Assembly: GCA_900313515.1 (NCBI GenBank)
Contig: OMRK01000018.1
Coordinates: forward strand, 1-35,453
Direction of reading: 5' to 3'
DNA: 35,453 bases
Source: an uncultured bacterium
GTDB lineage: Bacteria > Vulcanimicrobiota > Xenobia > Xenobiales > Xenobiaceae
The notes below the pieces were generated by a model. The model saw only the letters and a program-made list of their open reading frames with translations. It was not told the origin of the DNA and searched no databases. Both the position numbers and the translations under genes were made by a program. This document shows positions 1 to 35,453 of the stretch, in pieces; positions within the stretch are counted from its first letter, which is position 1; each line of letters opens with the position of its first letter.

Positions 1-3000
1 CTTCGCCAAAATCGGGTGAAAAATTTAAGCTGCCCTGCGAGGATAAGACCAGAGGTTCCTTATCCACCCTTACTCCCAAAAGCTCATTTTTACGGTTAAG
101 CGCTAAGAGGGGAATGTAGGGCCCTCGATCTTTGTTGTCTTTAGTCTTATGTCTTTGACTATGAGATTTTTTTTCACTTGAGTCTGGCTGGGAATCGGCC
201 TCTATTTTGGCCACTGCTTCGGGGTCGGGTTCCAGGTCATTTAAAGTTCCTTTAGCCTTTTTAGCTTCGTAAAGGAGGTTCGTTCTGGAGGCCAGGTTTT
301 GAGACAGCAAGGCCTTATCAAAGTAGCGGTAAATACTTAGCTTGGCTGATTCGGGAGGAATATCTAAATAAACGCGGCCATTGCGGTAGCTAAGGGAAAC
401 GCCTTTGGCGCTGTCTGGGCGCAGGCCGGCTTCTCCGCAATCTTCTATGGTGCCGATTCTAAAATCGGGGAAAGCTAAACTAGCCGGGGTGGAATTCCAG
501 ACAACATCTTTCCCTTCGAAGGCAAAAAGAAGTTGGATAGCTTTAAAATTGGGATCTTCAGTCTCCAGATGTAAGGCCATATCCGCATGGCCCTGTAAAT
601 AGGCAAAGACTGTTTTAAACGCAGTCAGATCGGCGAAGGGCATATCGCGAGCGAAGAGATCGAGCTGCCAGTTCTTGTCGGCTTTGCGTCGACCGCTTCC
701 CTGCAACAAAAGGCCACCTAGAGCCATTTGCACGTCGGAAAAGATCAACTGCCCATTGTCTCGGTCCACACTAGCTTTCAAGGAATCGATGGGAATAAAG
801 GTATTGGCTACTATCACACCACCGTTGTGCATGGACATGGTTCCATCCAGATCCCAAGAATGCATCAGATCTTTGTTGGAGTCCAGGGAAATTTGCAGTT
901 TATCGGTGGACAACCAGCCGTTGAAGATTTGGTTATGTTGAGCTAGGTTGGGAACAAAAGCTACAGCCTGATCTGTACTCCAGTTGTTTACGCTGACTGT
1001 AAGAGATGTCTCGCCGTTGTCAATTACACCGGAGGCTTCCAGCAGTCCCTGATCTAAAATATTGTTTGCATGAGAGTATAAGGTGAGGTCTCGGCCATTG
1101 GGCAAGCGTTCGTCGTTGGGGTGGCTGGAAACGAGCAGTTCGTCGATTTTTATGGCTCCCAGAGCAGGCTTACTAGGATTTTTGGGATCGTTACCTACTG
1201 TTGAAGACAAAGCTGCGACTGCGGAAAAACTGCGCCTATGCTGCTTAGAGCCGGCTACAAATTGGGGAACTTCCACCCAGGAACCTGGCAATACCTCGGG
1301 CAAACCGTGACGGGAAGCAACTTTAGCGTAAGCGTTAGCGTGCCCAGAGGTTATGCTGGCCGAATCCAGCAGCTTGGCGGCAATGGGAAGCCATTGCTGT
1401 CCATGTAGCCATTGAATATCGATGTCTTGGGCAGATGCTGTAAGCTGATAGCTTAAAGGAGCGCCCAGGGTGATGCTGCCGTCTAGCTTGATTAAACCTA
1501 CCTTAGGAGCCCAAGAGTAGAGTTGGCCGTTTTGGCGCAAGGGTCGGGCCATTTCTGGGCCTAAGAATGGGTAAACGCCAGCGCTTTCCAGCCGAGGCAG
1601 ATCTTTCCAGCCAGGGTGCGGCAGATAATTCCAGGCGATCAGATTGTCGTTTAAATCGATTACTTTGTTGTGAACCCTGCCAGTTCCGGACACCCATAAG
1701 AAATTCTGCTTGGTTAGAGCGATGGGGGAACCTTCCAAGGTAGCCATGTAAGCAAGATTGAAATCGTTGGCACTTCCCCAGATTCCGAAGCGTCCAGTCA
1801 CTCGGCCATCAAGGCAGAGATCACTGGTCAATTTACGGCCATCCAAGGCTAAATTTGAGGCCCAGCCAACAAAACCTAAACCACGGCGTCCCGCAAAACC
1901 ATCGGCAGCCGCTGCGTAATACCCTGGCTCTACATATGGAATAATTTGTGGAGGCGATACAAAATAAGCCGAAGTGGTCGGGAAAGGAGAAGAGGGAGCG
2001 ACAGCCTCACTGGTGGAAGCTGCAGTTTTTGTAGCTTCCACGTTAAGAGAGGTCAGAAGAGGAATGTCAACTAAATTTGGCAGGGGAATAGAGACACCGG
2101 CCAGGCTGGATTGGGTTGCTTGGTTAAGTGTTGGAAGATCCCTTGAAAGATTTTCAGACTTAGCGGGCTCTCTGAGGCTTACATAGGGTGAGGCAGAAGC
2201 AATCTCAGCCGTGTTCGCCAAGGCCAGGGGAGTTGGAGTGGGCTCAGGAACACCGGGATCGGTGTATTGAGGAAGCTGGACCTTGGAGTCGTGGAAGGCC
2301 AATTCGGTTGCAGGGGATTGCTCTTTCTGGGTGGGTGAGCCAGCTTCAGCAGCATTTAAGGTGGCGACTGGGGCGCTAGCAATGCCGGAGGCTGCAGTAG
2401 CCGAAGATGGGCTACTTGTGGTACTACTTTCGAGATAGCAGCGGAGCCAGTTGTCGGCCTGTCCTAGGCGGGCGGTTGTCCAATGGGCACCCAAATCACC
2501 AACACCGTCGAGTTTTAAAGGGATATCGTACCTTAAGAGCCCGGCAAAAGGTGCTACAGACACGTTCCGGGCGGATAAGCTCACATCACCGCCGCCCTGC
2601 AAGTTCAGCCAGCCGCTAGCTTCCACCTGGCCTCCGGCGGCGTAACCTTGCATTTGGGGAAAATAGATGCTCATATTGCTGAAACCGACCGCACCGTGCA
2701 GGCCGCTTACATCTAAACTGCCCAGATGTAGGTTTGTATTGTTGCTTAAACCCCATACACTTAAGCTATTTAAATCTAGAGGAGATCCGACCACTCCAGC
2801 CAAGCCGCTGACGTTTCCGGTTAAAGTACCAACGGTGGGAACGTTTATGGGAGGGAGGGCCATGTTGTCGGCTTGAGCCCAAGCGTAAAGGAAAGGATCG
2901 CGGAAATTGTAGCTGGCATAAGGAATGCTGGCTCGGCCGAAACCCGTGGAGGCCTGAACATTATTTAGGCTGACAGTGTCTCCTGTCAAGACGAAGCGGG

Positions 3001-4555
3001 CCGAAGCTTCCTGTAGCATGGAAGCGCTTCCGGTAAAGCCGCCCACACCCGAGCTTTGGCCGTAAATGAACGGCTCCTCCGGGGTTCCGGCCATCGATAT
3101 CTTGAAATTGTCGATACGGCCGCCCACAGGACTTAAGCCGGCCAAAGAGAGGCCCTGGCCGCTAAGATTGAACACAATTTTTGGCTGGCTTCCCTCCAGG
3201 AGTACGTAACCGTCGCCTTGTACTTGACCACCGGCGGCCTGGGCGGTGAGCTTTTCCAGGGTTAGGAGCTTATCTTTCCAGCTTAAATCAATGTTGATAT
3301 TGTTTAGGTCCTGATTCTGCTGGGGCAGGCTGAGTTTTTTGGAATGGATATGCCCCTTCGCCTCTGGATTGCCCAACGGGCCCTCCACACTCAGATCTGT
3401 GCTTAACGTACCCTCCACGGGTATTTTCAAATTTAGGACTTGAGCTAACTCGTTGAGTCGAAGACTAGGAACATTGGCGGTGAGCTGCATTCGCCCCTGC
3501 CAATTCGAGGCAGCTTTGCTGTTGTTTCCGTTGCCGGGACTCCAGATGTAAATTTTTCCATGTGCTGAGGCCCGAGTGTTAGCCAGCGAGGCTTGAGCTT
3601 GCTTAACGATTGCCAAACCTGGGCATATCTCTATATCGGCTCCGATCTGCTCTACTGGTTTAACTAGCTTGGGGAGCATAATGGAGCCATTTTTAAGCTT
3701 TACCGTGCCGCCATAGGTGATCTTTTGGGCAATTTCCGACCATTTGGTGGCCTTGCATTCGGCCCAAAGTTGGCTTTCCAGGGAGGCTGCCAAAATTTTC
3801 AGATCTTTAGGTAAAGTGAAATAATCGCTGGTTCTGGCCAAGTCAATTTTTGATAGGCTAAGATTCGCCGAAAAATCTGGCGCTTGATCCAGTTTGATTT
3901 TACCGTTCAGCTTGATCAGACCCAGCTCGGGGGCAAAGGAATTAACCTTCTGGACGGGCACAAAACTCAAGCTGAAAGAAGCCTTTTGATCGGGCTTGGC
4001 TACAGCGGAAAGGCTGAGTTGCTCAATTTGGGCGCAGAGATCATTGTGGCTGTAATCTCTAAAAAAGGCTTCACCCTTATCCAGGGTGATTTTACCCTCG
4101 TAACGGGAAAAGTAATCTTCCCAGGGCCAGCGCGGCTTATCTTTTTGGGGATCAGTAGATTTTAGTTTGGCAAAATTGAACTGGCCGTATTTATCCAGCT
4201 CAGGCCAGGCCTGCAGACCGGTGAGTGCGAGATCGCCTGGAAGAGCCATGTAATCGGCTCGCTTTAGGGCTCTGAACCAATGCAGATCCAGACGGGCTGC
4301 TTCCAGATGAAGCAGTGGCTCGCCTGAATCCAATTTCAAAGAGATATTATCGAGTTTAATTGTGCGCCAATCGAAATGTACCTCGGCAACTTCAACGTTA
4401 CCTGTAAAGGTCTTGTTCAACTGCTCCAGACCATACTGAGCAAGAGAGTTGGCGTGGGTGGGCAGGCCTTTCCAAACCACAAAGACACCCGCCAGCAACA
4501 CGGCCAAGGCTGCTGCGAGCCCTATCAACAGAAGCTTTAAGAGTTTGGAGGCCAT
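1..4555 (-). CDS. AsmA/TamB-like giant envelope protein, C-terminus cut by window edge
   Basis: An open frame of 1518 codons begins with ATG at 4555 and runs off the left edge without a stop. Residues about 5-29 form one hydrophobic N-terminal segment, then comes a very long protein of repeated short beta-strands (patterns such as 'L.L.NG.I.L' and 'G.VQGDGYV.L.G'), typical of AsmA/TamB/YhdP proteins that bridge inner and outer membrane and help lipid transport or outer-membrane assembly. Residues about 705-870 are a Ser/Ala/Pro/Thr-rich stretch that breaks the beta pattern. The family assignment rests on overall architecture; I cannot say which subfamily, because the diagnostic C-terminal domain is missing. 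The start lies 9 bases after the mreB-like stop, so it is the last visible gene of the atp-murA-mreB run. It implies an outer membrane. Confidence 0.72.
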   Translation of the reverse strand, partial: MASKLLKLLLIGLAAALAVLLAGVFVVWKGLPTHANSLAQYGLEQLNKTFTGNVEVAEVHFDWRTIKLDNISLKLDSGEPLLHLEAARLDLHWFRALKRADYMALPGDLALTGLQAWPELDKYGQFNFAKLKSTDPQKDKPRWPWEDYFSRYEGKITLDKGEAFFRDYSHNDLCAQIEQLSLSAVAKPDQKASFSLSFVPVQKVNSFAPELGLIKLNGKIKLDQAPDFSANLSLSKIDLARTSDYFTLPKDLKILAASLESQLWAECKATKWSEIAQKITYGGTVKLKNGSIMLPKLVKPVEQIGADIEICPGLAIVKQAQASLANTRASAHGKIYIWSPGNGNNSKAASNWQGRMQLTANVPSLRLNELAQVLNLKIPVEGTLSTDLSVEGPLGNPEAKGHIHSKKLSLPQQNQDLNNINIDLSWKDKLLTLEKLTAQAAGGQVQGDGYVLLEGSQPKIVFNLSGQGLSLAGLSPVGGRIDNFKISMAGTPEEPFIYGQSSGVGGFTGSASMLQEASARFVLTGDTVSLNNVQASTGFGRASIPYASYNFRDPFLYAWAQADNMALPPINVPTVGTLTGNVSGLAGVVGSPLDLNSLSVWGLSNNTNLHLGSLDVSGLHGAVGFSNMSIYFPQMQGYAAGGQVEASGWLNLQGGGDVSLSARNVSVAPFAGLLRYDIPLKLDGVGDLGAHWTTARLGQADNWLRCYLESSTTSSPSSATAASGIASAPVATLNAAEAGSPTQKEQSPATELAFHDSKVQLPQYTDPGVPEPTPTPLALANTAEIASASPYVSLREPAKSENLSRDLPTLNQATQSSLAGVSIPLPNLVDIPLLTSLNVEATKTAASTSEAVAPSSPFPTTSAYFVSPPQIIPYVEPGYYAAAADGFAGRRGLGFVGWASNLALDGRKLTSDLCLDGRVTGRFGIWGSANDFNLAYMATLEGSPIALTKQNFLWVSGTGRVHNKVIDLNDNLIAWNYLPHPGWKDLPRLESAGVYPFLGPEMARPLRQNGQLYSWAPKVGLIKLDGSITLGAPLSYQLTASAQDIDIQWLHGQQWLPIAAKLLDSASITSGHANAYAKVASRHGLPEVLPGSWVEVPQFVAGSKQHRRSFSAVAALSSTVGNDPKNPSKPALGAIKIDELLVSSHPNDERLPNGRDLTLYSHANNILDQGLLEASGVIDNGETSLTVSVNNWSTDQAVAFVPNLAQHNQIFNGWLSTDKLQISLDSNKDLMHSWDLDGTMSMHNGGVIVANTFIPIDSLKASVDRDNGQLIFSDVQMALGGLLLQGSGRRKADKNWQLDLFARDMPFADLTAFKTVFAYLQGHADMALHLETEDPNFKAIQLLFAFEGKDVVWNSTPASLAFPDFRIGTIEDCGEAGLRPDSAKGVSLSYRNGRVYLDIPPESAKLSIYRYFDKALLSQNLASRTNLLYEAKKAKGTLNDLEPDPEAVAKIEADSQPDSSEKKSHSQRHKTKDNKDRGPYIPLLALNRKNELLGVRVDKEPLVLSSQGSLNFSPDFGE

Positions 4556-4564
4556 AGCGCGATC

Positions 4565-5551
4565 TTAGAATATTTTTCCTGCTTTTTCAAACTGAGAGGG
4601 GGAAGCCATAGAACAGCCCTGCACAGCACAGTACTGCGGTTGCTCCGCTATGCGTACCGGTATGGAAAAATGGTCCTTTAGGAACTGACCAAGGCCCAGC
4701 ATACCGGTGCTGCCACCCGCCAAAAGAATGCCATTATCAACCAGATCAGCGGAAAGCTCGCAAGGAGTCTCCAGCATTACGTCTTGAATTGCCCTGGCTA
4801 GATCATTCAGGGGACGGCTCAGGGCAGGAGTTACTACTGCTGACGAAATCAACCGCTCGCAAGGCTGGCCACTGACTAGGTCAAACCCGTTTATCTTCAT
4901 CTCCTTTGGAGCTTCCAAAGGTACCGCCGTTGCTACTGATCGCTTAAGTTCCTCAAGAGTGGTGCTGGAGACCGCCATATTGTACTGTCGCCGCAACACC
5001 CTGGCTATTTCTCGCGAAAAATCGTTGCCTGCCGTTAGAGTGGTTCCGGAAACAATAATCTCCTCTTGACTTAGCACAGCGATGTCGGTTTTGCCAGCAC
5101 CTATATCCACTACCATGATTCCGCCCGGCAAACTCATGTCCACTTTTGCGCCAATCGCTATAGCCAAAGGGGCTTTGATGAATTCACAGCTGGTTAACCC
5201 CAGACTGCTAAGTAGCTGTGACCAGCAGACTTTGTCGGCGGAAGTCAAACAGGAAGGAACTACCACTTTAGCTTTGAGCTTGCGCAATCCACGTAGCTGA
5301 CGCAGGTAAAAGCGCAAAAGGGCCTCAGTGAGTGCGAACTCTCTAACTCGGCCATTCCCGACTGGATACGTAGAGGTAATGCCCTGCAGGGGTTTGCCCA
5401 AGAGCTCCATGGCCTTGTTCCCCACAGACTTGATGGCGCCGGAGTTGCAGTCGAAGGCCACCAAAGAAGGCTCATCAACCACCGTCTTACCATCGATATT
5501 TAGCCGGATATTCGCACTGCCTAAATCGATATTGACGTTTCGTGAAAACAA
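4565..5551 (-). CDS. Divergent MreB/Mbl-like actin homologue
   Basis: A 328-residue protein with the actin-fold layout of MreB: phosphate-1 loop at 9-21 (DLGSAN), 'VDEPSLVAF' near 25-33, phosphate-2 loop at 147-161 (VVDIGAGKTD) and an adenosine loop near 'LLAGGSTGML'. MreB-family filaments guide lateral wall synthesis under the inner membrane. Several catalytic positions differ from classical MreB: the usual IEEP motif reads IKAP (K126 where a glutamate is expected), and the GGGTTE loop reads GAGKTD. The start is TTG at 5551, chosen because GAGGGG lies 9 bases upstream and because the first phosphate loop follows at once; no ATG fits. It sits 25 bases after murA. In Bacillus the mbl gene lies a few sporulation genes beyond murA, so this may be the Mbl orthologue. 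Polymerisation is not assured given the changed residues. Confidence 0.85.
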   Translation of the reverse strand: MFSRNVNIDLGSANIRLNIDGKTVVDEPSLVAFDCNSGAIKSVGNKAMELLGKPLQGITSTYPVGNGRVREFALTEALLRFYLRQLRGLRKLKAKVVVPSCLTSADKVCWSQLLSSLGLTSCEFIKAPLAIAIGAKVDMSLPGGIMVVDIGAGKTDIAVLSQEEIIVSGTTLTAGNDFSREIARVLRRQYNMAVSSTTLEELKRSVATAVPLEAPKEMKINGFDLVSGQPCERLISSAVVTPALSRPLNDLARAIQDVMLETPCELSADLVDNGILLAGGSTGMLGLGQFLKDHFSIPVRIAEQPQYCAVQGCSMASPSQFEKAGKIF

Positions 5552-5576
5552 GCTGACAAGCCCCTCGAGACTGAAT

Positions 5577-6872
5577 TTATTGGAAAGGAACCTGATCTAG
5601 TTCTTTTAAAGGTTCTTCAACCCTTTCAATTTTCGCGCCTAAAGATCTGAGGTTTTGTTCAAGTTTCTGGTAGCCGCGATCTATATATTTGACTCCACGG
5701 ATGATGGTCTCGCCCTGAGCTGCTAATCCAGCCATGACCAAAGCACCGCCGGCTCGGATATCGGGAGCATCAACCGGTGCCCCTACCAGTTGCTCCACGC
5801 CGCGGATGCGTACATACTTGCCGGAAGCCAACAGATCGGCCCCAAGGCGCACCAGTTCCATTACATACATGAAACGGCTGTCGAATATAGTCTCAGCCAA
5901 GGCGCTGACCCCATTGGCTATAGAAAGCAAGGCTACTATCTGCGGGTGCAGATCGGTGGGGAAGCCTGGATAAGGAGAGGTAGCTATCTCGAGAGGCAAG
6001 ATGGGGCGGCGGCCCTTCACGCGCACGTAGTGCTCGCCAACGATAACCTCCTGCCCGGCTTTTTCCAACTGAGCCAGGAAGGCTGCGCTGTACTCGGCTT
6101 CAAACTTATCGATAGTGAGATCGCCCTGAGTCATTGCCGCCCCAATCAGGTAGGTGCAGCCTTCGATGCGATCAGCTATAATGGAATGCTTTGCACCGTG
6201 CAGCTTCTCCACACCCTCTATTCTCAGAGTTTGTGAGCCGACGCCAGAAATTTTGGCTCCCATCTTGATGAGGAAATTGGCCAGATCGGAAATCTCCGGC
6301 TCTCGGGCACAACCTTCTAAAATGGTAGTTCCCTCTGCCATGGTGGCTGCCATCATGGCATTTTTTGTGGCTCCTACGCTCACCGCTGGGAAAATGATAT
6401 GTGCACCCTTGAGCCGCTTGGCCTGGGCCTTTACGAAGCCACCTTCAACCTTGACCTCTGCACCAAGTTTACGGAAGGCTTCTATATGGTAGTTGACCGG
6501 GCGGGGCCCAAGACGGCAACCGCCGGGCATGCTGACCTCGCCATGGCCGCAACGGGCCAGGAGTGGGCCCATTACATCGAAGGAAGCGTTCATACGGCGA
6601 ACCAGATCCTCTGGCGCTCTGGTGGTTGTCAGCTCTGAGGAATCTAAAAGCATGTGACCGGCTTGGGCATCAAATTCGACCTTAACGCCAATCTTATCCA
6701 GTATCGAAGCCATCACCCGGACATCGGAAATGTTGGGCACACGCTCCAGTTCCACTTGGCCTTGAGCTAGAATGGACGCTGCCATAATCGGCAGACAGGC
6801 ATTCTTGGCGCCGCTAGCCTCTAAAGTGCCCTTCAATGGAGTACCGCCTTCAATGATCAGCCTACTACCCAT
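5577..6872 (-). CDS. murA: UDP-N-acetylglucosamine 1-carboxyvinyltransferase
   Basis: A 431-residue protein, the normal length for MurA, which transfers enolpyruvate from PEP to UDP-GlcNAc in the first committed step of peptidoglycan precursor synthesis in the cytoplasm. Catalytic residues are in place: K23 in SGAKNA, C119 in MPGGCRLGPRP (the cysteine attacked by fosfomycin) and D307 in YPGFPTD. The cysteine predicts a fosfomycin-sensitive type, unlike the Asp variants of mycobacteria. It begins with ATG 6 bases past the atpC stop, with only a weak AGG upstream, so it is probably translated in coupling with atpC. The atpC-murA order is shared with Bacillus and other Firmicutes. Confidence 0.97.
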   Translation of the reverse strand: MGSRLIIEGGTPLKGTLEASGAKNACLPIMAASILAQGQVELERVPNISDVRVMASILDKIGVKVEFDAQAGHMLLDSSELTTTRAPEDLVRRMNASFDVMGPLLARCGHGEVSMPGGCRLGPRPVNYHIEAFRKLGAEVKVEGGFVKAQAKRLKGAHIIFPAVSVGATKNAMMAATMAEGTTILEGCAREPEISDLANFLIKMGAKISGVGSQTLRIEGVEKLHGAKHSIIADRIEGCTYLIGAAMTQGDLTIDKFEAEYSAAFLAQLEKAGQEVIVGEHYVRVKGRRPILPLEIATSPYPGFPTDLHPQIVALLSIANGVSALAETIFDSRFMYVMELVRLGADLLASGKYVRIRGVEQLVGAPVDAPDIRAGGALVMAGLAAQGETIIRGVKYIDRGYQKLEQNLRSLGAKIERVEEPLKELDQVPFQ

Positions 6873-6878
6873 TTTAAC

Positions 6879-7274
6879 CTAATTACCTGCCCTGAGTTTA
6901 AGTTTTGCTCTGTATAAAAGTTCAGCTTCACGTTCCTTTTTAGGATCGTTCGGATACTTTGGCGGAGGTTCCAGATCTTGGGGAAGATCCTCCGAGCCCC
7001 AGATTTCGCCAACCAAAATGCTTACGCAGTTATCTTTAACTTGCACAACACCAGGCAGGCAGGCAAACTCCTCCGGACCGTAAGAGGTCTTAAAACGAAT
7101 GATTCCCGGCACCAGCATGGCCAACAGAGGAGCGTGATCGGGCAGAATACACATCTCACCCATAGCACTGGGTACGATCACCTTGTCTACCTCGATGATG
7201 GCGCCCTCTTTATCCCCTTCGGGGAATTTATAATTGGGAGTAATGATCTCCAGACGGAGCATTTGTTTGCTCAA
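6879..7274 (-). CDS. atpC: F-type ATP synthase epsilon subunit
   Basis: A 131-residue epsilon subunit of the F1 central stalk. The N-terminal beta-sandwich is clear (GEMCILPDHAPLLAML, then 'PGVVQVKDNCVSILV'). The C-terminal helical part, which in many species folds up to inhibit ATP hydrolysis, appears short: after a proline-rich stretch (LEPPPKYPNDP) there is one charged helix ending in AKLKLRAGN. The start is TTG at 7274, because GGAGG lies 7 bases before it; the next ATG (7262) would leave 19 bases. It follows atpD by 21 bases. Confidence 0.93.
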   Translation of the reverse strand: MSKQMLRLEIITPNYKFPEGDKEGAIIEVDKVIVPSAMGEMCILPDHAPLLAMLVPGIIRFKTSYGPEEFACLPGVVQVKDNCVSILVGEIWGSEDLPQDLEPPPKYPNDPKKEREAELLYRAKLKLRAGN

Positions 7275-7295
7275 AGCTATTTCCTCCCTCCCAAT

Positions 7296-8947
<1,652 letters not shown>

Positions 8948-9979
8948 TTAGCCTTTCAAAGCTTCAGCGCCACTGGCTATCTCGATAATCTCTGTGGTGA
9001 TATTATTCTGACGCACCCGGTAATACTGCAGAGTGAGCTCAGAGGCTAATTTCTCGGCATTGTCAGTGGCATTAGTCATGGCCCTCAATCGGGAGCTGAC
9101 TTCAGCCTTCTTCGATTCTAACAACATTTGCATAACGACGACACGCAGATACATTGGAACGAGTTGTTCTAAAAACACCCCTAGATTCGGCTCGAAAATA
9201 TACCCATATGGATCGAGCTGCCCTTCATCCCCACCGCAGGAGTCTTCCTCGAGCAAACTGTTACTATAGTCCTGCTCTGTTTCATCCTGAGCCGAAGAAA
9301 GGGGAGTGTTAGCGGTCTGGGATGAGGCGACGTCAGAGTCGTCCTTAAAAGCTTGGGAATCGTTTGCGTTGGAAGAGCCGGATTCCGCGGAAGCTTCTAG
9401 GCTGGCCATGGGAAGAAGGCGTTCTTGGGTCGGTTCGCAAGTTAGGGCATTTACAGATTTTGTGTAAATGCACAAAACCTCGTCCACTTCGCCATTCAAA
9501 AACCACTTGCTAAACAGCTCAGCCAACTTATCGGCTAGATCCGAGGAAGGCTCCCACTTGAGGTAGGTTTCGTCTGGCTTGTAACCTTCGCGAACCAAGA
9601 ATCGGGCCGCCTTATTCCCTAAACAGACAAGCTTAGCAGGCCGCACGGGCAACTTTTTAAGGCTTTTTATGGTAGCTTTGGCCAAATTGGAATTGTAGCC
9701 TCCGCACAGACCATTGTCTGAACCTACCACAATCACAGCTGTCTTTTTGACCGGACGTGCCTGCAGAAGGGGGTGATTAAGTTTGTTTCCGAGCGGTTTG
9801 GCCGCTTCGATCAGAATATCGATAATCTCCCGCAGCTTTTTTGTGTAGGGCCGGCCATCTTCGGTCTTGGCTTCAACCTTGCGGATCTGGGAACTGGCCA
9901 CCATCTTCATAGCATTGGTAATTTGGCCAATGCTTTTAACAGAACGAATGCGCTGCTTTAACTCTCTATCACTAGCCAT
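8948..9979 (-). CDS. atpG: F-type ATP synthase gamma subunit with acidic insertion
   Basis: A 343-residue rotor subunit; the usual length is about 285-295. The N-terminal helix that turns inside F1 (RELKQRIRSVKSIGQITNAMKMVA) and the C-terminal helix (MTNATDNAEKLASELTLQYYRVRQNNITTEIIEI) are well conserved, as is GSDNGLCGGYN near residue 86. The extra length is one block at about 192-255, rich in Ser, Asp, Glu, Ala and Gln, between 'QERLLPM' and 'YGYIFEPN', where E. coli has only about a dozen residues. Cyanobacterial and chloroplast gamma subunits also carry a regulatory insertion in this general domain, but this one has no obvious similarity; it contains a single cysteine (C248), so a thiol switch within the block itself is not suggested. 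ATG at 9979 has only a weak GGTG upstream. A 127-base gap without recognisable features separates it from atpA. Confidence 0.95.
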   Translation of the reverse strand: MASDRELKQRIRSVKSIGQITNAMKMVASSQIRKVEAKTEDGRPYTKKLREIIDILIEAAKPLGNKLNHPLLQARPVKKTAVIVVGSDNGLCGGYNSNLAKATIKSLKKLPVRPAKLVCLGNKAARFLVREGYKPDETYLKWEPSSDLADKLAELFSKWFLNGEVDEVLCIYTKSVNALTCEPTQERLLPMASLEASAESGSSNANDSQAFKDDSDVASSQTANTPLSSAQDETEQDYSNSLLEEDSCGGDEGQLDPYGYIFEPNLGVFLEQLVPMYLRVVVMQMLLESKKAEVSSRLRAMTNATDNAEKLASELTLQYYRVRQNNITTEIIEIASGAEALKG

Positions 9980-10106
9980 ATTTGCACCACGTAAACATCC
10001 CCTGATTCGAACAACTCATCTACCCACCTAAATGCGGCAGAAATGCTACTTAGCAGATCAACGCAGGCTTTACTCTCACACCTATGCAGGCGTATGAAGC
10101 TTGCCC

Positions 10107-11630
10107 CTATTTACCCTCCCCAGGAGTAAAGGTCTTCTTGAATTCCTTGATGGCCTCAGTCAATTTTTCGGAAGTTTCATCGTCCAATTTTCCTGTTGTC
10201 TTTATGGTATCCAGAATATCAGCGTGGACCGCCTGCATAAACTTCAGGAACTCAGCTTCAAAGCGGGGGATATCTGCCACCTCGGTGTCGTCTAAGAAGC
10301 CTTTGGTTACCACGAAGATTATAGCCACTTGCAACTCGGCACCCATAGGAGCGTACTGCTTCTGATTGAGCACGGCTGAAACCCTGTCGCCTCGGGCCAA
10401 CTGAGCCCGGCTCACCGCATCCAGTTCATCAGCGCTGAGCTTGGCATAAGCCGCCAAAGATCTGTATTGAGCCAAATCTATACGCAGAGGGCCGGCCACC
10501 TGCTTGATTGCCTTCATCTGAGCGGCACCGCCTACACGTGAAACTGACAAGCCTACATCTACCGCTGGGCGAGTGCCAGAGTAAAAGAGGTCGGAATCTA
10601 AATATATCTGACCGTCGGTGATAGAAATCACGTTTGTAGGAATATAGGCCGAAACATCGCCTAACTGAGTCTCGATAATGGGCAAAGCGGTCATAGAACC
10701 GCCGCCTAACTTATCGGAGAGCTTGGCTGCCCGTTCCAGAAGACGAGAATGCAGGTAAAAGACATCGCCGGGGTAAGCTTCACGCCCCGGAGGACGACGC
10801 AGAAGCAGGGAAATTTCGCGATAGGCCTTGGCGTGCTTGGAAAGATCGTCGTATATGATCAAGACGTGCTTGCCCTTGTACATCATATGCTCGCCAATAG
10901 CGCAACCTGTGTAAGGGGCCATGTAGAGGAGGGCGGGTGACTCGTTGGCGTTGGCCACCACTACGGCGCATTTGTGCATGACGCCTTCGCGCTTGAGAGT
11001 CTCTACCAAGGTGGCCACAGAATTGGCCTTCTGGCCTATGGCGACGTAAATGCAGTAAATGTCAGAATTTTTCTGATTGATCATTGCATCGACCGCAATG
11101 GCGGTTTTGCCCAGTTGGCGGTCGCCTATTATGAGTTCGCGCTGACCGCGGCCCACCGGAACGAGAGCATCTATAGCTTTTAAACCTGTCTGCATCGGTT
11201 CACCCACCGAGCGGCGCTCAATCACCGTTGGTGCGGTAAACTCTATGGTGCGGTTTTCCGTTGAACCCAGTGGCCCTCCGCCATCTATGGGCTGACCCAA
11301 GGCGTTGACAACTCGACCAAACATGCACTCGCCCACGGGAACCTCAGCTACGCGTTCGGTTCGTTCCACCCGGTCACCCTCACGAATATCGTCATCTGGG
11401 CCCATAACAATGCAACCGATGCTACCCTCGTTGAGGTTCATGACCATGCCATATAAGCCATTAGGAAAACGCAGAAGCTCACCAGCGCGGGCATCCTTTA
11501 GGCCGTATATAGTGGCGATACTGTCACCTACCTGGATCACGGTGCCGTAAGACATCTCCTCCACTTCTGGAGTGTAACCGTCTATCTGGCGGCGCAGAAT
11601 CTCAGAAATTTCGTCCGAACGAATTGCCAT
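10107..11630 (-). CDS. atpA: F-type ATP synthase alpha subunit
   Basis: A 507-residue F1 subunit that binds nucleotide at the non-catalytic sites and supplies the arginine finger ([10 protein letters not shown]) to beta. The P-loop at 169-176 reads GDRQLGKT, where nearly all alpha subunits have GDRQTGKT; the substitution still fits the Walker A pattern. I start at ATG 11630, since GGAGG lies 5 bases upstream; a TTG 12 bases earlier is in frame, but that ribosome site would fall inside the gene. Other landmarks are [24 protein letters not shown] and [26 protein letters not shown]. It follows atpH by 63 bases. Confidence 0.98.
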
Positions 11631-11693
11631 ATTCTCCTCCAAAGAGTTTCAAACACCCCCCAGCCTCCACCTTAAAAGAACCAACTGAAATTA

Positions 11694-12239
11694 TCAGGTG
11701 TGTTGGGGAAGCATGAGATTGTGGACGTTGTTTAAGTGGCGGCGCAGGCTACCATCATAAAGGTGACCAGAATATTTTATGACCAGACCGCCTATAAGGT
11801 CGGGATTCACCACGGGAACCATCTTTATCTTCTGGCCTGTAATCATGTTTAAATGGGTTTCCACAAAAATGCGCATCTGCAGATCCAGTTCTCGGGCTGA
11901 CTCCACCGTCACCTCAATGATCTTGTTCTCCTCGCAGAATTGTACCTTGTAGCATTCGACTATATCGTCAAAAAATGCCTCACGTCCATTGTCTATGAGA
12001 ACGAACAAAAAGTTGAAGCTACGCTGGGAAATCATCTCGGCAAATACCTCTTTTATGATCTCCTTTTTGGCGGTGGCAGGAACGACCGGCGAGATCAAAC
12101 TACGCCTAAGTTGTGGATAGGCCTCGAGTTCGTTTTGGATGATGCGCAGCTCCTTAAACTGAGCGGCCTCCTGCCTCTTTTGCTTGGCGGAAGCATATAG
12201 AGCCTGCGAATAACGTTTGGCTAACGATTCGTTAAGCAC
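11694..12239 (-). CDS. atpH: F-type ATP synthase delta subunit (OSCP)
   Basis: A 181-residue stator subunit that sits on top of F1 and holds the b subunits. The N-terminal helical bundle begins LAKRYSQALYASA, and the C-terminal strand-helix signature is VNPDLIGGLVIKYSGHLYDGSLRRHLNNV, matching the family's 'dpsLiGGlvvriGd.viDgSvr..L'. The start is GTG at 12239, overlapping the atpF stop by 8 bases; GGGAG lies 6 bases upstream. Length and order are standard. Confidence 0.95.
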   Translation of the reverse strand: MLNESLAKRYSQALYASAKQKRQEAAQFKELRIIQNELEAYPQLRRSLISPVVPATAKKEIIKEVFAEMISQRSFNFLFVLIDNGREAFFDDIVECYKVQFCEENKIIEVTVESARELDLQMRIFVETHLNMITGQKIKMVPVVNPDLIGGLVIKYSGHLYDGSLRRHLNNVHNLMLPQHT

Positions 12240-12717
12240 GGTCCACTCCCATTTTATTTAAGAAATCTTCGATAATGTTCTGTTCGATCTGTTCATCCAA
12301 TGATCTACGAATGATGGCTTCAGCACGTTCCGTAACTTTTTGCGCTATGCGAGTCTGAACATCGTTGCAGGCCCGGGCGGTCAAAATCTCGGCCTCCCTT
12401 TTTGCACTGGCCAGCATCACGCTAACCTCATTATCGGTTCTCTCCTGGCCCTCACGTAGAACTCGGTCAGCATCTTCTTGAGCTTTGCTGGCGATTTGTT
12501 CCAACTCCTCAGGTAAGTGCTGAGCCTTGTCCTTCCAAAACTTCGCTTGTTCCTGAGCTTGCTGCAGGATATCTTTGGCCTCATTTACACGTGCCTTTAC
12601 CGCCATGGTTTTGTCTTGGGCTGCCTGACGCAGAGAACCAAAAATCACGTACTTGAAAACGATGGCCAGAAGAACTATATTCAGAACACCGCAGACAAAC
12701 TCGAAATAATTGGTCAT
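12232..12717 (-). CDS. atpF: F-type ATP synthase b subunit
   Basis: A 161-residue peripheral-stalk protein. Residues about 7-27 form the single membrane helix (VLNIVLLAIVFKYVIF) and the rest is a long charged coiled coil running to the F1 head. It is the second of two adjacent b-type genes: its ATG shares an ATGA overlap with the TGA of the upstream gene, so the two are translationally coupled and probably made in equal amounts. It resembles the b rather than the b' type because its N-terminus is short and ends in NKMGVDRA close to the delta gene. One copy would be expected in most Firmicutes. Confidence 0.9.
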   Translation of the reverse strand: MTNYFEFVCGVLNIVLLAIVFKYVIFGSLRQAAQDKTMAVKARVNEAKDILQQAQEQAKFWKDKAQHLPEELEQIASKAQEDADRVLREGQERTDNEVSVMLASAKREAEILTARACNDVQTRIAQKVTERAEAIIRRSLDEQIEQNIIEDFLNKMGVDRA

Positions 12718-13223
12718 CTGAGTCCCTCTCTTCTGAAGTCGGCCTGCAGGCGATCGCGCTCCACACCATAAGTGACGCTCAAGAGGATGCGTCCTGCCAT
12801 TTGTAAGGCCAGATGTGGCACCCGAGCCTCCAACTCCGCTGTGGTAAGTCCTTGGGCAGCGGCTATATCAGCCCTTGCTTCTTCGATTATGCTTTCCGAT
12901 TCGACCCTGCCGGTCTCCAGGCGTTCTTGCCTTAAGTGCTCCACCTTCTTCTGGGCCGCCTGCACCTTCTCCAAGGCTTCCTGTTTGGCGAGTCGAATCT
13001 TTTCTTCATACTCCCGCTTGGTTGTAATGGTTTCCTCATTGAGCTTCCAGGCGGCCAAAATATTGTCGATGGTGAGGGCTCTCCGCTCCCTGCGAGCCTT
13101 AATCATAGGCTTGTATAAAATTTGGCTCATCATCATGTGGAAGACATAAAAAAGACCCACTTGAACCAATACCATGATTGGTTCAGAGTTCATAGCCTTC
13201 ATCACACTGAGGATCGTATCCAC
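12714..13223 (-). CDS. Second F-type ATP synthase b subunit (b'-like)
   Basis: A 169-residue protein with one N-terminal membrane helix (about 17-36, MVLVQVGLFYVFHMMM), then 'ILYKPMIKARRERR' and a heptad-rich helix. This is the layout of b/b' subunits; in b' of cyanobacteria, alphaproteobacteria and deltaproteobacteria the segment after the helix likewise reads '.lfyKPl...l..R'. With atpF next to it, a heterodimeric b/b' stalk is likely instead of a b homodimer. GTG at 13223 has AGGAGG 7 bases upstream. A long 360-base gap lies between it and atpE. Confidence 0.85.
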   Translation of the reverse strand: MDTILSVMKAMNSEPIMVLVQVGLFYVFHMMMSQILYKPMIKARRERRALTIDNILAAWKLNEETITTKREYEEKIRLAKQEALEKVQAAQKKVEHLRQERLETGRVESESIIEEARADIAAAQGLTTAELEARVPHLALQMAGRILLSVTYGVERDRLQADFRREGLR

Positions 13224-13583
13224 AAGTATACCTCCTACTCAACCCTCTCATGGCTCGCCAAAGGAAAAATCAGCTCACTGTACCCGTCAGAAGGACGGAG
13301 GAGCGCGCCTACGCACCGCAGTTTTACCACCCGCACGCAGGACAACCAGGCAAGACTGGCTGGGTGCTTTGTTTAGAGTGCTCAGAGAAAACTACAACTG
13401 CCAGCCAATCGGTGGCTTCCTTTTTTTGTTTACTCTAAACCGGCAGAGAAACACACTTCCACTATTCGGTTAATACTCTTTAGGTGTATTTTACCGGAAT
13501 TTAACGGGCAGAGATTTCAGCACTTTAAACCGTAGCCAGCCAGTAGCTCGCAGGCTCCATAAGCCATGAAGAGGATAAGATGA
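13224..13583 (-). other. atpE-b' intercistronic region, structured, no gene
   Basis: This 360-base gap inside the operon has no supported gene; small plus-strand frames here lack ribosome sites. It contains a perfect 9-base inverted repeat (GTTTAGAGT 13371-13379, ACTCTAAAC 13432-13440) enclosing a small hairpin (GCCA...TGGC at about 13400-13416) and a run of seven T. A second pairing (TGGCTGG 13357-13363 with CCAGCCA 13401-13407) interleaves with the first, so the two are alternatives or a pseudoknot. On the plus strand the small hairpin plus T-run would resemble a weak terminator, but no plus-strand gene precedes it. Confidence 0.35.
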
Positions 13584-13964
13584 CTAGAGCTTCAAGACTA
13601 ACATCAAGCTGATAACCAAAGCGTAAATGGTCAGCGATTCAATGAAGGCCAGCGACAAGATGGCCATTGTTTGCAATTTACCGGAGGCTTCGGGGTTGCG
13701 GGCCATTCCCTCGAGGGCTTTAGCGGCCGCATTGGCCTGGCTGAAGCTACCAGCTGCCGCCGCGATAGCCAAAATCAAAGCGGCGCTCAGAGCGTAAACG
13801 GCCTTCGTCCCTAAGAAGGTTCCCGTATCTTCGCCAACGGGTGCAGTTGAGGCCTCGGCGACGGCCTCTGTAGCCGCAGCTTGGGCAAAGGCTGGTAGGG
13901 AACAGAAAATTCCCACTCCCAACACAGATAAGAAGCTGAAGAACTTTCCAAGCTTAGAATACAT
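13584..13964 (-). CDS. atpE: F-type ATP synthase c subunit with signal peptide and Na+-type site
   Basis: A 126-residue rotor-ring subunit; most c subunits have 70-90 residues. Residues 1-27 look like a signal peptide (basic start, hydrophobic core, AFA before QA), then about 25 Ala/Glu-rich residues, then the two-helix hairpin with the polar loop R89-N90-P91. The ion site reads Q76 in helix 1 and E109, S110, Y114 in helix 2. The spacing of Q and E (33) is the same as Q32/E65 of Ilyobacter tartaricus, whose Na+ ligands are Q32, E65, S66 and Y70, so Na+ coupling is likely; the usual threonine after the serine is L111 here. ATG at 13964 is chosen because GGAGG lies 5 bases upstream; an ATG 12 bases earlier would place that site inside the gene. 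Confidence 0.93.
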
Positions 13965-14055
13965 CTTTTCCTCCATGGGGCCACCGGTGGCAGCCCTATT
14001 CTTTTTTTTGAAAGTTTTCCGGCAGGCCAGGCTTGAAAAGGCCGGCATGCTGTGT

Positions 14056-15108
14056 TTACTCTTCCTCACTAACCACGACATGGCTAATGTAATTCAAAGT
14101 TAAAAGGCAGAAAACCAAAGCCTGCACAAAGCCAGACAAGGCCCCTATGCAGGTAACAAAAAACGACACCCCCCACAAAGCTATGCTGAAAACTACTCCC
14201 TGGATGGCCGCCATGGTTGACGAATTATGCACGGCCGGGACGATCGAATTAAAAAAGTCTGTACCAACAGACAAGAGTGTACTTTTAACTACGTGCTCGC
14301 CGTTAATATTACCATAAAGACGGAAGGAGAGGGAAACCAAACGTCCCAACTCTTCAATTATATTCAGACCGCAGAAAAGTACGGTTAGCAGGGGAAGTAT
14401 TGAATAGCGCAAGGCCGCATCAAACTTGTTCCATAAATCGGGAACGGGGTGTAGGTAATGACTCAACCAGACAAAAAAACCCTTAAACAGCCCGTGGCGT
14501 TCCTCAAAGTGCGGCAAAATCGGATCCGTACCGGCTTCCGGATTGCTCTTGGCTCGTTCGACCGCCATCTCTTTGGCGACTTCCTCGGCTTCCTTACGTT
14601 CCGCCTCAGTATCTCCGCTAATTTTCCTCTTTAGCCCGTAAAAGGTGAATCCTACTACCGTAACTATAGCCAAAGCCAAGGTGGTGTTGTAGGAGGCCGT
14701 AGGAGGCTCCAAAAGAGCATGCTCATGGCCTTGCACGACAGCCTTAGGGACTGGCAGGAGTCCAGCCCAGTTGGACATGAGGACGAAGAGAAAGAGCGAC
14801 ATAGCAAAAGGAACATAACGTTCCCCTTGCTCTCCCATAAATGACTGGGCAAAACTGCCTACAAAATCGTAAACACTCTCTAAAAACGCTCCCAAGCCGC
14901 TACTGGGAACTGCGCCTACACCCTTGCGCCCAAACCAAGCCACAGCCGTCACGGCGAAAATTACCAATACTGTGGATAAAGACAACACAATGTTGCCAAA
15001 GCTGGCAAAACCCTGCCCCCATGCGCTTGCCGAGCTAGCTGCCTCGGTGGGCACTGAGGCCAAAATGTATACCCCTGACGCTACCCCTCTCAACGAAATC
15101 CAGCCCAT
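14056..15108 (-). CDS. atpB: F-type ATP synthase a subunit
   Basis: A 350-residue membrane subunit that forms the ion half-channels against the c ring. The essential arginine is R263 in [14 protein letters not shown], preceded by IIEELGRLV. Several membrane helices are clear, including 100-118, 141-158 and 236-252, and the C-terminal helices end in [18 protein letters not shown]. Between helices, residues about 160-207 form a charged, mainly Glu/Lys/Arg stretch that is longer than in typical a subunits and should face the cytoplasm. ATG at 15108 has a GAGGAAG site 7-9 bases upstream. It lies 91 bases before the chosen atpE start. Confidence 0.95.
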
Positions 15109-15129
15109 AACAAATCTTCCTCGTTCTGC

Positions 15130-15462
15130 TTACCGGCCCTCATTCAAACCTTTCAGCACTATAACCCCCAGGCCAGCCACAACGGCGGCGAGAACGCCTA
15201 CACACACTGGGAAGGCAGAGAACCCCCAAAACTTGACTGGAGCGTATATGAAAGCGCCTGTTATTAACCAGTTCAAAACCAATCCCAAGGATGCAAAGAC
15301 ACGTTGTCTCTTTCCCACATTACTGCTGAATTCCTTTTCAGAAAAGCTACCAAGCAACTTACTAATGGCGAAGTTCCAAGCTAGCCAGTGTATGGCGCCC
15401 ACCATTAGGCCCAGAATAAAAGCCATGCTAGCAGTATAAGGGGGGGAAAAATAGTTGATCAT
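15130..15462 (-). CDS. atpI: ATP synthase subunit I (AtpI-like)
   Basis: A 110-residue hydrophobic protein with about four membrane segments (residues near 10-33, 56-75, 77-90 and 88-105), first in the operon and 21 bases before atpB. Position, size and topology fit AtpI, a small protein that assists c-ring assembly or ion (Mg2+, Na+) supply. Sequence motifs in this family are weak, so the call rests mainly on context. ATG at 15462 has no clear ribosome site; the N-terminal residues before M13 are not strongly supported. Confidence 0.8.
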   Translation of the reverse strand: MINYFSPPYTASMAFILGLMVGAIHWLAWNFAISKLLGSFSEKEFSSNVGKRQRVFASLGLVLNWLITGAFIYAPVKFWGFSAFPVCVGVLAAVVAGLGVIVLKGLNEGR

Positions 15463-15960
15463 AATGTGTGCCAGTTACTCTGTTTTAGTGGTCAATCCTG
15501 ATTCAGAATCTGTTCGCTTGGCCTTTCTGGTTGGTTTTCTGATTTTCTGAGGTAGGCCGGTGTTTGGGCTAATGTCTGTGGAGACATCTGCCTCCATACT
15601 ACCGGGCGGCATGTCTACGGTCGGAGCTAACGTCTACAGTGCACGAATCAAAATGAATACATAGGATAATCCTTATCGAAAACATAAGCGCGATTCTAAA
15701 CTTAACCTTACTAAAAACGCGGCCCGCTTTCGTGTTTTTGTGAGGTATTGCCTGCTGCATTGGCGCTATTAAGGTGCTCTTGTATGGGGAAGCCTGCTGG
15801 TATTCATCACTTACCATGTGTGCCCAATCCATCTCCGCCCCCGCAAGACATCTAAACAGCTTTTAGCATTTTTTTTTACAATAGCCCTTTACTATGAAAA
15901 AATTATAAGTTATATAAGGATAACTACACTAAGGATTTAGTTTGGAAGAGGAGCTTTGCT
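15463..15960. other. Divergent intergenic region between atpI and the hydrolase gene
   Basis: This 498-base stretch separates two divergent transcription units. A promoter for the plus-strand gene is visible near its right end. I found no convincing -35/-10 pair for the atp operon on the minus strand. Two small minus-strand frames occur: 77 codons at 15599-15832 and 40-45 codons at 15475-15612, the latter ending 12 bases before atpI and very basic. Neither has a normal ribosome site or a recognisable family, and neither looks like the two-helix AtpZ protein sometimes found here. A run of nine T lies at about 15870-15878. Confidence 0.5.
15888..15916 (+). promoter_or_regulatory. Sigma-70-type promoter for the hydrolase gene
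   Basis: TTTACT (15888-15893), a 17-base spacer and TATATA (15911-15916) give good matches to both boxes. The start site would fall near 15923, leaving a leader of about 38 bases that contains the ribosome site GAGGAG, 7 bases before the ATG at 15961. The same -35 sequence and spacer length recur in front of the next plus-strand gene. Confidence 0.6.
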
Positions 15961-18066
15961 ATGGATCAGATTAATGGTTTGGCTGGACTTGCTAGTCTTT
16001 TTGGCGCAGGCCAGATGAGCGCTGGGTTGTCTATACCCAATCTTTCCGGTGGCTTTGGCCTGGACTTCAGCGATGATGTCAGCATTTCTGGAGCCAAGGC
16101 TATAACTGAGGCCGGTAATTTCCGCACTAACGCTGCTTTAGCCGATCCCGATATCTTGGCTGAGATCAACGATTTGGAGGACGAGGCCGAGGCCGAAGAT
16201 GCAAAGGCTGATGATGCCAAAGTGGGTGCCGACGGTAAGAAGACTGAGGGCACCGATGCTGCTTCCGATGCCAAGGGCGATAAGGATGCCAAGAAGCTTA
16301 CCGATGAGCAGAAGAAGTATGTTGAGAACAAGCACAAGCAGGATGCCACCCAGGGTGATATCGATGACTTGACTACCGAGGCCACAGATCTGGAGAAGCA
16401 GATTGAAGAGGCTAAGGCCAGCGGTGACACCGATAAAGCTAATAAGCTTCAGAAAGAGCTTGACGATGTAAATGAGAAGCTTGAGGCCAAGAAGAAAGAG
16501 CTCGATAAGCTCGTGAAGGAAGAGGATGAGCTGGAACTCAGTCCTGAGGAGAAGCTTGAGGCTCTTCAGAACGAGATGGATCAACTTGACAGCGAACTTG
16601 AAGCCAAGAAGGCCGAGCAGGCCAGATTGCAGGCAGAGGCAGCCAAGTTGCAGGAGGATATCGAGGCAGCCAAGGCTGAGGGCGATCAGGAGAAGGTAGA
16701 GGAGCTGCAGGGCGAGCTTGATGGCGTAAACAGCAAGCTGGACACCTTAGACAGCGAGATCAATTCTTTACAGAGCCGCAAGGATAGTCTGCAGAACAAC
16801 ATCGATGCCGCTCAGGCGGAAGTAGATGCTAAGAAGGCTCAGGAAGCGGCCGCAGCGGCAGCTAACCAGGCCCAGAGTAGTGGTGGCTCCGGTGACGGTG
16901 GCTCCGGTAACAACGGTGCTGTGAACCAGGCTGGCGAGAGCGGCGGCAGTGGCGGCAATTCCGGCGGTTCCAATGGTGTGAACAATGGCGGCAATGGCGG
17001 CGGTGGCAACGGCGGTAGCGGCTCCGTGGGCGGCTCCGGTGGCGGTGGTAGCGTGGGCGGTTCCGGTGGTAGTGGCTCCGTGGGCGGCTCCAGCAAGGTC
17101 GGTCAGGTTGACACCTCCAAGTGCTCCGACGAAGATTTAGCCAAGGGTATCGATGAGTTCTTGGCCTCCAAGGGTTCGCCTTGTCCCGAGGGCACTGGTG
17201 CTCTCTTTGTAGAGGCTGGTAAGAAGTATGATGTAGATCCGTTGGTGTTGGTATCTATTGCTGGTCAGGAAACTCAGTGGGGCCAGACCGGAATTGGTAT
17301 GAATGGTATGTTGGGCGTGGGTGCTTATGACTCCGATCCTAACAACGCTACCAGGGATCCCAAGTTCGCTGGTGTGGCTAACCAGATCGAGCGTGGTGCC
17401 GAAACTTTCGCTAACATCCGCGCGGGCAACGGTGGCTCAGCTTCCGACTCAATCGCCGATCAGTTGAAGGCCGTCAACAACCATGAAAACGGAAACCAGT
17501 ACTGGTGGGCTAGCGATTCCAACTGGGATGAGGGCGTACAGAGCATTTATGAGAATCAGGTAGCCCCCTTCATCTTAGAGCATGTTAATGGCGCTGAGAC
17601 CGTCGGTGGCGACGTGGCTGGAATGCTTTCCGATGCCGATTCTATGATTGGTATGTGCCGCGGCAACGGCGACTTACAGAACTACATTAACGAGAATGGC
17701 TCTGGTCTTAGCACGTATGATCCCTGGTGCGCAGCCTTCGCTACTGCTGTGGAGAATAAGCACGGCAATATGGACTTCAGTCAGTTGGATAACTGGAACT
17801 ACTGCCCCAGCATTAAGAACTGGGCCGAAGGTCAGGGCACGTGGCATCCCAACGGGAGCTACAATGCTCAGCCCGGCGATATGCTCCTCTTCGACTGGGA
17901 TTCTGACGGGTGCGCGGATCACGTTGGTATAGTGGAGAGTTACGATCCCTCTACGGGCGTGTGCATAACCCTCGAAGGTAACACTTCCGGTGACGCTAGT
18001 GGCTCTCAGGTGGCCCGCAAGGAGCGTAGCTCTTGCATTATGGGCTTCATTAGCTCCAACGTTTAA
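15961..18066 (+). CDS. Two-domain peptidoglycan hydrolase: glucosaminidase-like plus CHAP, no signal peptide
   Basis: A 701-residue modular protein. Residues 1-65 are Gly/Ser/Ala-rich with no signal peptide or membrane helix. Residues about 65-120 are acidic and about 120-298 a long coiled coil (Lys/Glu/Asp/Leu heptads). A Gly/Ser/Asn linker spans about 303-380. Residues about 384-537 resemble lysozyme-like glucosaminidases (FlgJ type), with E437 in AGQETQWG as the probable acid. The C-terminal part, about 550-700, is a CHAP amidase/endopeptidase domain: C590 in DPWCAAFA, H654 in ADHVGIVE, and E672/N674 in LEGNTSG. It should cut both glycan and peptide bonds of the wall. Lysine is mostly AAG and glycine GGT/GGC, suggesting strong expression. 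How it leaves the cytoplasm is not evident. GAGGAG sits 7 bases before the ATG. Confidence 0.88.
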   Translation: MDQINGLAGLASLFGAGQMSAGLSIPNLSGGFGLDFSDDVSISGAKAITEAGNFRTNAALADPDILAEINDLEDEAEAEDAKADDAKVGADGKKTEGTDAASDAKGDKDAKKLTDEQKKYVENKHKQDATQGDIDDLTTEATDLEKQIEEAKASGDTDKANKLQKELDDVNEKLEAKKKELDKLVKEEDELELSPEEKLEALQNEMDQLDSELEAKKAEQARLQAEAAKLQEDIEAAKAEGDQEKVEELQGELDGVNSKLDTLDSEINSLQSRKDSLQNNIDAAQAEVDAKKAQEAAAAAANQAQSSGGSGDGGSGNNGAVNQAGESGGSGGNSGGSNGVNNGGNGGGGNGGSGSVGGSGGGGSVGGSGGSGSVGGSSKVGQVDTSKCSDEDLAKGIDEFLASKGSPCPEGTGALFVEAGKKYDVDPLVLVSIAGQETQWGQTGIGMNGMLGVGAYDSDPNNATRDPKFAGVANQIERGAETFANIRAGNGGSASDSIADQLKAVNNHENGNQYWWASDSNWDEGVQSIYENQVAPFILEHVNGAETVGGDVAGMLSDADSMIGMCRGNGDLQNYINENGSGLSTYDPWCAAFATAVENKHGNMDFSQLDNWNYCPSIKNWAEGQGTWHPNGSYNAQPGDMLLFDWDSDGCADHVGIVESYDPSTGVCITLEGNTSGDASGSQVARKERSSCIMGFISSNV
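17020..17100 (+). repeat. 27-bp in-frame tandem repeat in the Gly/Ser linker
   Basis: Three units of 27 bases start at 17020, 17047 and 17074, encoding GSVGGSGGG, GSVGGSGGS and GSVGGSSKV. The first and third share an identical 18-base core (17020-17037 and 17074-17091). They form the end of the flexible linker between coiled coil and catalytic domains; such repeats often vary in number between strains. Confidence 0.8.
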
Positions 18067-18076
18067 TATATACTCC

Positions 18077-18149
18077 GACCTGCGGGAAGGGTAACCTGAC
18101 CTTGCAGGTCACGTCTCCAGGAGGGGTACCTAGTGCGCTTCCCTGGAGA
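18077..18149 (+). other. Two tandem hairpins in the 3' region of the hydrolase gene
   Basis: Two stem-loops follow the stop codon by about 10 bases. The first has stem GACCTGC/GCAGGTC (18077-18083, 18104-18110), the second TCTCCAGG/CCTGGAGA (18114-18121, 18142-18149). Both loops are exactly 20 bases and both contain a similar core (GGGTAACCT and GGGGTACCT). The stems differ in sequence but keep pairing. No T-run follows, so a simple terminator is unlikely; mRNA protection is one possibility. Confidence 0.6.
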
Positions 18150-18187
18150 TATCGAGATGAAACATTTTAAAATAAACTTTATCAATG

Positions 18188-18230
18188 GGCCTTCTCTTGT
18201 TGAATTCGGGGAGGGCTCTTCTGATTTTTT
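18188..18230 (+). terminator. Possible weak terminator after the hydrolase gene
   Basis: A stem GCCTTCTC (18189-18196) can pair, with G-U pairs and one bulge, with GGGGAGGGC (18208-18216), followed by TCTTCTGATTTTTT. The T-run starts about ten bases after the stem, which weakens the call. Confidence 0.3.
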
Positions 18231-18309
18231 GGGGAATAGAACAGAACAAAATTGGGTAGAATTAGTCTAAACTAGCTAATAGAAACGGTGCCGGAGAGTC
18301 TTGCCATCC

Positions 18310-18338
18310 TTTACTAGTTTGTTTGGCTGTGCTAAAAT
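18310..18338 (+). promoter_or_regulatory. Promoter with extended -10 for the lipoprotein gene
   Basis: TTTACT (18310-18315), a 17-base spacer and TAAAAT (18333-18338), with TG one base before the -10 box (TGCTAAAAT). The -35 box and spacing equal those of the hydrolase promoter, so the two genes may share a sigma factor and be co-expressed. The start near 18345 leaves an untranslated leader of about 260 bases. Confidence 0.5.
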
Positions 18339-18344
18339 TCTTCG

Positions 18345-18606
18345 GTATAGTGGAGTAGTGTATATATTTCACTTGTTTTTCTGTTTTTTTCTGCGTGGCA
18401 CATATCGATAGCTTAGAGTCTTTGGCAAGGTTACGGATTGGTTCTGCCACCTACCGCAGGAACTGCGGAAAGTTAGGCCTGGGGAGAGAGTTCGCTCTGT
18501 TCCTTCTTTTGAGGGAGTTGAGCCGTTCTCTGGTAACTAGGAATCCTGCAATTTTTGTTGCGGGAGGTTCAATTTCCTATACCTATGTGTTCTTAGGAGG
18601 AACTAG
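18345..18606 (+). promoter_or_regulatory. Long structured leader of the lipoprotein gene, class unknown
   Basis: The leader has several local hairpins: CCGCAG-GAA-CTGCGG (18454-18468), AGAG-TTCG-CTCT near 18486-18498 with a UUCG-type loop, and TCCTGCAA...TTGCGGGA (18544-18565). TGCCA(C) at 18445-18450 can pair with either GTGGCA (18395-18400) or TGGCA (18423-18427), so two folds compete. The ribosome site AGGAGG lies 6 bases before the ATG. I compared it from memory with common riboswitch cores (c-di-GMP, cobalamin, SAM, TPP) and saw no match. A small frame at 18395-18619 overlaps it but has no support. Confidence 0.4.
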
Positions 18607-21600
18607 ATGGACTTTTTGAACTCCTTTGTCCGCAATAGGGGCAGTCGGTGCTGGCTCAGCCTAGGGCTGTTTGCAGCAATGTTTATGCTGGCTGTCCTTA
18701 TTTCTGGCTGCGGAAGTTCTGGCGGCCACGGTAGTGGTGGCTCCAGTGCGCAGTCGTTTTCCGACGTCATTTTCCGTTTCAAGACTATGGACAGCAAGGT
18801 AAGTGCCCGTTCTTTACCAGATGGCACCAATACCGTGCGTTTTACCGGTTCCACCAGTTCTCGTGAAGTTTTGTACGGTCCTGTCAGCAAGGCTTGTGCT
18901 CCACAGATCACCTTGGAAGAGGTCTCTGTTAAAGTTACCGGCTTTGTTCTTCAGTATCTGAGCAGCGATGGTGCTCTCACTGGGCTTTACCCGGTGGCCG
19001 TAAAAATGAATCTTTACGGAGACACTTATGTAGATATCGGCGACTGCCCCGATCTCGCTTCGGTGATTGCCGACATCAGTGTTAGCCCTTCCAGTATTGG
19101 TGATTTAGCTATCGGTTACAGTGAGAGTTTCACTGTCACAGCTACTCTCATCGATGGCCAGGTTGTGGATCTTACCCCTTACATCACCTTTACCAGCTCC
19201 GATGAGAGCATAGCTACTGTGTCCGTCAATGGCGTCGATGGTGCCAAAGTTACCGGTCAGGCCGGTGGTACAGCAGTCATTTCGGGCAGCGTTTTGGGCG
19301 TGACTATCCCCGATCTGAGCGTCACTGTGGATCCCGGTGTAGTCGAAACTGGCGTACTGATCAGTCCTGACAACTTCGTTTTGGCTCCTGGAACTACGCG
19401 GAATGCTAATGCTTTCGTACAGTTCTCCAACGGCACTACCAAGGCCTTGGATTCCAGTGTTGTTACTTGGAGCGTTGAGCCGGCTTCCGGTCTGGTTGAG
19501 CTTACTCCCAGTAATTCTGGCGATTCCTCCTGCTCCTTGTTGGGCGATAGCAATGCTAAAGAGGGTGACTCTGGCCTTCTCAAGATTAATGTGAACACCA
19601 AGGCTGGCAATACCTTCGAGGCCCAAGCCACAATCACTATCAGCAATAAATTGCCCAAGTCTTTGGCTTTGACTAACGATACCGTTGGCACCACCAGACA
19701 GGGTTTGGAAGAGAACCAGATCTGGGATTCTGGTGAATACAGTAGCACCAAGTGCACTGCAACTGCTACTTACACCGATGGTAGCACTGCCGACGTTACC
19801 GATCAGGTTATATGGGCTAGCTCCAATACGACTGTGGCCGATTTTGATCCCGCTTCACCCGGCAGGTTGCAGGGCGCTTCCGAGGGAACTACTTCGGTTA
19901 CTGCTACTTTAGGTGATGTTGCTTCTCCAGGAATGGATATAACTGTCGTTTCGGGTACTGCTGCCGATTTCAAAATTGAGACCGATCAGGATCCGGAGAC
20001 TGGTATCGTTCTGCTTTACAATTCGGAACTTGGCTCCGAGCAGATTCCTGTTGCTGTAAGTGCCTGGGCTCTGTATCCCAATGGCGAGAAGGTGTATCTC
20101 AATACTACCAACTCGGCAGTGGAGATTGTCGATACCAACGGTGCTGTGCATACCGATCTGGTGAATGTTACCGATGGCGATAAGTGTGTAAAGTTGGCTG
20201 CTGCCAAATTGTCTCGTGACTCTCTCAATCTGCGCTTCACCTACGAAGGCGTCCAGTCTGATCTGATTCCCTTAAGCATTAAGGATCGTGCTCCTGAAGT
20301 TACCTATTTCTCTCTGGTTGATACCACTACCAAGACCAGATGGCCTCTTGAAAGTAGTACTGACAACGAGATCGAGTTACCTATTGGCCGTGCTTACTAC
20401 GTAGATGTCCAGGGTGTTTGGAATGATGGTACAAAGGGCGATTTCTCCCAGTATTATGCCATCTGGGATACTGAAAATAAGCCTACTGGTGCAATCGACG
20501 GTGAGGATGGCAAACCTATTCCTATTACCGTTACGGGTACCAAGGTAGGAGAAAATCCGGAAATAGACGAGGAGTACAAGGATTGGTTCTTGGCTGGTAA
20601 TGCAAGTTCAATTGTCACCAGTCGCGCCAATATTGACGGATATGTAGGAAAGTCGATTAAGGTTACGTGTAAGGGCATCTACCGCACTGTCAGCGAAGGT
20701 CAGACCATGTTTGAAGTTAAGATTACTTCTGGCAAGCCGGCTATTGACAGCTATGTGCCGCTGTATCCTTATATTGATTACCGTGGTAAAGAGTGTGAGT
20801 CATATGCTTTCGTCCTCTCCGGTGATAATGTTGACGGAATAGATTTTGAGAACATTGAATCTAAGTACGTTGGTTCTACGATGGATGACCACAAGGCCTA
20901 TATAGATGGGGCTGGTTCTGAAGAGGAAAAAGCCAGGAGACAAGCCGAGGTAGAGGATGGAATTGCCCAGTGGGCGAGCATTTTGAGCAGGGTTAACAGC
21001 GATGATGTTGTGTTCTCTGTAGCACGTGGCACATACTGGAACGTTTTGGGCGTAGGTGATGAGTCTCTTAAAGAGACCCAAGCAATCAGGGCCATCTATT
21101 CGGACTATAGATTCTTGACCGATGAAGAGGGCAAGTTCTCCTCTGTAAGCGATGTCAAGCATACCGAACTGGTGACCGGAGAAGCGCCTATCATGCAGTT
21201 GGATCAGGAAAGCTATGAGCCGCTGACCAGTAAGTTTATGCTGGCGAAGACCGGCGATGGTTATCCTAGCGTTACCAAAGAGGATCAGTATGCTGGGCGT
21301 AACGAGCTGGGGCAGACGGGTGTGGTAAAATTTGACTGCACCGATGCCGCCGATGGCAAGTATGGTAAAACTGTTGCCGGCGCCGAGGGCGATGAGTGGC
21401 AGTCCTACCATGTCTCTCCTGGCGAGTTCACGATCTACTTGGATAGGCCGCGCATCCTTGGGCCGGTCGAACTTGTCGATGATAAGTTGCTTCCTGCTCC
21501 CAAGGTTTACCTCGAAGGTAGTTCTACCCCGTTGGAGGCTACCTCGCGTGAAGCTGACGGTACTCCCGTCTATGAGATGGAGCGGGGACAGAAGTTCCAG

Positions 21601-21867
21601 TTCTATTATCCGACTCCCGAGCTTAGCGATAAGGATAATCAGGAGTTCCTGAAGACTACCGGTTCGTTCGTCAACCCCGTTGACAACCAGGGTAACGAGA
21701 TCAAAGTGCTTGCTTATCTGGGCAATCATGCGGTCAAGGACTACTACCAGGTGCAGAGTGGAGATGGCATTGTTGGTAAGAAAGCCACAGTGACTATTTC
21801 TCCTGACTCTCTTATGTATTCGAACTACACCTTTTTCATTGCATCCATCAGGATCAAGGTAAAGTAG
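18607..21867 (+). CDS. Large surface lipoprotein with bacterial Ig-like (BIG2) domains
   Basis: A 1086-residue protein starting with a lipoprotein signal: basic N-terminus, hydrophobic core 16-33, and lipobox LISG-C35. A Gly/Ser tether (36-50) follows. Residues about 156-241, 248-345 and 350-450 look like three Ig-like repeats of the BIG2 type (patterns 'VTATLIDGQVVDLTPYITFTSSDESIATVS' split over strands, then 'GAKVTGQAGGTAVISG'; the third has 'TATATYTDGSTADVTDQVIWASSNTTVADFDP'). The remaining 630 residues are beta-rich and unassigned. The residue after the lipidated cysteine is Gly, not Asp, so an outer-membrane location is plausible in a diderm. It probably acts in surface display, adhesion or wall binding. 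AGGAGG lies 6 bases before the ATG, and a strong terminator follows, so it is transcribed alone. Confidence 0.85.
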   Translation: MDFLNSFVRNRGSRCWLSLGLFAAMFMLAVLISGCGSSGGHGSGGSSAQSFSDVIFRFKTMDSKVSARSLPDGTNTVRFTGSTSSREVLYGPVSKACAPQITLEEVSVKVTGFVLQYLSSDGALTGLYPVAVKMNLYGDTYVDIGDCPDLASVIADISVSPSSIGDLAIGYSESFTVTATLIDGQVVDLTPYITFTSSDESIATVSVNGVDGAKVTGQAGGTAVISGSVLGVTIPDLSVTVDPGVVETGVLISPDNFVLAPGTTRNANAFVQFSNGTTKALDSSVVTWSVEPASGLVELTPSNSGDSSCSLLGDSNAKEGDSGLLKINVNTKAGNTFEAQATITISNKLPKSLALTNDTVGTTRQGLEENQIWDSGEYSSTKCTATATYTDGSTADVTDQVIWASSNTTVADFDPASPGRLQGASEGTTSVTATLGDVASPGMDITVVSGTAADFKIETDQDPETGIVLLYNSELGSEQIPVAVSAWALYPNGEKVYLNTTNSAVEIVDTNGAVHTDLVNVTDGDKCVKLAAAKLSRDSLNLRFTYEGVQSDLIPLSIKDRAPEVTYFSLVDTTTKTRWPLESSTDNEIELPIGRAYYVDVQGVWNDGTKGDFSQYYAIWDTENKPTGAIDGEDGKPIPITVTGTKVGENPEIDEEYKDWFLAGNASSIVTSRANIDGYVGKSIKVTCKGIYRTVSEGQTMFEVKITSGKPAIDSYVPLYPYIDYRGKECESYAFVLSGDNVDGIDFENIESKYVGSTMDDHKAYIDGAGSEEEKARRQAEVEDGIAQWASILSRVNSDDVVFSVARGTYWNVLGVGDESLKETQAIRAIYSDYRFLTDEEGKFSSVSDVKHTELVTGEAPIMQLDQESYEPLTSKFMLAKTGDGYPSVTKEDQYAGRNELGQTGVVKFDCTDAADGKYGKTVAGAEGDEWQSYHVSPGEFTIYLDRPRILGPVELVDDKLLPAPKVYLEGSSTPLEATSREADGTPVYEMERGQKFQFYYPTPELSDKDNQEFLKTTGSFVNPVDNQGNEIKVLAYLGNHAVKDYYQVQSGDGIVGKKATVTISPDSLMYSNYTFFIASIRIKVK

Positions 21868-21954
21868 AATACCTAATCCGCGAAGCTGCTGAGCAGTTTC
21901 GCTGTGGTGGGTGAGTCTGTCGCGTCGAAAGATGCAGTGGCTCTCCTCAAGTGG

Positions 21955-21990
21955 ATCCCTCCTGTCCGATTGGCAGGGGGGATTTTTTTT
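21955..21990 (+). terminator. Rho-independent terminator of the lipoprotein gene
   Basis: A 10-bp stem (ATCCCTCCTG 21955-21964 with CAGGGGGGAT 21974-21983, one G-U pair), a 9-base loop and a run of eight T. It lies 88 bases past the stop codon. Confidence 0.92.
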
Positions 21991-22076
21991 ACGCAAATAT
22001 TGCCATAACTTTTACTAATAATTAGCATTTGCGATTTTTATCGAGTGGTTTCGTTGGAAATAACTCGATAGAGATC

Positions 22077-22114
22077 AAAAAAGCCTCCGCAGATCCCTCT
22101 GCAAAGGCTTTTTT
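22077..22114. terminator. Bidirectional terminator between convergent genes
   Basis: AAAAAAGCCT (22077-22086) pairs with AGGCTTTTTT (22105-22114), with an inner GCAG/CTGC stem. A-run and T-run flank the hairpin, so it works in both directions: as backup for the lipoprotein gene and as the end of the pump operon. A further inverted repeat, ATCGAGT/ACTCGAT, lies at 22040-22069. Confidence 0.9.
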
Positions 22115-22178
22115 GTTTATGCAGTTATTTTTCTGCTAAGTTCTGGCCCTTTTTTTGTAGCGCCGTCTCTGCTCAGCA

Positions 22179-22790
22179 TTATCTCTTTGATTCTGGATTG
22201 TGTACCCCATTAAGAAAAATATCCACTAGAGCTGGAATATCCAAATTGAAGTCGTCGTCAAAATCACTAAGTACCAGCATAACTACGATATGGCGTAGAC
22301 AATGAGCCAAAAGTGTGGCGCCGACATCACGGAGTTCACCACTGGCTATTTTTTCTTTTAAAAATTTGACCAAAGGGCTATCGTCGGCCTTCTTAAACTT
22401 TATCAGTACCTCGCGTACGGAAGGGAATGTGGCTGCTGCCTTCATAATGACGTGCAAAATGTCGCGATTACGCTGTACATCTGCGGCAAAGGCATTGACT
22501 AACTGAATTAGGCCAGCTCTGGCCTCCAAGTTGTGGTAATCTACAGAATTCTCTTGCCACTCACGGCTACGCTCCTTGAAGCGGTTAATAATGCTGAGCA
22601 GAAGTTCCTCTTTGGAAGTGTAGTAATGATAGAGTAGCCCTGGAGAGACCTTGGCCTCGCGGGCAATATCTTTGGTGGTAGTGCCCTCAAGGCCGTACTT
22701 GGCAAAGAGGCGGGTGGCTACATCCAGGAGCTGGTTCTTGCGCTGCTCGTGGCGATCGCTACTGGCGCCGTTTTCCATTTCCCGTACCAT
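22179..22790 (-). CDS. TetR-family regulator of the pump operon
   Basis: A 203-residue TetR-type repressor. The N-terminal helix-turn-helix is clear at about 17-63 (LLDVATRLFAKYGLEGTTTKDIAREAKVSPGLLYHYYTSKEELL, here given in parts: ATRLFAKYGLEGTTTKDIA and SPGLLYHYYTSKEEL). The C-terminal ligand domain is all-helical and of normal length. It is the last gene of the operon, 6 bases after the TolC stop, with GGAGGA inside the end of that gene as its ribosome site; the ATG at 22790 is used, though M5 is possible. It probably represses its own operon until a pump substrate binds. The substrate cannot be read from sequence. Confidence 0.9.
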   Translation of the reverse strand: MVREMENGASSDRHEQRKNQLLDVATRLFAKYGLEGTTTKDIAREAKVSPGLLYHYYTSKEELLLSIINRFKERSREWQENSVDYHNLEARAGLIQLVNAFAADVQRNRDILHVIMKAAATFPSVREVLIKFKKADDSPLVKFLKEKIASGELRDVGATLLAHCLRHIVVMLVLSDFDDDFNLDIPALVDIFLNGVHNPESKR

Positions 22791-22796
22791 AGAATA

Positions 22797-24914
22797 CTAT
22801 TCCTCCGGTTCTGCAGAACTGCTCTCGTTTTTCTTCTCAACTTCATCTTCAGTCAAAGACTGAGACTTGATCTGCTCATTCAATTTCTTCAGAGCAGCTT
22901 CGTCGGAAGAGGTGACTTGGTTCCTAGAGGCAGGAATTTGGCCGTCAAAGACGGGTTTTATAAGTTGTTCAGCTTCGCTGCGCGGTTCACCGGGCAAAAT
23001 ATACCAGGCCTCAAGCTCGTCCTTAAGATCTGATTTATCTAAAGGACCATCTACCTTGAAGGGATAAGCGCCGGAGGTGGCCAGCGACCAGTCGATATTG
23101 GCACCCAGGTAGCTGTACTTGGCCGTAGCCAGGCTACGCTTTGCCGCTACCAGGGCGGACTGGCTGTTGAGAAGCTCGGTAGGAGTGGAAAGACCGGCGC
23201 CGTAACGGACCTGAGCCACGCGGTAGGCTTCTTGGGCCTGATCTAAACCGGCCTTAGCCTGAATTATGCGCTCCCAGCGACTGTTTAAATTATAGTAGCA
23301 CTGCTCAACATCTAAGCGCACACCGCGCTTGATAGCCTCCAACCCCGCTTCCAGTTGCTCTAAGACGGCCTCCAACTGCTTGGTCTGAGCCTTCTCGGAG
23401 CCGCCATCGTAGACCGGAACGGCCAAGGTTAAATAAGTCGTCCAACTGGTGCTGGGAGACATGGAAGATGACCTAGTATTATCTACAGTGCTCTGCAGGG
23501 CCAGAGTAGGATTGCGATTGTTACGCGACACCTCCAATCTAGCCTTGGCCGCTTCCTCGGCCCACTGAGCAGCTAGCACTTCCGGGCGCCGCTGCAGGGC
23601 TTCTTCTATGGAATTATCCAGATCGTATTGCTTAACGACGTTATCAGGAATATCTTCCCAACTGAAGTTGGCCAGATTAAATTCTGTACCCTGCGGCAGT
23701 CCCATGTCGCTACACAAGGAGGCTTTAGCCAGTCGAAGTAAGTTTTTTGCTTCTATCAGCGAGAGCTCGGCCGACGTGGCCGCAGAACGGACGCTCAAGA
23801 CGTCGAATTTGGCAACCGTGCCGCCCTGGTAGAGATCTTCGGCCTGCTTTAACGAGGACTTCTGGGCTTCCAATTGCTCTTGGGCAATAAGTACGCCTTC
23901 CTGGGCTAAAAGAACTTCTAAATACTTTTTGGCTGTAGTCGCTAACTGGCCCTCCAGGGCTTGACGGTACTGTTCCAAGGCGGCGTACTCTGCCATCTGC
24001 GAGGCCAGCACGGCGTAGTGCAGCCGACCGAAGGTGGAGATAACCTGCTTAAAGACTAGGCTGACATCGTAGTTATGCTTGTAGCCCATAACTATTTTCT
24101 GCTCTCCCATGTTGGCAGAACGCTCCGGTTCACTGTAGACGTAACTGGCTGTGAAATCAACGGTTGGATGTTGACCAGTATAAGCTTCTTCGGTGGCGCC
24201 TTTGGCTTGTTCGTAGGCCGCTCTGGCCGAGTTCAAACTGGGAGAGTTGTGCATGGCCATGCGCATGGCCTCGCGCATATTGTAGGTTGGGGCACCCTCT
24301 ATGTCGGCTACCTCGGAAGGCAACATAGAACCGACCGGAACTTCTGCTGGTACTTGTACTGCCTTTGACGGATTGGGGGCGCCGGAGGGCACATATCGGG
24401 ATTTCTCTGTGCCATAAACTATTGGAGCTTTGAGGGCTGGATCCTCGGGGGCGGTTGTCTTGATGGTGTCCGAGGAACGAGGTGGTGAAGCGGGGCTGGC
24501 GTTGGAATCTGAACCCGCGCCGACATTATAAGTTGCGTCGGAAGTGGCAGCGGCTTGGGAGGCGCTGGCCTTCGTTGAGTCGACAGAGGGATCTGGGGAA
24601 GCGCCGACAGCCAGCACAGGAATATTGGCAAAAGCGGCGGGTTGCAAGGAATCGGTTGCTTGGTATACGGCGGGCTCGGGGAACTGAGCGGCTGTCGAGT
24701 TGAATTCGTAAGCTGGAGTTGAGAGCGGCGCATCTTGGGAATTTACCTGGGTGCAGACCAGCGTCGGCGCCGGAATACTGTCCAAGCCACTGGAGGAAGT
24801 TTGGCCCTCGTTGGGTTGAGCGTTAACGGAACCTGCCAGGGCTAGGCTCAACGACAAGGCTACAGTCGGTATGAACCACTGACGCGGCCAAATTGCGTTA
24901 ATACTGTACTTCAT
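22797..24914 (-). CDS. TolC-family outer-membrane channel with long N-terminal extension
   Basis: A 705-residue outer-membrane efflux protein; typical members have 430-500. A signal peptide ends near A32 (GSVNA/Q). Residues about 33-207 are a Ser/Ala/Pro/Thr-rich extension with little predicted structure. The two OEP repeats follow from about 208 (NMREAMRMAMHNSPSL, then the YRQALEGQLATTAKKYLEVL coiled coil and the second repeat with SIEEALQRRPEVLAAQ). The C-terminus has another charged tail of about 75 residues. It forms the exit duct for the RND pump encoded just upstream. ATG at 24914 is chosen because AAGGAG lies about 10 bases upstream; it begins one base after the RND stop, while an earlier in-frame ATG (24935) would overlap that gene. 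Confidence 0.92.
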   Translation of the reverse strand: MKYSINAIWPRQWFIPTVALSLSLALAGSVNAQPNEGQTSSSGLDSIPAPTLVCTQVNSQDAPLSTPAYEFNSTAAQFPEPAVYQATDSLQPAAFANIPVLAVGASPDPSVDSTKASASQAAATSDATYNVGAGSDSNASPASPPRSSDTIKTTAPEDPALKAPIVYGTEKSRYVPSGAPNPSKAVQVPAEVPVGSMLPSEVADIEGAPTYNMREAMRMAMHNSPSLNSARAAYEQAKGATEEAYTGQHPTVDFTASYVYSEPERSANMGEQKIVMGYKHNYDVSLVFKQVISTFGRLHYAVLASQMAEYAALEQYRQALEGQLATTAKKYLEVLLAQEGVLIAQEQLEAQKSSLKQAEDLYQGGTVAKFDVLSVRSAATSAELSLIEAKNLLRLAKASLCSDMGLPQGTEFNLANFSWEDIPDNVVKQYDLDNSIEEALQRRPEVLAAQWAEEAAKARLEVSRNNRNPTLALQSTVDNTRSSSMSPSTSWTTYLTLAVPVYDGGSEKAQTKQLEAVLEQLEAGLEAIKRGVRLDVEQCYYNLNSRWERIIQAKAGLDQAQEAYRVAQVRYGAGLSTPTELLNSQSALVAAKRSLATAKYSYLGANIDWSLATSGAYPFKVDGPLDKSDLKDELEAWYILPGEPRSEAEQLIKPVFDGQIPASRNQVTSSDEAALKKLNEQIKSQSLTEDEVEKKNESSSAEPEE

Positions 24915-24915
24915 A

Positions 24916-27900
24916 TTACCGTGTCTCCTTATCATCAGAGTCGATCAGAACCTTGCCGCGGCGTATCTCCTCCAAGCTGCGGCCATCGGCCTGGTTATCC
25001 TTGTCCAATTTTACTTTGCCCTTGCCGGCGTTCGAAGAAGGCTTTGCAGGGGCTGGGCTGGAGGAATCAGGGCCTGGACCATTGGCGTTGCCACTATTGC
25101 CCGGAGAGCTGCTGGAGCCAATGTTAAGCCCCATTCGATTCATAAGCTTTTTGAAACGCGTCATTATGCCATCAAAAGTAATGTAGGCGGTAGGCACAAT
25201 GAAGAGGGTTAAGAAAGTGGAGGTAGCCATGCCACCGATAACGGCTACACCCATGGCCGAACGTGTCTCACCGCCCTCGGAGAGACCCAGAGCTACAGGA
25301 ACTATACCGATCATAGTGGTGGCGGCTGTCATTAGAATAGGACGCAGACGCAGAGGACCGGCTTTGAGCATGGCATGGTGAGCATCTACGCCATCATCCG
25401 CACGGATCTGGTTGGCGAATTCTACCAAGAGAATACCGTTGCGGGTAACGATACCTACCAGCATGATAATACCTATCAGAGCGAAGATACTAAGATTTTC
25501 GTTGCAAATAAATAGTGCCAAGAACACACCGATGAGAGCTAGAGGCAGGGACATCATGATGGTGAAGGGGTGGATAAAAGATTCAAACTGGGCTGCCAGA
25601 ATCAGATAGACGATTACAATAGCCGTGTAGAGGGCGAACATCATATAATTCTGGGATTCTTGCATAGTTTGGGTCATACCGCTGGGGATGATCTTGTAGC
25701 CGGGGTAGTGCTGCAAGATTTTTCCGGCCTCCTCCTCAAACCACTTGCCGGCTTGGCCGGTGGAGAGTTTAGAGTTACCCTTCAGATTGGCGGTAATGGC
25801 CACGGAGCGGATGCGGTTGTAACGTGAAATCTTATTCGGTCCTAAACCTTCAACTACTTCGGCTACACTGCGCAGATGCACATTCTTACCCGAATTCGTT
25901 CTAATTAAAATGCTGCGCACTGATTCGGCGTCGTAACGGAAGCTATCTTCGGCTTTAACGCGTACGTCGTAACGTTTGCTGCCCACTTTGAATTTGGCAG
26001 CATCCACACCACCCATCATAACTTGCAGGGCGGTGGTTATGTCGTTGGTGGTGAGCCCTACATCTACAGCATTGTCGCGGAGCGGATAGACGGAAACCTG
26101 CGGCTTAATCAGTTCCAGGTCGTTGTCTACGTCAGTCAAGTTAGGGTTCTCGCGCATGCGGTTGTTGAGCTTGGTTGCAATCTCTTGCAGAGTATCCAAA
26201 TTGGCGCCCTGCAGGTTGTATTGGATATCGTTTTGAGTGTTGCCGCCGCCCATTGTAGATAAGTGGGACGGGATCGCGGTCAAACCGGCCAATTTGGAAC
26301 ATTTAGCGCGTATTTCGTCCATTATCTGCTGCTGGCTCTTGGTGCGCTTGTTTCTAGGAACCAGCTGCACCATAATATTGGCTTTATTGGCCTGGCTGGT
26401 GCGCACATCGCCGACCAGTTCCAAGATCATAGTAACCTCAGGAAAACCATGAACAATATTGGCCACTTCTCGGCAACGGGCATCGGTCAAGGCTACTGAG
26501 GAGCCAATAGGAGTTTCTATGCTGATTTGGAAAGCGCTGCGGTCAGCGTTGGGAGCGAACTCGTTGCCAACTTTTGTGGCTAGGAAGAGACCACCGGCGA
26601 AGCAGGCGAAGGCAAAGATTATGGTAGCCACCCTGGTAAAGCGGTTACGCAGAACGAAGTCTAACCAACAATTGTAGGTGCGGCGCAGCCAATCCAACAG
26701 ATTACCCACCAGTCTGGTGAAGAAGTTATCGTTTTGTTCCGGGGTTAGCAGCATGCCGCAGAGCATTGGCGTTAGGGTGATAGAGATAGTGTAGGAAATG
26801 CCTATGGCAAGGCCCACAGCTATACCGAACTGGTAGAAGACTCGACCGATAATACCGCCCATAAAGGCCACGGGCAGGAAGATGGCGGCAATAGCCATGG
26901 TCGAAGCTAAAACGGCGAAGGCCACTTCACCCGTACCGCTGGCTGCTGCCTCCGGCCCGGTTCTATGTTCCTCCTCCATATGTCGGAAGACGTTTTCTAA
27001 AACCACCACAGCATCGTCAGTTACCATACCCACAGCCAGCGACATGGCCAACATGGTGATCTGGTTTATGGTGAATCCCATAAAGTACATAAAGGCAAAG
27101 GTGCCGATCAAGGAAGTAGGGATAGCGCACAGGGCTATAAAGGTCATCTTTATATGGCGCAGGAATAGGTAGATAACTATGGCTGTAAAGATACAGCCTA
27201 TGATTAGGTCATGTCCGACGCCTTCCACGGAATTTTGGATAAAGTCGGAAGTGTCGTAGCTGACGCTTAATTTAGCCCCTGGGGGCAGGGAAGCTTGAAA
27301 TTCCGGAATCCTATCACGTACAGCCTTGGCAATAGCTACGGTGTTGGAGCCGGTCTGCTTAATGACAGCAAGGGTGATGTTGGGCTTGTTGTTTACGCGT
27401 GAATAGTTGCGGATATCTTCCTCGCCATCTTCCACGCGAGCCACATCTTTCAAGCGTACTATGGCGCCGTTGCGGTAGGCCACAATCATTGTTTCCAAAT
27501 CGTCTATGCTGGTGTACTCGCCTTCCATTTTAATGGTGGACTCGCGAGTGTCCGTTTCCAGACGACCGCCGGGCAGCTCAACATGCCAGGCGCCCAGAGC
27601 TGCCAGCACATTGGCGGGGCCTATGCTGTATTTTTCCATATTGGCAGCATCAAGCCAAATACGCACATTGCGCTCACGAAAACCGTATAGGTCTACCTGG
27701 CCCACGCCGTCGATATTTTGGATCTGATCCTTCAACACATCATCGGCCAATTGGGAAAGGCGTTGATAGGGGAGATCACCGGTTAGAGAGATGTAGAGGA
27801 TACCCTGAGCGTTGGGGTCGATCTTTTGCACCAGGGGAGGATCTATGCCCTTGGGGAGATCTTGCTGAGCAATGGACACTTTATCGCGCACTTCCTGGGT

Positions 27901-28212
27901 GGCGACATCGATATTGCGCTCCAAGTTAAATTCTATGACAATAGACGAGTAGCCCTCGTAGGAGGTGGAGCGAATGCTCTTTATTCCCTCAATGGTACCT
28001 ACTTTCTCCTCGATAACATCGGTTACATCCTGGTCAACAACTTCAGGATCTGCGCCTATGTAAGTGGTAGTAATAGATACAACGGGAATGTCAAAGTCCG
28101 GCATAAGATCTACGCCCATGCGGGTGTAGCCCATGATGCCGGAAGCAATTAGAGATATGACCAGTACCGTCGTAAAGACGGGCCTTTTAATACAAAATTC
28201 CCAAATACTCAC
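24916..28212 (-). CDS. RND (HAE1/AcrB-type) multidrug efflux transporter
   Basis: A 1098-residue inner-membrane proton- or cation-driven pump. The start (CIKRPVFTTVLVISLIASG), the two large periplasmic loops and twelve membrane helices follow AcrB. In helix 4 the ion-relay aspartates are D399 and D400 (VTDDAVVVLENV); in helix 10 the lysine of AcrB (K940) is replaced by arginine (IVTRNGILLVEFA). Residues about 1035-1098 form an extra hydrophilic tail rich in Ser, Gly, Pro and Asn, then charged. The start is GTG at 28212, 3 bases past the adaptor stop and without a strong ribosome site, so translation is probably coupled. Substrate unknown: drugs, bile salts or other amphiphiles are usual. Confidence 0.95.
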   Translation of the reverse strand: MSIWEFCIKRPVFTTVLVISLIASGIMGYTRMGVDLMPDFDIPVVSITTTYIGADPEVVDQDVTDVIEEKVGTIEGIKSIRSTSYEGYSSIVIEFNLERNIDVATQEVRDKVSIAQQDLPKGIDPPLVQKIDPNAQGILYISLTGDLPYQRLSQLADDVLKDQIQNIDGVGQVDLYGFRERNVRIWLDAANMEKYSIGPANVLAALGAWHVELPGGRLETDTRESTIKMEGEYTSIDDLETMIVAYRNGAIVRLKDVARVEDGEEDIRNYSRVNNKPNITLAVIKQTGSNTVAIAKAVRDRIPEFQASLPPGAKLSVSYDTSDFIQNSVEGVGHDLIIGCIFTAIVIYLFLRHIKMTFIALCAIPTSLIGTFAFMYFMGFTINQITMLAMSLAVGMVTDDAVVVLENVFRHMEEEHRTGPEAAASGTGEVAFAVLASTMAIAAIFLPVAFMGGIIGRVFYQFGIAVGLAIGISYTISITLTPMLCGMLLTPEQNDNFFTRLVGNLLDWLRRTYNCWLDFVLRNRFTRVATIIFAFACFAGGLFLATKVGNEFAPNADRSAFQISIETPIGSSVALTDARCREVANIVHGFPEVTMILELVGDVRTSQANKANIMVQLVPRNKRTKSQQQIMDEIRAKCSKLAGLTAIPSHLSTMGGGNTQNDIQYNLQGANLDTLQEIATKLNNRMRENPNLTDVDNDLELIKPQVSVYPLRDNAVDVGLTTNDITTALQVMMGGVDAAKFKVGSKRYDVRVKAEDSFRYDAESVRSILIRTNSGKNVHLRSVAEVVEGLGPNKISRYNRIRSVAITANLKGNSKLSTGQAGKWFEEEAGKILQHYPGYKIIPSGMTQTMQESQNYMMFALYTAIVIVYLILAAQFESFIHPFTIMMSLPLALIGVFLALFICNENLSIFALIGIIMLVGIVTRNGILLVEFANQIRADDGVDAHHAMLKAGPLRLRPILMTAATTMIGIVPVALGLSEGGETRSAMGVAVIGGMATSTFLTLFIVPTAYITFDGIMTRFKKLMNRMGLNIGSSSSPGNSGNANGPGPDSSSPAPAKPSSNAGKGKVKLDKDNQADGRSLEEIRRGKVLIDSDDKETR

Positions 28213-28215
28213 AGG

Positions 28216-29694
28216 CTATTTCGTCCCATTCTCTTCTGTCTCGGCTTGAGCGTTTCCGGTATTACCGGTTTCGGTTGCTGCGATATGGAGATCTTGGCCG
28301 TCGACAATATCCAAGGCTCCAGAGGTGACTACTTTATCGCCGATCTGCACACCGGTGACGATGGCATTTACTCCATCCGTATAGAGCAAGGTGATGGGAA
28401 CCTTTTTCGCTTTACCGTCGTCGCCGCTGCCCTCGAAGACCACGGCAAAAACCTCGCCGACAGAACTGTTTACAGCCGTGCGGGGCACCAGTACGCCTTT
28501 CAGGTTTTGCACAGGCATATCGGCCTTAGCATAGGCGCCGTCGAGCAGTTTTCCATTCTCATTCCGAATGCTTAAGCGTACCTTGACACTGTGGCTGCTG
28601 GGATCGGAGGCGGGAATCACGTCTATGATATCGGCCGGCGTATCCTGGGACATGGAAGTTTCTACATTTAAGTGCATGCCGGGCTGGACATAGGGAGCGA
28701 ATTTTTCATCCAGCGGACTGATCATTTCAAGGCGGGAGTTATCCACGATGGAAATTAAGGAAGCTCCGCCGCTGCTGGAAATGGAGGTGCCAATCTCAAC
28801 GTTGCGCTTGGTAACCGTGCCGTTTATTGGGGCTTTTATAGCCATATCATTTAAATCTGTTAGAGCGGAGTTGTAGGCTGCACTGGCCGATTCGACAGAA
28901 GCCTTGGCCTGGGCTATGGAAGCCTTGGCTTGCTCAGCGGCAGCTTGGCTGGCTTTAACATCACCGCCTAAAATATTTACTTGACGTTGAGCATTCTGGG
29001 CCAGGCGCAGAGATTCTTTGGCGGAGGCCAGAGCACTTGTGGCGGTTTTCAGCTGTTCCTTGGCTGTGTGTTCGCGGAGCTCGGCTTGCTCGCGGGTGTA
29101 GCTGGAAACAGCATCCTTGGCAAAAAGATCTTGCTGACGACGCATATTGAGGAGGGCATCATCGTAGTTCGCTTGAGCTGTGTTGAGGGCAGATTCAGCT
29201 TGAATTACACCCTGCTTGGCCCTCTGAACTTCAAGTGAGGAGGAAACATCGGTAACTCCAACATTCTCTTGGGCCTGTTCCACACGGGTAAGAGTAGCGT
29301 TGTAGGCGGCCTGAGCTTGGATCAGGCTGGCCTGCGCCCGGGATAAAGCTGCCTTTTCTTCGGCTACTTTGTTGCGTTGCACCGTGTCATCCAGTTGAAT
29401 CAAAATCTGGCCTTTATGCACGGAATCGCCTTCACGTACATATACATTGGTTACACGCCCGGCTACGCGGGTGAAAACCTCAGCCTTCTCTAAGGCCTGC
29501 ACGTGACCGACAAGTGAGGTTCTTTGCATGATTTCGCCCCGCTTGGCTACAGCTAACTCTACATTGGTGGTTTGTCTAGCGGTAACTGCAGCGGCTTCCT
29601 CCTGCTCTTTATCTTGGCTGCAGCCCAAGCCGCCTACCAAAAGAACGGAAGCAGTTAGAAGCATACCTATAGGAACACGCAGTTTAGAATTCAT
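28216..29694 (-). CDS. RND periplasmic adaptor (membrane fusion) lipoprotein
   Basis: A 492-residue AcrA-type adaptor linking the RND pump to the TolC-like channel. A lipoprotein-like signal ends at C25 (GGLGC). A barrel-lipoyl half follows (VAGRVTNVYVREGDSVHKGQ), then an unusually long helical hairpin of about 170 residues rich in Ala, Gln and Lys, the second lipoyl half (MAIKAPINGTVTKRNVEIG) and C-terminal beta-barrel domains. ATG at 29694 is used, with AGGA about 11 bases upstream; TTG codons at 29718 and 29715 are in frame but lack a ribosome site. It is the first gene of the operon. The long hairpin suggests it reaches far across the periplasm. Confidence 0.93.
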   Translation of the reverse strand: MNSKLRVPIGMLLTASVLLVGGLGCSQDKEQEEAAAVTARQTTNVELAVAKRGEIMQRTSLVGHVQALEKAEVFTRVAGRVTNVYVREGDSVHKGQILIQLDDTVQRNKVAEEKAALSRAQASLIQAQAAYNATLTRVEQAQENVGVTDVSSSLEVQRAKQGVIQAESALNTAQANYDDALLNMRRQQDLFAKDAVSSYTREQAELREHTAKEQLKTATSALASAKESLRLAQNAQRQVNILGGDVKASQAAAEQAKASIAQAKASVESASAAYNSALTDLNDMAIKAPINGTVTKRNVEIGTSISSSGGASLISIVDNSRLEMISPLDEKFAPYVQPGMHLNVETSMSQDTPADIIDVIPASDPSSHSVKVRLSIRNENGKLLDGAYAKADMPVQNLKGVLVPRTAVNSSVGEVFAVVFEGSGDDGKAKKVPITLLYTDGVNAIVTGVQIGDKVVTSGALDIVDGQDLHIAATETGNTGNAQAETEENGTK

Positions 29695-30058
29695 ATCTCC
29701 ATTTGTCCTCGACAACAAAACTAAAGCTTAACTTAAATTGCCCGAAACAATACCCGGCAAGACGAGCAGTTCCTTCCCATTGAAATGCTTTTTTTAACTA
29801 AATATTCAATTAATTTTTCTCGTGCATATAAAGGGGCATTGGGGGGAGTTGGCTGGAAAGTTTTGACTTGGAAATTATCGAACGTTTGAACATAAATGCT
29901 GCCAAAAACAGAGAATTGGTTTGGCACAAGCAACTCCGAGAGCCTGAAATCTATGCAAAAAAAATGCTAGTACGCCTTCAGAGCGGGTTGCCTAACCCTT
30001 AAAAAGCAGGAGTTGATCTTCAATTTCTAGCAAAATATGTCAATAGTTTTCTAAGAAG
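29695..30058. other. Divergent intergenic region between pump operon and activase gene
   Basis: This 364-base AT-rich stretch must hold promoters for both directions. I see no gene: a 66-codon minus-strand frame (29733-29933) has no family features. No -35/-10 pair is convincing; the best plus-strand candidate is TTGATC near 30014 with TATGTC 17 bases later, which would start transcription only a few bases before the gene. A short plus-strand frame ATG TCA ATA GTT TTC TAA ends five bases before the activase GTG. Confidence 0.4.
29794..29813. promoter_or_regulatory. Candidate TetR operator
   Basis: A 20-base imperfect palindrome (TTAACTAAATATTCAATTAA, 16 of 20 positions symmetric) lies about 100 bases upstream of the adaptor ATG. 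Size, symmetry and position suit a TetR dimer site for the repressor at the end of this operon. The base composition is AT-rich, so chance symmetry is possible. Confidence 0.35.
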
Positions 30059-33000
30059 GTGAATCCCATTTTTAAAGTAGGCATAGACATAGGCTCTACG
30101 ACCATCAAGCTGGCCGTCTTAAGCGAATGCGATGAGCTTATCTACAAGAATTATGCCCGCCACTTTTCCGAGATAGGCCATGCTTTGCAGAAAACATTGG
30201 CTCTATTGCGGGCGGTAGTGGGTAGCGCTGAATTTACTCTAGCTTTGACGGGCTCGGCTGGCTTAGGAATAGCTCAGCGCCTGCAGTTGCCCTTTGTGCA
30301 GGAAGTTATAGCCTGTGCTCAGGCTGTGCGCCGTTTTATCCCCCAGACTGACACCGTGGTGGAACTGGGCGGCGAGGATGCTAAAATTACCTATTTCGAT
30401 GTCGTTCCTGAGCAGCGCATGAATGGTGTCTGTTCGGGTGGCACCGGTTCTTTTATTGATCACATGGCTTCTCTGCTCTCTACTGACGCCCAAGGGTTAA
30501 ACGGGCTGGCCGAACAGGGTAGCCAGATTTATACCATAGCTTCCCGTTGCGGAGTCTTCGCTAAAACAGATGTTCAAGCCCTCATGAACGATGGGGCCTC
30601 CAAGCCCGATATCGCTCTTTCTATATTCCAGGCCGTGGTCAACCAGACCATAAGCAACCTGGCCCAGGGCCATCCCATTTCTGGACACGTGGCCTTTTTG
30701 GGTGGTCCGCTCCATTTTTTATCGGCTCTAAAGAGGCGTTTTATACTCACTCTCGATCTGGACGCAGAGCATGTCATAGATGTGCAGGAAGGTCTTTATT
30801 TCGTGGCCATGGGGGCGGCTTTGGCCCATGAGGCCAGAAAATTCACCACCGGCGATCTGGAGGAGTGTTTGGAAAAGGCCCGTCAAGCTGCGGCGCGGGA
30901 GACTCGCCAAGCCGATTTCACCCTTTTTGCTAATAAGGGAGAGTATGAGGAGTTTCGCCACCGCCATGCCAGCGCTCGAGTAAAGAAGGGTAATTTGGCC
31001 TCCTATGAGGGACCAGTGTACGTTGGCATAGATGCCGGTTCCACCACCACCAAGCTGGCGGTGATAGGACGGAATAAGGAGGTAATTTACACCTCTTACG
31101 CCAGTAACCAAGGCACACCGCTCAAGGTGGCGGTCTCGGAGTTGAGGGAACTTTACCAAGTTTTGCCGCCGCAGGCCTACATAGCCAGAGTCTTTACTAC
31201 CGGATACGGTGAGGCCATGGTCAAGGCGGCAGTACATGCCGACGGAAGCGAGGTGGAAACCTTTGCCCATTTGAAGGCCGCCCAAGAATTTTGTCCCCAG
31301 GTCACCTTCGTTCTCGATATCGGTGGCCAGGACATGAAATGCTTTTTTGTCAAAAATGGTACTATTGGTAACATAACCTTAAACGAGGCTTGTTCGGCTG
31401 GTTGTGGCTCCTTTATCCAGAATTTTGCTGAAAGTCTCCATTTAACTACGGCTCAGTTCGCCCAGAAAGCCTTAGATTCGCAGGCACCTGTAGATTTGGG
31501 TACCCGGTGCACGGTGTTTATGAACTCCAAGGTCAAGCAGGCCCAAAAGGAAGGGGCCAGCACTGCCGACATTTCCGCCGGTATTGCTCTCTCTGTTATC
31601 AAGAATGCCCTCTTTAAGGTTATGCAGCTTAAAGATGTGAGCACACTGGGTGAGCACATTGTGGTGCAGGGCGGTACTTTCTATAACGATGCCGTACTCC
31701 GTTGTTTGGAGAAGTTGTTGGATAAGAACGTGATCCGGCCTGACATTGCTGGCCTTATGGGAGCTTACGGGGCGGCTGTTCTGGCTCTGGAGGCGGATGC
31801 CGCCTCTACAAAGCCTACTGTGCGCTCAAGTCTGCTCTCAGCGGAGCAACTCAGTACCTTTAGTGTAACCTCCAATTCTTACCGTTGTAATGGCTGCGGT
31901 AATAAATGTCTTATTACATGTCAAAAATTCCCAGACGGTGGTCGTTACTTCAGCGGCAACCGTTGCGAGAGGGGGGTAGGTGGCGTCAAACATGGGGAAC
32001 AGATTCCCAATATCTACCGTTATAAATATGAACGCCTGTTTGAAGCCTACCAACCTTTGCTAAACGATTCTGCTTCGCGTGGTAGTCTGGGGTTGGTTCG
32101 CGTGCTTAACATGTACGAGGAATACCCATTCTGGTTTACCCTTTTCACCAAGTTGGGATATCAGGTGGTGCTGTCTGGCCATTCTACTGCTCAAATGTAC
32201 TACAAGGGCATGGCTACCGTGCCTTCCGACTCTCTATGTTATCCGGCCAAACTGGCTCATGGCCACATTGTAGATCTGCTGGAAAGGGGAGTGAAGAAGA
32301 TCTTCTATCCCTGCGAGCCTTACAATATGGTGAAGGATGAGTGCCAGTCCCACAATCATTTTAACTGCCCTATTGTAGCCTCTTATGCTGAGAATATCCG
32401 CTGCAACATGGATATTTTGCAGGAAGAAAAAATTAAATTCTATCAGCCTTTTTTGCCTTTATACGATAAGAATCGCCTTTGTGAACGTCTCCACGAGGAA
32501 TTTGGAGTCTTTGAGGGGATAACCCGCGTAGAGGTCAAGCGGGCGGTGGAGGCTGCCTACAAGGAGCTGGAACGTTACCGCCAGGACGTGGACAATTACG
32601 GGCGGGAAATTTTGAAGCGTATAGAGCAGACCGGTGAGCAAGCTATTATGCTGGTGGGTCGTCCTTATCACATCGATCCTGAAATTAATCACGGCATAGC
32701 CGATATGATCAGCTCCTACAAGTTGCCTATCATTTCCGAGGATGCCGTCTGCCATGCTGATGTCGATATCTCCAGCCTGCAGGTGGTCAACCAGTGGAGC
32801 TACCATGCTAGACTTTACAAAGCGGCCAAGTTCGCGGCCGAACATTCCAACATAACTCTGATTCAGCTCAGTTCCTTTGGTTGTGGCCTGGATGCCATAA
32901 CTACAGGGGCGGTGCGTTCCATTTTGGAGTCCCATGAGCGTGTATACACCATGATCAAACTGGATGAGGTCTCCAACCTCGGAGCGGCCCGAATCCGTCT

Positions 33001-34318
33001 TCGCTCCCTCTTAGCCGTGTTGGCCCGTCGCTCCAAACCTATTCCCCGCAAGGTCGCTCCTGCTCCCCAACGCCCTCGTTTTACCAAAGAGTTCCACAGA
33101 CACACTATCCTATTGCCTCAGATGGCACCTACCCATTATGAGCTTATAAAGGCAGCTCTGTACAGGCATGGCTACGATGTGCTTATTCCGCCCATGTCTA
33201 CCAAGCAGAGCACCGATTTGGGGCTGCGTTATGTAAATAATGACATGTGTTATCCGGCCATTGTGGTGATCGGTCAACTTTTGGCAGCTTTAAAGGATGG
33301 CCTGTGCGATCCCGATCATACCAGTATAATGTTCTTCCAGACCTGTGGAGCATGTCGGGCTACCAATTACATAAGCGTTTTGCGCGAAGCTTTAAAAAAT
33401 TCTGGCTTTGCTCAGGTGCCAGTTTTCGCTTTTAGGGGGCGTCCGGAAGATACCGATAGCTTTAAGCTAACTTACAAAATTTTCGTCGATATTCTAAAGG
33501 CTGCTCTTTATGGCGATGCTCTGATGACCGTGCGCGGTCGGACTTTGCCCTACGAGCTACAGGCTGGTTCCACCGAGGCTCTTTACGATATCTGGATGGA
33601 ACGTCTTAGAGCGGAGATTAAGGTTGGCGGCTGGCATAGATTTAAAGAGAATATCCGGGCTATAGTTGAAGACTTCGATGAACTGCCAGTACAGGAGAAC
33701 TTGTGGAAGCCTAAGGTAGGTGTAGTTGGCGAGGTCTTGGTAAAGTACCATCCTTATGCCAATAACCGCATAGAGAAGATCCTGCTGGAGGAGGGGGCGG
33801 AAGTGGTAATGCCCGATCTGGTGGATTTCCTGCTTTACTTGGCCTACGATCCCCTGCCCCAGCATAAGCTTTTGGCTGGCTCCTACAAGGATGAGCTCAT
33901 AAGCCGAGGCTTTATAAGTATGGTTGAGATGTTCAGGGCTCCATTGAAGAAGGCACTGAAGGAGAGTCATCGTTTTAAGCCGCCTATCACCATTTACCAG
34001 ACAGCGGAACTAGCTTCCCGCCATGTGAGCTTGGGCAACATGGCCGGAGAGGGGTGGTTTTTGACCGGTGAGATGGTAAAGCTCATTGAGGAGCAGGTGC
34101 CCAATATCGTCTGCTTGCAACCATTCGGCTGTCTTCCCAACCACATAACCGGCAAGGGGGTTCTGCATGAGTTGCGCCGCCGTTACCCCGGTGTAAATAT
34201 CACCGCTATAGATTGCGACGCAGGCTCAAGCGAGGTTAACCAGCTCAACCGCATCAAGCTAATGCTGGCTATTGCTAAATCGCAAAGACCTGCCCCCCGT
34301 AACACTGTGCTGGCCTAG
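30059..34318 (+). CDS. Fused 2-hydroxyacyl-CoA dehydratase activase-like protein (two ATPase modules plus HgdB-like part)
   Basis: A 1419-residue fusion. Two BadF/BcrA-type ATPase modules come first: residues about 5-265 (GIDIGSTTIKLAVL; VCSGGTGSF with C125) and about 320-595 (GIDAGSTTTKLAVI; DIGGQDMK; ACSAGCGSF with C445 and C449). In the characterised HgdC activase the cysteine of this motif binds a [4Fe-4S] cluster shared by a dimer, and ATP hydrolysis drives an electron to very low potential. A Cys motif follows (C610-x2-C613-x3-C617-x3-C621), then a DUF2229-like region and an HgdB-like C-terminal half with C1064 (MCYPA), C1096/C1099 (TCGACRATNY) and C1358 (PFGCLP). Such long fusions are widespread in anaerobes but their substrate is unknown. 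The start is GTG at 30059; AAG stands too close for a good ribosome site, but no other start retains the first phosphate loop. Confidence 0.9.
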   Translation: MNPIFKVGIDIGSTTIKLAVLSECDELIYKNYARHFSEIGHALQKTLALLRAVVGSAEFTLALTGSAGLGIAQRLQLPFVQEVIACAQAVRRFIPQTDTVVELGGEDAKITYFDVVPEQRMNGVCSGGTGSFIDHMASLLSTDAQGLNGLAEQGSQIYTIASRCGVFAKTDVQALMNDGASKPDIALSIFQAVVNQTISNLAQGHPISGHVAFLGGPLHFLSALKRRFILTLDLDAEHVIDVQEGLYFVAMGAALAHEARKFTTGDLEECLEKARQAAARETRQADFTLFANKGEYEEFRHRHASARVKKGNLASYEGPVYVGIDAGSTTTKLAVIGRNKEVIYTSYASNQGTPLKVAVSELRELYQVLPPQAYIARVFTTGYGEAMVKAAVHADGSEVETFAHLKAAQEFCPQVTFVLDIGGQDMKCFFVKNGTIGNITLNEACSAGCGSFIQNFAESLHLTTAQFAQKALDSQAPVDLGTRCTVFMNSKVKQAQKEGASTADISAGIALSVIKNALFKVMQLKDVSTLGEHIVVQGGTFYNDAVLRCLEKLLDKNVIRPDIAGLMGAYGAAVLALEADAASTKPTVRSSLLSAEQLSTFSVTSNSYRCNGCGNKCLITCQKFPDGGRYFSGNRCERGVGGVKHGEQIPNIYRYKYERLFEAYQPLLNDSASRGSLGLVRVLNMYEEYPFWFTLFTKLGYQVVLSGHSTAQMYYKGMATVPSDSLCYPAKLAHGHIVDLLERGVKKIFYPCEPYNMVKDECQSHNHFNCPIVASYAENIRCNMDILQEEKIKFYQPFLPLYDKNRLCERLHEEFGVFEGITRVEVKRAVEAAYKELERYRQDVDNYGREILKRIEQTGEQAIMLVGRPYHIDPEINHGIADMISSYKLPIISEDAVCHADVDISSLQVVNQWSYHARLYKAAKFAAEHSNITLIQLSSFGCGLDAITTGAVRSILESHERVYTMIKLDEVSNLGAARIRLRSLLAVLARRSKPIPRKVAPAPQRPRFTKEFHRHTILLPQMAPTHYELIKAALYRHGYDVLIPPMSTKQSTDLGLRYVNNDMCYPAIVVIGQLLAALKDGLCDPDHTSIMFFQTCGACRATNYISVLREALKNSGFAQVPVFAFRGRPEDTDSFKLTYKIFVDILKAALYGDALMTVRGRTLPYELQAGSTEALYDIWMERLRAEIKVGGWHRFKENIRAIVEDFDELPVQENLWKPKVGVVGEVLVKYHPYANNRIEKILLEEGAEVVMPDLVDFLLYLAYDPLPQHKLLAGSYKDELISRGFISMVEMFRAPLKKALKESHRFKPPITIYQTAELASRHVSLGNMAGEGWFLTGEMVKLIEEQVPNIVCLQPFGCLPNHITGKGVLHELRRRYPGVNITAIDCDAGSSEVNQLNRIKLMLAIAKSQRPAPRNTVLA

Positions 34319-34611
34319 GAAGTTCTTGGCTCGGGTCTGTCTATAGATCTCCTGCTTTGCAGCTGGGTTGTTTATGATCTAGTGCCGGTAATTTGTCGCC
34401 AGGTGGTTGGAGTTTAGCAAGTCGGGGAGTCTTGGCCTTCTGAAAGGCTCACGTAAATGGGGCGGCAATTTCACTCAAGGTGGTGCGCCTCAGACCTTGC
34501 TATAAGTCCTTAGAATTAGGCCTGGCATAATTTCTTGAGGCAGGGCAAAAGCTTTAAGGCGCAGAAGGAGCGGCACGCTGTAATTGCTATTCTTTTTTTA
34601 AGGAGTATTCC
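34319..34611 (+). other. Intergenic region before the NifU-like gene
   Basis: This 293-base gap has no gene. A short hairpin GCCTT/AAGGC at about 34436-34449 follows the activase gene but lacks a T-run, so no terminator is called. TGCTATAAG near 34498 and TGGCATAAT near 34523 resemble extended -10 boxes without good -35 partners. The ribosome site AAGGAG sits 6 bases before the next ATG. Confidence 0.4.
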
Positions 34612-35304
34612 ATGATTTACTCAGCGGAAGTATCTCATATGTGCCCCGTGGCCAAGGGCGTCAATCATGGGCCCGCCCCTATTCCGGAAGAGGGCAAGTG
34701 GGTCAAGGTCAAAGAGATATACGATATTAGCGGTTTAACGCACGGCATAGGCTGGTGCGCCCCCCAGCAGGGTGCCTGCAAGCTCACTTTAAACGTCAAG
34801 GATGGCGTTATTCAGGAAGCTTTAGTTGAGACTATCGGATGCAGCGGCATGACTCATTCTGCGGCCATGGCCTCTGAGATTCTGCCTGGCAAAACCATTT
34901 TAGAAGCTTTAAATACCGATTTGGTTTGCGATGCTATTAACGTAGCCATGCGTGAGCTGTTCCTGCAGATCGTTTACGGTCGCACTCAGACGGCCTTCTC
35001 CGAGGGCGGCTTGCCCATCGGCGCCGGTTTGGAGGACTTGGGTAAGGGCTTGCGCAGTCAAGTCGGTACCATGTACGGAACTTTGGCTAAAGGGCCCCGT
35101 TATCTGGAGATGGCCGAGGGCTACGTGAACCGTATCGCCTTAGATGCCGACGACCAGATCATTGGTTATGAGTTTGTTCATTTGGGCAAGATGATGGCTG
35201 CCATTAAGAAGGGTGTAGAGCCCGCCAAAGCTATGAAGGATGCCACTGGCACTTACGGCCGCTTTGATGAAGGCGTCAAATTCGTTGATCCTCGTCAGGA
35301 ATAA
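34612..35304 (+). CDS. NifU/IscU-like Fe-S cluster assembly scaffold
   Basis: A 230-residue protein whose N-terminal half resembles the IscU/NifU scaffold: GACKLTLNVKDGVIQEALVETIGCSGMTHSAAMASEIL (in pieces: C56 in QQGACKL, C77 in TIGCSGM, then ILPGKTILEAL) and C106 in TDLVCDAI. In IscU three cysteines in this order hold the nascent [2Fe-2S] cluster; here the third is slightly displaced. The C-terminal 110 residues are specific to this subfamily, as are C11 and C49 near the N-terminus. It is followed after 12 bases by a GGGtGRT-family gene, a pairing I know from many anaerobes. The true client protein is unknown; the fused activase just upstream is a reasonable guess. Confidence 0.85.
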   Translation: MIYSAEVSHMCPVAKGVNHGPAPIPEEGKWVKVKEIYDISGLTHGIGWCAPQQGACKLTLNVKDGVIQEALVETIGCSGMTHSAAMASEILPGKTILEALNTDLVCDAINVAMRELFLQIVYGRTQTAFSEGGLPIGAGLEDLGKGLRSQVGTMYGTLAKGPRYLEMAEGYVNRIALDADDQIIGYEFVHLGKMMAAIKKGVEPAKAMKDATGTYGRFDEGVKFVDPRQE

Positions 35305-35316
35305 GGAGCTAGCGCA

Positions 35317-35453
35317 ATGTCATTATTTGAAAGTTACGAACGCCGTATTGATAAAATTAACGCTGTGCTTTCTGAGTACGGCATCTCCAGCATAGAAGAG
35401 TGCAAGAACATTTGCGATGAACACGGCATTGCTCCTTACGAGATTGTGCGCAA
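35317..35453 (+). CDS. GGGtGRT family protein, N-terminus only
   Basis: The first 45 codons of a gene cut by the right edge: it begins MSLFESYERRIDKINAVLSE and continues with YGISSIEECKNICDEHGI. This matches the start of the GGGtGRT family (about 330 residues), conserved next to NifU-like scaffolds in Firmicutes, Spirochaetes and other anaerobes and of unknown function. AAGGAG overlaps the scaffold's stop codon and stands 8 bases before the ATG, so the two genes are co-transcribed. Confidence 0.85.
   Translation, partial: MSLFESYERRIDKINAVLSEYGISSIEECKNICDEHGIAPYEIVR

What the first reader, a model, noticed from the sequence alone, without database searches (positions are those of the whole stretch)
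15961..18066. Wall hydrolase without a signal peptide
Two wall-cutting domains are joined to a coiled coil, yet the N-terminus has no Sec or Tat signal and no membrane helix. It must leave by lysis, a holin-like route, or a dedicated secretion system that reads the Gly/Ser/Ala-rich start or the coiled coil. No phage genes lie nearby. Strong codon bias suggests it is made in quantity.
Basis: partly seen in the sequence, partly recalled or inferred. Interest (0 to 1): 0.6.

Follow-up and report, generated by a model that had tools for sequence, protein, structure and literature searches.

The report
Wall hydrolase of a filament-less flagellum
A cell-wall-cutting enzyme with no ordinary export signal, from an uncultured gut-lineage bacterium, most likely leaves the cell through a leftover flagellar export machine that has lost its tail and motor and now seems to serve as a protein-secretion device.

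Summary
ORF 15961-18066 (701 aa) is a disordered N-terminus, coiled coil, Gly-rich linker, GH73 glucosaminidase and CHAP amidase/peptidase, with all catalytic residues present. It has no Sec/Tat signal, no upstream start and no phage neighbours. Its codon bias is the strongest in the window. The genome belongs to Eremiobacterota/Vulcanimicrobiota (probably class Ca. Xenobia). No homologue I could assess, across the phylum, has a signal peptide. The N-terminal module is portable: in a sister genome it sits on an RTX protein ending in a Peptidase_M91 'effector' domain (NleD-type). A motif scored only from hydrolases (D-x-V-x-[L/I]-S) recurs in 8 of 12 M91 N-termini versus 8 of 159 control proteins. 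The window genome encodes two M91 proteins, rod proteins, FliE/F/G/K and FliPQR-FlhB-FlhA of the flagellar type, but no flagellin and no MotB. All 12 related genomes examined also carry a second, stand-alone FlhA cytoplasmic domain. Best explanation: a cargo of a filament-less, motor-less flagellar type III system exapted for secretion. Export itself is inferred, not shown.

The parts
15961..18066 (+). Secreted-type peptidoglycan hydrolase, 701 aa, no signal peptide
15961..16146 (+). N-terminal module aa 1-62: uncharged, Gly/Ser/Ala/Asn-rich, inferred export signal shared with G001/G004 hydrolases and a G004 M91 protein
16072..16098 (+). Recurring motif DDVSISGAK (D-x-V-x-[LI]-S), aa 38-46
16288..16875 (+). 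Coiled coil, about aa 110-305
   Evidence: weak SMC/Rad50/filament matches only
16876..17112 (+). Gly/Ser/Asn-rich linker, about aa 306-384
   Evidence: sequence
17113..17598 (+). GH73 glucosaminidase domain, catalytic Glu438
17614..18063 (+). CHAP (NlpC/P60-like) domain, Cys590, His654, Glu672/Asn674
15944..15955 (+). Ribosome-binding site (GGAAGAGGAGC) just upstream of the ATG
   Evidence: sequence
18607..21867 (+). Big_2 lipoprotein of 1086 aa with a signal peptide; downstream neighbour conserved in two related genomes

Best explanation
The protein is a cargo of a flagellar-type type III secretion system that has lost filament and motor and is kept as a protein exporter. Shown: two wall-cutting domains with intact active sites, no signal peptide here or in assessable relatives, and a portable uncharged N-terminal module with a D-x-V-x-[LI]-S motif, also found on M91 metalloproteases. 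Shown: the genome keeps rod, MS-ring, FliG and FliPQR-FlhB-FlhA genes and a FliA/WhiG sigma factor, but no flagellin and no MotB. Inferred: the N-terminus is threaded unfolded into the FlhA/FlhB/FliPQR gate; the hydrolase refolds outside the inner membrane; the coiled coil and Gly-rich linker space or anchor the two enzymes; it cuts glycan strands and stem peptides, more likely of neighbouring gut bacteria than of the cell's own wall.
For: No SP-like start in any assessable homologue. N-terminal residues 2-30: STNQGPA 0.67 in hydrolases, 0.62 in M91 proteins, 0.40 in 156 control ORFs; K+R 0.02, 0.05, 0.12; the genome's own flagellar FliE and FliK give 0.72 and 0.79. A profile of four hydrolase N-termini finds a G004 protein (E 0.0035) whose other domains are RTX repeats (3e-30) and Peptidase_M91 'Effector protein' (1.5e-25). 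A second M91 protein, in G001, matches the widened profile at E 0.02. A motif matrix built only from hydrolases scores >=8 in 8/12 M91 N-termini versus 8/159 controls (Fisher p 3.5e-7); two of those 8 controls belong to the hydrolase loci. Flagellar-type machinery above curated equivalog cut-offs: FlhB, FliP and FliF in the own genome, FlhA in G001 and G028; own FliA/WhiG sigma above its subfamily cut-off; own FliE, FliG, FliK. Flagellin absent in 8/8 genomes of the family; MotB absent in the own genome and most relatives. M91 genes concentrate in the flagellin-less families f1 and f11. No C39/HlyB-type exporter in the own genome.
Against: No export was measured. FlhA is present in 137/148 genomes of the phylum, so co-occurrence does not discriminate. 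Homologues also occur in flagellin-positive genomes. The N-termini are low-complexity, so part of the similarity may be composition; the M91 arrays of G028/G031 mostly lack the motif, as do the paralogue in contig C190 and several hydrolases outside f1. FliI/FliH, hook cap, P and L rings, chaperones, T4SS, T6SS and contractile injection systems were not searched. The genome is a fragmented draft (88.8% complete) and its FlhA is split over two contigs. The matrix was set up after the motif had been seen by eye.
Confidence: 0.66

Rival explanations
1. It is a FlgJ-like tool: exported by the same flagellar T3SS, but it acts on the cell's own wall, opening the gap through which rod and hook grow.
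For: FlgJ of Salmonella is a GH73 hydrolase that opens the wall for the flagellum (PMC4752226). The own genome keeps rod genes. EtgA, a T3SS-linked lytic enzyme, is a weak profile hit.
Against: Two to five copies per genome, up to 2040 aa, with coiled coils, variable extra hydrolase domains (lytic transglycosylase, phage tail lysozyme) and tandem arrays are more than a rod needs. Not beside flagellar genes in any locus read. FlgJ itself was not searched for.
Confidence: 0.15
2. It is released by lysis of some cells, as an endolysin or bacteriocin-like enzyme, perhaps of prophage origin.
For: CHAP and GH73 domains match endolysin PHROGs (4e-22, 4e-19) and phage hydrolases in the PDB.
Against: No phage or holin-like gene was recognised in the 35 kb. 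The family is found throughout the phylum with paralogues, and the neighbour order is conserved. The N-terminal module is shared with M91 proteins, which no lysis model needs.
Confidence: 0.1
3. Another dedicated exporter (T1SS, T4SS, T6SS, contractile injection system) reads the N-terminal module.
For: RTX repeats in the M91 proteins are typical of T1SS substrates; TolC and an RND pump lie nearby.
Against: No Peptidase_C39/HlyB-type gene in the own genome. T1SS signals are usually C-terminal, and the C-termini of the hydrolases and M91 proteins are unrelated domains. The other systems were not searched.
Confidence: 0.09

Closest known systems
Flagellar T3SS retained as an exporter in Buchnera aphidicola, and other flagellar T3SS exporting non-flagellar proteins (Campylobacter, Yersinia), as discussed in PMC3459982
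   Same: Basal-body and export-gate genes kept without filament; signal-peptide-less cargo
   Different: Different phylum, gut/rumen lineages; multi-copy cargo families (wall hydrolases, M91 proteases) and a solo FlhA cytoplasmic domain
FlgJ, GH73 flagellar wall hydrolase (PMC4752226)
   Same: GH73 fold, no Sec signal, wall cutting linked to a flagellar system
   Different: No rod-cap domain seen; adds CHAP, coiled coil and linker; several copies per genome
Peptidase_M91 / NleD-type T3SS effectors (PF14891; PMC13325838)
   Same: Probable cargo in the same genomes; a G004 member carries the same N-terminal module
   Different: The window protein is a wall hydrolase, not a protease; targets unknown
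Myxococcales 'Myxo' type III systems (PMC3459982)
   Same: Stripped-down T3SS lacking motility parts, argued to translocate proteins
   Different: Here FlhA/FlhB/FliP/FliF score as flagellar, with FliG/FliM and rod genes kept; apparently independent loss of filament and motor
GH73+CHAP endolysins and autolysins (AtlE, LytB, phage hydrolases)
   Same: Same catalytic domains
   Different: Cellular context, no holin seen, N-terminal export-like module

Membership tests
Peptidoglycan hydrolase GH73 + CHAP | GH73 fold with catalytic Glu | tested here: met
   Pfam E 6.6e-5 (below cut-off), invariant AGxET, profile to PDB 8.9e-6, Foldseek AtlE/LytB
Peptidoglycan hydrolase GH73 + CHAP | CHAP Cys-His-Glu/Asn | tested here: met
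   PF05257 in 6/6 members, invariant C, H, E, N
Peptidoglycan hydrolase GH73 + CHAP | Cuts peptidoglycan | not testable with these tools
   needs zymogram
Flagellar T3SS substrate | No signal peptide; uncharged, probably disordered N-terminus | tested here: met
Flagellar T3SS substrate | Flagellar-type export gate in the genome | tested here: met
   FlhA split over contig ends in the own draft, intact in relatives
Flagellar T3SS substrate | N-terminus portable between different cargo | tested here: met
   close match only in sister genomes
Flagellar T3SS substrate | flhA-dependent export | not testable with these tools
   needs reporter assay
Motile flagellum | Flagellin N-domain | tested here: not met
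   0/8 genomes of family f1
Motile flagellum | MotB plug | tested here: not met
   none in own genome; weak hits in G005, G028, G031
Non-flagellar T3SS (injectisome) | SctV/SctU rather than FlhA/FlhB | tested here: not met
   flagellar models above cut-off, SctV/SctU equivalogs below theirs
FlgJ | N-terminal rod-binding domain | tested here: not met
   no such Pfam match listed up to E 1
Phage endolysin | Phage or holin neighbours | tested here: not met

The most novel reading that the evidence does not exclude
Host-associated Eremiobacterota have, independently of Buchnera and of the injectisome lineage, turned a flagellum into a dedicated protein-secretion machine: filament and motor lost, a second soluble FlhA docking domain gained, and a shared N-terminal export module placed on wall hydrolases and on M91 effector-like proteases.
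Probability: 0.5. Interest if true: 0.82.

Novelty: new variant of a known kind. Interest (0 to 1): 0.68.

Why it matters
How a flagellum becomes a secretion system is a long-standing question with few living intermediates. A flagellar export machine without filament or motor, with its own cargo families in uncultured rumen and gut bacteria, would be an independent, testable case. It would give a short, portable export signal to test in laboratory E. coli, and a route by which little-known gut bacteria attack neighbours or touch the host.

Tried and rejected
Hidden upstream start with a signal peptide: excluded. Protein-query scan of genome contigs found nothing; repeated with a domain alignment it gave the organism names. 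FlhA presence as an association test: uninformative, 137/148 genomes have it. A seven-sequence N-terminal alignment was too divergent; smaller ones were used. Shared promoter motif between hydrolases and flagellar genes: none seen by eye. The first scan for signal peptides in homologues ignored the strand of minus-strand hits; discarded and redone. Double-glycine leader/C39 route: no such gene in the own genome.

Full report
WHAT IS THERE. The ORF at 15961-18066 (+) encodes 701 aa and starts at ATG behind a strong ribosome site. Reading along it: an uncharged Gly/Ser/Ala/Asn-rich start (aa 1-62), an acidic stretch and a coiled coil to about aa 305, a Gly-rich linker to aa 384, a GH73 glucosaminidase (Pfam aa 415-532, E 6.6e-5, below the curated cut-off) and a CHAP domain (2.9e-10 on the excised domain). 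The catalytic residues are invariant among relatives: E438 in AGQETQWG; C590, H654, E672/N674. A profile of the GH73 domain finds a solved phage wall hydrolase at 8.9e-6. The AlphaFold model (pLDDT 77, pTM 0.55) resembles NlpC/P60 and CHAP enzymes and AtlE.

THE MISSING SIGNAL IS REAL. The reading frame opens only 21 codons upstream with no usable start. The N-terminus has no K or R in 20 residues and its best 11-residue hydropathy is 1.60; the neighbouring lipoprotein, TolC, RND permease and adaptor give 2.07-2.83. Among homologues from across the phylum, none that I could assess has an SP-like start. Some starts are uncertain in GC-rich drafts, and a few loci were cut by contig ends. No signal-peptide predictor was on hand; hydropathy and charge were used. 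A property kept by the whole family is not a mis-annotation.

WHERE IT COMES FROM. The window is contig 98 of a 2.35-Mb draft (88.8% complete). NCBI taxonomy places this phylum as Vulcanimicrobiota, with the class Ca. Xenobia; assigning the window to Xenobia is inference. Neighbours are mreB, murA, the ATP synthase operon, a Big_2 lipoprotein and an RND pump: a cellular setting. Hydrolase followed by that lipoprotein recurs in G001 and G004 (31-37% identity).

THE N-TERMINUS IS PORTABLE. A profile of four hydrolase N-termini (A4) searched in 19 genomes found, besides its own sources, one protein at E 0.0035 per genome: G004 contig 86, 616 aa. Its C-terminal part is RTX repeats (3e-30) and Peptidase_M91, named 'Effector protein' in Pfam (1.5e-25). 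M91 proteins of the NleD type are T3SS effectors in enteropathogens (PMC13325838). With the widened profile (A5) a second M91 protein, in G001, matches at E 0.02. M91 genes are present in the window's genome (2), G001 (1), G003 (9), G004 (3) and the f11 genomes G024 (1), G028 (8), G031 (7), G035 (2); strong matches are otherwise almost absent from the 148 genomes. A nine-column matrix built only from seven hydrolase sites (D-x-V-x-[LI]-S...) scores 8 or more in 8 of 12 M91 N-termini outside the G028/G031 arrays and in 8 of 159 other ORFs, Fisher p 3.5e-7; with all 27 M91 proteins, 9 of 27, p 8.7e-5. Against composition-preserving shuffles, 8 of 27 M91 N-termini reach p<0.05 versus 9 of 159 controls. 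The motif was recognised by eye first, so these numbers describe rather than prove. In the window's own genome one M91 protein (contig 262) has the motif and the other scores low. Composition agrees: STNQGPA fraction in residues 2-30 is 0.67 in hydrolases, 0.62 in M91 proteins, 0.40 in controls; K+R 0.02, 0.05, 0.12; the genome's own flagellar proteins FliE and FliK, which the flagellar apparatus exports in other bacteria, give 0.72 and 0.79.

THE EXPORTER. The window's genome encodes FlgB, FlgC, FliE, FliF, FliG (contig 106), FliK, FlgF, FlgG and a FliA/WhiG sigma factor (contig 170), and FliP, FliQ, FliR, FlhB and part of FlhA (contig 195; rest on contig 88). Relatives add FliM and FliN. Curated models call FlhB, FliP, FliF (own) and FlhA (G001, G028) flagellar rather than SctU/SctV. 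Flagellin_N, which normally also finds FlgL (my knowledge), has no match in any of the eight f1 genomes, while 60 other relatives have it above cut-off. MotB is absent in the window's genome and most f1/f11 genomes but clear in flagellin-positive G010 and G012. No full-length second gate was found in f1 or f11; instead, all 12 genomes carry a separate protein matching only the FlhA cytoplasmic domain (FHIPEP about 326-656). That domain is the docking platform for cargo and chaperones in flagellar export (PMC7911332), so a free copy suggests a change in cargo handling. This is inference.

MECHANISM. The best-supported chain is: hydrolase made in quantity (highest CAI in the window); N-terminal module recognised by the flagellar export gate; export unfolded; refolding outside; cutting of glycan strands and stem peptides. 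Shown: domains, missing signals, shared module, machinery and its missing parts. Inferred: recognition, route, target. Several copies per genome and extra hydrolase domains favour a secreted weapon over a FlgJ-like rod tool. Where the channel ends is unknown: P and L rings were not searched, so delivery could stop in the periplasm.

KNOWN AND NEW. [quoted passage not shown] Vulcanimicrobium, the cultured member of the phylum, was reported to lack flagella and flagellin (PMC9758169). Searches of the open library found no description of T3SS cargo in this phylum; subscription papers are not covered. I file the finding as a new variant of a known kind.

LIMITS. Fragmented drafts; 12 genome searches only, so FliI, hook cap, rings, FlgJ, T4SS, T6SS and contractile systems are untested; no experiment.

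Noticed in passing
L034:799-2316 (own genome contig 36); also L157:5243-6652, L158, L159, L160, L162: Stand-alone soluble FlhA cytoplasmic-domain protein in all 12 f1/f11 genomes examined; followed by an RNase-PH-like gene in G024, G028 and G003.
   Followed up: partly
L111:2913-4712 and L112:8496-10502 (own genome contigs 262 and 28): Two Peptidase_M91 effector-like proteins without signal peptides; a similar-looking 400-460 aa gene follows the M91 gene in L111, L113 and L086.
   Followed up: partly
L116 and L123: Tandem arrays of eight and seven M91 genes in G028 and G031.
   Followed up: no
L057:10880-11221 and L164:5793-6131: Similar small, probably helical protein (about 112 aa) just downstream of FlhA in both f1 and f11; no Pfam match for the L057 copy.
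   Followed up: no
L036:6238-7410: 390-aa coiled-coil-like protein between hydrolases and lipoprotein in G001 that also carries the motif (DTFSLTSQK): possible further cargo.
   Followed up: no
L045:16170-18941: Near a hydrolase in G033, two signal-peptide-less proteins with endonuclease/phosphatase and phospholipase D domains; the first has ADSVSLGG near its start.
   Followed up: no
window 13584-14081: ATP synthase subunit c ORF is 165 aa; the c domain matches only aa 98-161, so it has a long N-terminal extension or a wrong start.
   Followed up: no
L035:12832-15729 (own genome contig 190): Paralogue of the hydrolase, 965 aa, also without signal peptide but without the motif.
   Followed up: partly
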